A DNA stretch of 55,858 nucleotides from Chloroflexota bacterium. GTDB lineage: Bacteria; Chloroflexota; Anaerolineae; DUEN01. The first letter of the stretch is position 1. Every line of letters starts with the position of its first letter. The notes under the pieces were generated by a model. That model did no database searches. It was given only the letters and a program-made list of their open reading frames with translations, and was not told the origin of the DNA. Made by a program: the position numbers and the translations under genes. Of the stretch, positions 1 to 55,858 are shown piece after piece. Where the stretch lies: the NCBI GenBank assembly GCA_013152435.1, contig JAADGJ010000094.1, positions 1 to 55,858 of the forward strand, written 5' to 3'.

Positions 1-148
1 CGCGTCGTGGGCCCTCGGCCGCGGGCTCGGGCGCCGCGGTCTCGGCGCCTGCCGGGGCGGCCGGGGGCTGGGCTGGCACGCAGCCGACCACCAGCAGCGC
101 GAGAAGGAGAAAGAGACTCAACAGGGGGACGATTTTGTGGGTCTTCAT
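1..148 (-). CDS. Lipoprotein, N-terminal fragment (runs off window)
   Basis: Only about the first 49 residues lie in the window. They read MKTHKIVPLL followed by a Leu-rich stretch and a lipobox ending V-V-G-C, then an Ala/Pro-rich spacer. This is the pattern of a type II (lipoprotein) signal peptide with acylated Cys near residue 23, so the mature protein should be anchored on the outer face of the membrane. Its ATG overlaps the hemY TGA as ATGA (145-148), which implies translational coupling and membership of the haem operon. The function cannot be told from this fragment; a solute-binding protein is possible but not shown. Confidence 0.7.
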   Translation of the reverse strand, partial: MKTHKIVPLLSLFLLLALLVVGCVPAQPPAAPAGAETAAPEPAAEGPRR

Positions 149-1593
149 AGCTCCTCACTCTCCAGATGGGTTTGGGTGACATACGTCAGGACACGGGTGG
201 CCGTCTCCTGCCCCTGGCGGACGCAATCCGGGATCCCTACGCCCCGGTAGGCGCTGCCGGTGAGGTACATCCCCGGCGGGCATTGGGCTTCCAATTGGGC
301 CACCCGCTCCAAATGGCCGACGTCGTACTGTGGGTTCGCCTGATGCCATCGATAGATGCGCGTGAGCACGGGACGTGCCGTGACGTGCATGATGTCCCGT
401 AGCTCCTCTCGCACGAGATCCAACAGCGCGTCGTCGGGCAGGTCGACCACCTCGGGGTGGCGGGAGCCGCCGACGAAGACGCGCAGCAACACGTGGTCGT
501 CCGGCGCCCGATGGCGGAACTTGGTGGAGGTCCAGGTGCAGGCATTGATGCGCCGGTTCTCGCTCTTGGGGATCACGAAGCCGAAGCCGTCCAGTGGGTG
601 GGAAAATTCCCCTCGGCGATAGGCCAGGGAGATGGTCCCCGTGGACACGTATCGGATGGCCCGGAGCCCTGCCGCCAGCTTCGGAGCCAGCGGTTCAACC
701 AGCGACGCTGCAACGTAGGCCGGTGTGGTCAGCACCACCGCATCGGCCGCCAGCACCTCGCCGCCTGACAGGAGGACACGGTAGGGGGGCGAGGCGTCGG
801 GGTGGTATTCGATCCCCTCCACGGATCGTCCGGTCAGGAGGGTGCCCCCGTCCAGTGTCCGTTCCAGCGCGCCGACCAGTTCGCCTATGCCGTCGCGCAG
901 CGTCAGGAAGGCGCTAGAGGGGCGACTCCCGTTGGCGGAAGGGCTGGGGCGCTGGCGTCGTGCGGCCAGCATCCCCCGGATCAGGCTCCCGTACTTCTCC
1001 TCGATGGCCCGAAAGCGAGGGAACGTGGCCAGGATGCTCTGTCGCTCCGATTCGGCGTTGTGAATGCCGGACATCAGCGGCTCGGCGATCTTGTCCAGCG
1101 CCTCGGCGCCCAGCCGTCGCCGGATGAAGTCGGCCAGGGTCTCATCCTCTCCATCGCGCTTGGGGGGGATGAACAGGTCCATCGCCATGCGGAGTTTGCC
1201 CAGCGGTGAGATGAGTGGGGACAGGGCGAAGGGCATGAATCGGGTCGGCACGATCAGCATCACGCCGTCCGGGAGGGGGACCAGGCGCCCTTTGTGTAGC
1301 ACGAAGACTTTGCGCTGGTCGTCGTTGGTGCCGATCAGCCGATCGCCCAGCCCGATCTCCCGTGCGAGCTGGGTCGCCCATGGCTTCTGGGCGAGGAAGC
1401 TGTCCGGCCCGCCCTCGATCACGAAGCCGTCCACGTGCTCCGTTCGGATCTTGCCGCCGAGGCGGCCTTCTCGCTCTATCAGCGTGTAGGACACGGGGCG
1501 GCCGGCGTTCGCCGCCTCTTTTTGGAGATAGTAGGCGGTGCTTAATCCGGTGATGCCACCGCCGATGATCACGATGTGGGGGATATCGGACAT
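145..1593 (-). CDS. hemY: Protoporphyrinogen/coproporphyrinogen III oxidase, HemY/CgoX type
   Basis: A 482-residue FAD enzyme that oxidises a porphyrinogen to the porphyrin with O2. An N-terminal Rossmann dinucleotide motif (GGGITGLS, residues 11-18) is followed by a KIRTE-type segment. The C-terminal signature GSAYRGVGIPDCV sits near residue 450, as in all HemY proteins, and the length is normal for the family. Family members act on protoporphyrinogen IX or, in the coproporphyrin-dependent route, on coproporphyrinogen III. The radical SAM gene in the same operon favours coproporphyrinogen here, but that is inference. It lies 13 bases after hemH. An AGAGGA ribosome site sits 10 bases upstream of the ATG and overlaps the hemH stop. 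The stop overlaps the next gene. Confidence 0.93.
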   Translation of the reverse strand: MSDIPHIVIIGGGITGLSTAYYLQKEAANAGRPVSYTLIEREGRLGGKIRTEHVDGFVIEGGPDSFLAQKPWATQLAREIGLGDRLIGTNDDQRKVFVLHKGRLVPLPDGVMLIVPTRFMPFALSPLISPLGKLRMAMDLFIPPKRDGEDETLADFIRRRLGAEALDKIAEPLMSGIHNAESERQSILATFPRFRAIEEKYGSLIRGMLAARRQRPSPSANGSRPSSAFLTLRDGIGELVGALERTLDGGTLLTGRSVEGIEYHPDASPPYRVLLSGGEVLAADAVVLTTPAYVAASLVEPLAPKLAAGLRAIRYVSTGTISLAYRRGEFSHPLDGFGFVIPKSENRRINACTWTSTKFRHRAPDDHVLLRVFVGGSRHPEVVDLPDDALLDLVREELRDIMHVTARPVLTRIYRWHQANPQYDVGHLERVAQLEAQCPPGMYLTGSAYRGVGIPDCVRQGQETATRVLTYVTQTHLESEEL

Positions 1594-1606
1594 CGTTCCA
1601 TTTCCT

Positions 1607-2545
1607 CTAATCGTTGGGATGATTCAGCGCCTTCTGGACCAGGTCGGATAGGGCGGCGATGAGCGGAGGGCGACTGTTCAGCATCGGAGTGCGCTTCAGC
1701 AGCGCCCCGTGGCTCCGGGCGATCTCCTGGGCCTTGATGTCGATGTCGTATAGGATCTCGACGTGCTCTGAGACGAAGCCGATGGGGGCGACCACCAGGT
1801 ATCGCCTGCCCGCCTCCGCCAGCTCAACGATGACATCCTCCATCTGGGGACCCAGCCACGAGTTGTGGGTCTTAGGGGCGCTCTGGTAACAGAGCCGCCA
1901 TCGTTCCTCGGGAAGCGCCAGCCGTTCGGCCAGGAGTTGCGCCGTCTCCCGCAGTTGTGCGTCGTAGGGATCTCCCCGGTTCAGGACGGCGGCCGGCACG
2001 CTGTGGGCCGTGAAGATCACCACGGCGTATTCCCGGCCGTGCGTTCCCAGGCTATCCAGGGTTTGGCGCGTGGTTTCGACGAGGCCGTCCAGGTAGTGGC
2101 GATGTGTGTGCCAGTGGGGGACGAAGCGCAGGTCCACATCTCCCCCGACAGCGGCGATGGCTTCCTCCAGATGGCGTCGGTAGGCGCCGACGCTTACCGT
2201 GCTGTAGTGTGGGGCCAGGCAGATCCCGACGATGCGCCGGATGCCCCGCTCCGTCACCATGTGTTGGACCACGTCCCGGATGAAGGGATGCCAGTGGTGC
2301 ATGCCGATGAAGACCGGCAGGCCAGTGGCCTCCTGGAGCCGGTGGGCGGTCTGTTCCGTGATCTCTTGCAGGGGGGAGCGGCCCCCGATCCGACGATAGC
2401 GCTCCCGCACCTCTTCGACCAGTTCCGGAGGCGTGTGTCGGCCGCCGCGCACCTGGTGCAGGTAGGCCTCGATATCTTCCAAAGAGTCTGGGCTGCCGTA
2501 CGCCATCAACAGCACGGCGGTGTGAGTATCGTCCGATCGGTTCAC
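1607..2545 (-). CDS. hemH: Ferrochelatase (proto- or coproporphyrin type)
   Basis: A 312-residue single-domain ferrochelatase that inserts Fe2+ into the porphyrin. The N-terminal VLLMAYGSP motif, catalytic His181 (FTAHSVP) and the IGFVSEHVEILYD block with Glu263 are all present. There is no C-terminal extension or [2Fe-2S] tail, as in the soluble Gram-positive CpfC enzymes. It starts at GTG, 4 bases after an AGGAGT ribosome site. The neighbours are the AhbD-like radical SAM gene 15 bases upstream and hemY 13 bases downstream. Whether the substrate is coproporphyrin III or protoporphyrin IX cannot be read from the sequence alone. Confidence 0.93.
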   Translation of the reverse strand: MNRSDDTHTAVLLMAYGSPDSLEDIEAYLHQVRGGRHTPPELVEEVRERYRRIGGRSPLQEITEQTAHRLQEATGLPVFIGMHHWHPFIRDVVQHMVTERGIRRIVGICLAPHYSTVSVGAYRRHLEEAIAAVGGDVDLRFVPHWHTHRHYLDGLVETTRQTLDSLGTHGREYAVVIFTAHSVPAAVLNRGDPYDAQLRETAQLLAERLALPEERWRLCYQSAPKTHNSWLGPQMEDVIVELAEAGRRYLVVAPIGFVSEHVEILYDIDIKAQEIARSHGALLKRTPMLNSRPPLIAALSDLVQKALNHPND

Positions 2546-2560
2546 GATGACTCCTGATGA

Positions 2561-3724
2561 TTAGGATTCCTGAGCCGTCGTGGATGTGGCGGCTCGCCTG
2601 GGCACGTACGTGCAGAAAGGCTCCTCGCCCAGGTGGTCCCCGATCATGCCGTAAGCGCGGGCCCGGCATCCGCTGCAGATCGTCTTGAACTCGCAGATGC
2701 CACATTTCCCGCCCAGCAGGTCGGGATCTCGCAGCTCAGCGAACAGAGGCGAGCTCTCCCAGATCTGCTGGAAGGGCTGTTGGCGGATGTTCCCGGCCTC
2801 CAGTGGGAGGTAGCCGCAGGGGAACACCTCGCCGCGATGGCTGACGAAGCAGACGCCGGTGCCTGCCAGGCACCCCTTGGTCATGGCGTGCATGGCCGGC
2901 GCGCCGCCGGGATGGCCGCGCTTGCCGTCGGCTCCCGCCCGCATCTGGCGATGATGGCTGTCGGGGCGCTGTCGGATGATGCCGCGGCGCCGTTCCTCCG
3001 CCTGTCGCTGGCGCACGATGCGGAAGTAATGGGGCGCGCAGGTGGCCTTCAGCTCAAGGCGGCCCGTCGTCTCCAGCTCCGCATCGTACAGCCAGTGGAG
3101 CACCCGCTCGTATTGTTCCGCGGAGATCTGTTGCTCCTCGGCGATCTCCACGCCGCACCCGACGGGCACCAGCAGGAACAGGTGGAGGGCGGCCGCGCCC
3201 AGGTCCAGGGCCATCTGGAGGGTCTCGGGCATGAGGTGCACGTTATGCTGAGCGACGGTGGTGTTGATCTGGAAGGGCACGCCGACCTCACGCAGATGCT
3301 GGATCCCCTTGATGGCCTGGTCATAGGCGCCGGGCCCGCGGAAGGTATCGTGCGTGGGCGCGTCGGGGCCGTCGAAGCTGACGCTGACGCGCCGGATGCC
3401 CGCCTCGCGAATGCGGCGCGCCACGGAGGCGTCGATCAGGGTGCCGTTGGTGGCCAGGGCCACGATCAGCCCCGCGTCCGCCGCATGTCGGGCGATATCG
3501 AAGATATCCGGGCGGAAGAGCGGCTCCCCGCCGGAGAGGATCAGGATGGGGCGGGCGAAGGCCGCGATCTGATCGATCAGGTCGAAGGCTTCCTCCGTGG
3601 TCAGATCCTGAGGCATCAGTTGATCCGCCACGGTGATGCGTCGGCAGTGGATACAGGACAGGTTACAGCCGGCGGTCGTCTCCCAGAAGATCAGTCGGGG
3701 AGGTGGGTAAGGTGATGCCGTCAC
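2561..3724 (-). CDS. Radical SAM/SPASM protein, AhbD/NirJ-like (putative haem decarboxylase)
   Basis: 387 residues. The radical SAM motif CNLSCIHC (Cys20, 24, 27) binds the SAM-cleaving 4Fe-4S cluster, and an SGGEP motif follows. The C-terminal SPASM region has Cys residues in GCLAGTGVC, FPCGY, KCGICEFKTICSGCRARAY and EPFC, the arrangement of AhbC/AhbD/NirJ/PqqE-type enzymes. AhbD converts Fe-coproporphyrin III to haem b by two oxidative decarboxylations in the sirohaem route. Lying first in an operon with hemH and hemY, this protein could do the same step in place of HemQ/ChdC. A basic, His-rich insert (about residues 250-285) sits between the domains. It starts at GTG with AAGGAG six bases upstream. 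A role in another porphyrin or peptide modification is possible. Confidence 0.82.
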   Translation of the reverse strand: MTASPYPPPRLIFWETTAGCNLSCIHCRRITVADQLMPQDLTTEEAFDLIDQIAAFARPILILSGGEPLFRPDIFDIARHAADAGLIVALATNGTLIDASVARRIREAGIRRVSVSFDGPDAPTHDTFRGPGAYDQAIKGIQHLREVGVPFQINTTVAQHNVHLMPETLQMALDLGAAALHLFLLVPVGCGVEIAEEQQISAEQYERVLHWLYDAELETTGRLELKATCAPHYFRIVRQRQAEERRRGIIRQRPDSHHRQMRAGADGKRGHPGGAPAMHAMTKGCLAGTGVCFVSHRGEVFPCGYLPLEAGNIRQQPFQQIWESSPLFAELRDPDLLGGKCGICEFKTICSGCRARAYGMIGDHLGEEPFCTYVPRRAATSTTAQES

Positions 3725-3816
3725 TTCACGCTCCTTATCGGGTTCTGTCGATGCACTTGTCCGCCTGTGGCGGGGGAGAGGATTGGTCTCTCATGATACG
3801 CCTGTGCTCCCGCTGA

Positions 3817-3845
3817 ATTCTACAAAATCAACAACCGCATTTCAA
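3817..3845 (-). promoter_or_regulatory. Promoter of the haem operon
   Basis: On the minus strand TTGAAA (3845-3840) and TAGAAT (3822-3817) are 17 bases apart, about 90 bases before the radical SAM start. The -35 box lies just past the stem of the merR terminator. Confidence 0.6.
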
Positions 3846-3848
3846 AAG

Positions 3849-3881
3849 AAAGGGCTATTTCGGAACGCGAAGTAGCCCTTT
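3849..3881 (-). terminator. Intrinsic terminator of the merR-like gene
   Basis: A 14-bp stem (3849-3862 with 3868-3881, one G-U pair) has a 5-base loop. On the minus strand it is followed by CTTTTGAA. It starts 9 bases after the regulator's stop codon. Confidence 0.85.
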
Positions 3882-3889
3882 GACGTTTC

Positions 3890-4522
3890 TCAGGCAGAGA
3901 GGACGCGCTCGTCCTCGTAGCCGAGCAGCACGGCTCTCATTAAAATATGGAAGTAGTCCGTGAGTTCCTGATGGAGGCGTAGATGTTCTGCGTCCACGGG
4001 GGCCTGCTCCGGGTCCATGGGGACCAGCACGGCCTCGATGGTCCGGCAGCAGAACCAGAACGCCTCGATGGTCTCCGCCGCGTTCAGGTCGTGCTGAGCG
4101 CACATGCGCCCCTGCTCGTAGGCGATGGCTGTGGCCTGCTTCAGGACTCCGCCGTTCCCGTTGCGTCGGGCCAGGTATTGCACGGCGTAAGTCAGCAGCT
4201 GGCGACCGTAGTGGCGCTGCTTCTGGCGCGCCTCCTCGGAGAGCCGCTGATACCAGGCGGCGGCGCTGATGGATTGTGCGGTGAGCGCCTGGCGCGTGGA
4301 GGAGATCGCATGCTCCACAGGCGGGAGGGCAGCCTGTGGGACGAGCCCGGCGGCGATGTTCTGCCGCAGCTCGCGCACATCTTCATAGGTGAAGCGTCTG
4401 TGCCCGCCGGGGGTGCGGAAACAGCGGATGATCCCCTGATCCGACCAGTAGCGTAGCGTGGAGGGGGCGACTCCTAAAAGGCGGGCAGCCTGCCCCAGGC
4501 TTAACCACTGTGGCGTTTCCAT
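3890..4522 (-). CDS. MerR-type helix-turn-helix regulator with helical C-terminal domain
   Basis: 210 residues. Residues 6-52 form a winged MerR/excisionase-type DNA-binding domain (LGQAARLLGVAPSTLRYWSD, then the wing TPGGHRRF). The rest is all-helical (RHYGRQLLTYAVQYLARR, then ETIEAFWFCCRTIEAVL) and resembles sensor domains of the RsbR-N kind in pattern only; the ligand is unknown. No B12-binding His motif is seen, so this is not a CarH/LitR photoreceptor. It is transcribed on its own from a good promoter whose -10 lies inside an inverted repeat, which suggests autoregulation. It sits directly upstream of the haem operon in the same direction, so control of haem synthesis is plausible but unproven. 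Confidence 0.8.
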   Translation of the reverse strand: METPQWLSLGQAARLLGVAPSTLRYWSDQGIIRCFRTPGGHRRFTYEDVRELRQNIAAGLVPQAALPPVEHAISSTRQALTAQSISAAAWYQRLSEEARQKQRHYGRQLLTYAVQYLARRNGNGGVLKQATAIAYEQGRMCAQHDLNAAETIEAFWFCCRTIEAVLVPMDPEQAPVDAEHLRLHQELTDYFHILMRAVLLGYEDERVLSA

Positions 4523-4576
4523 GACCGGATATCATCCTCTTGCGATATGGAAAATCAACAAAATCACCAAACGACT

Positions 4577-4608
4577 GACATCCTAATGTCTGATCATAGA
4601 TTTGTCAA
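4577..4608 (-). promoter_or_regulatory. Promoter of the merR-like gene with overlapping inverted repeat
   Basis: On the minus strand TTGACA (4608-4603), a 17-base spacer and TAGGAT (4585-4580). The -10 box lies in the inverted repeat GACAT-CCTA-ATGTC (4577-4590), a likely operator. Confidence 0.6.
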
Positions 4609-4630
4609 ATTCGTCACAGCTTGTGGCGGT

Positions 4631-4988
4631 TCCACGGAAGCACCGCCTTTCCGGCCTGCACCTGCTCTTCTCGGCCCTTTCCGCAGGGATCTGAGCCGAG
4701 ATCGGGCAGGTCAGAGACGGAAGGAGGGCTTCTTCCGGAGAGGCGCAGCCCCTCCGGGCCTCCCTATGGCGGGAGCAACGGGATCTCTCAGACACGCTCT
4801 AAGCGAACGCCGGCAGCGCGCCAAGGAACGACTTCGGGGGGAGCCGCCACACAGGGGGTGGTGTGGAGGGGAGATCCCCTCCACGGAAATCTTACTTTTC
4901 CGGCCTGCACCTGCCCTTCTCGGCCCTTTCTGCAGAGGGCTGGGCCGAGGCCGGGCAGGTCGAAGGCGGGGGAAGGACTTCCTCTGGG
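4631..4988. repeat. Mosaic of degenerate repeats (two ~105-base direct copies and a TIR-element fragment)
   Basis: The stretch 4523-5101 has no convincing gene. Two direct copies start at TCCACGGAA (4631 and 4880). They share the block TTTTCCGGCCTGCACCTG, the block CTCGGCCCTTTC, and a GGGCAGGTC further on, with a repeat distance of 249 bases. Between them, 4753-4799 matches the right half of the element at 10746-10867 and ends in the same TCAGACACGCTC. 4850-4879 matches another block of that element (CAGGGGG.GGTGTGGAGG). These look like decayed, nested copies of one non-coding repeat family. Confidence 0.7.
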
Positions 4989-5033
4989 GGCTGGTGACGT
5001 TGCCCCAACCGGATGGGGGGGCTTCCTCGCATT

Positions 5034-5062
5034 TTGCGGGGGTCTTGGGAGTGTGTTAAACT
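5034..5062 (+). promoter_or_regulatory. Probable promoter of the surface-protein gene
   Basis: TTGCGG (5034-5039), a 17-base spacer and TAAACT (5057-5062). The same -10 hexamer is used by the SAM-riboswitch operon. The -35 match is weak. Confidence 0.4.
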
Positions 5063-5101
5063 ATTTTGGTCTCTTGGAGCCTGGACAGGTTGAGTGACCC
5101 G

Positions 5102-5857
5102 ATGATAAGCGAATGGATTGGAGTGCGTCGAGGAAAGCTGTTGCTGCTTGTGGTGGTGCTGGCGGTGGGGCTGGCCTGGTGGGCCCGGCCGGCCGGCGCC
5201 ATTCCGCTTGCGCAGCAGGCCGTCATCACCTCGCCGCAGCCGTTTAGCGTGGTCCGCGGCCGCGTGACGATCGAAGGCACGGCGGTCCATCCGAACTTCC
5301 TGCGGTACGAGCTGTACTACAGCCCGGAGCCGGTTCGGGATGATTCCTGGGTCTTCATCGGAGAGGCGCACTTCAATCAGGTCGCTAACGGCTTTCTGGG
5401 CACGTGGGAGACCGCCGGTCTGCCCGATGGGCTGTACAGTTTGCGGCTGCGCGTGGTGCGCCACGATGCGAATTACGAGGAGTACGTCGTCCGGGGAATC
5501 CAGGTGGCGAACAGCCGACCCACGGACACGCCCACGCCGGCCGCCACGCCGACGCCGACGGTGACGCCCACACCGTTGCCTCCCACGCCCACCGTGATCG
5601 TCATGGCCCCGGTGCTGAAGACGCCTACGCCGGAGGTGTCCGCCGCGCCCACGCCGGTCGCGGTGGCTCGCGCCTCGCAGCCGGCCCGATCGCAGCGGGG
5701 CGAGGTGGCCCCGGAGGCGCTGAGCCTGCGGGGGATGGCGCACGCGTTCTGGGTGGGGGCTCGCTGGTCGCTGATCGTGTTCCTCAGCGTGGGGGCGTTC
5801 TTCGGCCTGAAATGGCTCATCGTGCAGACCTGGCGGCAGCTGATGCGGCATCGATAG
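5102..5857 (+). CDS. Membrane-anchored surface protein with Ig-like domain and Pro/Thr linker
   Basis: 251 residues from the ATG at 5102; an in-frame TTG at 5066 is less likely because it overlaps the promoter region. The protein has a signal peptide or membrane anchor (LLLLVVVLAVGLAWW), then a beta-rich domain of about 90 residues (VITSPQPFSVVRGRVTIEGTA to EYVVRGIQV) that looks Ig-like. A linker of repeated TPTP units (about residues 140-190) and a C-terminal transmembrane helix (LIVFLSVGAFFGLKWLIV) with a short basic tail follow. The domain lies outside the cell, held at both ends. No enzyme motif is seen, and I do not recognise a named family. It is transcribed alone. Confidence 0.75.
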   Translation: MISEWIGVRRGKLLLLVVVLAVGLAWWARPAGAIPLAQQAVITSPQPFSVVRGRVTIEGTAVHPNFLRYELYYSPEPVRDDSWVFIGEAHFNQVANGFLGTWETAGLPDGLYSLRLRVVRHDANYEEYVVRGIQVANSRPTDTPTPAATPTPTVTPTPLPPTPTVIVMAPVLKTPTPEVSAAPTPVAVARASQPARSQRGEVAPEALSLRGMAHAFWVGARWSLIVFLSVGAFFGLKWLIVQTWRQLMRHR

Positions 5858-5946
5858 TTTGGCGCATCGGGATCGGTGACCGGCGGGTGATCCAGGGCTC
5901 TGGGGAGCTGCGTCCGTGCCCCCGGCCTTCATGTGGGCGAGCGAAT

Positions 5947-5964
5947 GACCGCTATATAGTGGTC
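5947..5964. promoter_or_regulatory. 18-base near-perfect palindrome (operator-like)
   Basis: GACCGCTATATAGTGGTC differs from its own reverse complement at a single symmetric pair. It lies between the surface-protein gene and pth, where a promoter for pth-mfd would be expected. Confidence 0.4.
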
Positions 5965-6020
5965 TGTTTTGGGATAAACCCTGTATGTTGTGGTTGATCG
6001 TTGTCTGTCCGACCTGGCGA

Positions 6021-6046
6021 GGGGCTGATCGCGGGCGATTAGCCCC
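6021..6046 (+). terminator. Hairpin downstream of the surface-protein gene
   Basis: An 11-bp stem (6021-6031 with 6036-6046, one G-U) with loop CGGG, followed by ACTTTGCG. The U tract is weak, so this may be a terminator or a leader hairpin of pth. Confidence 0.45.
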
Positions 6047-6121
6047 ACTTTGCGTTGTGCGGGGTGTGTGTGCGTGGTGGATTTCATCGGGCCTGAGGAA
6101 TCGAATCACGAGACGCTGAAG

Positions 6122-6697
6122 ATGGTCGTCGGGTTGGGAAACCCGGGGCGGGAGTATGCGCGCCATCGCCACAACGTGGGCTTCCAGTGCCTGGATCTGC
6201 TGGCGGAGGCCCACGGGCTGTCCTTCGACCGGCGGCGGCGCAACGCGTTGCTGGCCCTGGGGCGTATCGAATCGCGGCGTGTCGTCCTGGTCAAGCCGAC
6301 GACGTTCATGAACAACGCAGGGGTTGCCGTGGCGGCCGTCGCCCGGTTCTACAAGATCGCCCCCGGCGATATCCTCGTCGTCTATGATGACCTGGATCTG
6401 CCGTTGGGGCGGATCCGCCTGCGGCCCTCCGGCGGGTCGGGGGGGCACAACGGCATGAAGTCGATCATTCAACATCTGGGGACTCAGGATTTCCCCCGGC
6501 TGCGGGTGGGCATCGGCCGCCCGCCGGGACGCATGGACCCGGTCGACTATGTGCTGCAGGACTTCTCCCCGGAGCAGGAGGAGATCATGGCGCAGGTGCG
6601 GGACCGGGCGGTACAGGCGATCGAGTGCTGGCTGCGAGATGGGATCGTGGAGGCAATGAACACGTTCAACAGCATGGTGATCGATGCACACCCATGA
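6122..6697 (+). CDS. pth: Peptidyl-tRNA hydrolase
   Basis: A cytoplasmic enzyme that frees tRNA from peptidyl-tRNA dropped by stalled ribosomes. From the ATG at 6122 it is 191 residues, the usual size. It begins MVVGLGNPGREYARHRHNVGF, with the catalytic His in HNVGF. It continues with KPTTFMNNAG, VVYDDLDLPLG and SGGSGGHNGMKSI, all family signatures. The frame is open further upstream to a GTG at 6074, but that would add residues not found in the family. No strong ribosome site is visible at either start. mfd follows about 100 bases later, a common pairing in bacteria. Confidence 0.92.
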   Translation: MVVGLGNPGREYARHRHNVGFQCLDLLAEAHGLSFDRRRRNALLALGRIESRRVVLVKPTTFMNNAGVAVAAVARFYKIAPGDILVVYDDLDLPLGRIRLRPSGGSGGHNGMKSIIQHLGTQDFPRLRVGIGRPPGRMDPVDYVLQDFSPEQEEIMAQVRDRAVQAIECWLRDGIVEAMNTFNSMVIDAHP

Positions 6698-6795
6698 TCG
6701 TCATGGGATATAGGACGGGGTAGAACCATGGTGGGGCGAGGCTGCCTCCTTCAAATAGATACGATATCTGGGTGGGTGGATAGACGGTTGTTGAG

Positions 6796-9700
6796 ATGAA
6801 TCTGAGTGGATTGTTGGAGTTTCTGCATCAGGTGAGCCCCTTCGTCGATCTGGTGGAGGGGATTCGCTTGCGTGAGGCGCCGCCAGGCCCCCTCTCCATT
6901 CCGGTGGGGGCGCGGGCATACGTGGTCGCGGCGCTGGCTCGCGCTTTGGGGCGTCCGATGATGGTCGTCACCGCCCGCACGGACGTCGCCAGCCTGTATA
7001 TGGAGCAACTGCGCGTCTGGCTGGAGGACCCGGATGCCGTATTCTGGCTGGCCGACGCGGACGCGCTGCCCTATGAGCGCGTGCCCTGGTCACGGGAGCC
7101 GCGGCAGATGCGCATGGCCGCGCTGGTTGCCCTGACGCAGGCGCAACTGCCGACGCTGCGGGCTGCGGGCGGAGGGCCGTCGGCGCCGGTGGTGGTGGCC
7201 TCGGCCCGGGCGTTGATGCAGATGACGATCCCGGCTCGCGAGCTGCGCGCCGCGCTGCGTCCGCTGCGGCGCGGCCAGATGGTGAGCATGGGCAAGCTGC
7301 TTGAGACCTGGGTGGGTCTGGGATATCAGTCCGCCGCGGTCGTCGACGAGCCGGGCGTGTTCAGCCGCCGTGGCGGCATCATCGATATCTGGCCTCCCAA
7401 CCTCCCGTGGCCGGTGCGCCTCGAGCTGTTCGGCGACGAGGTGGACAGCCTGCGCTTTTTCGATCCCTCCACGCAGCGCACGCGGGAGCACGTGGAGGCC
7501 GTGTTGATCGGCCCGGCTACGGAGGCGTTGCCGCGGTTGGGGCCCATGTCCGAGCAGCGGCTCGCCGAGCTCGATCTGGAGCCGTGCCACCCGCCGGCCC
7601 GCATCGAGTACGAGAAGGAGATGGACCAGCTCCGGGCGGGCACAGGCTTCCGGGGCATCGAGTGGTATCTGCCGTATCTCTACTCACAGCCGGCCTCGCC
7701 GTTGCATCACCTTCCGAAGGACGCGCTGCTGATCCTGGACGACGCCGCGGAGGTCGCCGCCACCGTGGCGGATCTGGAGGGGCAGGCGGAGCAGCTCCGT
7801 GAGGATCTGTTGAAGACGGGCGAGCTTCCGGCGAACGTGAGGCGGCCATACTTCCGCTGGACGGAGCTGTTGCCGCTGGTCGAGGAGCGCTCGCCGATCA
7901 TCCTGGGATATGGCGGGCTGGATGGTCGCCCTGTGAGCCGCTCATCTCCGCTGGCGCGCGCGTTCGTCCCCGGCCCGCGCTATGGCGGGCGCGTCCGGCA
8001 GATCGTCCAGGAGGTGGAGGCGGAGCGCCGCGCCGGAGGGCGATGGGTGCTCGTCACCCGGCAGGCAGCCCGATTGGTGGAGCTCCTGCGCGAGGCCGAC
8101 GTGCCGGTCTCGATGGAGGAGGAGGTACGGGAGCCCCCTGCCGAGAGCTCGGTCGTGGTCGTTCCCGGCCAGTTGCCCGAGGGGTGGCTGCTGCGTCCGG
8201 AGCGTGCCCGACCCGCTGGCGGGAACGGCCGGGGGAGCGATACACGCGCGCCCTTGCTCTCCTTCCTGACGGATGCGGAGCTCTTCGGCTGGAGCAAGCC
8301 GCGGCCGCGTCGGCGCTCGCGCATGCGGACCGTCGCCCCGGAGGCGTTCTTCGCCGACGTGCAGCCCGGGGATTACGTGGTGCACATGGAGCACGGCATC
8401 GGCATCTTCCGAGGGCTGGTGCGGATGGAGGTGGACGGCACCCCGCGAGAGTACCTTCAGATCGATTACGCCCAGGGCGATCGGCTTTACGTGCCGGTGC
8501 ATCAGGCGGACCGGTTGAGCCGATATGTGGGCCCGGGGAATGCGCCACCGATCCTGAACCGGCTGGGCACGGCCGATTGGAACATCGTCAAGGAGCGCGC
8601 CAAGAAAGCCGTGGCCGACATCGCGGAGGATCTGCTGCGGCTGTACGCCCAGCGAGAGCTGGTGCCCGGCCATGCCTTCGGCGAGGACACCCCCTGGCAG
8701 CGGGAGCTGGAGGCCTCCTTCCCTTACGTGGAGACCGAGGATCAGCTCGTGGCCATCGAGGCGGTGAAGCACGATATGGAGAAGCCGCGTCCCATGGATC
8801 GGCTGATCTGCGGCGATGTCGGCTATGGCAAGACGGAGGTCGCGCTGCGCGCTGCCTTCAAGGCGGTGATGGATGGGAAGCAGGTGGCCATCCTGGTCCC
8901 CACCACGGTGTTGGCCCAGCAGCACTATGAGACGTTCGTGGAGCGCCTGCGCCCCTTCCCGGTGAACGTGGAGATGCTTTCTCGCTTCCGGTCGCGGGCG
9001 GAGCAGCGCAGGGTGATCGAGGGCCTGGCGAACGGCACGGTGGACATCGTCATCGGGACCCATCGTCTGCTGTCCAGGGACGTCACGTTTAAGGACCTGG
9101 GCCTGGTGATCGTCGATGAGGAGCAGCGCTTTGGCGTGGCGCAGAAGGAGCGGCTCAAGCAGTTGCGGACGGAGGTGGACGTCCTGACGTTGACGGCCAC
9201 CCCGATCCCCCGCACGCTGCACATGTCGCTGACCGGGGTGCGGGATCTGAGCACCATCGACACGCCGCCGGAGGAGCGGCTGCCCATCCGCACGATGTTG
9301 GCGGAGTACGATGAGACGCTGATCCGGCAGGCGATCCTGCGCGAGCTGGATCGAGGAGGGCAGGTCTTCTTCGTGCACAATCGGGTCCAGGGGATCACCC
9401 AGATCGCCCGACGGCTGGAGAGGCTGGTGCCGGAGGCGCGGTTCGGGATCGCCCATGGGCAGATGCGGGAGCGGGAGCTGGAGCAGGTGATGCTCCAATT
9501 CGCCCGAGGCGAGATCGATGTGCTGGTGTGCACCAGCATCATTCAGAGCGGCCTGGACATCCCCAACGCGAACACGATCATCATCAATCGGGCGGATCAG
9601 TTCGGCCTGGCTCAGCTCTATCAGCTTCGCGGCCGGGTGGGGCGTAGCGCCGTGCGGGCGTACGCGTACCTGCTGTACGATCGGGGCAAGCGGTTGAGTC

Positions 9701-10380
9701 CGGAGGCCCGGCGGCGGCTGGAGACGATCGTGGAGGCCAGCGAGCTGGGAGCGGGCTTCCAGGTGGCCATGCGGGATCTGGAACTGCGCGGCGCAGGTGA
9801 GCTGTTGGGCGCCCGACAGCACGGCCACATCGCGGCCGTGGGGTTTGATCTGTATTGTCGTCTGCTGGCGCAGGCGGTGCAGGAGGCGCGGGAGCGCATG
9901 GAGCGCGGCGAGGAGGTCCATCCCGAGGAGGTGGAGGAATCGCTGCTGTTGGAGGATCCCATCACGCCCACCGTCTCCCTGGACCTGCCGTTGCCCAGCG
10001 CCATCCCGGAGAGCTACGTGCCGGATAGCGGGTTGCGATTGCAGCTGTACCGCCGCATGGCGGGGCTCACGTCCGTCCGCCAGGTCGAGGATATGGAGAA
10101 GGAGCTGGTGGACCGTTTCGGCCCGATTCCGCCCGAGGTGGAGAACCTGCTCTATCAGGTTCGGGTGAAGATCCTGGCCGTGCGCGCCGGGGTCCAGGCC
10201 ATCGCCCGGGAGGAAGGGCATCTGGTGTTGCGCTCGGAGTCGTTGGAGCATGCGGATCGGGATGAGTTGCAGAGGCGGTTGGGGCGTCGCGCCCGGGTGG
10301 AGCGGCGCGCTGTGTGGCTCCCGATGCGGGATAGCTGGCAGTCGGATCTGTTGCGCGTGTTGGAGCTGATAGCCATGTGA
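6796..10380 (+). CDS. mfd: Transcription-repair coupling factor Mfd
   Basis: A 1194-residue translocase that removes stalled RNA polymerase and recruits UvrA. Domains in order: an N-terminal UvrB-like module (residues 1 to about 330), the CarD-like RNA polymerase-interacting domain (about 516-590, [18 protein letters not shown]), and RecG-like helicase lobes. These lobes carry Walker [10 protein letters not shown] (about 673), the DEEQ box (about 773) and [13 protein letters not shown]. The C-terminal TRCF domain starts near [22 protein letters not shown]. All key motifs are intact and the length is typical. The ribosome site is weak (TTGTTGAG). Confidence 0.96.
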
Positions 10381-10421
10381 TCCGGCTCGTGTGGAGACGC
10401 CGTACGCCGGCCGTTTGCGAT

Positions 10422-10450
10422 TTGACAATACCGAACAATTGGTTTAAACT
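10422..10450 (+). promoter_or_regulatory. Promoter of the methionine operon
   Basis: A perfect TTGACA (10422-10427), 17 bases, TAAACT (10445-10450). The start point would lie about 22 bases before the riboswitch. Confidence 0.8.
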
Positions 10451-10476
10451 CGGCCACAAATTGAATACCTGTGTCG

Positions 10477-10613
<137 letters not shown>

Positions 10614-10626
10614 GTCGCGCAATGAC

Positions 10627-10657
10627 GCCCCCTATCGTCTTCGAGAGGGGGCTTTTT
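10627..10657 (+). terminator. Riboswitch-controlled intrinsic terminator
   Basis: Stem GCCCCCT/AGGGGGC with TCG/CGA below the loop (10627-10637 with 10642-10652, one A/G mismatch), then TTTTTG. This is the expression platform of the SAM riboswitch. Confidence 0.88.
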
Positions 10658-10684
10658 GTATCCTCGCTCCAGGCGAGTTGAGCG

Positions 10685-10706
10685 GCCCCTCACACGAGGG
10701 GCGTTT
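10685..10706 (+). terminator. Second terminator-like hairpin in the met leader
   Basis: Stem GCCCCTC/GAGGGGC (10685-10691 with 10696-10702), loop ACAC, then GTTTTC. It lies about 30 bases after the first terminator and may back it up. Confidence 0.6.
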
Positions 10707-10745
10707 TCATATGTGCGACCTGGGAGCGAGATCGTATCCGATTGA

Positions 10746-10867
10746 GAGCGTGTCTGAAAATTTACCGGCAAGGTGTCTGAGGGGCTTCCTCAGCTACCAG
10801 CTCCACAGGGGGAGGTGTGGAGGCGACCTCCCTATAGTAGACACAACGGCATTTCTCAGACACGCTC
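10746..10867. mobile_element. MITE-like element with terminal inverted repeats
   Basis: 122 bases bounded by GAGCGTGTCTGA (10746-10757) and its exact inverse TCAGACACGCTC (10856-10867). It has no coding capacity. A related right half occurs at 4753-4799. It sits between the riboswitch terminators and metY, so it became part of the metY leader. No clear target-site duplication is visible, and no transposase in the window carries these ends. Confidence 0.6.
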
Positions 10868-10987
10868 GGAGGGGCGCCGTAGCGTTGCTGCTGTCCCTCT
10901 CGTCCCGGTTGGGAGCCGGGGCGGCATGTGGACTGCCCTTTGGTCCCAGGCGGGCGCGAGGGCGATTCGATCAAGACAGGAGAGTAG

Positions 10988-12289
<1,302 letters not shown>

Positions 12290-12328
12290 ATCCCTTCTAT
12301 TATTTCACTCCTTACCACGGGAGTTGCT

Positions 12329-13534
12329 ATGACGACGGATTCTGGATCTTCCAACGGGTTTGGCGAGCCGGGCACCATCGGCCTGGTGGAGACGCAGTAC
12401 TTCACCTTCGCCGAGCCCCCCAATGAGATGATCCTGGAGAACGGCGAACGGCTGGGGCCGATCACGCTGGCGTATGAGACGTATGGCCGTCCCAATGCGG
12501 ACCGTTCCAACGCCATCCTGATCCTGCACGCGCTCTCCGGCGACGCGCACGCGGCTGGATACCACACGCCGCAGGATCGCAAACCCGGCTGGTGGCACGA
12601 CACCATCGGCCCCGGCCGCATGTTCGACACCGATCGCTATTGGATCATCTGCTCCAACGTCATCGGGGGATGCAAGGGCAGCACCGGGCCCTCCAGCATC
12701 GATCCGAGGACGGGGAAGCCATATGGTCTGCGCTTCCCGGTCGTCACCATCGCTGACATGGTGAACGCCCAGCGGCACCTCATCGATCATCTGGGCATCG
12801 ACCGGCTGTTGACCGTGGTCGGTGGGTCGATGGGGGGAATGCAGGCGTTGCAGTGGGCCATCAGCTATCCCGACCGGCTGCGCTCCTGCATCCCGCTGGC
12901 GGCTACCGCTCGCCTGTCGCCTCAGTCCATCGCCCTGAACGAGGTGGGCCGACAGGCCATCTATCGGGATCCGGACTGGAACCATGGCGATTACTATGAT
13001 GGGCCGCGGCCGAACCGGGGATTGGCGTTGGCGCGCATGATCGGCCATATCACCTATCTCAGCGACAAGTCCATGCACCGGAAGTTCGGCCGCCGCCTGC
13101 AGAACCGGGAGAAGTACGGGTATGACTTCTCCGTCGAGTTCCAGGTGGAGAGCTATCTTCAGTACCATGGCGAGAACTTCATCCGGCGCTTTGATGCCAA
13201 CAGTTATCTCTATCTGACCAAGGCCATGGACTACTTCGACCTGTCCAACGGCCATGGCAGCCTGGCCAAGGCGTTCCTGCCGGCCGTTGGCCTGCGCTTC
13301 CTGGTGGTCTCCTTCACCTCGGACTGGTTGTTTCCCCCTTATCAGTCCCGGGAGATCGTCAGCGCGCTGAAGGCGGTGGGCGCCGACGTGACCTACTGCA
13401 ATGTGGACTCCGACTATGGGCACGATGCCTTTCTGTTGGAGGTGGACACGTTGACGGAGCTGGTGGGCGATTTCCTCGCTCGCATCTGTCGGGAGGACGG
13501 CCTGGATATCCCGGTCGAGCCCATCCGTGTGTAA
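12329..13534 (+). CDS. metX: Homoserine O-acetyltransferase
   Basis: A 401-residue alpha/beta-hydrolase-fold enzyme that activates homoserine with an acyl-CoA. The catalytic triad is visible: Ser167 in GGSMGGMQ, Asp332 in SDWLFPP, and His365 in YGHDAFLLE. Length and motifs match MetX. In this family acetyl versus succinyl specificity depends on a few residues; acetyl is assumed because MetY is the neighbour. GGGAG lies seven bases before the ATG. Its end overlaps the earliest possible start of metW. Confidence 0.94.
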
Positions 13535-13544
13535 CCGGCCTGGG

Positions 13545-14162
13545 ATGGGAATCGTGGTGGACAGGCTGCGACCCGACCTGGAGGCGATCGTTGACCTGGT
13601 GCCCGCTGGCTCCCGTGTCCTGGACCTGGGCTGTGGCGATGGCGCCCTGCTGCGCTATTTGATCGATCACAAAGGTGTGCATGGGTTTGGCATCGAGCTG
13701 TCCGAGGCTGGTGTGCGTGCCTGTGTGGCACGGGGGCTCTCCGTCGTCCAGGGCGATCTGGAAGACGGCCTGGCCGACTATCCCGATGATCTGTTTGATG
13801 TGGTGATTCTCAGCCAGACCCTGCCCTATCTGGACGACCCGGCGATGATCCTGCGGGAGATGTTGCGGGTCGGACGGCAGGGGATCGTCAGTTTCCCCAA
13901 TTGGGGGCACTGGCGATGCCGGCTGACCTTGTTGCTGACCGGGCGCATGCCGGAGGCGCCAGCGCTCCCCCACCCTTGGTTCATGTCGCCTCGCGCGCGC
14001 CCGCTTACCGTACGTGACTTCGGTGATTTCTGCCGGGAGCAGAACGTCCGCGTCGCGAAGCAGGTGTATCTTGCCGATGGCAAGAGGATCTCGCCTCGGC
14101 GCAGGTGGAAGAACCTGCTTGCGACCGTGGCGATCATGGTCCTGGAGCGGTCCACCCGGTAG
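13545..14162 (+). CDS. metW: MetW, methionine-biosynthesis methyltransferase-like protein
   Basis: About 205 residues with a class I SAM-methyltransferase fold. It has SRVLDLGCGDGALLRYL (motif I), GIELSE, FDVVILSQTL, and the MetW signature FPNWGHWRCRLTLLLTGRMPEAPALPHPWF. MetW nearly always follows metX and is thought to help MetX; its exact reaction is uncertain. The ATG at 13545 gives the usual N-terminus (RPDLEAIVDLV). A GTG at 13527 overlapping the metX stop is also possible. Confidence 0.93.
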   Translation: MGIVVDRLRPDLEAIVDLVPAGSRVLDLGCGDGALLRYLIDHKGVHGFGIELSEAGVRACVARGLSVVQGDLEDGLADYPDDLFDVVILSQTLPYLDDPAMILREMLRVGRQGIVSFPNWGHWRCRLTLLLTGRMPEAPALPHPWFMSPRARPLTVRDFGDFCREQNVRVAKQVYLADGKRISPRRRWKNLLATVAIMVLERSTR

Positions 14163-14204
14163 ACATGTCCGGCGGACCGCGGTGAAGCTGATCGAGGAGG
14201 TCTC

Positions 14205-15611
14205 ATGCGTGTTCTGAAGTTCGGCGGCACGTCTGTAGGAAATACGGAAGCTTTCTCTCTGGTGGCCGGCATCGTGGAACGGGCGCGAACGGAGGATCCC
14301 CAGACGGTGGTGGTGACCTCCGCGATGAGCGGCGTCACCAACGCGCTCATCGCAGCCGCCCGGGCGGCTGCCGAAGGTGATGAGAAGCTCTATCAGGACG
14401 TGCGTGCAGAGTTGCTGGTGAAACATCAGGTGGTCGCTGGCCAGCTGATCGAGGATGGGGTTGCCCGGGCCGCGTTGGGACGCCTGTTCGAGGAGCGGCT
14501 GGGCACTTTCGAGCGCCTTTGTCAGAGCATTGCAGTGTTGGGCGAGCTGACCGCGCGGGGATTGGATGTGGTCTCCGGCCTGGGCGAGCGGCTGGCGGCC
14601 CCTTTGCTGGCGGCCGTGTTGCGGGCCCGGGGGATCCCGGCCGAGGCCGTGGATGCCAGCGAGATCATCGTGACGGACAGCCATTTCGGGAGCGCCAATC
14701 CGCTGATGGAGCCCACCCGAGAGCGCACGCGCGCCCGGCTGTTGCCTCTGGTCGAGGGCGGCGTCGTGCCGGTGGTCACGGGGTTCGTGGGGGCCACCGA
14801 GAAGGGGGTTGCGACCACGCTGGGCCGTGGCGGGTCCGACTACTCCGCCGCCATCATCGGCGCCTGTCTGGACGCGGACCGGGTGGAGATCTGGACGGAC
14901 GTGGATGGCGTGCTGACGGCGGATCCTCGCATCGTGCCCGAGGCCCGTACGCTGCCGCAGCTCTCGTATGCGGAGGCGGCCGAGCTGGCCTATTTTGGCG
15001 CCAAGGTGTTGCACCCCAAGACCATCCTGCCCGCGATCGAGAAAGATATCCCCATCTATGTGCTGAACACCTTCAACCCCGACCACCCTGGCACGCGCAT
15101 CGTCCGTGAGGCGGATCCTTCGAATAACGTCGTCAAGGCGATCAGCGCGATCCGAGGGCTGACGCTGGTCACGATCGAGGGGCGTGGCATGATCGGCGTC
15201 CCCGGCATCGCCGCGCGCACTTTCCAGGCAGTCGCGAGCGTGGGCGCCAACGTCCTGATGATCTCCCAGTCCTCGTCCGAGCAGAGCATCTGTTTTGTGA
15301 TCCCTGAGACGGACTCGCCGCGGGTCCTCGACGCGCTGAAGGAGACGATGGCCAAGGAGCTGGAGCGGCGCCATATCGACGCGATCCATGGGCAGGACGG
15401 GATCGTCATCGTGGCGGTCGTGGGCTCCGCCATGAAGGGGACCCCGGGGATCGCGGCCCGGGTGTTCGGCGCGCTGGGCGAGGCGGGCATCAACGTGATC
15501 GCGATCGCACAGGGGGCCTCGGAGGCCAACATCTCGTTGGTGGTGGCCCAGGGGGATTGCGATGAGGCCGTGCGGCGCATCCACGCGGCCTTCGAACTTG
15601 ACAAGGGATAG
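14205..15611 (+). CDS. lysC: Aspartate kinase
   Basis: A 468-residue enzyme that phosphorylates aspartate, the entry step to Met, Thr and Lys. The kinase domain starts MRVLKFGGTSVG and contains SGLGERLAAPLLAA and TLGRGGSDYSAA. Two ACT domains follow (about residues 320-390 and 400-465), where amino acids exert feedback. The order resembles the kinase half of ThrA. GAGGAGG lies ahead of the ATG. Its place after metW suggests it belongs to the SAM-controlled operon; no promoter is seen in the 42-base gap. Confidence 0.95.
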   Translation: MRVLKFGGTSVGNTEAFSLVAGIVERARTEDPQTVVVTSAMSGVTNALIAAARAAAEGDEKLYQDVRAELLVKHQVVAGQLIEDGVARAALGRLFEERLGTFERLCQSIAVLGELTARGLDVVSGLGERLAAPLLAAVLRARGIPAEAVDASEIIVTDSHFGSANPLMEPTRERTRARLLPLVEGGVVPVVTGFVGATEKGVATTLGRGGSDYSAAIIGACLDADRVEIWTDVDGVLTADPRIVPEARTLPQLSYAEAAELAYFGAKVLHPKTILPAIEKDIPIYVLNTFNPDHPGTRIVREADPSNNVVKAISAIRGLTLVTIEGRGMIGVPGIAARTFQAVASVGANVLMISQSSSEQSICFVIPETDSPRVLDALKETMAKELERRHIDAIHGQDGIVIVAVVGSAMKGTPGIAARVFGALGEAGINVIAIAQGASEANISLVVAQGDCDEAVRRIHAAFELDKG

Positions 15612-15613
15612 CC

Positions 15614-15694
15614 GCCCAGGTATTATGGGTACCGGTAATGCCACAGGGCTTGTGATCGGGGGATGAAAAGGGTCATTTACCTGTCGCCCTGGGC
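15614..15694 (+). promoter_or_regulatory. Candidate structured RNA element between lysC and hom
   Basis: Nested pairings start 3 bases after the lysC stop. An outer stem GCCCAGG/CCTGGGC (15614-15620 with 15688-15694) encloses a stem GGTAATG/CATTTACC (15634-15640 with 15674-15681, one bulge) and a small hairpin CACA-GGGCT-TGTG (15642-15654). I match it to no riboswitch class I know. A long hairpin follows before hom. Confidence 0.4.
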
Positions 15695-15716
15695 AGGATC
15701 AGTGACGGCGCCGCTC

Positions 15717-15762
15717 AAAGGGGAACTGGGAGGCTTTTGTATGAGCCCTGCAGTTCCCCTTT
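15717..15762 (+). terminator. Perfect 12-bp hairpin ahead of hom (attenuator candidate)
   Basis: AAAGGGGAACTG (15717-15728) pairs perfectly with CAGTTCCCCTTT (15751-15762). The loop is 22 bases and contains GGGAGG. The 3' arm ends 6 bases before the first ATG of hom. The U run is only three, so it may act on translation rather than on transcription. Confidence 0.5.
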
Positions 15763-15768
15763 GTCGTG

Positions 15769-16893
15769 ATGGCGGCTGGTGAAAAAGGGAGACGACCTCG
15801 GATCGTGATTCGTCATGTGCCTCTGATCGTTTTGGGCGTGGGCGGGGTCGGCCGATCGCTGTTGCGGCAGATCGTGTCCAGCCGTGATCTTCACCGTGGT
15901 CGCTTTGGGATCCGTCTGCAGGTGGTCGCCCTGGCCGACAGCGGCGGCGCCGTGGTGGAGCCGCGTGGGCTGGGGGACGAGTCCCTGCGGGCCGTTGAAC
16001 GACTCAAGGCGCAGGGGGGATCGCTGGCCGAAAGCCCGCAGGGCTATCATGCCTCTGATGCGGCGGCCATCGTGGATGTGGCCGGCACGGACGGCGCCAT
16101 CGTCGTGGACTGCACGGCCACCGATGCAGTGGTCCCGGCGTTGGATCTGGCGCTGGACCGGGGCTACGGCGTCGTGCTGGCGAACAAGAAGCCGTTGACG
16201 GGCCCCTGGGATCAATTCCGGAGGCTGGTCGGCTCGGGCCGGCTGCGATATGAGGCCACCGTGGGGGCCGGCACGCCGGTCATCGCCACGCTGGAAGGGC
16301 TCATTCGTGGCGGCGACGAGGTGACGCGCATCCGGGGGGCGTTCTCCGGGACCCTGGGATATCTGATGAGCGAGTTGCAGGCCGGGCGGTCGTTTTCGGA
16401 CGCCGTGCGCCAGGCGCATCAGATGGGCTACACGGAGCCCGACCCTCGAGATGATCTGAGCGGGATGGACGTGGCTCGCAAGGCGTTGATCCTGGCCCGC
16501 ATGTTGGGGTGGGAGCTGGAGTTGGCGGACATAGAGGTGGAATCGCTGTTCCCGTCCACCATGGCGGATGGGTCCGTGGATGATTTCCTGGCCGGCCTGA
16601 GCGCTCTGGACGGGTCGTTCTCCCGGCGTGTGGCGGAGGCCCGTGAGCGGGATGAGGTCCTGCGCTATGCCGTGGAGATCGCGGACGGGCGGTGCTCGGT
16701 GGGCCTGCGTCCCGTTCCGATGGAGAGCCCTCTGGGGCGGCTGCGGGGCAGCGACAATCTGGCCGAATTTCATACCCGGTGGTATGCGCCGAACCCGCTG
16801 GTGTTGCAGGGGCGGGGGGCTGGCGTCGATGCCACCGCGGCTGGTGTGCTATCTGATATTGTGGCGTTGGCTCAATATGTGGGAGGTCGTTAG
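15769..16893 (+). CDS. hom: Homoserine dehydrogenase
   Basis: About 374 residues; reduces aspartate semialdehyde to homoserine with NAD(P)H. It has a Rossmann motif [12 protein letters not shown], then [23 protein letters not shown] (catalytic Lys), [12 protein letters not shown], and [25 protein letters not shown]. There is no C-terminal ACT domain, as in the short and plant/ThrA-like forms. The start is uncertain: GTG 15766 and ATG 15769 lie right behind a stable hairpin. A GTG at 15805 has AGGGAG 13 bases upstream and gives a conventional N-terminus. Its stop abuts the asd ATG. Confidence 0.93.
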
Positions 16894-17985
16894 ATGGATA
16901 AGATTCGCGTAGGCGTGTTGGGGGCTACTGGGGCAGTTGGACAGCGTTTCGTGCAGTTGTTGGAGAGGCATCCCTGGTTTGAGCTCACCGTGCTCGCCGC
17001 GTCGGAGCGGTCGGCCGGTAAGCGTTATGCGGACGCCTGCCATTGGATCTTGCAGGGGGATATGCCTGAGGCGGCACGCGATATGGTGTTGGAGTATGGC
17101 GCCCCCGGCCTCGAGTGCGAGCTTCTGTTTTCCGCTCTGCCGGGCGGAGCAGCCCGACAGGTGGAGCCCGCCTTTGCCGAGGCCGGCTACATTGTCTGCT
17201 CCAACGCGTCGGCGTATCGTATGGAGCCGGATATCCCGCTCCTGATCCCGGAGGTCAATCCGGATCACACCGCGCTGGTGGAGGTTCAGCGGCGTCGTCG
17301 GGGATGGCGTGGGTTCATCGTCACCAACCCGAACTGCACGACGACGCATCTGGTCAGCGCGCTGAAGCCGTTGCACGACGCGTTCGGCCTGGAGAAGGTG
17401 TTCGTGGTGAGCATGCAGGCCATCTCTGGGGCCGGATACCCCGGCGTCCCTTCCCTGGATATCCTGGATAACGTGATCCCGTACATCGGCGGCGAGGAGG
17501 AGAAGGTGGAGACTGAGCCGCTCAAGCTGTTGGGGCGCCTGGCCGGTGATCGTGTGGAGATGGCCTCCTTCCAGGTCAGCGCCCAGTGCAATCGGGTGAA
17601 CGTGCGTGATGGGCACACGGAGTGCGTCTCGGTGGCCCTGCAACGTCCGGCCGATCGAGAGGAGTTCATCGAGGTGCTGCGCTCGTTCCAGGGCGTGCCG
17701 CAGGAGTTGGGGCTGCCCAGCGCGCCGCATCCGGCCATCCTGGTGCGGGAGGAGCCGGACCGGCCGCAGCCCAGGTTGGACCGGATGGCGGGGGACGTGC
17801 CCGGCATGGCCACCGTGGTCGGACGCATCCGGCCGTGTCCGTTGCTGGATTGGAAGTTCGTGGTGATGGGGCATAATACCGTCCGTGGCGCTGCTGGCGG
17901 CGCCTTATTGAACGCGGAGCTATTGGTCGCCCAGGGGCTGGTGGGCACACAACCAAAGTGGGAGCGAGCGAGGGCGCATGTCTGA
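16894..17985 (+). CDS. asd: Aspartate-semialdehyde dehydrogenase
   Basis: 363 residues. NADPH-dependent formation of aspartate semialdehyde from aspartyl phosphate. N-terminal GVLGATGAVGQRFVQLL, catalytic Cys148 in TNPNCTTTHL and the later SAQCNRV segment identify the archaeal/fungal-type ASADH subfamily (about 350-360 residues). Its ATG follows the hom TAG without a gap, and its last bases overlap the next gene by 8, so hom-asd-HAD are tightly coupled. Confidence 0.94.
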   Translation: MDKIRVGVLGATGAVGQRFVQLLERHPWFELTVLAASERSAGKRYADACHWILQGDMPEAARDMVLEYGAPGLECELLFSALPGGAARQVEPAFAEAGYIVCSNASAYRMEPDIPLLIPEVNPDHTALVEVQRRRRGWRGFIVTNPNCTTTHLVSALKPLHDAFGLEKVFVVSMQAISGAGYPGVPSLDILDNVIPYIGGEEEKVETEPLKLLGRLAGDRVEMASFQVSAQCNRVNVRDGHTECVSVALQRPADREEFIEVLRSFQGVPQELGLPSAPHPAILVREEPDRPQPRLDRMAGDVPGMATVVGRIRPCPLLDWKFVVMGHNTVRGAAGGALLNAELLVAQGLVGTQPKWERARAHV

Positions 17986-19174
17986 GGATCGAAGTGTGAG
18001 GACCTATTTGCCAACGGCCGAGTTGGCGGTGCAGGGACGGGGGCGCCTGTCCGATCTATTGGATGACCTGGTCATCTACCGGCGATTGGAGCCGATGGAT
18101 CGGCGGTTGCCGTCGTTGCAGGAGGCGTGGCAGGAGATGGGGCTGCCGGATAGCCGGCTGCCGCGTAAGCTGGAGCGGACGTATGCTATCGCCGTCGCCT
18201 GGCTTTTGCAGCGCGCTCGGGAGCTGGAGACGCCCGGGCGGAAGATCCAGGAGCTGCTCTATCTGGGCGACACGGCCACGCTGGACAGTGCGGCCTTTCG
18301 CAATCTGCTCGACGTCTCCGGGTGGCCGGGATGGGCGTTCATCGCCTCTGAGCGGATGGATGAGCCGCCCAAGATCGAGCATCGGGAGGATGGGGTGACG
18401 CTGGCCAATCGCTGGGCGGCCATCGCCGAATGGCTCCGCTGGCTGGTGGAGGAGCAGGATGTCCGCCTGGATGCCGGCACAGCCGTGGTGGTGGATATCG
18501 ACAAGACCGCCCTGGGCGGGCGTGGGCGAAACTCCACCCCCATCGATCAGGCGCGTATGGAGGGGGTCGAGCGGGTCGTGGCGCAGATCCTGGGGGCCCG
18601 CTTCGATCGGGACACGTTCCAGGAGGCCTATCAGGAGCTGAATCAATCACGCTATCATCCCTTCACGGCGGACAATCAGGATTACCTGGCTTATACCTGC
18701 CTCATCATTGGGGCGGGCCTGTGCACCCTGGAGGAGTTGAAGGATGATATCTCCCGGGGGTGCATGGTCGACTTCGATCAGTTCATCCGGTGGGTGGACG
18801 CCAGGCTCTGCCGGACGGACGATATCGGGTTGATCGATATCCACCGGGCGGTGTATGCCCGCTTCCAGGCGGGGGACCCGACGCCGTTCAAGACCTTCCG
18901 CCGCCAGGAGTACCTGGCGACGGTGGAGCGCATGGGGCACCTGCCGGATGATGTGCCCGTGGAGCGGCGCTTGCAGGAGGAGATCTGCCTGACCGGCGAG
19001 GTCATGGCGGTTCTGCGCTGGCTGAAGGAGCGGGACGTGGTGATGCTGGCGTTGTCCGATAAGCCCGACGAGGCCTCCATACCGACGCCGGATCAGGCGG
19101 CTGAGGGGTTCTTGCCCCTTCATCGTGTGCCTACTCATGTGGTAGGCCAGCCCATTGAGGATTGGCTCCCCTGA
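17978..19174 (+). CDS. HAD-like protein of unknown function
   Basis: 398 residues. A HAD motif I is clear (VVVDIDKTALGG, Asp173/Asp175/Thr177) and a likely motif II follows at LALSDKPDEAS (Ser360). About 180 residues lie between them, a very large cap, and some 170 residues precede motif I. The usual C-terminal acidic pair (motif IV) is not evident, so activity may be altered. Its ATG overlaps asd. Lying between amino-acid genes and a DUF1015/glyA pair, a small-metabolite phosphatase such as a phosphoserine phosphatase is a possibility. I do not recognise a characterised family. Confidence 0.7.
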   Translation: MSEDRSVRTYLPTAELAVQGRGRLSDLLDDLVIYRRLEPMDRRLPSLQEAWQEMGLPDSRLPRKLERTYAIAVAWLLQRARELETPGRKIQELLYLGDTATLDSAAFRNLLDVSGWPGWAFIASERMDEPPKIEHREDGVTLANRWAAIAEWLRWLVEEQDVRLDAGTAVVVDIDKTALGGRGRNSTPIDQARMEGVERVVAQILGARFDRDTFQEAYQELNQSRYHPFTADNQDYLAYTCLIIGAGLCTLEELKDDISRGCMVDFDQFIRWVDARLCRTDDIGLIDIHRAVYARFQAGDPTPFKTFRRQEYLATVERMGHLPDDVPVERRLQEEICLTGEVMAVLRWLKERDVVMLALSDKPDEASIPTPDQAAEGFLPLHRVPTHVVGQPIEDWLP

Positions 19175-19211
19175 ACCGGAGTTCTTATCTCGTGGTTGGG
19201 AGGAACAAACC

Positions 19212-20516
19212 ATGGTCGAGTTGCGCCCGCTACGCGGCTGGCGCTTCGCGATATCGGATGTGGAGCATTTAGCCTCTCGTCTGGCCCCTCCTTATGATGT
19301 CATCACGCCGGAGCGGCGGAGAGAGCTGGAGCAACTGCACCCGTACAATATCGTGCACATTGATCTACCGAGGGATACGGAGGAGGAGGATCGATACACC
19401 CGGGCGGCCAGGCTGCTGAGGGAGTGGCAACGGGAAGGTGTGCTTGTCCAGGAGCCGAAACCCGTGTTGTATGTGCTCGAGCAGCGCTTTCGGCTCCCCA
19501 CCGGACAGCGGCTCACGCGCGTGGGCCTGATCGGGCGCCTGCGGTTGGTGCCCTGGGGCGCGGGCGTGTTGCCCCATGAGCGCACGTTCCCGCAGGCCAG
19601 GGCGGATCGGCTGGCGTTGCTCGCTGCCACCCGGGCGCACTTCAATCCCATCTTCATGTTGTACAGCGATCCCATGGGGGAGGTCATGGCCCCCCTGTTG
19701 GACGCCCGGTCGGAGATCCCCGTCGCCGTGGCGGGAGAGGCCGGCTCGGAGGAGATCGTCCATCGCCTGTGGGCGGTAGATGACCCGGACGCCATCGCGG
19801 CCGCATGCTCGGCCATGGCGTCGCGCTCGCTGTACGTGGCGGACGGACACCATCGGTATGAGACGGCGCTGGCGTATCAGCGCCAGCAGGAGGAGCGCAA
19901 CGGCGCGTCGCCGGATGCTCCTTACAACTACACGTTGATCTACGCGGCCGCGATGGAGGATCCCGGCGTCACCATTCTGCCCACGCATCGCTGTCTTCAC
20001 GATCTCCCTGATTTCGATGCGGATCGTCTGCTGAAGGCGCTGGAGCGGCACTTCGAGATCACGTACTGCGTGCCCGAGGTCGAGCTGTTGGGGGAGTTGC
20101 ACAAGGCGTCGGCCCGGGATCGGGCCTTCGGGCTGGTGCTGGCCGGGCGGCCGGGTGGCTATCTCTTGCGCATGCGCCCCAACGCGCTGACGCTGACGAC
20201 GCTTTTGGCGCGTGATCACCCGGCCGTGGCCGATCTGGACGTGGCGGTGTTGCAATCGCTGGTGCTGAGCCCGATCCTGGGGATCGGCCCGGAGGGCGAG
20301 GAGCAGCGCCCGTTCGTCGATTTCGAGCCCCGCGCGCAGTCGGCGATCTCGGGGGTGCGCTCTGGGCGTTACCAGGCGGCCTTCCTGGTCATGCCCACGC
20401 GCTTGAGCCAGCTGCGCGCCGTGGCCGACGCGGGCCAGGTGGCCCCTCCCAAGGCCACTTACTTCTTCCCGAAGCTGCCTTCCGGGTTGGTGATTTACGA
20501 TCTGGAGCATACATGA
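19212..20516 (+). CDS. DUF1015 family protein (ParB/Srx-like, putative serine kinase)
   Basis: 434 residues from the ATG at 19212, which has GGGAGG six bases upstream. It starts VELRPLRGWRF and has APPYDVITPE, then the family signature ADGHHRYETALAYQ (Asp211-His213-His214-Arg215), and a C-terminal part ending FPKLPSGLVIYDL. DUF1015 proteins often neighbour serine-pathway genes. Their DGHHR motif resembles that of SerK/SbnI free-serine kinases with a ParB/sulfiredoxin fold. The serine-kinase role is inference. glyA follows. Confidence 0.82.
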   Translation: MVELRPLRGWRFAISDVEHLASRLAPPYDVITPERRRELEQLHPYNIVHIDLPRDTEEEDRYTRAARLLREWQREGVLVQEPKPVLYVLEQRFRLPTGQRLTRVGLIGRLRLVPWGAGVLPHERTFPQARADRLALLAATRAHFNPIFMLYSDPMGEVMAPLLDARSEIPVAVAGEAGSEEIVHRLWAVDDPDAIAAACSAMASRSLYVADGHHRYETALAYQRQQEERNGASPDAPYNYTLIYAAAMEDPGVTILPTHRCLHDLPDFDADRLLKALERHFEITYCVPEVELLGELHKASARDRAFGLVLAGRPGGYLLRMRPNALTLTTLLARDHPAVADLDVAVLQSLVLSPILGIGPEGEEQRPFVDFEPRAQSAISGVRSGRYQAAFLVMPTRLSQLRAVADAGQVAPPKATYFFPKLPSGLVIYDLEHT

Positions 20517-20653
20517 GGCGATCTGGAGATCGCTGATCTGCTCGCCGTTTCGCATCGCGTCGCTGGGATGCGAATGTGCGTGTCGGGATGCTGCGTAGGT
20601 AACACATATTTGGGGGCCTTTGGTGAGACCCCGTGTCTAAGGAGATAATCGTG

Positions 20654-21964
20654 ATGGAGTATCCCACTTCGTCTGCGCAGGCGATCGCCTCTGTGGGATT
20701 CCAGCCGTGGACCGAGATGCCGGATCCACGGGAGGTTTTGCGCTCGAGCGATCCCGAGGTGTTTGAGGCGATCGAGAACGAGCGCCGTCGCCAGCTGAAT
20801 GGCATCGAGTTGATTGCCAGCGAGAACTATGTGAGCCCGGCTGTACTCGCCGCGATGGGGTCGGTGCTGACGAATAAGTACGCCGAAGGGCTCCCTGGCA
20901 AGCGTTACTACGGCGGTTGCGAGTTCGTGGATGTCGTCGAGCGGCTGGCGATCGATCGTGCCTGTCGGCTCTTCGGTGCGGAGCACGCCAACGTGCAGCC
21001 ACATTCCGGGGCCCAGGCCAATATGGCGGCTTACCTGGCGCTGCTGGAGCCGGGCGATACCGTGCTGGCGATGAAGCTGGATCACGGCGGTCATCTGACC
21101 CACGGCTTCCGACTGAACGCGTCCGGGCAGCTTTATCACTTCGTGCACTACGGCGTGCATCGGGAGACGGAGCGCATCGATTACGATGAGGTGGCCCGGC
21201 TGGCCGAGGAGCATCGCCCCAAGCTCATCGTCGCCGGGGCGAGCGCTTATCCGCGAATCATCGACTTTCCCCGCCTGCGAGAGATCGCCGATTCGGTGGG
21301 GGCCCGTTTGATGGTGGACATGGCCCACATCGCCGGGCTGGTGGCGGTGGGGTTGCACCCCTCACCGATCCCGTACGCCGATGTGGTGACCACTACCACC
21401 CATAAGACGTTGCGGGGGCCGCGCGGCGGCATGATCCTGTGCACGGCGGAGCTGGCCAAGAGCATCGATCGTGCCGTGTTCCCGGGCATCCAGGGCGGGC
21501 CGCTGGAGCACGTCATCGCGGCCAAAGCGGTGGCCTTGGGCGAGGCGCTGCGTCCCGAGTTTCGGGCGTATCAGCAGGCCGTGCTGGATAACATGCAGGC
21601 CCTGGCCGATGAGCTGAGGGCGCAAGGGCTGCGCTTGGTCTCCGGCGGCACGGATAATCACCTGGCTTTGGTAGACCTGTCCCCGGTCGATGTAACCGGC
21701 AAGCAGGCCGAGTCCACGCTGGATCGGGTGGGCATCCACACCAACAAGAACATGATCCCGTACGATCCACGGCCGCCTCTGGTGGCCAGCGGGCTGCGGG
21801 TGGGCTCTCCGGCGTGCACGACTCGGGGGTTCGGCGTCGAGGAGTTCCGTCAGGTCGGGCGGTTGATCGGCGAGGTCGTGCATCATATCGACGATCCGGC
21901 GGTCCTCGATCGCGTGGCGGAGGAGGTCCGTTCGCTGGCCCAGCGCTTCCCCGTGCCCGCCTGA
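20654..21964 (+). CDS. glyA: Serine hydroxymethyltransferase
   Basis: 436 residues from ATG 20654 (a GTG at 20651 is the alternative; AAGGAG lies 6-9 bases before). A PLP enzyme that interconverts serine and glycine with tetrahydrofolate. [37 protein letters not shown], the [10 protein letters not shown] block and the PLP Lys251 in [14 protein letters not shown] are all intact. The N-terminal extension (about 25 residues before the family core) is slightly long. It may be transcribed separately, since about 135 bases separate it from the DUF1015 gene. Confidence 0.96.
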
Positions 21965-21990
21965 TCGCGCCGTCACCACCTGCCATTGAG

Positions 21991-22020
21991 CCCCCTTCTC
22001 CCGAGCCCGGGAGAGGGGGG
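21991..22020. repeat. Stable C-rich/G-rich hairpin repeat
   Basis: A 13-bp stem (21991-22003 with 22008-22020, one wobble) with loop AGCC, followed by a G-rich tail. It sits 26 bases after glyA and may end its transcript. The form (CCCCTTCTCCCG, loop, CGGGAG) resembles dispersed repeats of other Chloroflexota genomes, as I recall. Confidence 0.6.
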
Positions 22021-22155
22021 GCTGGGGGATAAGGGCCGTTTTCCCTCGGTTGACGATCAGGGAGATGGCTTGCGTCGGGCGACACGCGGGGCGTTCCCAT
22101 CTCTCGGTTTCCATCGCTGACTGTTGGAAAAGCCTTGACCATCCCGGCGGCGCGT

Positions 22156-22184
22156 TTGTCAATTGGGGGAGACCTGAGTATAAT
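22156..22184 (+). promoter_or_regulatory. Promoter of tRNA-Val
   Basis: TTGTCA (22156-22161), 17 bases, perfect TATAAT (22179-22184), ending 13 bases before the mature tRNA 5' end. Confidence 0.85.
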
Positions 22185-22197
22185 AGAGGCGAGATGT

Positions 22198-22274
<77 letters not shown>

Positions 22275-22280
22275 GGACAA

Positions 22281-22300
22281 GCCCGGCGAGATCGTCGGGC
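22281..22300 (+). terminator. Hairpin after tRNA-Val
   Basis: GCCCGGCG pairs with CGTCGGGC (one G-U), loop AGAT, followed by CTCATTTATA. A weak terminator; read-through into the T-box leader is possible. Confidence 0.5.
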
Positions 22301-22304
22301 CTCA

Positions 22305-22548
22305 TTTATACGGAAAGCGTTGATCGGGACGAGTACACGGGAAGCTGGCGTCAGAGAGGGAAGGTCGTCGGCTGAGAGCCTTCCCCGCAGAGCCCCGTGG
22401 AAAACCCCCCGAGAGCGGTTCCCTGAAATCGTGAGAGAGTAGGGGAGCCCGGGTGGCGCCGTTACCCGCCTGAGAGGGATCGCCCCGGTGGCGATCTGAA
22501 ATTGGGTGGAACCGCGAGGACCCCTCGCCCCAAGGGCGGGGGGTTTTG
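22305..22548 (+). promoter_or_regulatory. T-box leader (threonyl-tRNA responsive) with terminator
   Basis: The T-box core GGTGGAACCGCG (22505-22516) precedes an intrinsic terminator (CCCCTCGCC/GGCGGGGGG at 22521-22544, then TTTTG). Upstream a stem I region starts near GATCGGGACGAGTA. A Thr codon ACC at 22404-22406, next to GGAAA, is the likely specifier. Uncharged tRNA-Thr should pair with the core and block termination, raising thrS. Confidence 0.93.
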
Positions 22549-22623
22549 TTCGTGGAGGAGTTCTTAATCATGGGCTTTCGGTGAGGACGATCGCCGGCGC
22601 CCAGTTCCTAAAGGAGATGGGAC

Positions 22624-24420
22624 ATGGCTGGGAAGAAGGGGAATCATCGAGAGCAGGATGAGTTCTTGTATAAGCTGCGTCATTCCACCGCACATGTGAT
22701 GGCTGGCGTCGTGCTGGAGATGTTCCCGGAGGGAAAGATCGCCATCGGCCCTCCCATCGAGAATGGGTTCTACTACGACTTCGATCTGCCGCGTTCGCTC
22801 ACGCCGGAGGATCTGGTGGAGATCGAGGACCGAATGCGGAAGGTGATCGAGGCCGATTATCCATTTGAGCGGCGCGTGATCTCTCCCGAGGAGGCGCGCG
22901 CGTTGTTCCGCGACCAGCCGTATAAGCTGGAGCTGATCGAGGATATCCTGGAGTCGGGCACGGACGAGTATGGCGAGAAGGCGGATGGTAATACGGAACT
23001 GACCACCTATCGCCATGATGGCTTTGAGGACCTTTGCCGTGGCCCGCATTTGGAACGCACGGGGCAGATTCCCAAGGATGGGTTCAAGCTGCTGAACGTG
23101 GCGGGTGCCTACTGGCGTGGCGACGAGCGGCGCCCCATGCTCCAGCGCATCTACGGCACGGTCTGGCCCAGCAAGGAGGAGCTGGATCGGTACCTGGCCT
23201 GGCTGGAGGAGGTGGAGCGACGGGATCACCGCCGGTTGGGCCGGGAGCTGGATCTCTTCTCCATCCACCCGGACCTGGGGGGCGGCCTGGTGCTGTGGCA
23301 TCCTAAGGGGGGCATGATTCGCAAGGTGGCCGAGGACTTCTGCCGGGCGGAACATGAGAAGGCCGGGTACGACTTCGTGTACTCCCCGCATATCGGGCGC
23401 AGCAAGCTATGGCAGACCAGCGGTCACCTCGAGTTCTTCCGAGAGAACATGTACGCGCCCATTGAGATCGATGGGCAGGAGTACTACCTGAAGCCCATGA
23501 ACTGCCCCTTCCATATCCTGATCTACAAGAGTCAGCTGCGCTCCTATCGGGATCTGCCGCTGCGGTTCGCCGAGTGGGGGACGGTATATCGCTATGAGCG
23601 GGGCGGTGTTCTGCACGGCCTGCTGCGCGTGCGAGGCTTCACCCAGGATGATGCCCACATCTTCTGCCGCCCGGACCAGATGCCGGAGGAGATCGACCGG
23701 GTGTTGAACTTCTGCCTGCATATCCTGCGCTCCTTCGGGTTCACGGAGTTCAACGCCTATCTTTCCACCCGGCCGGAGAAGGCGGTGGGGGCGCCCGAGC
23801 AGTGGCGGGACGCCGAGGCCGCGTTGGAGAGGGCGTTGGAGCAGGCGGGTATCCCGTTCGAGATCGACGAGGGCGGTGGCGCCTTCTATGGGCCCAAGAT
23901 CGATCTGAAGATCAACGACGCGATCGGCCGTGAATGGCAGCTCAGCACCATCCAGTTCGACTTCAACCTGCCTGAGCGGTTTGACATGACCTTCATCGGG
24001 GAGGATGGGAAGGAACACCGGCCGTACATGATCCATCGGGCGCTGCTGGGCTCCATGGAGCGGTTCTTCGGCGTATTGATCGAGCACTACGGCGGCGCCT
24101 TCCCCGTGTGGCTGGCGCCGGTCCAGGCCCAGCTGATCCCCATCGCCGACCGCCATGTGGCGTACGCCGATCAGGTCGCGGAGCGGCTGCGAGCTGCGGG
24201 GATCCGGGTCCAGGTGAACCGGTCCACGGAGCGGATGCAGGCCAAGATCCGTGATGCCCAGCTGCAGAAGATCCCCTATATGCTGATCGTCGGCGATCGT
24301 GAGATGAAGGCCGGTGCGGTGGCCGTGCGCCTCCGCACCGGTGAGGATAAGGGGGCCATGGCGGTGGAGGACTTTCTGGACATGGCACAGCGGGTCATTC
24401 AGGAGAAGGCGCTGTTGTAG
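22624..24420 (+). CDS. thrS: Threonyl-tRNA synthetase (lacks TGS domain)
   Basis: 598 residues. Charges tRNA-Thr. The protein begins almost directly with the editing domain (RHSTAHVMA, His20/His24; later DLCRGPH), so the N-terminal TGS domain of about 60 residues found in E. coli ThrRS is missing. The catalytic class II core follows (MNCPFH with the zinc Cys, YRYERGGVLHGLLRVRGFTQDDAHIF), then the anticodon-binding domain (WLAPVQAQLIPIADRH). A strong AAGGAGATG ribosome site fixes the start. It lies under the T-box leader. Confidence 0.96.
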   Translation: MAGKKGNHREQDEFLYKLRHSTAHVMAGVVLEMFPEGKIAIGPPIENGFYYDFDLPRSLTPEDLVEIEDRMRKVIEADYPFERRVISPEEARALFRDQPYKLELIEDILESGTDEYGEKADGNTELTTYRHDGFEDLCRGPHLERTGQIPKDGFKLLNVAGAYWRGDERRPMLQRIYGTVWPSKEELDRYLAWLEEVERRDHRRLGRELDLFSIHPDLGGGLVLWHPKGGMIRKVAEDFCRAEHEKAGYDFVYSPHIGRSKLWQTSGHLEFFRENMYAPIEIDGQEYYLKPMNCPFHILIYKSQLRSYRDLPLRFAEWGTVYRYERGGVLHGLLRVRGFTQDDAHIFCRPDQMPEEIDRVLNFCLHILRSFGFTEFNAYLSTRPEKAVGAPEQWRDAEAALERALEQAGIPFEIDEGGGAFYGPKIDLKINDAIGREWQLSTIQFDFNLPERFDMTFIGEDGKEHRPYMIHRALLGSMERFFGVLIEHYGGAFPVWLAPVQAQLIPIADRHVAYADQVAERLRAAGIRVQVNRSTERMQAKIRDAQLQKIPYMLIVGDREMKAGAVAVRLRTGEDKGAMAVEDFLDMAQRVIQEKALL

Positions 24421-24478
24421 AGGGGCGCTCGTAAGTCCCTTTTCCACTTCTCATGTTTCCGTGTGATGCTATCGACAT

Positions 24479-24507
24479 TTGACAGTCGAGCCGTTATCTG
24501 TTATAGT
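24479..24507 (+). promoter_or_regulatory. Promoter of the infC-rpmI-rplT operon
   Basis: TTGACA (24479-24484), 17 bases, TATAGT (24502-24507). The inverted repeat CAATTC-GA-GAATTG (24510-24523) lies at the likely start point. Confidence 0.85.
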
Positions 24508-24589
24508 CTCAATTCGAGAATTGGGGTGCTTTTTCCTTTCGGCATCGGCGATTCATTCAGCTCTGAAACACACGGAAGGGTAGGTACAG

Positions 24590-25111
24590 ATTAGCACCAG
24601 AACGACGCGAGTCAATGAGGAAATCCGTGCCCGTGAGGTACGGGTGATCGACGAGAACGGGCAACAGTTGGGCATCATGCCGACGCGAGAGGCCCTCGCG
24701 ATGGCACAGGAACGTGGCCTGGATCTCGTCGAGGTTGCGCCGAACGCGACGCCGCCCGTCTGCCGCATGCTCGACTTTGGCAAGTATCAGTACGAGCGCG
24801 CCAAGCGAGCGCGAGAGGCCAGACGGGCGCAGAAGCGGATCGAGATCAAGGAGATCCGCCTACGGCCGAAGACGGGTGAGCATGACATCGCCTACAAGCT
24901 GCGGGATGCTCGCCGGTTCCTTCAGAGCGGCGCGAAGGTGAAAGTCCGGGTGCGATTTCGCGGTCGCGAGATCACCCATTTGGACGTCGGTCGTGAGCTG
25001 CTAGATCGCATCGCGGAGGAGTTGTCGGATATCGCCGTGATCGAGCAGCGGCCCAGCTTGGATGGGCGGAGCCTTCTGATGGTCCTGGCGCCTAGTCAGA
25101 GTCAGAAGTGA
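24590..25111 (+). CDS. infC: Translation initiation factor IF-3, AUU start codon
   Basis: 173-174 residues when started at ATT 24590: (M)STRTTRVNEEIRAREVRVIDENGQQLG. This is the conserved IF-3 N-terminus; a later GTG at 24644 would delete it. An in-frame TAG at 24581 excludes longer forms, and no ATG, GTG or TTG occurs between it and 24643. AAGGG lies about ten bases upstream. IF-3 prevents subunit joining and rejects non-standard start codons, and the rare AUU start is the basis of its self-limitation in E. coli. The C-terminal domain (KRIEIKEIRLRPKTGEHD) is complete. Confidence 0.95.
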   Translation: MSTRTTRVNEEIRAREVRVIDENGQQLGIMPTREALAMAQERGLDLVEVAPNATPPVCRMLDFGKYQYERAKRAREARRAQKRIEIKEIRLRPKTGEHDIAYKLRDARRFLQSGAKVKVRVRFRGREITHLDVGRELLDRIAEELSDIAVIEQRPSLDGRSLLMVLAPSQSQK

Positions 25112-25140
25112 CGCTGACGGCGGCCGTGACTGCCAAACGC

Positions 25141-25170
25141 CAGGGGGCCTGACGCAGGTCCCCTGTTTTT
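25141..25170 (+). terminator. Strong terminator/attenuator between infC and rpmI
   Basis: An 11-bp stem (25141-25151 with 25155-25165, one G-U), loop ACG, then TTTTT. It sits inside the infC-rpmI-rplT operon, where leader control by L20 is known in other bacteria. Confidence 0.88.
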
Positions 25171-25186
25171 CTGAGGGGGAATGGAC

Positions 25187-25399
25187 ATGCCGAAGATCAA
25201 GACGCACAAGGCGACAGCGAAGAGGTTTCGACTCTCCGGTAGTGGAAAGCTGCTTCGCATGAAGCAGGGGAAGGGGCACCTGCGCCGCAAGAAGCCGCGG
25301 CGGGTCAGGGCCATGTACGATGACACGATCACCGTCGAGCATGCTGGCGTTCGACGCCGCGTCGTCCGACTGGCGCCGTACTTGAAGAAGCATCGATAA
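25187..25399 (+). CDS. rpmI: 50S ribosomal protein L35
   Basis: 70 residues from the second ATG ([24 protein letters not shown]), the canonical L35 N-terminus. The ATG at 25181 would add only Met-Asp. GAGGGGGA gives good spacing to 25187. Very basic, with the KKPRRVR segment. It sits between the attenuator and rplT in the usual infC-rpmI-rplT order. Confidence 0.95.
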
Positions 25400-25426
25400 A
25401 GCACGAATGGGAGCCGAGGGGTAACG

Positions 25427-25786
25427 ATGACGAGAGTGAAGGGTGGCGTGGTGACGCGACGTCGCCACAAGAAGGTGTTGAAGCAGACCAAGGGCCAATT
25501 CGGCGCGCGCCATCGGGTGTTCCGTCGTGCAAACGAGGCTTTGCTCCACTCCCTTGAGTATGCCACTCGGGATCGGCGCAATCGCAAGCGGGACTTCCGC
25601 CGGTTGTGGATCACGCGGATCAACGCGGCCGCTCGTCAGAACGGGCTGTCCTACAGCCAGTTCATCTATGGATTGCGGCAGGCCAGCGTGGCGTTGGATC
25701 GCAAGATCCTGGCGGACTTGGCTGTGCATGACGATCAGGCCTTCGCCAAGGTAGCCGAGGTGGCCAAGGCGGCTTTGTCGTCCTGA
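25427..25786 (+). CDS. rplT: 50S ribosomal protein L20
   Basis: 119 residues. [69 protein letters not shown] is typical L20. It binds 23S rRNA early in assembly and in several bacteria represses its own operon. An RNA methyltransferase gene begins two bases after its stop. Confidence 0.96.
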
Positions 25787-25788
25787 GG

Positions 25789-26574
25789 ATGATCACCAGC
25801 CTCGCCAACGAGAAGGTGAAATATGTTCGCTCCCTGAAGCGCCGCCGTGTGCGTTATCGGGAGGGGCGTTTCTTTGTCGAAGGCGTGCGCCTGGTCAAAG
25901 ACGCGTGGGAAGCGGGGATAACCCCCGCTTTCGTCTTTTATGAGCCCGATTTGATGGATCGGCCAGAGGTGCGGACGCTGCTCTCGGCGATGCAGGCGGC
26001 CGGCGTGCCGTGTCTGGCGGTGTCGGACCGTGTGCTGAGAGCCGTCAGCGACACGGTGACGCCGCAGGGGATCGTGGCCGTGCTGCCCATGCCGGAGATG
26101 CGGCCTCCTGCACGCTCGGACCTGGTGTTGATCCTGGATGGCGTGCGAGATCCCGGAAACCTGGGGGCTATCCTGCGCGTGGCGGCCGGCGCGGGCGTGG
26201 GACAGGTGTGGATGGCGCCGGGCACCGCCGACCCGTTCAGCCCGAAGGTCGTGCGGGCGGGGATGGGGGCCCACTTCCGGCTATCGCTGGCCTGGGGGAC
26301 CTGGGAGCACATCCGGCGTGCCGTGGAGGGATACCGGGTCTGGCTGGCGGACGCCTCCGGCGAGCGGCTGTACGACGAGGTGGACTGGTCCCTGCCCAGC
26401 GCCCTGATCATGGGCGGTGAGGCGGCCGGCGCCGGCGAGGAGGCCAGGCGGCTGGCTGTGGGGCGTGTGCGCATCCCGCTGGCCGACGGCGTGGAGTCGT
26501 TGAACGTGGCCGTGGCGACTGGCGTGATCCTGTTTGAGGCGGTGCGCCAGCGGCGTCACCGCCGAACGGTTTGA
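25789..26574 (+). CDS. TrmH/SpoU family RNA 2'-O-methyltransferase
   Basis: 261 residues. An N-terminal substrate-binding domain (ITSLANEKVKYVRSLKRRRVRYREGRFFVEGVRLVKDA) precedes the knotted SPOUT domain. Motif 1 is LDGVRDPGNLGAILR, motif 2 MGGEAAGA, motif 3 IPLADGVESLNVAVATGVILFE. This is the YsgA/TsnR-like group that methylates 23S rRNA; the exact target is unknown. The ATG lies two bases after rplT, so it is translationally coupled to the ribosomal operon. Confidence 0.92.
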   Translation: MITSLANEKVKYVRSLKRRRVRYREGRFFVEGVRLVKDAWEAGITPAFVFYEPDLMDRPEVRTLLSAMQAAGVPCLAVSDRVLRAVSDTVTPQGIVAVLPMPEMRPPARSDLVLILDGVRDPGNLGAILRVAAGAGVGQVWMAPGTADPFSPKVVRAGMGAHFRLSLAWGTWEHIRRAVEGYRVWLADASGERLYDEVDWSLPSALIMGGEAAGAGEEARRLAVGRVRIPLADGVESLNVAVATGVILFEAVRQRRHRRTV

Positions 26575-26599
26575 CGGGGCCTGGGCCGTGGGTTACAAT
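26571..26599 (+). promoter_or_regulatory. Promoter of the SAM hydrolase gene
   Basis: TTGACG (26571-26576), 17 bases, TACAAT (26594-26599) in the context GTTACAATG. The -35 overlaps the stop codon of the preceding gene. Confidence 0.75.
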
Positions 26600-26634
26600 G
26601 ACGACTGCGAACGAGGATATACGGGGGGAGATCT

Positions 26635-27432
26635 GTGCCGCTGATTACGATGACCACCGACTTCGGCTTGAGCGATGGATACGTGGGGATCATGAAGGGG
26701 GTCATCCTGGGGATCGTCCCGGATGCCACCATCGTGGATATCACCCACGATATCCAGCCTCACGCCATCTCCCAGGCTGCCTTCGTGATCGCCGCGGCGG
26801 CCCCGTATTTTCCCCCGGGCACGGTCCATCTGGTGATCGTGGACCCGGGCGTGGGGAGCGAGCGACGGGCGATCGCCGTGCAGATGAAGAAGACGTTCTT
26901 CGTCGCCCCGGATAACGGCGTGTTGACGCATGTGTTGCGTCCCTTCACCGGGGATCCCAACCCGGTGAAGATCGTCCAGTTGACGCGCCGTAAGTACTGG
27001 CTGTCCAAGGTGAGCAGCACCTTCCATGGTCGTGACGTCTTTGCTCCGGTGGCGGCCCATCTGGCAGCGGGAGTGCCCCTCAACAAACTGGGCAAGCCCA
27101 TCGATGATCCGGTGCTCCTCGATCTCCCTCGGCCCCGTCAGCGGGCGGATGGCGTTTTGGAAGGGCATGTCATTTACGTGGACCGTTTTGGCAACCTGGT
27201 TACCAATATCCCCGCTGCGTGGCTGGGGGATTCCATGCAATGGCGCGTGGAGGTGGCCGGTCGTGCCGTCGAGCGCATCCACGTCACCTATGCGGACGTG
27301 CGACGTGGGCAGCTGCTGGCGCTGATCGGCAGCTCGGGGATGCTGGAGCTCTCCGTGCGGGAGGGGAGCGCGGCGCTCATGTTGGGCGCCGGCGAGGGGG
27401 CGCCCGTGACCGTGTGGCCGACCGGCGAGTAG
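26635..27432 (+). CDS. SAM hydroxide adenosyltransferase (DUF62)
   Basis: 265 residues. Family members split S-adenosylmethionine into adenosine and methionine using water; they are relatives of the fluorinase and chlorinase enzymes. TTDFGLSDGYVGIMKGVI, DITHDIQPH, VDPGVGSERRAIAV (Asp and Arg of the Asp-Arg-His set), STFHGRDVFAPVA (His) and YVDRFGNLVTNI are present. The chlorinase/fluorinase halide loop is not evident. GTG start with GGGGGGAG nearby. murA follows after 9 bases. Confidence 0.93.
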   Translation: MPLITMTTDFGLSDGYVGIMKGVILGIVPDATIVDITHDIQPHAISQAAFVIAAAAPYFPPGTVHLVIVDPGVGSERRAIAVQMKKTFFVAPDNGVLTHVLRPFTGDPNPVKIVQLTRRKYWLSKVSSTFHGRDVFAPVAAHLAAGVPLNKLGKPIDDPVLLDLPRPRQRADGVLEGHVIYVDRFGNLVTNIPAAWLGDSMQWRVEVAGRAVERIHVTYADVRRGQLLALIGSSGMLELSVREGSAALMLGAGEGAPVTVWPTGE

Positions 27433-27441
27433 GGAACGGAT

Positions 27442-28725
27442 ATGGCGCATTTCGTCATTCACGGTGGATATCCACTCAACGGTGAGGTCGTTCCCAGCGG
27501 CAACAAGAACGCCGCTTTGCCCCTGTTAGCGGCGAGCCTGCTGACCGACGAGCCGGTGACCCTGCACAACATCCCCCGGATCGGGGATGTGCTCACCATG
27601 CTCCAGTTGCTGGAGATGTTGGGTGTGGAGATCCAGGATGATGGGAGCCACACCATTCGATTGCAGGCCCGGCGGATCACCAGCACGGCCCCGGATGCGG
27701 AGCTGTTCAGCCTGATCCGGGGATCCATCACCCTGTTGGGCCCGATGCTGGCCCGGGCGGGTCACGTGGCCCTTCCCATGCCGGGCGGCGATCGGATCGG
27801 CCGGCGGCGAATCGACACCCACGTGCTGGCGATGCGGGAGCTGGGCGCCCGATACGCCTACAACGATCGGCTGGAGATGACGGTGGACCGGTTGCGGGGG
27901 GCTGATGTCCTGCTGGACGAGGCGAGCGTTACCGCAACGGAGAACGCCATCATGGCCGCCGTCCTGGCCGAGGGGACCACGATCCTGCGCAACGTCGCAA
28001 GCGAGCCTCATGTGCAGGACCTGTGTCATTTCCTGAACGGTCTGGGGGCGCGCATTCAAGGGATCGGCAGCAATACGCTGGTCATTGAGGGCGTGTCCTC
28101 GCTGCGAGGAGGGGAGTTCACCATCTCCCCGGATTATATCGAGATCGGATCGTTCATCGGGCTGGGCGCCGTCACGGAGGGCACGCTGCGCATTCGAAAC
28201 GTGGTGCCCGATCAGATCCGCATGATCCTGATGGTCTTCCGGGATCGATTGGGGGTGCGCCTGCATCTGGACGGCTCCGATCTGGTCATCGAGGATAAGC
28301 AGGACCTGCGGATCCTGCCCGACCTCGGCGGTGCCGTGCCCAAGATTGATGACGCCCCCTGGCCCGCGTTCCCGGCCGATCTCATCTCCATCGCCCTGGT
28401 CGTCGCCACGCAGGCCCGGGGCACCGTTCTCATCCATGAGAAGATGTTCGAGAGCCGGTTGTACTTCGTCGATCGGCTCATTTCCATGGGGGCCCAGATC
28501 ATCCTGTGCGATCCACATCGGTGCGTGGTTGTGGGGCCGACGCCGCTCCATGGGGCGTCTATGAGCAGCCCGGACATTCGGGCGGGCATGGCGCTGTTGA
28601 TCGCCGCTCTGTGTGCCCAGGGCGAGAGCGTGATCGGCAACATCAGCCAGATCGATCGCGGATATGAGCATATCGATCACAAGTTGCAGGCGCTGGGAGC
28701 TCGCCTGAGCCGGGTGGAGGACTGA
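27442..28725 (+). CDS. murA: UDP-GlcNAc 1-carboxyvinyltransferase with Asp at the catalytic Cys position
   Basis: 427 residues. First committed step of peptidoglycan synthesis: enolpyruvyl transfer from PEP to UDP-GlcNAc. [13 protein letters not shown] holds the active-site Lys, and the C-terminal [13 protein letters not shown] and [16 protein letters not shown] segments are typical. The loop that normally reads GGC(A)IG is GGDRIG, with Asp117 (codon GAT at 27790-27792) replacing the Cys that fosfomycin alkylates. Asp at this site is known in naturally fosfomycin-resistant, active MurA enzymes (mycobacteria, chlamydiae). Divergent catalytic-domain wording ([11 protein letters not shown]) supports a distinct subgroup. 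Confidence 0.9.
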
Positions 28726-28749
28726 AGGCATAAACGTGGAGATGGCTTC

Positions 28750-29757
28750 ATGAGTGATGACCTGTTCGAACCCTCTCCGGCCGTTCTGAGCGGGGACACG
28801 GCCGATATCTACTTCATTCGTTCCAAGCGGATCCTGGAGGCGGAGGGGCTCTCCCCGACGGTGACGATGGAGATCTTCTCGACCGGCGCGGGTCTGTTGT
28901 GCGGCATGCGTGAGGTGCATGCGCTCCTGCGCCGCGTGCTACCCCGTGAGGCGAAGGTGTGGTCGCTGGACGAGGGCATGTGGGTGGACACGAAGGAGGT
29001 CGTCTTGCGGATCACCGGTCCGTACCCCTCCTTCGCCATCTACGAGACGGCCATGCTGGGGATTCTGGCCCACGAGACGGGATGGGCTACGGCGGCTCGG
29101 GCGTGTGTGGAGGCGGCGGGCGACATCCCGGTCATCTCCTTTGGGGCCCGGCATGTGCACCCTGACGTGGCCGCCCGCATGGAGTACGCCGCGCTGGTGG
29201 GCGGTTGTGCGGGCTGTGCGACCCCGGCCGGCGCCCGGTTGGCCGGCATCGAGCCGTCGGGTACGTTGCCTCATGCCCTGATTCTGTGCTTCGGAGACAC
29301 GGTGGCGGCGACCGAGGCCTTTGATCGCCACATCGATCCCTCGGTGCGGCGGATCGCGCTGGTGGACACCTTTAAGGATGAGGCGGAGGAGGCCCTGCGG
29401 GTGGCGGCCGCCATGGGAGATCGGCTGTGGGGGGTGCGGTTGGACACCCCGGCGGAGCGAGGCCGGGTCACCCCGGACCTGGTGAAGGAGGTGCGGGCCC
29501 GCCTGGATCAGGCGGGATACCAGCACGTGCGCATCGTGGTCAGCGGGGGCCTGGACCCCGAACGCATCCGCCTGTTCCGTTCACAACAGGCGCCGGTGGA
29601 CGCCTTTGGCGTCGGCTCGGCGATCTCCGGGGCGCGCCCCATCGACTTCACGGCGGATATCAAGGAGATCGAGGGGAAGCCGGTGGCCAAGCGCGGCCGT
29701 ATCCCCGGCATCACGCCCAACCCACGCCTGCAGGAAGTGGACCTGTGGAAGGGATGA
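28750..29757 (+). CDS. pncB: Nicotinate phosphoribosyltransferase
   Basis: 335 residues, the short archaeal-like form. Makes nicotinate mononucleotide from nicotinate and PRPP in NAD salvage. SGDTADIYFIRSKRILE, ISFGARHVHPDVAARMEYAALVGGCAGCATPAGA, the LVDTFKDEAEEALRVA block, VRLDTPAERG and VVSGGLDPERI match the NAPRT group with a type II PRTase barrel. A related quinolinate PRTase is less likely given the SFGARH segment. GTGGAG ribosome site; a terminator follows. Confidence 0.88.
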   Translation: MSDDLFEPSPAVLSGDTADIYFIRSKRILEAEGLSPTVTMEIFSTGAGLLCGMREVHALLRRVLPREAKVWSLDEGMWVDTKEVVLRITGPYPSFAIYETAMLGILAHETGWATAARACVEAAGDIPVISFGARHVHPDVAARMEYAALVGGCAGCATPAGARLAGIEPSGTLPHALILCFGDTVAATEAFDRHIDPSVRRIALVDTFKDEAEEALRVAAAMGDRLWGVRLDTPAERGRVTPDLVKEVRARLDQAGYQHVRIVVSGGLDPERIRLFRSQQAPVDAFGVGSAISGARPIDFTADIKEIEGKPVAKRGRIPGITPNPRLQEVDLWKG

Positions 29758-29813
29758 AATTCGGCTTCGGGGTCGCTGCCGTGGTGAGACGATGGAGGTG
29801 GGACGTAAGCTGG

Positions 29814-29846
29814 AGGCCGGGGAAAGCGCCCCGGCCTTTCTTTATT
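29814..29846 (+). terminator. Intrinsic terminator after pncB
   Basis: A perfect 9-bp stem AGGCCGGGG/CCCCGGCCT (29814-29822 with 29829-29837), 6-base loop, then TTCTTTATT. Confidence 0.88.
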
Positions 29847-29953
29847 CGCGGCAGGGTCTGGGCTGGAGCTGGGGAGATTGGGGCGCAGCCCCCCCAACCG
29901 TACTGGGTACGCTATCCGATGCGCCGACTTCGGGCGTGATCGATGGACCTGTG

Positions 29954-29960
29954 TTACAAT
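29954..29960 (+). promoter_or_regulatory. -10 element of truD
   Basis: TTACAAT in the context TGTTACAATGG, as ahead of two other genes in the window. No good -35 is visible. A start point about 6-7 bases downstream would give truD a very short or absent leader. Confidence 0.45.
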
Positions 29961-29969
29961 GGAGGTGCT

Positions 29970-31040
29970 ATGGAGACGCCAGAGATGACGAACGGGGTTC
30001 CGACGCAGCGGTTGCCCTTCATCACCGAGGACTTGCCCGGCATCGGGGGGGAGATCAAGGCGGAGCCCGCCCACTTCGTGGTCGAGGAGATCCCCCTGTA
30101 CGAGCCGGTGGGCGAGGGTGAGCACGTCTATGTGCGCCTGACCCGTGAGGGGTGGACGACGCGCGCGCTGCAACGGCAACTCATGAAGTTGTTCCACCTG
30201 CGCGAGGTGGACGTCGGATGCGCCGGATTGAAGGACAAGCACGCCCGTGTGACGCAGACCTTTTCCATGTTGCTGCGGGACGTGGATGAGGAGACGGTGG
30301 CCCAGCGCATCCAGGAGGTGTTGCCGGTTCAGGTGGAGTGGGTGCGTCGGCATCGGAATAAGCTGCGGGCCGGGCATCTGTTGGGGAATCGCTTCCGCAT
30401 CGTGGTGCTGCACCCGGAGCCGGGCGCGCTCGCCCTGGCCCGGGAGATCGCGGCGGCGCTCCGGGAGCGTGGCCTTCCCAACTACTACGGCGCGCAGCGC
30501 TTCGGCGTGAACGGCGACAATGCCCAGCGCGGGCGAGAGGTGCTGTTCGGGCGTGGCCCGCGGGAGCGTTGGCTGCGTCGGCTTCTGCTCTCGGCCTACC
30601 AGGCCGCGTTGTTCAACGTCTGGCTGGCGGAGCGTCTCCGGCGAGGTTGGTTCGATCGCCTGTTGACCGGCGATATCGCCAAGAAGATGGACACGGGCGG
30701 CCTGTTCCAGGTGGAGGATGAAGAGGCGGAAGAGCCCCGGTTCCGGCGATGGGAGATCACCTATACCGGCCCCATTTACGGCGCTCGCATGCGCTGGGCG
30801 TCCGGCCAGCCCGGTGAGCTGGAGCGGGAGATCCTGGAGTCGGCCGGCGTGACCGTGGAGATGTTGCGTCGGGCGAGGCTGGATGGCAGCCGGCGCACCG
30901 CCCGATTGCTTCTGAGCGATCTACAGATCGAGCCGCATCCGGATGGGCTGTTGTTCACCTTCTCACTGCCCAAAGGCGGGTATGCCACGACGGTCTTGCG
31001 TGAGTTCATGAAAACGGAGACCTTTTTGCCTGAGGAGTGA
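29970..31040 (+). CDS. truD: tRNA pseudouridine synthase TruD
   Basis: About 356 residues. Makes pseudouridine 13 in tRNA-Glu and others. Catalytic Asp89 in CAGLKDKHARVTQ, GNRFRIVV, NYYGAQRFGVNGDN and the C-terminal LPKGGYATTVLREFMK are TruD signatures. The ATG at 29970 follows GGAGGTG closely. The ATG at 29985 is possible if the transcript starts just after the -10. The insertion domain is present but short. Next gene: a LON-domain protein 23 bases on. Confidence 0.93.
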   Translation: METPEMTNGVPTQRLPFITEDLPGIGGEIKAEPAHFVVEEIPLYEPVGEGEHVYVRLTREGWTTRALQRQLMKLFHLREVDVGCAGLKDKHARVTQTFSMLLRDVDEETVAQRIQEVLPVQVEWVRRHRNKLRAGHLLGNRFRIVVLHPEPGALALAREIAAALRERGLPNYYGAQRFGVNGDNAQRGREVLFGRGPRERWLRRLLLSAYQAALFNVWLAERLRRGWFDRLLTGDIAKKMDTGGLFQVEDEEAEEPRFRRWEITYTGPIYGARMRWASGQPGELEREILESAGVTVEMLRRARLDGSRRTARLLLSDLQIEPHPDGLLFTFSLPKGGYATTVLREFMKTETFLPEE

Positions 31041-31063
31041 GCGGGGGACGTTAGGGGGAGAGG

Positions 31064-31735
31064 ATGAGCTGGACGCGTCGATTGCCGTTGTTTCCTCTGC
31101 GTACCGTGCTGTTTCCCGGGATGGTGCTCCCCTTGCACGTCTTGGAGGAGCGCCACCGGCGTATGATCGACGATTGCCTGGCTGCGGGTGGGGAACTCGG
31201 TGTGGTGTTCACCGCCCGGGGGGAGAGGACTCCGCCGGAGCCCCATGAGATTGGCACGGCCGCCCGGGTGACGCACGTTGAGCGGCCGGATGCGGAGCGC
31301 ATGGACATCATCACGGTGGGGCAGCAGCGGTTCCGGATTCTGACCTTGCATCACGATCGCCCCTACCTGGTGGGGGAGGTGGAGTTTGTCCCCTTGAGCG
31401 GAGGGGACACAGTGGAGGCCGAGCGGCTGGCCGCCCAGGTGCGCCCCCGGATCGGCCGCTACATCGAGCTGCTGGCGCAGGTGGTGGGAATTGACATAAG
31501 TGTAACGGATGTTCCAGAGGATCCCGTGCGGCTGGCCTATATGACGGCCATCGCCCTTCAGCTGCCCGAGGAGGACAAGCAGGAGTTGTTGGCGACCCCG
31601 GATGTCCGCATGCTGCTGACGCTTGAGGGCCGGATCCTGGGACGGGAGGAGGCGTTGCTGCGGTTCGCTGCGCGCACGCAGAAGGCGCAGGATCGGCTGG
31701 TCACGGGGGCGACTCATTACCTGTACAGGAATTAG
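31064..31735 (+). CDS. Stand-alone LON substrate-binding (N-terminal) domain protein
   Basis: 223 residues. RRLPLFPLRTVLFPGMVLPLHVLEERHRRMIDDCL is the start of the Lon N-terminal (PUA-like) domain, and ITVGQQRFRILTL follows. A helical tail covers residues 130-220. There is no AAA+ or protease domain, so it is not Lon itself; such proteins may bind unfolded or specific substrates, function unknown. GGGGAGAGG sits next to the ATG. Probably cotranscribed with truD. Confidence 0.88.
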   Translation: MSWTRRLPLFPLRTVLFPGMVLPLHVLEERHRRMIDDCLAAGGELGVVFTARGERTPPEPHEIGTAARVTHVERPDAERMDIITVGQQRFRILTLHHDRPYLVGEVEFVPLSGGDTVEAERLAAQVRPRIGRYIELLAQVVGIDISVTDVPEDPVRLAYMTAIALQLPEEDKQELLATPDVRMLLTLEGRILGREEALLRFAARTQKAQDRLVTGATHYLYRN

Positions 31736-31820
31736 CTTGCGGATCTCCCTGAAAGCGCGATGGGAGGCCCTCGGCCGGGCGGCTGGGGGCTTTCGCCTTT
31801 GTAGGAAGGGAGCTCTGCCG

Positions 31821-31915
31821 GGCACCATCCCAGCGAGTGGAGCTCTCACGCGCCACCTGCGGCAGCGTGGGGCTGCCGCTAGTGATTCTCGCCTGCAGGG
31901 GATAGCAATGGTGCC
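31821..31915 (+). ncRNA. Candidate structured RNA or leader between the LON-domain and GNAT genes
   Basis: An 8-bp closing stem GGCACCAT/ATGGTGCC (31821-31828 with 31908-31915) encloses two hairpins. The first is GCG-A-GTG/CAC-G-CGC with one A/G mismatch; the second is GCGGCAG/CTGCCGC (31859-31865 with 31873-31879). The 31736-32018 gap holds no gene. No known RNA family was recognised, and the promoter of the next gene lies after it. Confidence 0.3.
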
Positions 31916-31956
31916 GTGACTCCGGGGAGAGGGGCCTGGCTTGATCGTGGAAGCAC

Positions 31957-31986
31957 TTGCCAAGCGCGGATATTGCGTGTTACAAT
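31957..31986 (+). promoter_or_regulatory. Promoter of the GNAT-like gene
   Basis: TTGCCA (31957-31962), 18 bases, TACAAT (31981-31986), again inside GTTACAATG. Confidence 0.7.
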
Positions 31987-32018
31987 GTTGATGCAAGCCA
32001 TCCAAAAGAGGTTGCTGC

Positions 32019-33083
32019 GTGATTCGTCCCTTTGTGCTAAGAGACAGTCTCTTGGTACGCCGGTTGCAGAGACGTGGCGTACAACTGGATATGGATCGGG
32101 CGTTGATTCACGCTCGGTCGCCTTTGTGGCTTGCGCTCACGACCCCGATCCCGTGGCAGATGAACGGCGTGGCCACGTATGTGCTGCGCTCCCGTCTGCG
32201 GGATCGGAAGCTGGAGGGGTTCATCCAGGTTCAGAAGCGGTGGGGGCGTGCCGAGGCGAGCTTGACCTTCCTTGCGCCCGATCTGGGGGCGGAGCACGCG
32301 GTGGAGATCTGGCGGAGGTTGTTGCATCATTGCTGTCAGAAGGCCGGAGAGAACGGTGTGCAGCGCCTGTACGCCTCGCTGCCCGATGATGTCGAGGAGT
32401 TAGGTGTATTCCGTGATGCCGGCTTCAGCCTGTATGCCCGGGAGGAGATCTTCCGGCTGAAATGGCCCAAGGTCTCCGGCGATCCACAGGCCGGCGGCGT
32501 TCGTCCGGCGTACGAGGCGGACGCCTGGCAGTTGAAGCGCCTGTATGCGCAGCACACGCCCCGTCTGGTCCAGCTGGCGGAGGGCGCGTTGGGGGGCGAT
32601 CACGAGCCGCCGTTCCTGGTTTCGGTAGAGGGGGCCAACGTTCAGGGATATGTGGCGGTTGAGGACCAGGAGATCGTCGGGTTTGTGCAGGTGATGAGCG
32701 GTCGGGATGGGCACCTCCTGCGCCTGTGGGGCGACACAATGGACAGCATGCGCATGGCGCGCCTCTTGGGGTGGGGCATCGGGGTTGCCAGTCAGGCGCC
32801 GGTGCGCCCGGTGTATTGCGCTGTGCGAGACTACCAGGGCGGATTACAGGCCCTGTTGGAGGAGAATGGATTCGAGTACATCGGACATCGGGCTCGGCTG
32901 GTGAAGCACATCGTGCGTGCCGAGCGGGTGCCGGCCGCCAACGCCGTGTCGGCGCTGGAGCCCCGTACGGAGGCCGTCACCACCGTCTCCGGCCTGCAAA
33001 CGGGCTCGAACGGCGGCGAGCATCCGGCCCCGGCTTACTCAGAGGAGCAACCGGCCGGCATCGCCGTGGCTGAGTCGCATTGA
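32019..33083 (+). CDS. GNAT-like acetyltransferase domain protein
   Basis: 354 residues from GTG 32019 (AGAGG upstream). Two GNAT-like halves can be read. Residues 60-150 include VQRLYASLPDD and ELGVFRDAGFSLYAREEIFRL. Residues 165-305 include RPAYEADAWQLKRLYAQHTP, VAVEDQEIVGFVQVMSG and LEENGFEYIGHRARLVKHI. The acetyl-CoA loop (Q/RxxGxG/A) is not distinct. The C-terminal 50 residues are low in complexity. The substrate is unknown. Confidence 0.68.
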   Translation: MIRPFVLRDSLLVRRLQRRGVQLDMDRALIHARSPLWLALTTPIPWQMNGVATYVLRSRLRDRKLEGFIQVQKRWGRAEASLTFLAPDLGAEHAVEIWRRLLHHCCQKAGENGVQRLYASLPDDVEELGVFRDAGFSLYAREEIFRLKWPKVSGDPQAGGVRPAYEADAWQLKRLYAQHTPRLVQLAEGALGGDHEPPFLVSVEGANVQGYVAVEDQEIVGFVQVMSGRDGHLLRLWGDTMDSMRMARLLGWGIGVASQAPVRPVYCAVRDYQGGLQALLEENGFEYIGHRARLVKHIVRAERVPAANAVSALEPRTEAVTTVSGLQTGSNGGEHPAPAYSEEQPAGIAVAESH

Positions 33084-33204
33084 TGGATTTCCTGCCAGGG
33101 AAACTGCCCACGGCAGCGGGAGGTGAGTTCCTCCGGGTCTTCCCGGGCGTGAGCTCTTTGACAGCAAGATCATATATCTGGGTTTTGCGAGGTGATGATA
33201 AGCG

Positions 33205-34746
33205 GTGAAGCAGCAGAAGATCACGGATGATCTGGACGCCTTGTTGGCCGTGCTCCCGCCTCATATCGAGGCATCCTTGCGCGAGGCCAATCGAGGCGAC
33301 GAATTGATCGAAGTCGTTATGGATTTAGGGCGTCTCCCGGAGGCGCGTTTCACGGATCGGGAGATCACGTTAAGCGATAAAGAGATCACGGAACAGGATC
33401 TGCAGTACGTCGTTGATCGGATCGGTGAGTTTACGGACGATAATCGGGCCGGCATTGAGCGGACGCTGCATCGCATCTCGGCCATTCGCAATCGTAAAGG
33501 GCGCATCGTCGGGTTGACATGCCGGGTGGGCCGCGCGGTATACGGCACCATCGACATCGTTCAGGACATCATCGAGTCGGGCAAGAACATCCTCTTGCTG
33601 GGGCGGCCGGGCGTCGGGAAGACGACGATGCTCCGCGAGGCGGCGCGCGTGTTGGCCGAGAAGAAGCGCGTCGTGATCGTCGACACGTCCAACGAGATCG
33701 GCGGCGACGGCGATATCCCGCATCCGGCGATCGGTCGTGCCCGGCGTATGCAGGTGGCGACCCCCTCGCTTCAGCATGAGGTGATGATCGAGGCCGTCGA
33801 GAACCACATGCCTGAGGTCATCATCATCGATGAGATCGGGCGTGAGCTGGAGGCGGCGGCCGCCCGCACCATCGCCGAGAGGGGGGTGCAGCTCATCGGC
33901 ACCGCTCATGGGAACACGTTGGAGAATCTCCTGATGAACCCCACTCTGTCCGACCTGGTGGGGGGCATCGAGAGCGTGACCTTGAGCGATGAGGAGGCCC
34001 GGCGGCGCGGTACGCAGAAGTCCGTGCTGGAGCGGCGAGCCCCGCCCACCTTTGATGTGCTGATCGAGATCCAGGACCGCCAGCATCTGGTCGTGCACCA
34101 CGATGTGGCGGCCGCCGTGGATGCCCTGTTGCGCGGGCGAGACCTGCAGCCCGAGATCCGCTATCGGGATTCCGAGGGCAAGGTGCATATCGAGAGCGCT
34201 CCCAAGCCCGCCGAGCAGCCTCGGGATCGCGGCGTCACGCTTCCCTGGCTCTCCGAGCGGCCCGCGGCCGCCTCCGCTCCGCCGGCGCGCACCGTGCGCA
34301 TCTATCCATATGGCATCGGCCAGAATCGGCTCCGGCAGGCGGCGGCCAACCTGCACGTTCCCATCGTCATCGCCAGGGATCTGAAGGACGCCGACGTGGT
34401 GATGACCCTGAAGAACTACTATCGTAAGCGGCCGCAGCCCATCGCCGAGGCGCAGCGGCGGGGGATCCCGGTGTACGTGCTGCGTTCCAACACGGTGACG
34501 CAGATGGAGTCGAGCCTGGCGGACATCTTCCAGATCCCCGCCAAGCCGACGGACACGCTGGCGGAGGCCATCGCCGAGGCGCAGGAGGCCATCCGCAAGG
34601 TCCTCAACGGCGCCCCGGCCGTGGATCTACGCCCGCAATCGGCGGAGGTGCGACGTCAGCAACATCAACTGGCCCGTGCCGCCAACCTGGTCTCCCACAG
34701 CTATGGACGTGAGCCCTTCCGGCACGTCCGCATCTATCGGGAGTGA
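33205..34746 (+). CDS. R3H domain AAA+ ATPase (Ycf45/SpoIIIAA-like)
   Basis: 513 residues. Walker A LLGRPGVGKTT (about 131-141), Walker B VIIIDEIG, and GTAHGNTLENLLMNPTLSDLVGGI resemble the ATPase core of SpoIIIAA and secretion ATPases. A Pro/Ala linker leads to a nucleotide-binding-like region, and the C-terminus has an R3H-type sequence (RRQQHQLARAANLVSHSYGREPFRHVRIY), a single-strand nucleic-acid-binding motif. Such proteins are common in cyanobacteria (Ycf45) and Chloroflexota; their role is not settled. GTG start with GAGGTGAT upstream; tmk begins at its stop codon. Confidence 0.88.
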   Translation: MKQQKITDDLDALLAVLPPHIEASLREANRGDELIEVVMDLGRLPEARFTDREITLSDKEITEQDLQYVVDRIGEFTDDNRAGIERTLHRISAIRNRKGRIVGLTCRVGRAVYGTIDIVQDIIESGKNILLLGRPGVGKTTMLREAARVLAEKKRVVIVDTSNEIGGDGDIPHPAIGRARRMQVATPSLQHEVMIEAVENHMPEVIIIDEIGRELEAAAARTIAERGVQLIGTAHGNTLENLLMNPTLSDLVGGIESVTLSDEEARRRGTQKSVLERRAPPTFDVLIEIQDRQHLVVHHDVAAAVDALLRGRDLQPEIRYRDSEGKVHIESAPKPAEQPRDRGVTLPWLSERPAAASAPPARTVRIYPYGIGQNRLRQAAANLHVPIVIARDLKDADVVMTLKNYYRKRPQPIAEAQRRGIPVYVLRSNTVTQMESSLADIFQIPAKPTDTLAEAIAEAQEAIRKVLNGAPAVDLRPQSAEVRRQQHQLARAANLVSHSYGREPFRHVRIYRE

Positions 34747-34748
34747 CC

Positions 34749-35417
34749 GTGGGGATCTTCATCTCCTTTGAGGGGCCGGATGGCAGCGGCAAGACGACGC
34801 AGATCAACCTGCTGGGGCGGTGGCTGCGCGAGCTCGGCTATGACGTGTTGATCACGCGGGAGCCCGGCGGGACGGAGATCGGCGATCGCATCCGGGCGAT
34901 CCTGTTGGACCCGTCGCATACGGAGATGTGCCCCGAGGCGGAGGTGCTGTTGTTCTCGGCCGCCCGGGCCCAGATCGTGCGGGAGGTCATTCGCCCTCAT
35001 CTGGACGGGGGGGGATGGGTGCTGTGCGATCGGTACGCTGACTCCACGTTGGCGTATCAGGGATATGGGCGGGGACTGAACCTGGAGATGCTGCGCGTCA
35101 TCACGGAGTTCGCCACGGATGGGTTGAAGCCGGATCTCACCGTCTGCCTGGATCTCCCGGTGGAGGAGGGTTTGAGGCGACGGCGTCAGGCCAGGGGCGC
35201 GGAGTGGAATCGGCTGGATGCGGAGCAGCTGGCCTTTCATCGTCGTGTGCGCCAGGGGTATCTGGATATGGCGGCCGCCGATCCGGGGCGGTGGCTGGTG
35301 CTGGACGCGCGGCAGCCCATCGATGTCTTGCAGCGGGTCATCCGGGAACGGTTGGCGAGGCGCTTTCACATGCCCGCCCGAGCCGTCGATGCGACAGAAG
35401 GGAGTGTGGCATCATGA
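34749..35417 (+). CDS. tmk: Thymidylate kinase
   Basis: 222 residues from GTG 34749, which has CGGGAG at the proper distance; GTG 34743 would overlap the ribosome site. Phosphorylates dTMP to dTDP. P-loop FEGPDGSGKTTQ, the DRX-type REPGGTEIGDRIR, DRYADSTLAYQGYGRGL and the LID region RRRRQARGAEWNR are present. It overlaps the c-di-AMP receptor gene (ATGA). Confidence 0.95.
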   Translation: MGIFISFEGPDGSGKTTQINLLGRWLRELGYDVLITREPGGTEIGDRIRAILLDPSHTEMCPEAEVLLFSAARAQIVREVIRPHLDGGGWVLCDRYADSTLAYQGYGRGLNLEMLRVITEFATDGLKPDLTVCLDLPVEEGLRRRRQARGAEWNRLDAEQLAFHRRVRQGYLDMAAADPGRWLVLDARQPIDVLQRVIRERLARRFHMPARAVDATEGSVAS

Positions 35418-35743
35418 AACTCATTATGGCTATCGTGAACTCGGACGACTCTCGCGGGCTGATCGATCGTTTGCTGCGGCGTGGGTTCAGCGCAACCGTG
35501 ATCAGCACTACGGGGGGGTTCCTGCGGGAGGGCAACGCGACCATCTTCATCGGCACGGAGGATCACAAGGTGGACGAGTGCCTGCGCATCATCCGGGAGA
35601 GTTGCCATACCCGCACCCAGTACGTTACTCCCCTGCCGCCGGTCATGGAGCCCGGAGAGCTGCAGATCCCCACGCCGGTGGAAGTGCAGGTGGGTGGAGC
35701 CACGGTCTTCGTCATGAACGTGGAGCGCTTTGAGAAGTTCTAA
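35414..35743 (+). CDS. pstA: Cyclic-di-AMP receptor, PstA/DarA family (DUF970)
   Basis: 109 residues, PII-like. MKLIMAIVNSDDSRGLIDRLLRRGFSATVISTTGGFLREGNATIFIGTEDHKVDECLRII matches PstA/DarA, whose trimers bind c-di-AMP between subunits. The ATG overlaps the tmk TGA. The tmk-pstA pairing is also seen in Firmicutes. It suggests c-di-AMP signalling in this organism; the cyclase is not in the window. Confidence 0.93.
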   Translation: MKLIMAIVNSDDSRGLIDRLLRRGFSATVISTTGGFLREGNATIFIGTEDHKVDECLRIIRESCHTRTQYVTPLPPVMEPGELQIPTPVEVQVGGATVFVMNVERFEKF

Positions 35744-35756
35744 CGTGGGATATGTT

Positions 35757-35780
35757 ACGGGCACCGACCTCGGTGCCCGT
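35757..35780. terminator. Perfect hairpin between convergent pstA and fmdB-like genes
   Basis: ACGGGCACCGA pairs perfectly with TCGGTGCCCGT around a two-base centre. It lacks a U tract on both sides. It may stop RNA from both directions or protect 3' ends. Confidence 0.55.
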
Positions 35781-35821
35781 CCGCCTGCCTTCTCCACGCT
35801 GTTCAGCCGGCCCGCGTGCCT

Positions 35822-36247
35822 CTAGAGATCATCGTCTACGGAGCCAATGCCGAAGTCCGATCCACTATCCCAATCGCCTCCACCCCCGGCCAGGTCCGGC
35901 ATCTCTTTTTCGATCTCTTCCGGGCTTTCGCCTGCTTCTAGGCGTTCCACGACCTCGTTGAACTCATCGCCCAGATCCTCGCCCAGCTCCTGGCTCATCT
36001 TGCGCATCCAGCGCCCGATGGACCGCGGGTCGTTCTCATCCAGATCGCCCAGGAAGTCGGGATCGGCCAGATCCTCCAGACGGCTCTCCTCGGAGCGCAA
36101 CGTGTTCACCCGGGAGACCAGACGGGTGAGATCCCGGCTTCCGCAGCGGGGGCACTTGGGATTCCCGCGCTCCGCCTCCGAGAAGCTGCGCCATAGCAAA
36201 CTGACCCGGCGGCCACAGTGGTGGCAGCGGTATTCATAGATCGGCAT
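35822..36247 (-). CDS. FmdB/CxxC_CxxC_SSSS family zinc-ribbon protein
   Basis: 141 residues from the ATG at 36247 with GGGAGG upstream. MPIYEYRCHHCGRR then NPKCPRCGSRDLTRLVSRV is the FmdB regulatory zinc ribbon (four Cys). A long acidic tail (DENDPRSIGRWMRKMSQELGE, later Gly/Asp-rich) follows. Such small proteins are widespread, with unclear function; formamidase regulation is known for one member only. Transcribed opposite to its neighbours. Confidence 0.88.
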   Translation of the reverse strand: MPIYEYRCHHCGRRVSLLWRSFSEAERGNPKCPRCGSRDLTRLVSRVNTLRSEESRLEDLADPDFLGDLDENDPRSIGRWMRKMSQELGEDLGDEFNEVVERLEAGESPEEIEKEMPDLAGGGGDWDSGSDFGIGSVDDDL

Positions 36248-36390
36248 GGCGACCTCCCGAACGCATGAGGATGGGATAGCTGGATGGTTCAGATCATGGG
36301 ATAGTGCGGTGTGAGCGCTTGGGATTATACCGAACGGGAGGACGCACGGCAAACGGAGGGTGTACCAATAGAATCGCGAGGAAGGAAGAT

Positions 36391-37041
36391 ATGACCGTCG
36401 CCGAATCGCCTGAAGAGAGCATTGATGCGCTGTATGCCAAGTTCGCCGCCCCGCGCCCGGTCCTGGTGGTGGTCTCCGGGCCCTCCGGCGTGGGCAAGGA
36501 TGCCACCTTGAAGCGGATGAAGGAGCGCGGGTACCCGTTCTACTTCGTCGTCACGGCGACGACCCGGCCGCGGCGCCCCGGCGAGGTGGATGGTGTGGAT
36601 TATCACTTCGTGTCCATGGCCGAGTTTGCATCCATGATCGAGCGGGATGAGTTGCTGGAATATGCCATCGTGTACGGCGATTATAAGGGGATTCCCAAGC
36701 AGCACGTGCGAGATGCGCTGGCCAGCGGCCAGGATGTGGTCATGCGCCTCGACGTGCAGGGGGCGGCCACCATTCGCAGCCTGGTGCCGCAGGCGGTGAC
36801 GATCTTCCTCATGCCGGAGTCGGAGGAGGAATTGGTCGCACGCTTGCAGCAGCGAAAGGCGGATCCCCCGGATAAGCTGAAGATCCGGATCGCGACGGCC
36901 CGGAAGGAGATGTTGCGGGTACATGAGTTCGATTACGTGGTGATCAACCGCGAGGGGCAGTTGGACGAGACGGTGGATCAGGTGGTGGCGATTATCCAGG
37001 CGGAGAAGCATCGGGTGGATTGGGAGCCGGTGGTCCTATGA
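36391..37041 (+). CDS. gmk: Guanylate kinase
   Basis: 216 residues from ATG 36391, with GAGGAAGGAAG directly upstream. Phosphorylates GMP. P-loop VVSGPSGVGKDATLKRM, TATTRPRRPGEVDGVDYHFVS, EYAIVYGDYKGIPKQHV and LDVQGAATIR are classic. Asp replaces the usual Ser/Thr right after the P-loop Lys (GKDA instead of GKST/GKGT), as in one subgroup. It overlaps the rhomboid gene (ATGA). Confidence 0.93.
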   Translation: MTVAESPEESIDALYAKFAAPRPVLVVVSGPSGVGKDATLKRMKERGYPFYFVVTATTRPRRPGEVDGVDYHFVSMAEFASMIERDELLEYAIVYGDYKGIPKQHVRDALASGQDVVMRLDVQGAATIRSLVPQAVTIFLMPESEEELVARLQQRKADPPDKLKIRIATARKEMLRVHEFDYVVINREGQLDETVDQVVAIIQAEKHRVDWEPVVL

Positions 37042-38213
37042 GCACGCTTTCCACAGGTGAGCAGAGCCGGCCCGCCGAAGCGCGCCCCGTGGCGAGCCCC
37101 GTTGTCCTCCCCCTGAGTCGCCCGCTGTGGAGCCCCATTCTCCTGGCCGTGAATGTGATCATCTGGCTGGTCATGATGGTCATCAGCGCCCGGCAGGCCG
37201 GCGGTCTACTGTCGGTGGGGCTGGACGTGAGCAGCCAGGTGCTGGTTATGTTCGGCGCCAAGGTGAACGCGCTCATCGCCACGGGGCAGTATTGGCGGCT
37301 GTTTACCGCCAACTTCCTGCACGTCAGCCTGTTTCACCTGCTGTTTAACAGCTATGCGTTGTGGCAGCTGGGCAACGAGGTCGAACGGATCTACGGCCGA
37401 TGGCGGTTCCTGGCGATCTATCTCCTGTCCGGGCTGTACGGGGCCGTGGCCAGCTATGCGTTGGGCTCGTACCTCTCGGCCGGGGCCTCCGGGGCCATCT
37501 TCGGCCTGGTGGGAACGCTGGTGGCCTATCTCCTCTTCCACCGGGAGCTCTTTGGGAAGCGCGGCCGGGCATATCTGAACAACATGCTCTTCATCGTGGC
37601 GGTGAACCTGTTCATCGGGGTCAGCACGCCCGGCATCGACAACTGGGGGCACATCGGTGGGCTGGTGGCCGGGTTCCTGCTGGGGCTGGCGTTGGCGCCG
37701 ATCTACCGGCTGCCCGCCGACCGGTGGTATCAGGAAGGTCCCGTCACCCTGGTAGATGTGGGATCGGCGCGCCGGCGCTTCCTGGCGATCGGCCTCGCCG
37801 TGATCCTGTTGATCGCCTTGGTGGCGGCCATCACGGCCTGGCAGCGGAACACGGCGACCGTGATGGTGCTGCGCGCGGAGCAGGCGATCGAGGCGAATGA
37901 CTGGGAGGCCGCCGAGCAGATGCTCCAGCGCATCGTTCAACAGGAGCCGGACCAAGCGGAGGCGCATTTCTATCTGGGAGTCGTGCAGGCTCATCAGGGA
38001 CGGATCTCGGAGGCGGCGCGTCACTGGGAGCGGGCGGCCGCCCTCGATCCCACCGAGCCCAACACCGCCTGGAACCTGGCGCTGGCTTATCGAACGCTGG
38101 GGCAGCGTGAGAAGGCGATCGAACAGCTGCAGCGATATCTGTCCCTGGTGGACAACGGGCCGGAGGCCGAGCGGGCTCGGGAGCTACTCACTCAGCTGCA
38201 GCAGGGCTCCTGA
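37038..38213 (+). CDS. Rhomboid-family intramembrane protease fused to TPR repeats
   Basis: 391 residues. Six to seven membrane helices; catalytic Ser151 in GASGAIFG and His205 in WGHIGGLVAGF make the rhomboid dyad, and NFLHVSLFHLLFNSYALWQLG is the family motif. After a further transmembrane helix (FLAIGLAVILLIALVAAI), residues 275-390 form about three TPR units (DWEAAEQMLQRIVQQEPDQAEAHFYLGVVQ and so on), which may bind substrates. The ATG overlaps the gmk stop. The last 26 bases overlap the end of the convergent SpoIID-domain gene. Confidence 0.92.
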   Translation: MSTLSTGEQSRPAEARPVASPVVLPLSRPLWSPILLAVNVIIWLVMMVISARQAGGLLSVGLDVSSQVLVMFGAKVNALIATGQYWRLFTANFLHVSLFHLLFNSYALWQLGNEVERIYGRWRFLAIYLLSGLYGAVASYALGSYLSAGASGAIFGLVGTLVAYLLFHRELFGKRGRAYLNNMLFIVAVNLFIGVSTPGIDNWGHIGGLVAGFLLGLALAPIYRLPADRWYQEGPVTLVDVGSARRRFLAIGLAVILLIALVAAITAWQRNTATVMVLRAEQAIEANDWEAAEQMLQRIVQQEPDQAEAHFYLGVVQAHQGRISEAARHWERAAALDPTEPNTAWNLALAYRTLGQREKAIEQLQRYLSLVDNGPEAERARELLTQLQQGS

Positions 38214-41200
38214 ACATCGTGGGCAGGTAGGTCCGCCGCGCGGCCACCGTGATCTGGGCTGGCGGGGACCACGCCCCGACCCGTCCGGCCAGATCGCGTG
38301 CCCGCACGCGAAACTCGTACGTGGTCCGGGGAAGCCCGGCGAACTGCTCCGTCCTCTCCGTGGTGCTCACCAGCCAGTCTTGCCATGTCTCGGCGCCTTC
38401 CTGGCGTACCTGCACGTCGTAGCTGGCGATGCCCGAGGCGTCATCCGCCCCCCGCCAATGCACCGGGAAGCGGGCCTCCGTCGTTCGGTGGGGCAGCAGC
38501 AGCGCGGCTCGGGGCGGCTCCAGATCGATGGACAGGGCGAGCGTCTTGCGCGTCTCCAGGCCGGCGATGTCCAGAGCCCGCACCTGGAGCGAGAGGATCC
38601 CGGGCTGGTCCACGACGATCGGCGTGGACCACTCCTGCCATGGCTGATCGTCCAATCGCCAGGTGACCGCACGGACCCCGGAGGCGGCGTCGGTGACGTT
38701 CAGGGTCACCGTGACCGGCCCCATGAACCAGCCATTATCGCCGATCTCCCCGTCGATCTGCAGCGTGACGGTGGGTGGGCGGGTGTCCACTTTTACCGGC
38801 AGCGGCGGGGATTCCCCCGTTCGGCCGTGCACGTCCTCCGCCCGGAATTGCACCCATAGCCCCTCACCCTCCCGCGGGTACATGGGGCGACAGGTCAGCG
38901 TCACGGGGGTGATCGCCCCGGCGGCGGCGTCTGCGGTGGCGGTCATCCACGCTCCCCACGTGATCCCCTGGTCCTCCGAGGCGCGGCAGGCGGACCCGGC
39001 GGGCTCGAAACCGCCGCGCGCTCGCACCGTGATGCGGACGTTGGGGCTCGTCGTGTCGGTGATCCAGTAGTTGGGGCCCGTCCCCTCCCATGAGCCCGGC
39101 CCTGGCATCTCCTCGAAGGATAGGCTCACCGGCCGTGGGTCGGAGGCGTTGCCGGCCCGATCGGATGCGACCACGGTCAGGCGTCCGGCGCGCGCCCCAT
39201 CCGGCAGTGGCCATTCGCCCTGAGGGGGCTCCAGCGTGGGGTATCCGATCACCAGGACCCGGTCCAACGCCAGATCAGAGGCGCCGGTGAAGCGCACGAG
39301 GAACCGCAGCCCGTCCGGAGACGGCTGGTCGTACCAGAAGTCCACGGGTACGTCCTGGTATCGATCTGGCTCCTGGAGATGGATCCCCCGGACCTCGGCG
39401 AGCCCCAGGAGCCGGGCGCCCGCGTTGGCGGTGACCTCCAGCTGTGCGACCGTGGCGGGGGTGAGGGGCGCCCCGCTTCGCAGGCGGAATAGCGCCCGGT
39501 AAATGCGCCCTACGGGCAGCGATCTGATCGGAGGACTGGTCCACACGCCGTTCCTGGCGCCGGCCGCCACCCACCGGGCCCGTCCGGCGCTGGCCTCGGT
39601 GTCAGTGATGGGGCCGCCGGGAGCGCCTTCGAACGTCTCCCCTTCCCAGAGCCAACCGGCGCTGATGCCGATCCCCTGGAATCCGGCCTGTCCTGTGTCA
39701 CCGCCCTGCAGGCCCAGGGTGATGGTCGGGGGAGGCCCGGTTGGCGGGAGCAGGATGGCTGTCCCCTGGGGACGATCCCGATCGACGCCCAGGCGGAGGG
39801 CGTTCTCCCCGGTGATGATGCCGGTTGCGGTCTCCGCGCTGACCGTGATGGTGGTCTCGGCGGCCAGGGAGGCGAGATCGACCGTCGCGTTCCAGCCGTC
39901 GGCGGGATCATTGTCCTCCCCGATCATCCGTCCATCCGCCCAGAAGACCACCCGGGTGATGACCTCGGAAGGGGTCGCGTTCGCGCTCAGCCGGACGCCG
40001 CTTCCATTGTAAAACCATCCACTCCAGGGGGCGGTCACGCCCAGGAGGACCGGGGCGTGTATCCCGGCGTTCCGGATCTCGACGCCCGTGTAGTAGTGGG
40101 CCAGGATCTGGAGCGCGTCCCAGCCGTATTGCGTCGCCCAGCGGTAGGCGCCCCATTGGCTGAGCCCATGGCCGTGGCCGCGCCTGGTGTACCCCAGGCT
40201 GACGGGATCGGGCACGGCGCTCAGATAGGGTGGCCCGCCGCTCACCGTCGGGTGGCCGTTATCGGCGCTGTACTGGGCGAGGATCGGGCGGCCCGCGTAG
40301 GCCAGGTATTGCCCTCGGGTGGCGGCGACGGCCGCGTCGCTGGCTGGATAGGTGGCGTCGCACATGACCTGGAAGTCGGTCCAATCCGTCACGTCGAAAT
40401 CCGCCCGCCCGCGCAGCACCTGATACCAGGCGTATGTGCGGGCCGCGATGGCCTGGGCGCGCAGGACGGCCTGGGGCCAGGACGCGGGGACCTCGGCGGG
40501 GACCACGCGGCGCACGTATTCCTCGAAGGGGATCTCGTCGACGGACCAGACGGGGCGGTTCCGGCAGTGATTGTCCGGGTGATGGAGGACGCGAATGGTC
40601 TCCGGCGGGGTGTAAATCGATGAGGCCGCCAGAGGCCGGCCGGAGGGCTCGGCGGTGGTGTGGGCGGGCAGGCGAGCGATCCGCTGGGCATTTGGCTCTC
40701 CCAGCCGGTAGAGCCAGACGGCGTCACCGTTCAGGTACGCGATGGCGCGGCCGTCGGGGGACCAGCGCGGCGCGTGGGCTCCATCGCCGTCGATCCGGCG
40801 GATGGGAGTCCCCTCGCCATCGGCCAGCCACAGCTCGGATTGCCCCATCGTCTCACTTCCGGACGGCGCCCGTTCGACGACGAGCCATCGCCCGTCCGGC
40901 GAGGGACGCGGTCGCCCCAGGATCCAGCCGGAGCCGCCCAGCGAGCGGGCTAGGCGATCCGGAATCGGGCTGGCATTGGTCGCTGGGAGTGGGGCCGGAT
41001 CGTCCCGAGGGAGGGTGGCGGACGGGCGCAGAGTGCCATCCAACCGGACGTATAGGTGCCTTTGAGGCGAGGCGAGGATGATGGCGTCGCCGTCGGCTGT
41101 CCACCCGAGCAGGGTCACAGGGCCTGCGATCGCCTCCCCTTGTGCGTGGGCGAGGGAGAGGAGCAACAGGGAGAGGGAGAGAGGGATCAGGGTTGCGATC

Positions 41201-41229
41201 AGCCAGCGGGTCGTGCGTCCCCAATGCAT
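38188..41229 (-). CDS. Large secreted SpoIID/LytB-domain protein with propeller-like and Ig-like modules
   Basis: 1013 residues. Signal peptide (LIPLSLSLLLLSLAHAQG). Residues 35-190 contain TolB/WD40-like units (RPSPDGRWLVVERAPSGSE; PRWSPDGRAIAYLNG). The SpoIID domain covers about 225-395: VDEIPFEEYVRRVVPAEVPASWPQAVLRAQAIAARTYAWYQ with the catalytic-type Glu246, and GYTRRGHGHGLSQWGAYRWA. Several beta-sandwich (Ig/FN3-like) modules fill the remaining 600 residues. SpoIID cleaves peptide-free glycan strands in sporulating bacteria; here it may trim the cell wall. It lies downstream of the NfeD gene on the same strand. Confidence 0.88.
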   Translation of the reverse strand: MHWGRTTRWLIATLIPLSLSLLLLSLAHAQGEAIAGPVTLLGWTADGDAIILASPQRHLYVRLDGTLRPSATLPRDDPAPLPATNASPIPDRLARSLGGSGWILGRPRPSPDGRWLVVERAPSGSETMGQSELWLADGEGTPIRRIDGDGAHAPRWSPDGRAIAYLNGDAVWLYRLGEPNAQRIARLPAHTTAEPSGRPLAASSIYTPPETIRVLHHPDNHCRNRPVWSVDEIPFEEYVRRVVPAEVPASWPQAVLRAQAIAARTYAWYQVLRGRADFDVTDWTDFQVMCDATYPASDAAVAATRGQYLAYAGRPILAQYSADNGHPTVSGGPPYLSAVPDPVSLGYTRRGHGHGLSQWGAYRWATQYGWDALQILAHYYTGVEIRNAGIHAPVLLGVTAPWSGWFYNGSGVRLSANATPSEVITRVVFWADGRMIGEDNDPADGWNATVDLASLAAETTITVSAETATGIITGENALRLGVDRDRPQGTAILLPPTGPPPTITLGLQGGDTGQAGFQGIGISAGWLWEGETFEGAPGGPITDTEASAGRARWVAAGARNGVWTSPPIRSLPVGRIYRALFRLRSGAPLTPATVAQLEVTANAGARLLGLAEVRGIHLQEPDRYQDVPVDFWYDQPSPDGLRFLVRFTGASDLALDRVLVIGYPTLEPPQGEWPLPDGARAGRLTVVASDRAGNASDPRPVSLSFEEMPGPGSWEGTGPNYWITDTTSPNVRITVRARGGFEPAGSACRASEDQGITWGAWMTATADAAAGAITPVTLTCRPMYPREGEGLWVQFRAEDVHGRTGESPPLPVKVDTRPPTVTLQIDGEIGDNGWFMGPVTVTLNVTDAASGVRAVTWRLDDQPWQEWSTPIVVDQPGILSLQVRALDIAGLETRKTLALSIDLEPPRAALLLPHRTTEARFPVHWRGADDASGIASYDVQVRQEGAETWQDWLVSTTERTEQFAGLPRTTYEFRVRARDLAGRVGAWSPPAQITVAARRTYLPTMFRSPAAAE

Positions 41230-41299
41230 ACGCGCCTCCGGCCTTCAATATGCCCGGGATGGGGGCTTCGGTCAAGGGGACCGTGGGGGCAGCGGCGTA

Positions 41300-42622
41300 T
41301 CACGTGTCGTGGATGGCGCGTGTCCTCCTCCGCACGATCAGACGCATGCCCTCCCGGCCGATCACCTCGACCTCCTCGCCCTGGTCGATGGGGCCGTCCT
41401 CCGCGATCGCCTGCCACAGCTCGCCCTGCAGGAAGACCGTGCCGATCGGATCCAGCTTGCTGCGCGCCTGGGCCCGGTGGCCGATCAGCCCTTCGAAGCC
41501 GGTGGTAGGCCGCCGCCGTTGTGCTCCTATGGCCTTGGCCACCACGAAGGCGAAGAAGGCGGAGGTGGCCAGGGAGAGGGTGAGGATCGTGGGCCAGGGG
41601 ACCTCCACGTCGGGCACGTTGAACAGGATGGCGGCGCCGAGCACAAAGGAGGCAATTCCTGCGACGGTTAGGATGCCGTGGGTGGGAGCTTTGATGTCCA
41701 GCAGGAACAGCACGAAGGCGAGCACGATGAAGCCCAGGCCGGTCCAGTTGGCGTCCAGCGCCCCCAGCGCGTAGAAGGCCAGCAGCAGGGCGACGGCGCC
41801 CGCGATGCCGGCGACGTATCCGCCCGGGCTTGACAGCTCGAACAGGATGGCGTTCAGCCCCAGGGTAAGCAGGATGGCGGCGATGGCCGGATTGGTGATG
41901 GTGTTGAGGAAGTTCTCCAGCGCGCCCAGGGGGATGTGGTGGACCTGCGCGTTGGCCGTGTGAAGGGTCACCTCCCGGCCGTTCACGTCCACCACCCGGC
42001 CGTCCAGCTGGCGCAGCAGATCATCTAGGTTGGTGGCGATCACATCGATCACGCCCAGCTCCAGGGCCTCGTCGGCGGTGGCCACGGCGGCCTCCTCCAC
42101 GGCACGGATCGCCCATTCCGTCGCCCTCTCGCCGCGGCGTTTCGTCATGTTCTCGATGTCGGCGACCAGGTCTTGCGTGATCTTGCGTTGGATCGTCTCG
42201 CCCAGGTCCTGGCCCTCGGATCCCACCGGGCTGGCCGCGCCGATGCGCGTGCCGGGGGCCATGGCGGCGATATGGGCTGCCAACGTGATGAAGGTGCCCG
42301 CCGAGCCGGCGTGGGCACCCTTGGGGGTCACGTACACGACGATGGGGATGTTCGCGTTGCGCATGCGCCGGGTGATCTTGCCCGTCAGATCGACGGAGCC
42401 GCCGGGCGTGTCCAGCTGCAGGATCAGCGCCGTCGCGCCGTCCCGCTCCGCCTGCGCGATGCCGCGCTCGACGTAGCTCACCAGCACCGGCGTGACCGGC
42501 CCCTTGAAAGTCAGCACGTCCACATGGGGGACGCCCTGGCCCGCGACGTTTACCGTTGAGAAGAGCCAGAGCAGTAGGGCCAGCCAGTAGCCGATCCCCA
42601 GCCGTCGTTCAAGCCGTCTCAT
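41300..42622 (-). CDS. nfeD: NfeD family membrane-bound serine protease (ClpP class)
   Basis: 440 residues. Signal peptide, then a ClpP-like protease domain: LQLDTPGGSVDLTGKI, catalytic Ser107 in AHAGSAGTF, and a Lys (147 or 161) as the partner base. Five or so membrane helices cover residues 230-365. The C-terminal OB-fold NfeD domain follows (FEGLIGHRAQARSKLDPIGTVFLQGELWQAIAEDG). Full-length NfeD proteins work with SPFH/stomatin proteins in membrane quality control; none is encoded here. ATG with GAGGTGAT upstream; 70 bases precede the SpoIID gene. Confidence 0.94.
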   Translation of the reverse strand: MRRLERRLGIGYWLALLLWLFSTVNVAGQGVPHVDVLTFKGPVTPVLVSYVERGIAQAERDGATALILQLDTPGGSVDLTGKITRRMRNANIPIVVYVTPKGAHAGSAGTFITLAAHIAAMAPGTRIGAASPVGSEGQDLGETIQRKITQDLVADIENMTKRRGERATEWAIRAVEEAAVATADEALELGVIDVIATNLDDLLRQLDGRVVDVNGREVTLHTANAQVHHIPLGALENFLNTITNPAIAAILLTLGLNAILFELSSPGGYVAGIAGAVALLLAFYALGALDANWTGLGFIVLAFVLFLLDIKAPTHGILTVAGIASFVLGAAILFNVPDVEVPWPTILTLSLATSAFFAFVVAKAIGAQRRRPTTGFEGLIGHRAQARSKLDPIGTVFLQGELWQAIAEDGPIDQGEEVEVIGREGMRLIVRRRTRAIHDT

Positions 42623-42660
42623 GGATCACCTCTATCCGTTCGTATCCGCTCGACATTTCC

Positions 42661-42690
42661 ATTATATGTCATGAGGGGATCAGCGCACAA
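42661..42690 (-). promoter_or_regulatory. Promoter of nfeD
   Basis: On the minus strand TTGTGC (42690-42685), 18 bases, TATAAT (42666-42661), 38 bases before the start codon. Confidence 0.7.
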
Positions 42691-42877
42691 GTCCCACGGC
42701 GTCTCGGCGGTGTATCCAGGGAGCTTGGGTCGGTGACCTCCGGCCCCGCGGGGCAGGTGAGGGGCTGAAAATAGAGTTCCCCGGAGGGGCGATCGTCCAT
42801 CCGAGCCACCCCAGAGATGCGGGGCCACGTTCCCGTATCGCTTGACTTGATATCAATGCCCTGCCGTTCGGACCGCC

Positions 42878-42899
42878 CATACTACTACCATACTACTAG
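42878..42899. repeat. Two tandem 11-base units
   Basis: CATACTACTAC followed directly by CATACTACTAG in the nfeD-rpoB intergenic region. The palindrome TTGATATCAA lies just upstream (42846-42855). Possible protein-binding sites; nothing else supports a function. Confidence 0.4.
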
Positions 42900-42989
42900 A
42901 TGTTGGGTGGAATTATGAATCGGGTTGCGTATATAGTGGTTTGAAGAAAGGGGGCGAGTCTCGGGGGGACGCATCGCGAGGGCTCAATT

Positions 42990-43018
42990 TTGCCTTCGCG
43001 GGGATTATGACGTATACT
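42990..43018 (+). promoter_or_regulatory. Promoter of a candidate small RNA
   Basis: TTGCCT (42990-42995), 17 bases, TATACT (43013-43018). It overlaps the 3' arm of a hairpin (CGCGAGGGC/GCCTTCGCG). It drives the stretch ending in the terminator at 43154-43190. Confidence 0.55.
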
Positions 43019-43024
43019 TGGACG

Positions 43025-43190
43025 GAGGAAAGCACTTTACAGGCAGCCGTGCCGAGGCTCTCAAGCCGAGGCGGAAGGGCTCGACCCTGGGATTTCTGCC
43101 CATCACCGCCGTGCCCCTGTTGCCTCTTTGGGAGAACGGCCAAGGGATCCGCCGGCGTTGGTCCGTGGGAACGATGACCAACGCCCTTTT
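43025..43190 (+). ncRNA. Candidate structured small RNA upstream of rpoB
   Basis: About 165 bases with a promoter in front and a terminator-like hairpin behind, and no plausible protein. Internal structure includes GCC-GA-GGCT-CTCA-AGCC-GA-GGC (43051-43072), a stem with a tandem GA/GA internal loop and a 4-base loop. The hairpin AGGG-CTCGA-CCCT (43076-43088) follows. No match to 6S, RNase P, tmRNA or SRP RNA was convincing. It could also be a distal rpoB leader. Confidence 0.4.
43154..43190 (+). terminator. Terminator of the candidate small RNA
   Basis: Perfect 10-bp stem GGCGTTGGTC/GACCAACGCC (43154-43163 with 43176-43185), 12-base loop, then CTTTTG. Confidence 0.7.
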
Positions 43191-43210
43191 GACGCGAGCA
43201 GGAGCCGTTT

Positions 43211-43239
43211 TTGACAAGAAATTCCCCTTATGTTAGAAT
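43211..43239 (+). promoter_or_regulatory. Promoter of rpoBC
   Basis: TTGACA (43211-43216), 17 bases, TAGAAT (43234-43239). The inverted repeat TCGTA-TAT-TACGA (43239-43251) covers the likely start point. Confidence 0.88.
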
Positions 43240-43321
43240 CGTATATTACGATACAGAACATGTCACAGATTCGCTTTATCCTTGTATAGTCGCGTGAGGA
43301 CCTTTCCTGCACCATGGACAT

Positions 43322-43349
43322 AACCCATTCGTTTGGAGTGGGTTTTTTT
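43322..43349 (+). terminator. Attenuator in the rpoB leader
   Basis: Stem AACCCATTC/GGAGTGGGTT (43322-43330 with 43336-43344, one G-U), then a run of T to 43349. It lies between the rpoBC promoter and the rpoB ribosome site, 25 bases before the ATG. Confidence 0.85.
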
Positions 43350-43374
43350 GCGCGCAGAAGGAGTGGGTGGAAAG

Positions 43375-46300
43375 ATGATGAACCGGACGAACGAGAATCT
43401 TCTTCCGCAGTATAAGTCGTACGCCAGATTGCCTGACGTATTGGATTTACCCCGGTTGATCGAGGTCCAGCTGGAATCCTTCCGATGGTTCCAGAGTGAG
43501 GGATTGCGTGAGCTGTTCGACGAGATCAGTCCGATCGTCAGCTTCAATCGGAACCTGGAGCTGCATTTTGGCGAGTTCTGGTTCGCGGAGCCCAAGTACA
43601 CGGAGCAGGAGTGTCGTGATCGGGATATGACGTATTCGGCTCCGCTGTGGGTGAAGGCGAAGCTCATCAACAAGGAGACTGGTGAGATCACCGAGCAGGA
43701 CGTCTTCATGGGCGATTTCCCGCTCATGACGGACGCGGGCACCTTCATCTATAATGGCGCGGAGCGCGTGGTCGTCAGCCAGTTGATCCGATCCCCGGGC
43801 GTGTACTTCACGGTGGAGGAGGATCGGACGACCGGCCGCGATCTCTGTTTTGCCAAGCTGATCCCGGCGCGAGGGGCGTGGCTGGAGTTTGAGACCTCCA
43901 AGCGCGATGTCCTGTCCGTGAAGGTGGACCGCAAGCGAAAGCTGCCCGTGACGATCCTGCTGCGGGCGATCGGCTTTGGTACGGATGACGAGATCCGGGA
44001 GCTTTTCGCCGAAGTCGACAACATGCCGGAGCATCCGTACATCGAGGCCACGCTGGAGCGCGATCCCACCTCCACGCCGGGGATCGGCGAGGAGGCTTCC
44101 AAGCAGGGCGTGGAGGCCGCCCTGTTGGAGTTCTACAAGCGGCTTCGACCGGGGGATCCACCGACCCTGGAGAATGCGCGCAACTTCCTGCAAAACCTGC
44201 TGTTCACGCCGCGTCGATATGATCTGGGACGTGTGGGACGTTACAAGCTGAATCGTCGCCTGGGGCTGGCCGTGCCGCAGACCCAGCGCACCCTGACCAA
44301 GGAGGATCTGGTCAAGGTCGTCGAGGTCATGATCCAGATCAACAACGGCGTGGACTCGGGGGATGATATCGATCACCTGGGCAATCGCCGCGTGAAGACC
44401 GTCGGCGAGCTGATCCAGAACCAGCTGCGGATCGGGTTGCTGCGCATGGAGCGCGTGGTGCGCGAGCGCATGTCCATTCGCGATCCGGAGCAGCTGAGCC
44501 CGCTGTCCCTCATCAATATCCGGCCGGTGGTGGCAGCCGTGCGCGAGTTCTTCGGCGGCTCTCAGCTCAGCCAGTTCATGGATCAGACCAATCCGCTGGC
44601 TGAGTTGACCCACAAGCGGCGCCTCAGCGCGCTGGGGCCGGGCGGGCTGAGGCGTGAGCGCGCCGGCTTCGATGTGCGAGACGTCCACCATAGCCACTAC
44701 GGCCGCATCTGTCCCATCGAGACCCCGGAAGGTCCCAACATCGGGTTGATCGGCTCGCTGGCTACCTACGCCCGCGTGAACGAGTTCGGCTTCATTGAGA
44801 CGCCCTATCGCCGTGTGCTCAGCGAGGTTCCCAACGAGCCCTCCCGGCTGGTCAACCGCACTTTGCGTGAGGACGTCGTCGACCCGGACACCGGCGAGGT
44901 CGTGGCCGAGGCGGGCACCATCGTGGACGAGGCGCTGGCCGAGCGCATCGCCGCGTTGCGGGACCAGTTGCCCATGATCAAGGTGCGGCCGTTTGCGACC
45001 AACGAGATCGTGTACCTCACCGCGGATGAGGAGGAGCGTCACTCCATCGCCCAGGCCAGCACGCCGTTGAACGAGCGGGGCGAGTTCATGAACCCCCGCG
45101 TGTCCGTCCGCCGCAGCGATCGGTTCCTCTTCGAGTCGCCGGAGCGGGTGGATTACATGGACGTGTCCCCCAAGCAGATCGTCTCCGTGTCGGCCGCGTT
45201 GATCCCCTTCCTGGAGCATGATGACGCCAACCGGGCGTTGATGGGGTCGAACATGCAGCGCCAGGCGGTGCCCCTGCTGCGTCCGGAGGTGCCGCTGGTG
45301 GGCACCGGCATGGAGCGCCAGGCCGCGCTGGATTCCGGACAGGTGGTGACGGCCAAGAACCCCGGTGAGGTGGTCAGCGTCACCTCCAGCGAGATCGTGA
45401 TCCTGGAGGAGGATGGCACCCGCCGGACGTACTCGTTGCGCAAGTTCAACCGCTCGAACCAGTCCACCTGTATCGACGAACGGCCGGCCGTGGTCAAGGG
45501 GCAGTGGGTAGAGGCCGGCGATGTGTTGGCCGACTCCAGCTCGACCGAGGCGGGGCGGTTGGCTCTGGGACAGAACGTGTTGTGCGCCTTCATGAGCTGG
45601 GAGGGCGGCAATTACGAGGATGCCATCCTGATCTCCGAGCGATTGGTGCGAGAGGATAAATTCTCCTCGATTCACATTGAGAAGCACGAGGTGGAGGCCC
45701 GGGATACCAAGTTGGGCCCCGAGGAGATCACCCGGGATATCCCCAACGTGGGGGAGGATGCGCTGCGGAACCTGGACGAGGAGGGGATCATCCGCATCGG
45801 CGCGACGGTGGGCCCGGGCGACATCCTGGTCGGGAAGATCACACCCAAGGGCGAGACGGAGCTGAGCCCCGAGGAGAAGCTGCTCCGAGCCATCTTCGGC
45901 GAGAAGGCGCGTGAGGTGAAGGATTCCTCCCTGCGCCTGCCGCACGGTGAGCATGGCAAGGTGGTGGACGTCAAGGTGTTCTCCCGGGATGAGTACCGGG
46001 ATATGCCCGCGGGCGTGGAGAAGATGGTGCGCGTGTCGGTGGCCCAGCGACGTAAGCTCAGCGCGGGCGATAAGATGGCCGGTCGCCATGGCAATAAGGG
46101 CGTGATCTCCAAGATCGTGCCCATTGAGGATATGCCCTTCCTGGAGGACGGCACGCCGGTAGATATCATCCTGAACCCGTTGGGCGTGCCCGCCCGTATG
46201 AACATCGGTCAGGTGCTGGAGACACATCTGGGGTGGGCGGCCGAGCGCCTGGGCTTCCACGTGATCACGCCGGTGTTTGATGGCGCCAAGGAGGATGAGA

Positions 46301-47256
46301 TCGAGGCCGAGCTGGCGCGGGCCTGGCTGATCGACAAGGCGTGGCAGGAGATCACCGACCGGGCCTGGATGCGTGTGAAGGAGCTGGAGCTGCCCGAGGA
46401 CTACCTGCGGGACGACGAGGAGGCGCGCATCCTCTATATCCTGGAGTGGCTGTCCGATCGCTCCGAGTATGATTTGGAGCGCATCCGCCAGGATCGAGTG
46501 TACGCCCGTCGTGTGGTGTTGCGGGAGTGGCTCCGGGAGCGGGGCTACGATCCCGATGCTGTGCTGTCCTTTGAGGATGATCCCCGGCCGGCCGAGGAGC
46601 GGCGGCAGGTGGACGAGCGCGCCCGCCTGGTCTGTTGGCGGGAGTGGTTGCAGCACCACGGCGTGGACGCCTCGCAGGTGCCCGATGAGGAGCTGCGGGA
46701 GTTCGCCGAGAAGACCAGCCAGGAGATCGGCTGGCCGCTGCCGACCACGGGCAAGCAGAAGCTGTACGACGGCAAGACGGGCGATCCCTTCGATCAGCCT
46801 GTGACCGTGGGGATCATCACGATGATGAAGCTGGCTCACCTGGTGGAGGACAAGGTGCATGCCCGCTCGACGGGCCCCTACAGCCTGGTCACGCAGCAGC
46901 CTCTGGGCGGCAAGGCCCAATTCGGCGGCCAGCGCTTTGGCGAGATGGAGGTGTGGGCGCTGGAGGCGTACGGAGCGGCCTACACCCTTCAGGAGATGTT
47001 GACCGTGAAGTCGGACGACGTCGCCGGCCGCGTGAAGACGTACGAGGCCATCGTCAAGGGCGAGCCCATCAGCCCGCCGGGCATCCCGGAGTCGTTCCGG
47101 GTCCTGGTGAAGGAGCTGCAGTCGCTGGGCCTGGCCGTAGAGGTGATCAACGAGCAGAAAGAGGTGGTCCAGTTCGGTCGGGAGGATGTGGAAGAGCGCC
47201 TGCCCAAGTTGGGCTTTAGCCTGAGTGTACCCGGCCCTATGGCGGGATACGAGTGA
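43375..47256 (+). CDS. rpoB: RNA polymerase beta subunit
   Basis: 1293 residues from ATG 43375 (AAGGAG 11 bases upstream; ATG 43378 also possible). All core segments are present: the rifampicin region [32 protein letters not shown] with sensitive-type residues, the [18 protein letters not shown] block, [18 protein letters not shown], and the C-terminal [36 protein letters not shown] lineage insert of about 135 residues (about 980-1118), rich in charged helices, lies between [14 protein letters not shown] and [19 protein letters not shown]. rplJ/rplL do not precede it here. rpoC follows after about 190 bases. Confidence 0.97.
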
Positions 47257-47449
47257 TCTGAGATGCCCCGCCCGGTTATCCAGCCGGGCGGGCGTCGGCG
47301 TGTTCACGAGTTCTCTGTGTGGTGGCCGTTGACTTTGGATGGAAGCAGGTGTGCTTTGCATCGCGGTGGGTTTGCTCATCGGGCGTGGATGAGCCTGTAT
47401 AGGCCGGACGCCCGGGCCGAAGCGATGGAAGCGCAAGGGGGTAGAAACG

Positions 47450-50400
47450 GTGAAGGTTAACGATTTCAACGCCATTCGGATTTCGCTCGCCTCTCCCGAA
47501 CAGATTCGGGAGTGGTCTCACGGTGAGGTATTGAAGCCGGAGACCATCAATTACCGGACTTTGCGGCCGGAGCGAGATGGCCTGTTCTGCGAGCGTATTT
47601 TTGGGCCGACGAAGGACTGGGAATGCTATTGCGGAAAGTACAAGCGAGTTCGCTATAAGGGGATCGTTTGCGAGAAGTGCGGTGTGGAGGTGGCGCCCTC
47701 GCGCGTGCGTCGTGAGCGCATGGGGCACATCAATCTGGCCTCGCCGGTGGCGCATATTTGGTACGTGAAGGGCGTGCCCAGCCGGCTGGGGCTGTTGTTG
47801 AACATATCCCCTCGCAACCTGGAGCGCGTGCTCTACTTCGCCCAGTACATCATCACCCGGGTCGACGAGGAGGCTCGCCGGCGCACGTTGCAGCGGCACG
47901 AGCGGGAGCTGGCCGTGCGGATCGCTCGCGTGGAGGGCGAGGCCAGCGTGCAGATTGAGCAGATCGAGACCCGCCGGGATGAGCTGTTGGCCGCGCTGGA
48001 CGAGGAGGAGTCCTCGAAGCTGCGCGAGCTGGAGGAGCGCCTGGCCACGGAGACCGACGAGGTGATGGAGGTCGCCCGTGAGCTGCAGTCCCTGCTAGAG
48101 CAGCAGCAGGGACAGGCCCTGGCCGAGGCGATCGTCCTGCCCTGGATGGACGAACCGTTGTTTGACGCCGGGGAGGTGGTGGGGCGTGAACACTTCGACC
48201 GGCTGAATGAGTTCGTGCAGCGGAGGTTGAGCGAGATCGAGGACGCCGTTCGGGCGGAGCAGGAGGATGTGCGGCTGCTCATCCAGGCGCGACGCGATCA
48301 GGTGCGCCGGGAGGCGGACACCGAGATCGAGACGTTGCGTACCCAGGTCGAGGAGCAGAAGGAGCAGCTGCGGCAGCAACATGAGACGGAGCTGGTGGAG
48401 CTGCGCAATCTGCAACCCATGGAGCTCCTGACCGAGACGCGCTATCGGGAGTTATCGGAGCGCTGGGGGAACGTGTTCAAGGCCGGCATGGGGGCGGAGG
48501 CCATCCGGGAGATCCTGTGCGATCTGGATCTGGACAAGCTGGCCAAGGAGCTGCGGCAGGAGATCCGCACGACCCGTTCCAAGCAGCGGCGCCGGAAGGC
48601 GGCCAAGCGCCTCCGGGTGGTGGAGGCGTTCCGCAAGTCCGGCAACAAGCCGGAGTGGATGATCCTGACCGTGTTGCCGGTCATCCCGCCCGATCTGCGG
48701 CCCATGGTCCAGCTGGACGGCGGCCGCTTCGCCACCAGCGATCTCAACGATCTCTACCGACGGGTGATCAACCGCAACAACCGCCTGAAGCGCCTGCTGG
48801 ATCTGGGCGCTCCGGATGTCATCGTGCGCAATGAGAAGCGCATGTTGCAGGAGGCGGTGGACAGCCTGATTGACAACGGCCGTCGCGGGCGGGCGGTTTC
48901 CCGCTCCGGCAAGCGGAAGCTCAAGAGCCTGAGCGACATGCTCAAGGGGAAGCAGGGGCGGTTCCGCCGCAACCTGTTGGGGAAGCGCGTGGACTACTCC
49001 GGGCGCTCCGTGATCGTCATCGGCCCGGAGCTGAAGCTTCACCAGTGCGGCCTGCCCAAGAAGATGGCCCTGGAGCTGTTCAAGCCGTTCGTGATGCGCC
49101 GCCTGGTGGAGCAGAACTACGCGCACAACATCAAGAGCGCCAAGCGCATGGTGGACCGCGAGGATCCGGCGGTGTGGGATGTCCTGGAGGACGTGACCAA
49201 GGAACGTCCGGTCCTGCTGAATCGGGCGCCCACGCTGCACCGCCTGGGCATCCAGGCATTCGAGGTGGTGCTCATCGAGGGGAGCGCCATTCAGATCCAC
49301 CCGCTGGTCTGCGCGGCCTTCAACGCGGACTTCGATGGCGACCAGATGGCCGTGCACGTGCCCCTGTCGAACAAGGCGGTGGAGGAAGCGCGGCGGTTCA
49401 TGCTCTCCACCAAGAACCTGCTCAAGCCCGCCTCCGGCGAGCCCATCGTGGGGCCCACCAAGGACATGGTGCTGGGCTGCTACTACATGACGCTGGAGCG
49501 GCCGGAGGCCAAGGGGAGCGGCAAGGCCTTCTCCTCCTTCGACGAGGTTCGCCTGGCCTACGAGACGGGCGTCGTGCATATCCAGGCCCCGATCAAGGTC
49601 CTGTACCGGAGCTGGCTGGACGACACGGCGCTGGACTATCTGGACCTCAGCGAGCGGGTGAGGGGCGTCCTGGAGCAGGCGGGCATTCAGAACCTGGGGC
49701 AGCTCGTGGCCCGTGTGCGGGAGGGCCGTCGGGCGATGCTGTCCCTGGCCGGCTTTGGCCCCGCGGCGTGGGAGGAGGTGATCCGGGCCCTGGAGCGCCG
49801 GGGCATCGACCCCGATAGCGTGCAGCTGAGCGGGATCGTGGAGACGACGGTGGGGCGTGTGCTCTTCAACATGTCCCTGCCGCCCGAGCTCCAGTTCGTC
49901 AACAAGACGATGGACAAGGGCGCGCTCAACGACCTGGTGGCGGAGTGCTACCAGCGGCTGGGGCCGGAGCGGACCGCTGAGCTGGTGGACGAGATCAAGG
50001 AGATCGGCTTCCACTACGCGACCCGTTCGGGCATGACCATCGCCGTCTCCGATATCCACGTGCCGGAGGCCAAGTCGGCGATTTTGGAGGAGACCTCGAA
50101 GCTCGTGGAGGAGACGGAGCGGCAGTTCCGTCGCGGCCTCATCACGGAGGAGGAGCAGTACAACAAGGTCGTGGAGCTGTGGACGCGGGCGACCGACGAG
50201 ATCACCCAGGAGGTGCGCCGCATCTTCGATCCCCGAGAGGGCCTGGGGGCGATGGCGACCAGCGGGGCCACCAAGGGTGGCATCCAGCCGATTCGCCAGC
50301 TGGCCGGTATGCGAGGGCTCATGGCGGACCCCTCCGGGCGCATCATCGCGTTGCCGATCCGCTCCAACTTCCGTGAGGGGTTGACGGCCCTGGAGTACTT

Positions 50401-52042
50401 CCTGAGCACCCACGGCGCGCGCAAGGGTCTGGCCGACACCGCCTTGCGCACGGCCGATGCGGGGTATCTGACCCGCCGCCTGGTGGATGTGGCGCAGGAC
50501 GTCATGATCACCGAGGAGGACTGCGGGACCACGGCCGGGATCTGGATCGAGCGTGAGCGGACGGATCCCATCGGGGAATCCTTCGGCGATCGGATCATCA
50601 GCCGGGTTGCGGCGGCCCCCATCAAGGACCCCGAGACCGGTGAGGTGATCGTGGATCGGGGCGAGATCATCAACGCCCCCGAGGTGGCGCTCATCGAGGC
50701 GGCCGGGGTGGATCGGGTGTTCGTGCGCTCGCCGTTCACCTGTGAGACCCACCACGGCCTGTGCCGCATGTGTTACGGCGGTGACCTGGCTCGCGGCGGC
50801 CTGGTGAGCCTGGGCGAGGCCGTGGGCATCATCGCCGCCCAGTCCATCGGCGAGCCGGGCACGCAGCTCACCCTGCGGACCTTCCACACGGGTGGTGTGG
50901 CCAGCGCCGAGGATATCACCCAGGGTCTCCCTCGAGTTGAGGAGCTGTTCGAGGCGCGCACGCCCAAGGGCGAGGCCGTCATCGCCGAGATCGACGGCGT
51001 GGTGGACATCTACTGGGAGGGCGAGCAGCGCAAGATCAAGATCTCGGACACCCGGCTGGTGCGGCGAGAGGTGCATATCCCGGCGGGGTGGACCCTGGCC
51101 GTGGACGACGGGGATCGGGTGCAGGAGGACACCGTCCTCGCCCGGGGCCCCGAGGAGGAGGACGCTCCGATCCTGGCCGGTATGGACGGGAACGTCTTCT
51201 TTGAGGAGAACCCGGAGGGCGGCTTCGTCGCGGTGATCCGTCGAGAGGATGTAGACGAGTGGGAGCGGGAGATCCCGCCTTCGGCCCGGCTGCGTGTCAG
51301 CAAGGGAGATCGCGTGAAGGCGGGCGATCAGCTCACCGAGGGCGCCAAGAACCCTCGCGAGGTGCTGCGCATCCAGGGACGGGATGCCTGCCAGCTCTAC
51401 CTGCTGGAGGAAGTGCAGAAGGTATATCGCTCCCAGGGTGTGAACATCCATGACAAGTACATCGAGATCATCATCCGCCAGATGCTGCGCAAGGTTCGGG
51501 TGCGCCTGCCGGGCGATACCGAGTTCCTGCCGGGCGAGCTGGTGGATCGGTTCACCTTTGAGGCGGTGAACTCGGAAATCATGCGCCGGGGCGGCACCCC
51601 CGCACGCGGGGATGCGGTGCTGCTGGGTGTGACGAAGGCGGCCCTGAACACGGAGAGCTTCCTGGCGGCGGCTTCCTTCCAGGAGACGACGCGAGTGCTC
51701 ACCGAGGCCGCTATCAAGGGCGCCGTGGATGAGCTGCGCGGGCTCAAGGAGAACGTGATCATCGGGAAGCTGATCCCGGTGGGCACCGGCTTTGAGGAGC
51801 GGATGCGTCGGCTCAGGGAGGCGGCCGAGCGGGCCGCCGCGCAGGCTCAGCAGGAGAAGGAGGCCGCAACCCTGGTCAGCGAGGGCCTGGAGTTCCTGGG
51901 GACCGGCCTGGGGGATGGCCTGTCCCTGGGCGGTGATGGCGGAACCGTGGGCCAGGGCACTACGGACGGCGGCGTCACCTCGGGTGACGGCGATGGGTTG
52001 GATCAACAACCGTCGCCTTCGGAGGGTGAGTCCGCATCGTAA
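47450..52042 (+). CDS. rpoC: RNA polymerase beta' subunit with coiled-coil and HhH inserts
   Basis: 1530 residues from GTG 47450 (AAGGGGG upstream). The Zn ribbon [23 protein letters not shown] and the catalytic [16 protein letters not shown] are intact. Two inserts stand out. Residues about 140-327 are a long, charged coiled coil ([25 protein letters not shown] onward) before [26 protein letters not shown]. Residues about 729-790 hold a helix-hairpin-helix unit resembling the alpha-subunit C-terminal domain. The last 50 residues are Gly/Asp/Ser-rich and probably disordered. The rest matches bacterial RpoC to the C-terminal GIITAAQS-type block ([25 protein letters not shown]). Confidence 0.97.
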
Positions 52043-52064
52043 TGGGCATGCACCGCATCAGGAT

Positions 52065-52093
52065 TTGACCGGGCTATGCCCCTGTGCTAGAAT
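52065..52093 (+). promoter_or_regulatory. Promoter of the rpsL-rpsG-fusA operon
   Basis: TTGACC (52065-52070), 17 bases, TAGAAT (52088-52093). Same -10 as rpoBC. Confidence 0.85.
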
Positions 52094-52128
52094 GTTAATT
52101 CGTGGGCTCAATGAAAAGATGTCTTCCT

Positions 52129-52150
52129 CCCCACGGAGAGCGCCGTGGGG
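52129..52150 (+). promoter_or_regulatory. Leader hairpin ahead of rpsL
   Basis: Perfect stem CCCCACGG/CCGTGGGG (52129-52136 with 52143-52150), loop AGAGCG. No U tract, so it is not an ordinary terminator. It lies 27 bases before the ribosome site. Confidence 0.5.
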
Positions 52151-52189
52151 CTCGGGTGTGAGGTTTAGAAGCGACTAGGAGGATGTGAG

Positions 52190-52606
52190 TTGCCAACCAT
52201 CAATCAGCTGGTTCGCAAGGGGCGTAAGCGTGTCGCCAAGAAGGAGAAGGCGCCGGCTCTGCGTTTCAGCCACAACGCGCTGACCGGTCGCACGGTGCGT
52301 ACGAAGAAGGGATCGCCCCAGCGCCGAGGCGTATGTACGCAGGTGCGTACTATGACGCCCAAGAAGCCGAACTCCGCGCTGCGCAAGATCGCTCGTGTGC
52401 GCCTGACCAACGGCATTGAGGTGACCGCGTACATCCCCGGCGAGGGGCATAACCTGCAGGAGCACTCGGTGGTTCTGGTGCGAGGTGGCCGCGTAAAGGA
52501 CCTGCCCGGCGTGCGATATCACATCGTGCGCGGCGCCCTGGATGCGGCCGGCGTGGAGAACCGCAGGCGCGGTCGATCGAAGTACGGGACGAAGGCGCCC
52601 AAGTGA
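52190..52606 (+). CDS. rpsL: 30S ribosomal protein S12
   Basis: 138 residues from TTG 52190 with AGGAGG seven bases upstream: (M)[35 protein letters not shown] and [21 protein letters not shown] carry the decoding-site Lys and the Asp that RimO modifies in other bacteria. The Lys residues match the streptomycin-sensitive form. First gene of the str operon. Confidence 0.97.
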
Positions 52607-52680
52607 TCACGCCCTCGCTCGCGTAAGCGGGGACGGCCCGGAATTAAAAGCTCACTGGGAGCTGAAATCGTCTTTGTTTC

Positions 52681-52802
52681 GGATGCAAGATGCAAGACGT
52701 ACCCGGTCTTGCATCTTGTGTCCTGTCTGGAGGTTGGTACCCGGATTCGCCGTCGGCGAGCCGACGGGATCCGGGGAGAGGGGGAGGTCGATCGGACTCC
52801 CC
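52681..52802 (+). promoter_or_regulatory. Array of strong hairpins between rpsL and rpsG
   Basis: The 52607-52853 gap holds no gene. Hairpin 1 is an 18-bp stem (52681-52698 with 52706-52723, two G-U pairs), loop GTACCCG. Hairpin 2 is CCCGGAT/ATCCGGG plus CCGTCGG/CCGACGG (52740-52775), loop CGAG. Hairpin 3 is GGGGAG/CTCCCC (52781-52786 with 52797-52802). None has a U tract. In E. coli the rpsL-rpsG gap is where S7 binds to repress translation; similar use is possible. Confidence 0.6.
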
Positions 52803-52853
52803 GTTCGTATTGTCAGGATATCTGGGCATACAGGAAGGATGTGAGGGTTCGAT

Positions 52854-53324
52854 ATGCCAAGACGCAATCGTCCGCCACGACGTGAGGTACCGCCTGATTG
52901 GAAGTACAACAGCGAGCTGGTCGCGCGGCTCATCAACAAGGTGATGCTCGACGGCAAGAAGAGCAAGGCCGAGAAGATCGTGTACGGCAGCCTGGAGCTC
53001 GTGGAGCAGCGCCTGAACCGTCCGGCGTTGGAGGTCCTGGAGCAGGCCGTCAACAACGCGATGCCGCTCATCGAGGTCCGCCCGCGACGCGTCGGCGGCG
53101 CGACCTACCAGGTGCCCGTTGAGGTGCCCTCCCATCGGCGCCTGAGCCTGGCGCTGCGATGGTTAGTCCGATACGCGCGCCAGCGCCCGGGGAAGTCCAT
53201 GATCGAGAAGCTGGCTGCCGAGATCATGGACGCCTATCAGGGGCAGGGCGCCACCGTCAAGCAGCGCGAGGACACCCACCGGATGGCCGAGGCCAATCGG
53301 GCGTTCGCGCACTACCGCTGGTAA
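52854..53324 (+). CDS. rpsG: 30S ribosomal protein S7
   Basis: 156 residues, standard length. [50 protein letters not shown], the [17 protein letters not shown] block and [36 protein letters not shown] are typical S7. Nucleates the 30S head on 16S rRNA. GAGG seven bases before the ATG. Confidence 0.97.
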
Positions 53325-53369
53325 TCGATTTTGCGAATCCCAAGGACCCGGCGGAGTCAGGTGAAGCAC

Positions 53370-55445
53370 ATGGCCAGAGAGGTTCCCCTTTCCCGGCTGC
53401 GCAATATCGGCATTATCGCCCATATTGACGCCGGCAAGACCACGACAACCGAGCGCATCCTTTTCTATACCGGGCGCACTTACCGCATGGGCAATGTGGA
53501 TGAGGGGACCACGGTCACGGACTGGATGGAACAGGAGCGTGAGCGCGGCATCACCATTACGGCCGCCGCGATCTCATGCGTCTGGAAGGACATCCAGATC
53601 AACATCATCGACACGCCGGGGCATATCGATTTTACGGCGGAGGTGCAGCGATCGCTGCGGGTGCTGGACGGCGGGGTCGTCGTCTTCGATGCCGTGAACG
53701 GCGTGGAGCCCCAGTCCGAGACGGTATGGCGTCAGGCGAACCGGTACAACGTCCCGCGCATGTGCTTTGTGAACAAGATGGACCGGGTGGGCGCCGATTT
53801 CTGGGGCACCGTGGCCATGATCAAGGATCGGCTACACGCGCAGCCCGTGCCCATTCAGGTCCCCATCGGATCGGCCGACTCGTTCCGTGGGATGGTGGAC
53901 CTGATCGAGGAGAAGGCGTGGGTCTTCTCCGATGAGCTGGGCGCCCGTCCGGAGCAGACGGAGATCCCGGAGGATCTCCAGGATGAGGTCGTGGAGCGGC
54001 GAGAACAGATGATCGAGCTCATCGCCGACGCGGACGAGGAGCTGCTCCACAAGTACCTGGAGAGCGAGCCGATCTCGCCGGATGAGATCCGACAGGCTTT
54101 GCGTCGGGCGACCATCAGCGGCGCCCTGGTGCCGGTGCTCTGCGGCTCCGCCCTGAAGAACAAAGGGGTGCAGCCGCTGCTCGATGCCATCATCTATTAT
54201 CTTCCGTCGCCGGCGGACGTCCCTCCCATCCGCGGGGTGAACCCGCGCACGGGAGAGGAGGAGGAGCGAGTCGCAGACGATGAGGGGCCGCTGGCCGCCC
54301 TGGTCTTCAAGATCGTCTCGGACCCCTACATGGGCCGTCTGGCGTACTTGCGGGTGTACTCCGGCACTTTGCGCACCGGCGACCAGGTGCTGAATGCGAA
54401 CAAGGGGCGGAAGGAGCGCATCGGCCGTCTGGTGCGGATGTACGCGGACAAGCGGGAGGACATCGACGTCATCCACGCGGGGGATATCGGGGCGGCCCTG
54501 GGGCTTCGTCAGACCTTTACCGGCGAGACGCTCTGCACGGCCCAGGCGCCGATCCTGCTGGAATCGATTCAATTCCCGGAGCCGGTGATCTCCGTGGCGA
54601 TCGAGCCACGCACGCAGGCGGATCAGGACCGGATGACGGAGGCGCTGCAGCGCCTGGCGGAGGAGGACCCCACGTTCCGGGTGCGTTACGACGAGCAGAC
54701 CGGACAGACGCTGATCTCCGGCATGGGCGAGCTGCACCTGGAGGTGCTGGTCGACCGCATGCTGCGGGAGTTCCGGGTCAGCGCGAACGTCGGCAGGCCC
54801 CAGGTGGCCTATCGGGAGACGATCACGCGCCCGGCCCGGGCGGAGGGGCGCTTCATCCGGCAGACGGGTGGGCGCGGCCAGTATGGGCACGTGTGGCTGG
54901 AGGTCGAGCCGCTGCCCTCCGGGAAGGGGTTCGAGTTTGAGAACGCCATCGTTGGCGGCACGATTCCGAGGGAGTTCATCCCGGCCGTGGAGGCCGGAGT
55001 GCGCGAGGCGCTGGAGGACGGCGTCCTGGCCGGCTATCCCATTGTGGATATTAAAGTACGCCTGGTGGACGGTTCCTATCACGAGGTGGACTCCTCGGAC
55101 GTGGCCTTCAAGATCGCCGGATCCATCGCGCTGCGCGAGGCGGTGCGCCGGGGTGGCCCGGTGCTCCTGGAGCCGGTGATGCGGGTGGATGTGGTGGTGC
55201 CCGAGCAGTATACGGGGGATGTGATCGGCGATCTGAGCGCCCGGCGGGGGGAGATCCAGGGGTTGGAGCCGCGTGGCCCCGGCATGCAGTTGATCCATGC
55301 CCTGGTGCCCCTGGCCGAGATGTTCGGATACGCCACGCGGCTGCGCTCCGCCACCCAGGGGCGTGGCACGTTCACCATGGAATTCGATCATTATGAGCGG
55401 GTGGACGCTGCGCTGATGGAGCGCATCATGATGGGGGCTCGTTGA
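53370..55445 (+). CDS. fusA: Elongation factor G
   Basis: 691 residues from ATG 53370 ([31 protein letters not shown]). Ribosomal translocase GTPase. G1 AHIDAGKT, G2 RGITITAA, G3 DTPGHIDF, G4 NKMDR and G5 GSA are all present. Domains II-V follow, ending in the loop region of domain IV (GGRGQYGHV) and the C-terminal [26 protein letters not shown] ribosome site. The upstream in-frame ATG at 53331 is unlikely. Confidence 0.97.
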
Positions 55446-55503
55446 GCGATGTCCCCGAACCTGGCCGGGGTGGGCGGCCGGCTTTCATCGTGACATGCAA
55501 GAT

Positions 55504-55532
55504 TTGCCTGATTCAAATGGCGCAGGTATAAT
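55504..55532 (+). promoter_or_regulatory. Promoter of tuf
   Basis: TTGCCT (55504-55509), 17 bases, TATAAT (55527-55532). tuf thus has its own promoter in addition to str operon read-through. Confidence 0.85.
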
Positions 55533-55768
55533 GCGAGAGTTGCGCCCATATGTAGGATAAAAGGGCTAGGTATCTATCGCTGGCATACAGGCCGGTGAGG
55601 ATATAACGCACATCGTCTGTGCGAACTCTGGTGAGGAACGCGGGCATGCCGCGTGAGATTTCAGTCGGCTCCGGGTTCCTCATTTGTGCCCATCGGGCCT
55701 GTTTGTCGGCCTTTGTTAGAAATCATCGACCGGATCAAGATCAAACACGCAGGAAAGGAGTGAAACCG
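55533..55768 (+). promoter_or_regulatory. Long tuf leader with hairpins
   Basis: About 230 untranslated bases between promoter and ATG. Visible pairings: GCACA-TCGTC-TGTGC (55608-55622), and GAGGAAC/GTTCCTC (55633-55639 with 55675-55681) enclosing GCGG/CCGC, followed by ATTTGTG. No tRNA cloverleaf was found although tRNAs often precede tuf. Function not known. Confidence 0.4.
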
Positions 55769-55858
55769 ATGGCCAAGCCGGTATTTGAGCGGACGAAGCC
55801 GCACGTGAATGTGGGGACGATTGGCCATATTGATCATGGGAAGACGACGCTGACGGCG
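55769..55858 (+). CDS. tuf: Elongation factor Tu, N-terminal fragment
   Basis: The first 30 residues, [30 protein letters not shown], include the G1 motif [10 protein letters not shown]-Tu carries aminoacyl-tRNA to the ribosome. AAAGGAG lies 8 bases before the ATG. The gene continues beyond the window. Confidence 0.97.

Follow-up and report, generated by a model that had tools for sequence, protein, structure and literature searches.

The locus upstream of rpoB in this Chloroflexota genome raises the question of whether it holds a small RNA gene with its own promoter and terminator, apart from the signals that serve rpoB. The analysed window is contig C94 (55,858 bases) of a 4.97-Mb genome, and the nearest relatives used for comparison were three genomes (labelled G001, G002 and G003), one from the same genus and two from the same family. 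The candidate lies in a 752-bp gap flanked by a divergent nfeD-like gene on one side and rpoB on the other. The former (41300-42622, minus strand) encodes an NfeD-like membrane protease with the Pfam domains NfeD1b_N, NfeD_membrane, NfeD and CLP_protease, all over their cut-offs; the latter was assigned to an open frame at 43375-47256 (plus strand), the start of which was read from the sequence. The N-terminal part of RpoB had matches in 59 of 60 genomes, and among named records the protein was closest to those of 'Caldilineae bacterium isolate J4' (93% over 274 residues) and 'Anaerolineae bacterium isolate AUK314' (92%), which places the host among Chloroflexota of the Anaerolineae/Caldilineae kind.

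The predicted unit begins with the promoter-like site TTGCCT-17-TATACT (42990-43018, plus strand), which matches the consensus at 9 of 12 positions and has an expected start near 43025. A perfect 10-bp hairpin (43154-43185, plus strand; stem GGCGTTGGTC/GACCAACGCC) follows 135 bases past the -10 element, with pair probabilities of 0.94-1.0 and a 12-base loop made up of CGT-GGGA-ACG plus AT. After the stem comes CTTTTG, and the terminator-like element as a whole ends at 43190; its T-run is short (4 T). This hairpin was missing from the standard terminator scan because the scan admits only hairpins with 3-8 loop bases and 5 T in 8. From the positions of the two signals, a transcript of ~165 nt (43025-43190, plus strand) is predicted. 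The rpoB promoter TTGACA-17-TAGAAT (43211-43239, plus strand) is a conserved neighbour outside the candidate and starts 21 bases after the T-run; it aligned with G001 (76% over 51 bases) and was recognized by eye in G002 and G003. Thus, the promoter, the hairpin with CTTTTG about 135 bases downstream and the rpoB promoter about 20 bases further on, all of which had been described in an earlier sequence-only reading, are present.

The chance occurrence of these signals was estimated using 2000 dinucleotide shuffles of 42990-43210. A promoter-like site on the same strand appeared in 34 shuffles and a perfect 10-bp hairpin with a loop of 3-15 in 7, while requiring 4 or more T within 6 bases as well left none, so that the real hairpin with its T-run is rarer than chance. 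Note that these figures flatter the case for the candidate, since the features were picked after the sequence had been read. A scan of the real sequence is a more telling control. Both strands of the window were scanned for promoter-like sites with a hairpin (stem of at least 8, loop 3-14, 4 T in 7) 50-350 bases downstream. The totals were 15 promoter-like sites and 9 terminator-like hairpins on the plus strand, and 8 and 1, respectively, on the minus strand. Pairs of the two were found at three loci of the plus strand (tRNA-Val, the candidate and the rpoB leader) and at none of the minus strand. The pair at 22156-22300 encloses an authentic free-standing RNA gene, tRNA-Val, with a promoter at 22156, the tRNA at 22198-22274 and a hairpin at 22281-22300. 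The rarity of the hairpin with its T-run, together with the presence of just three promoter-hairpin loci in the window, makes a short transcription unit likely, and the proposal of an own promoter and terminator thus gains support from predicted signals that exceed chance. The G+C content of the candidate body (0.634; flanks 0.534 and 0.457) is close to the window mean (0.651), and therefore composition says little.

The two long frames upstream of the gap (38188-41229 and 41300-42622, with a family match for the second only) are both located on the minus strand. Hence there is no evident plus-strand gene that the hairpin at 43154-43185 could end. The favoured reading is that a short unit of ~165 nt, specific to this lineage, is transcribed on its own between the nfeD-like gene and rpoB; we assign it a probability of about 0.55. 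It is supported by the rarity of the hairpin with T-run, the three-locus pairing, the lack of a plus-strand gene to end and the lack of a protein family; the absence of a homologue from the genomes searched, a fold z-score of -0.56, the four T, the promoter match of 9/12 and the choice of features after reading count against it.

Next, the internal structure was considered. The block GCCGAGGCT-CTCA-AGCCGAGGC (43051-43072, plus strand) can be drawn as a symmetric stem with tandem GA pairs, and this stem had been proposed as a mark of selected RNA structure. The symmetric block is indeed present; selection for RNA structure did not find support. The fold of 43018-43193 had an energy of -69.8 kcal/mol against a shuffle mean of -67.3 kcal/mol (z -0.56), and 61 of 200 shuffles were as good. 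Pair probabilities for the ensemble of 43025-43193 were 0.026 for the outer GCC/GGC pairs of the stem and 0.33-0.39 for the inner GGCT/AGCC pairs. The exact GA/GA stem was found in 0 of 2000 shuffles, but this pattern was chosen after it had been seen; a generic hairpin (7/9 pairs, loop 3-8) was found in 1563 of 2000. Moreover, GCCGAGGC is a near-palindrome, so that the block can just as well be read as two direct copies of these 8 bases. The symmetry of the block alone is no evidence of an RNA stem.

In order to establish whether the candidate belongs to a known family, Rfam 15 was searched, and no family reached its gathering threshold in the candidate stretch; the best sub-threshold match inside it scored 16.9 bits (40 required, E 1.3). 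This agrees with the earlier suggestion that no known RNA family accounts for the candidate. The titles and abstract openings listed in searches of the open-access PMC literature yielded no Chloroflexota sRNA or rpoB leader. 6S RNA is similar in length to the candidate, and since it acts on RNA polymerase, it comes to mind for an RNA next to rpoB. However, the candidate had no match to 6S RNA (RF00013) up to E 10, and the host's own 6S RNA was found on contig C70 (82 bits, over the cut-off), so that this identity was rejected.

The candidate had also been described as not protein-like. Five open frames overlap it, of 78 and 72 codons on the plus strand and of 76, 70 and 72 codons on the minus strand, and in none of them was a Pfam family found over the cut-off, which is in line with that description. 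Both plus-strand frames and a GGAGGA near the expected RNA start could suggest a small protein gene instead of an RNA gene, but no ATG, GTG or TTG lies at ribosome-binding distance from GGAGGA, and the 72-codon frame crosses the hairpin into the rpoB promoter. The sole family match is a 12-residue one below the cut-off (E 0.093), in a frame that extends into the rpoB promoter, and the genomes searched yielded no DNA relatives. A small protein gene is thus very improbable.

To evaluate the distribution of the candidate, BLASTN searches were performed. Among 60 genomes (own and 59 others), the full stretch was found in the own genome only; short matches of 18-27 bases (E 0.009 to 0.1) occurred in 17 of the 59 others. 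A 576-base query against the four family genomes revealed, outside the own genome, only two stretches of a dispersed repeat (in G001). No homologue was found in 396 class genomes (392 of them beyond the family; two candidates per genome scored). Matches at E 0.001 were present in two of the 396, the own genome and one class member with a 25-base match (E 3e-4), which was rejected as a homologue since it sits inside an open frame of 471 codons. A covariance model based on the candidate sequence alone (two identical rows) gave a strong match in the own genome only, among 31 genomes. In 9 of the 30 others, 12 weak matches were found at E <=1 (best 22.4 bits, E 0.003), and these were not accepted as distant homologues, the best 4 of the 12 lying inside open frames of 463-971 codons. 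A scan of viral contigs with rpoB revealed no relative. Upstream of the rpoB promoter, candidate included, no alignment was obtained with the three family relatives; for G002, the contig holds 326 bases before the RpoB match, that is, about half of the candidate's place. It is plausible from these comparisons that the stretch is lineage-specific, being absent from the relatives examined.

In the own genome, no second copy of the candidate was found beyond two weak partial matches (E 0.08), and none of 42859-43035. The interval 42720-42858 (plus strand) is the degraded right part of a dispersed repeat that ends before the candidate, and the candidate itself was rejected as a repeat or mobile element. 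The repeat occurs at at least 40 places in the own genome, the window copy included, with 82-88% identity (40 of 121 candidates scored); elsewhere in the family, it was found in the same-genus genome only (two matches of 41-45 bases). The unit is ~279 bp long, and its terminal inverted repeats are imperfect. Of the other 39 copies, 36 were examined; both ends were found by pattern in 17 of the 36, and the direct repeats of ~20 bases that flank these had a mean identity of 0.87 (14 of 17 at least 0.82; 3 at most 0.60), compared to a mean of 0.53 and a maximum of 0.86 for swapped flanks. Many flanks lie within GC-rich palindromes. The repeat can be described as MITE-like, with an unusually long target duplication.

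These results also bear on the possibility that nothing functional is present, i.e., that the promoter-like site and the inverted repeat both arose by chance in an unconstrained intergenic stretch. The lack of conservation in any genome searched, the lack of a fold signal, family members without alignable sequence upstream of the rpoB promoter and the degraded mobile repeat ~130 bases upstream are all consistent with it. Nevertheless, the hairpin with T-run was not reproduced in any of the 2000 shuffles, and the promoter-terminator pairing is one of just three in the window, which makes a purely accidental origin rather unlikely.

The location next to rpoB had led to the suggestion that the candidate could regulate the synthesis of RNA polymerase. 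This suggestion gained no support. All three family relatives retain the rpoB promoter and the leader hairpin, but the candidate aligned with none of them (two genomes fully covered, G002 about half), and a conserved position of the kind expected of an rpoB leader or attenuator was not found for it. Pairing of the candidate with the rpoB leader was considered and rejected, as the duplex energy of -90.2 was close to the mean of -88.6 for single-base shuffles, 80 of 200 of which were as strong.

A related explanation is that the site at 42990-43018 is a second, upstream promoter of rpoBC. RNA from 43025 would pass a leaky terminator at 43154-43190, the read-through would join the rpoB transcript, and the hairpin would serve as an extra attenuator. 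The short T-run (4 T), the orientation of the unit towards rpoB, its end 21 bases before the rpoB promoter and the second, attenuator-like hairpin in the rpoB leader are consistent with such an arrangement. The family comparison argues against it, since the candidate promoter and hairpin are unaligned in the three members (G002 part-covered), all of which retain the promoter and leader hairpin of rpoB; we consider it unlikely. A further reading, in which a fast-evolving orphan sRNA gene precedes rpoBC and its terminator and the conserved leader hairpin act as two successive attenuators, sensing the RNA polymerase level by termination efficiency at rpoBC itself, is a long shot.

The inverted repeat could also serve as an operator in the DNA, bound by a dimeric protein that regulates rpoB, given its perfect 10-bp arms with centres 22 bases apart and its position just upstream of the rpoB -35. 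However, the core pattern (<=2 mismatches) was no commoner than a reversed control in the four family genomes (24 against 34 in the own genome), the candidate's copy was the only perfect one among them, and the inverted repeat is unaligned upstream of rpoB in the relatives. An operator is accordingly scarcely credible.

The stand-alone unit, our preferred reading, could work as follows. RNA polymerase of the sigma-70 type would start near 43025 and stop near 43190, past the hairpin at 43154-43185; we infer that the candidate is transcribed and ends there. The product would be an untranslated RNA, with the 3' terminator stem as its only firmly predicted structure. If it has any action, the most likely mode would be that of a small RNA of this species that base-pairs in trans, which is a guess. 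The candidate terminator may in addition prevent transcription of the unit from running into the rpoB promoter. Bacterial intergenic small RNAs that possess a promoter and an intrinsic terminator of their own form a general class, and the candidate is similar to them in its sigma-70-like promoter, its predicted length of ~165 nt, its terminator-like hairpin, the lack of a coding family and its restriction to one lineage. It differs in that it is predicted from sequence, has neither a conserved body nor a known target and carries only four T after the stem. A lineage-specific orphan sRNA of an ordinary kind is a plausible description. If transcribed, it would add a candidate stand-alone regulatory RNA, without a known target, to Anaerolineae-type Chloroflexota.

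The conserved rpoB leader hairpin is a stronger lead than the sRNA candidate. It is located outside the candidate at 43322-43351 (plus strand), directly before the ribosome-binding site, and consists of AACCCATTC-GTTTG-GAGTGGGTT followed by a T-run, an attenuator-like arrangement. The hairpin with T-run, the ribosome-binding site and the rpoB start aligned in all three family relatives (70-82% over 120-130 bases). The 3' arm GAGTGGGT was observed to recur in the rpoB ribosome-binding site (window 43322-43371, plus strand), so that the 5' arm of the leader could pair with either, giving two mutually exclusive pairings.

The wider occurrence of such hairpins was estimated using upstream regions of rpoB, of which 72 were collected and 68 used. 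The sources were the genomes with RpoB (58 regions from 59 genomes, own window included) and 13 of 20 Chloroflexota named loci (L058-L070); the named loci L056 and L057, which repeat G001 and G002, and L071-L075 were left out. Four collected regions were dropped, namely L060 and L211 (repeats of other loci), L210 (identical sequence) and L194 (too short). With a rule of stem >=7, loop <=10 and 5 T in 7, applied to the 164 bases before the RpoB match, a terminator-like hairpin was found in 9 of 68 loci, compared to an average of 0.21 and a maximum of 2 in 100 shuffle sets. The control region 500 to 336 bases upstream contained such a hairpin in 2 of 65 cases. The relaxed rule (4 T in 7) gave 13 of 68 loci (shuffles 0.82, maximum 4). 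Most of the class is without such a leader hairpin by the survey rule. The nine positive loci are not independent, as a single stem is common to four loci of one family and another to L058 and L063; counted with L040, L200 and L205, this leaves about five unrelated stems at the same place before rpoB. The recurrence of unrelated, predicted stems at one place across families of the class suggests that RNA polymerase synthesis, driven by the promoter of rpoB itself, is subject to attenuation.

In E. coli, the attenuator is a terminator-like hairpin directly before rpoB; the rplJL-rpoBC attenuator was reportedly described by Barry, Squires and Squires in 1980. By analogy, the neighbouring hairpin at 43322-43351, and not the sRNA candidate, may be compared with it, as it also stands directly before rpoB. 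Unlike the E. coli attenuator, this hairpin lies 83 bases after an rpoB promoter, has the divergent nfeD-like gene as the next gene upstream and is a putative terminator, predicted from the sequence. According to a review (PMC10931766), rpoBC is under its own autogenous control; the attenuation treated in PMC13236596 is that of ilvB1, not rpoB.

In the rpoB leaders of several class members, e.g., at L030, L047, L068 and L200, a recurring motif was also seen by eye, in which GCGCG or GTGCG comes after a T-rich run. Examples are TTTTTGCGCG, TTTTCGCGCG and TTTTGTGCG, preceded in some cases by a short-loop hairpin, and this is possibly a shared rpoB leader element. Elsewhere in the window, a SAM riboswitch (10479-10613, plus strand) and a T-box leader (22311-22535, plus strand) were found, both over their Rfam thresholds, and a perfect 13-bp inverted repeat, CAAGATGCAAGAC/GTCTTGCATCTTG, is located downstream of the rpoC frame (52686-52718, plus strand).
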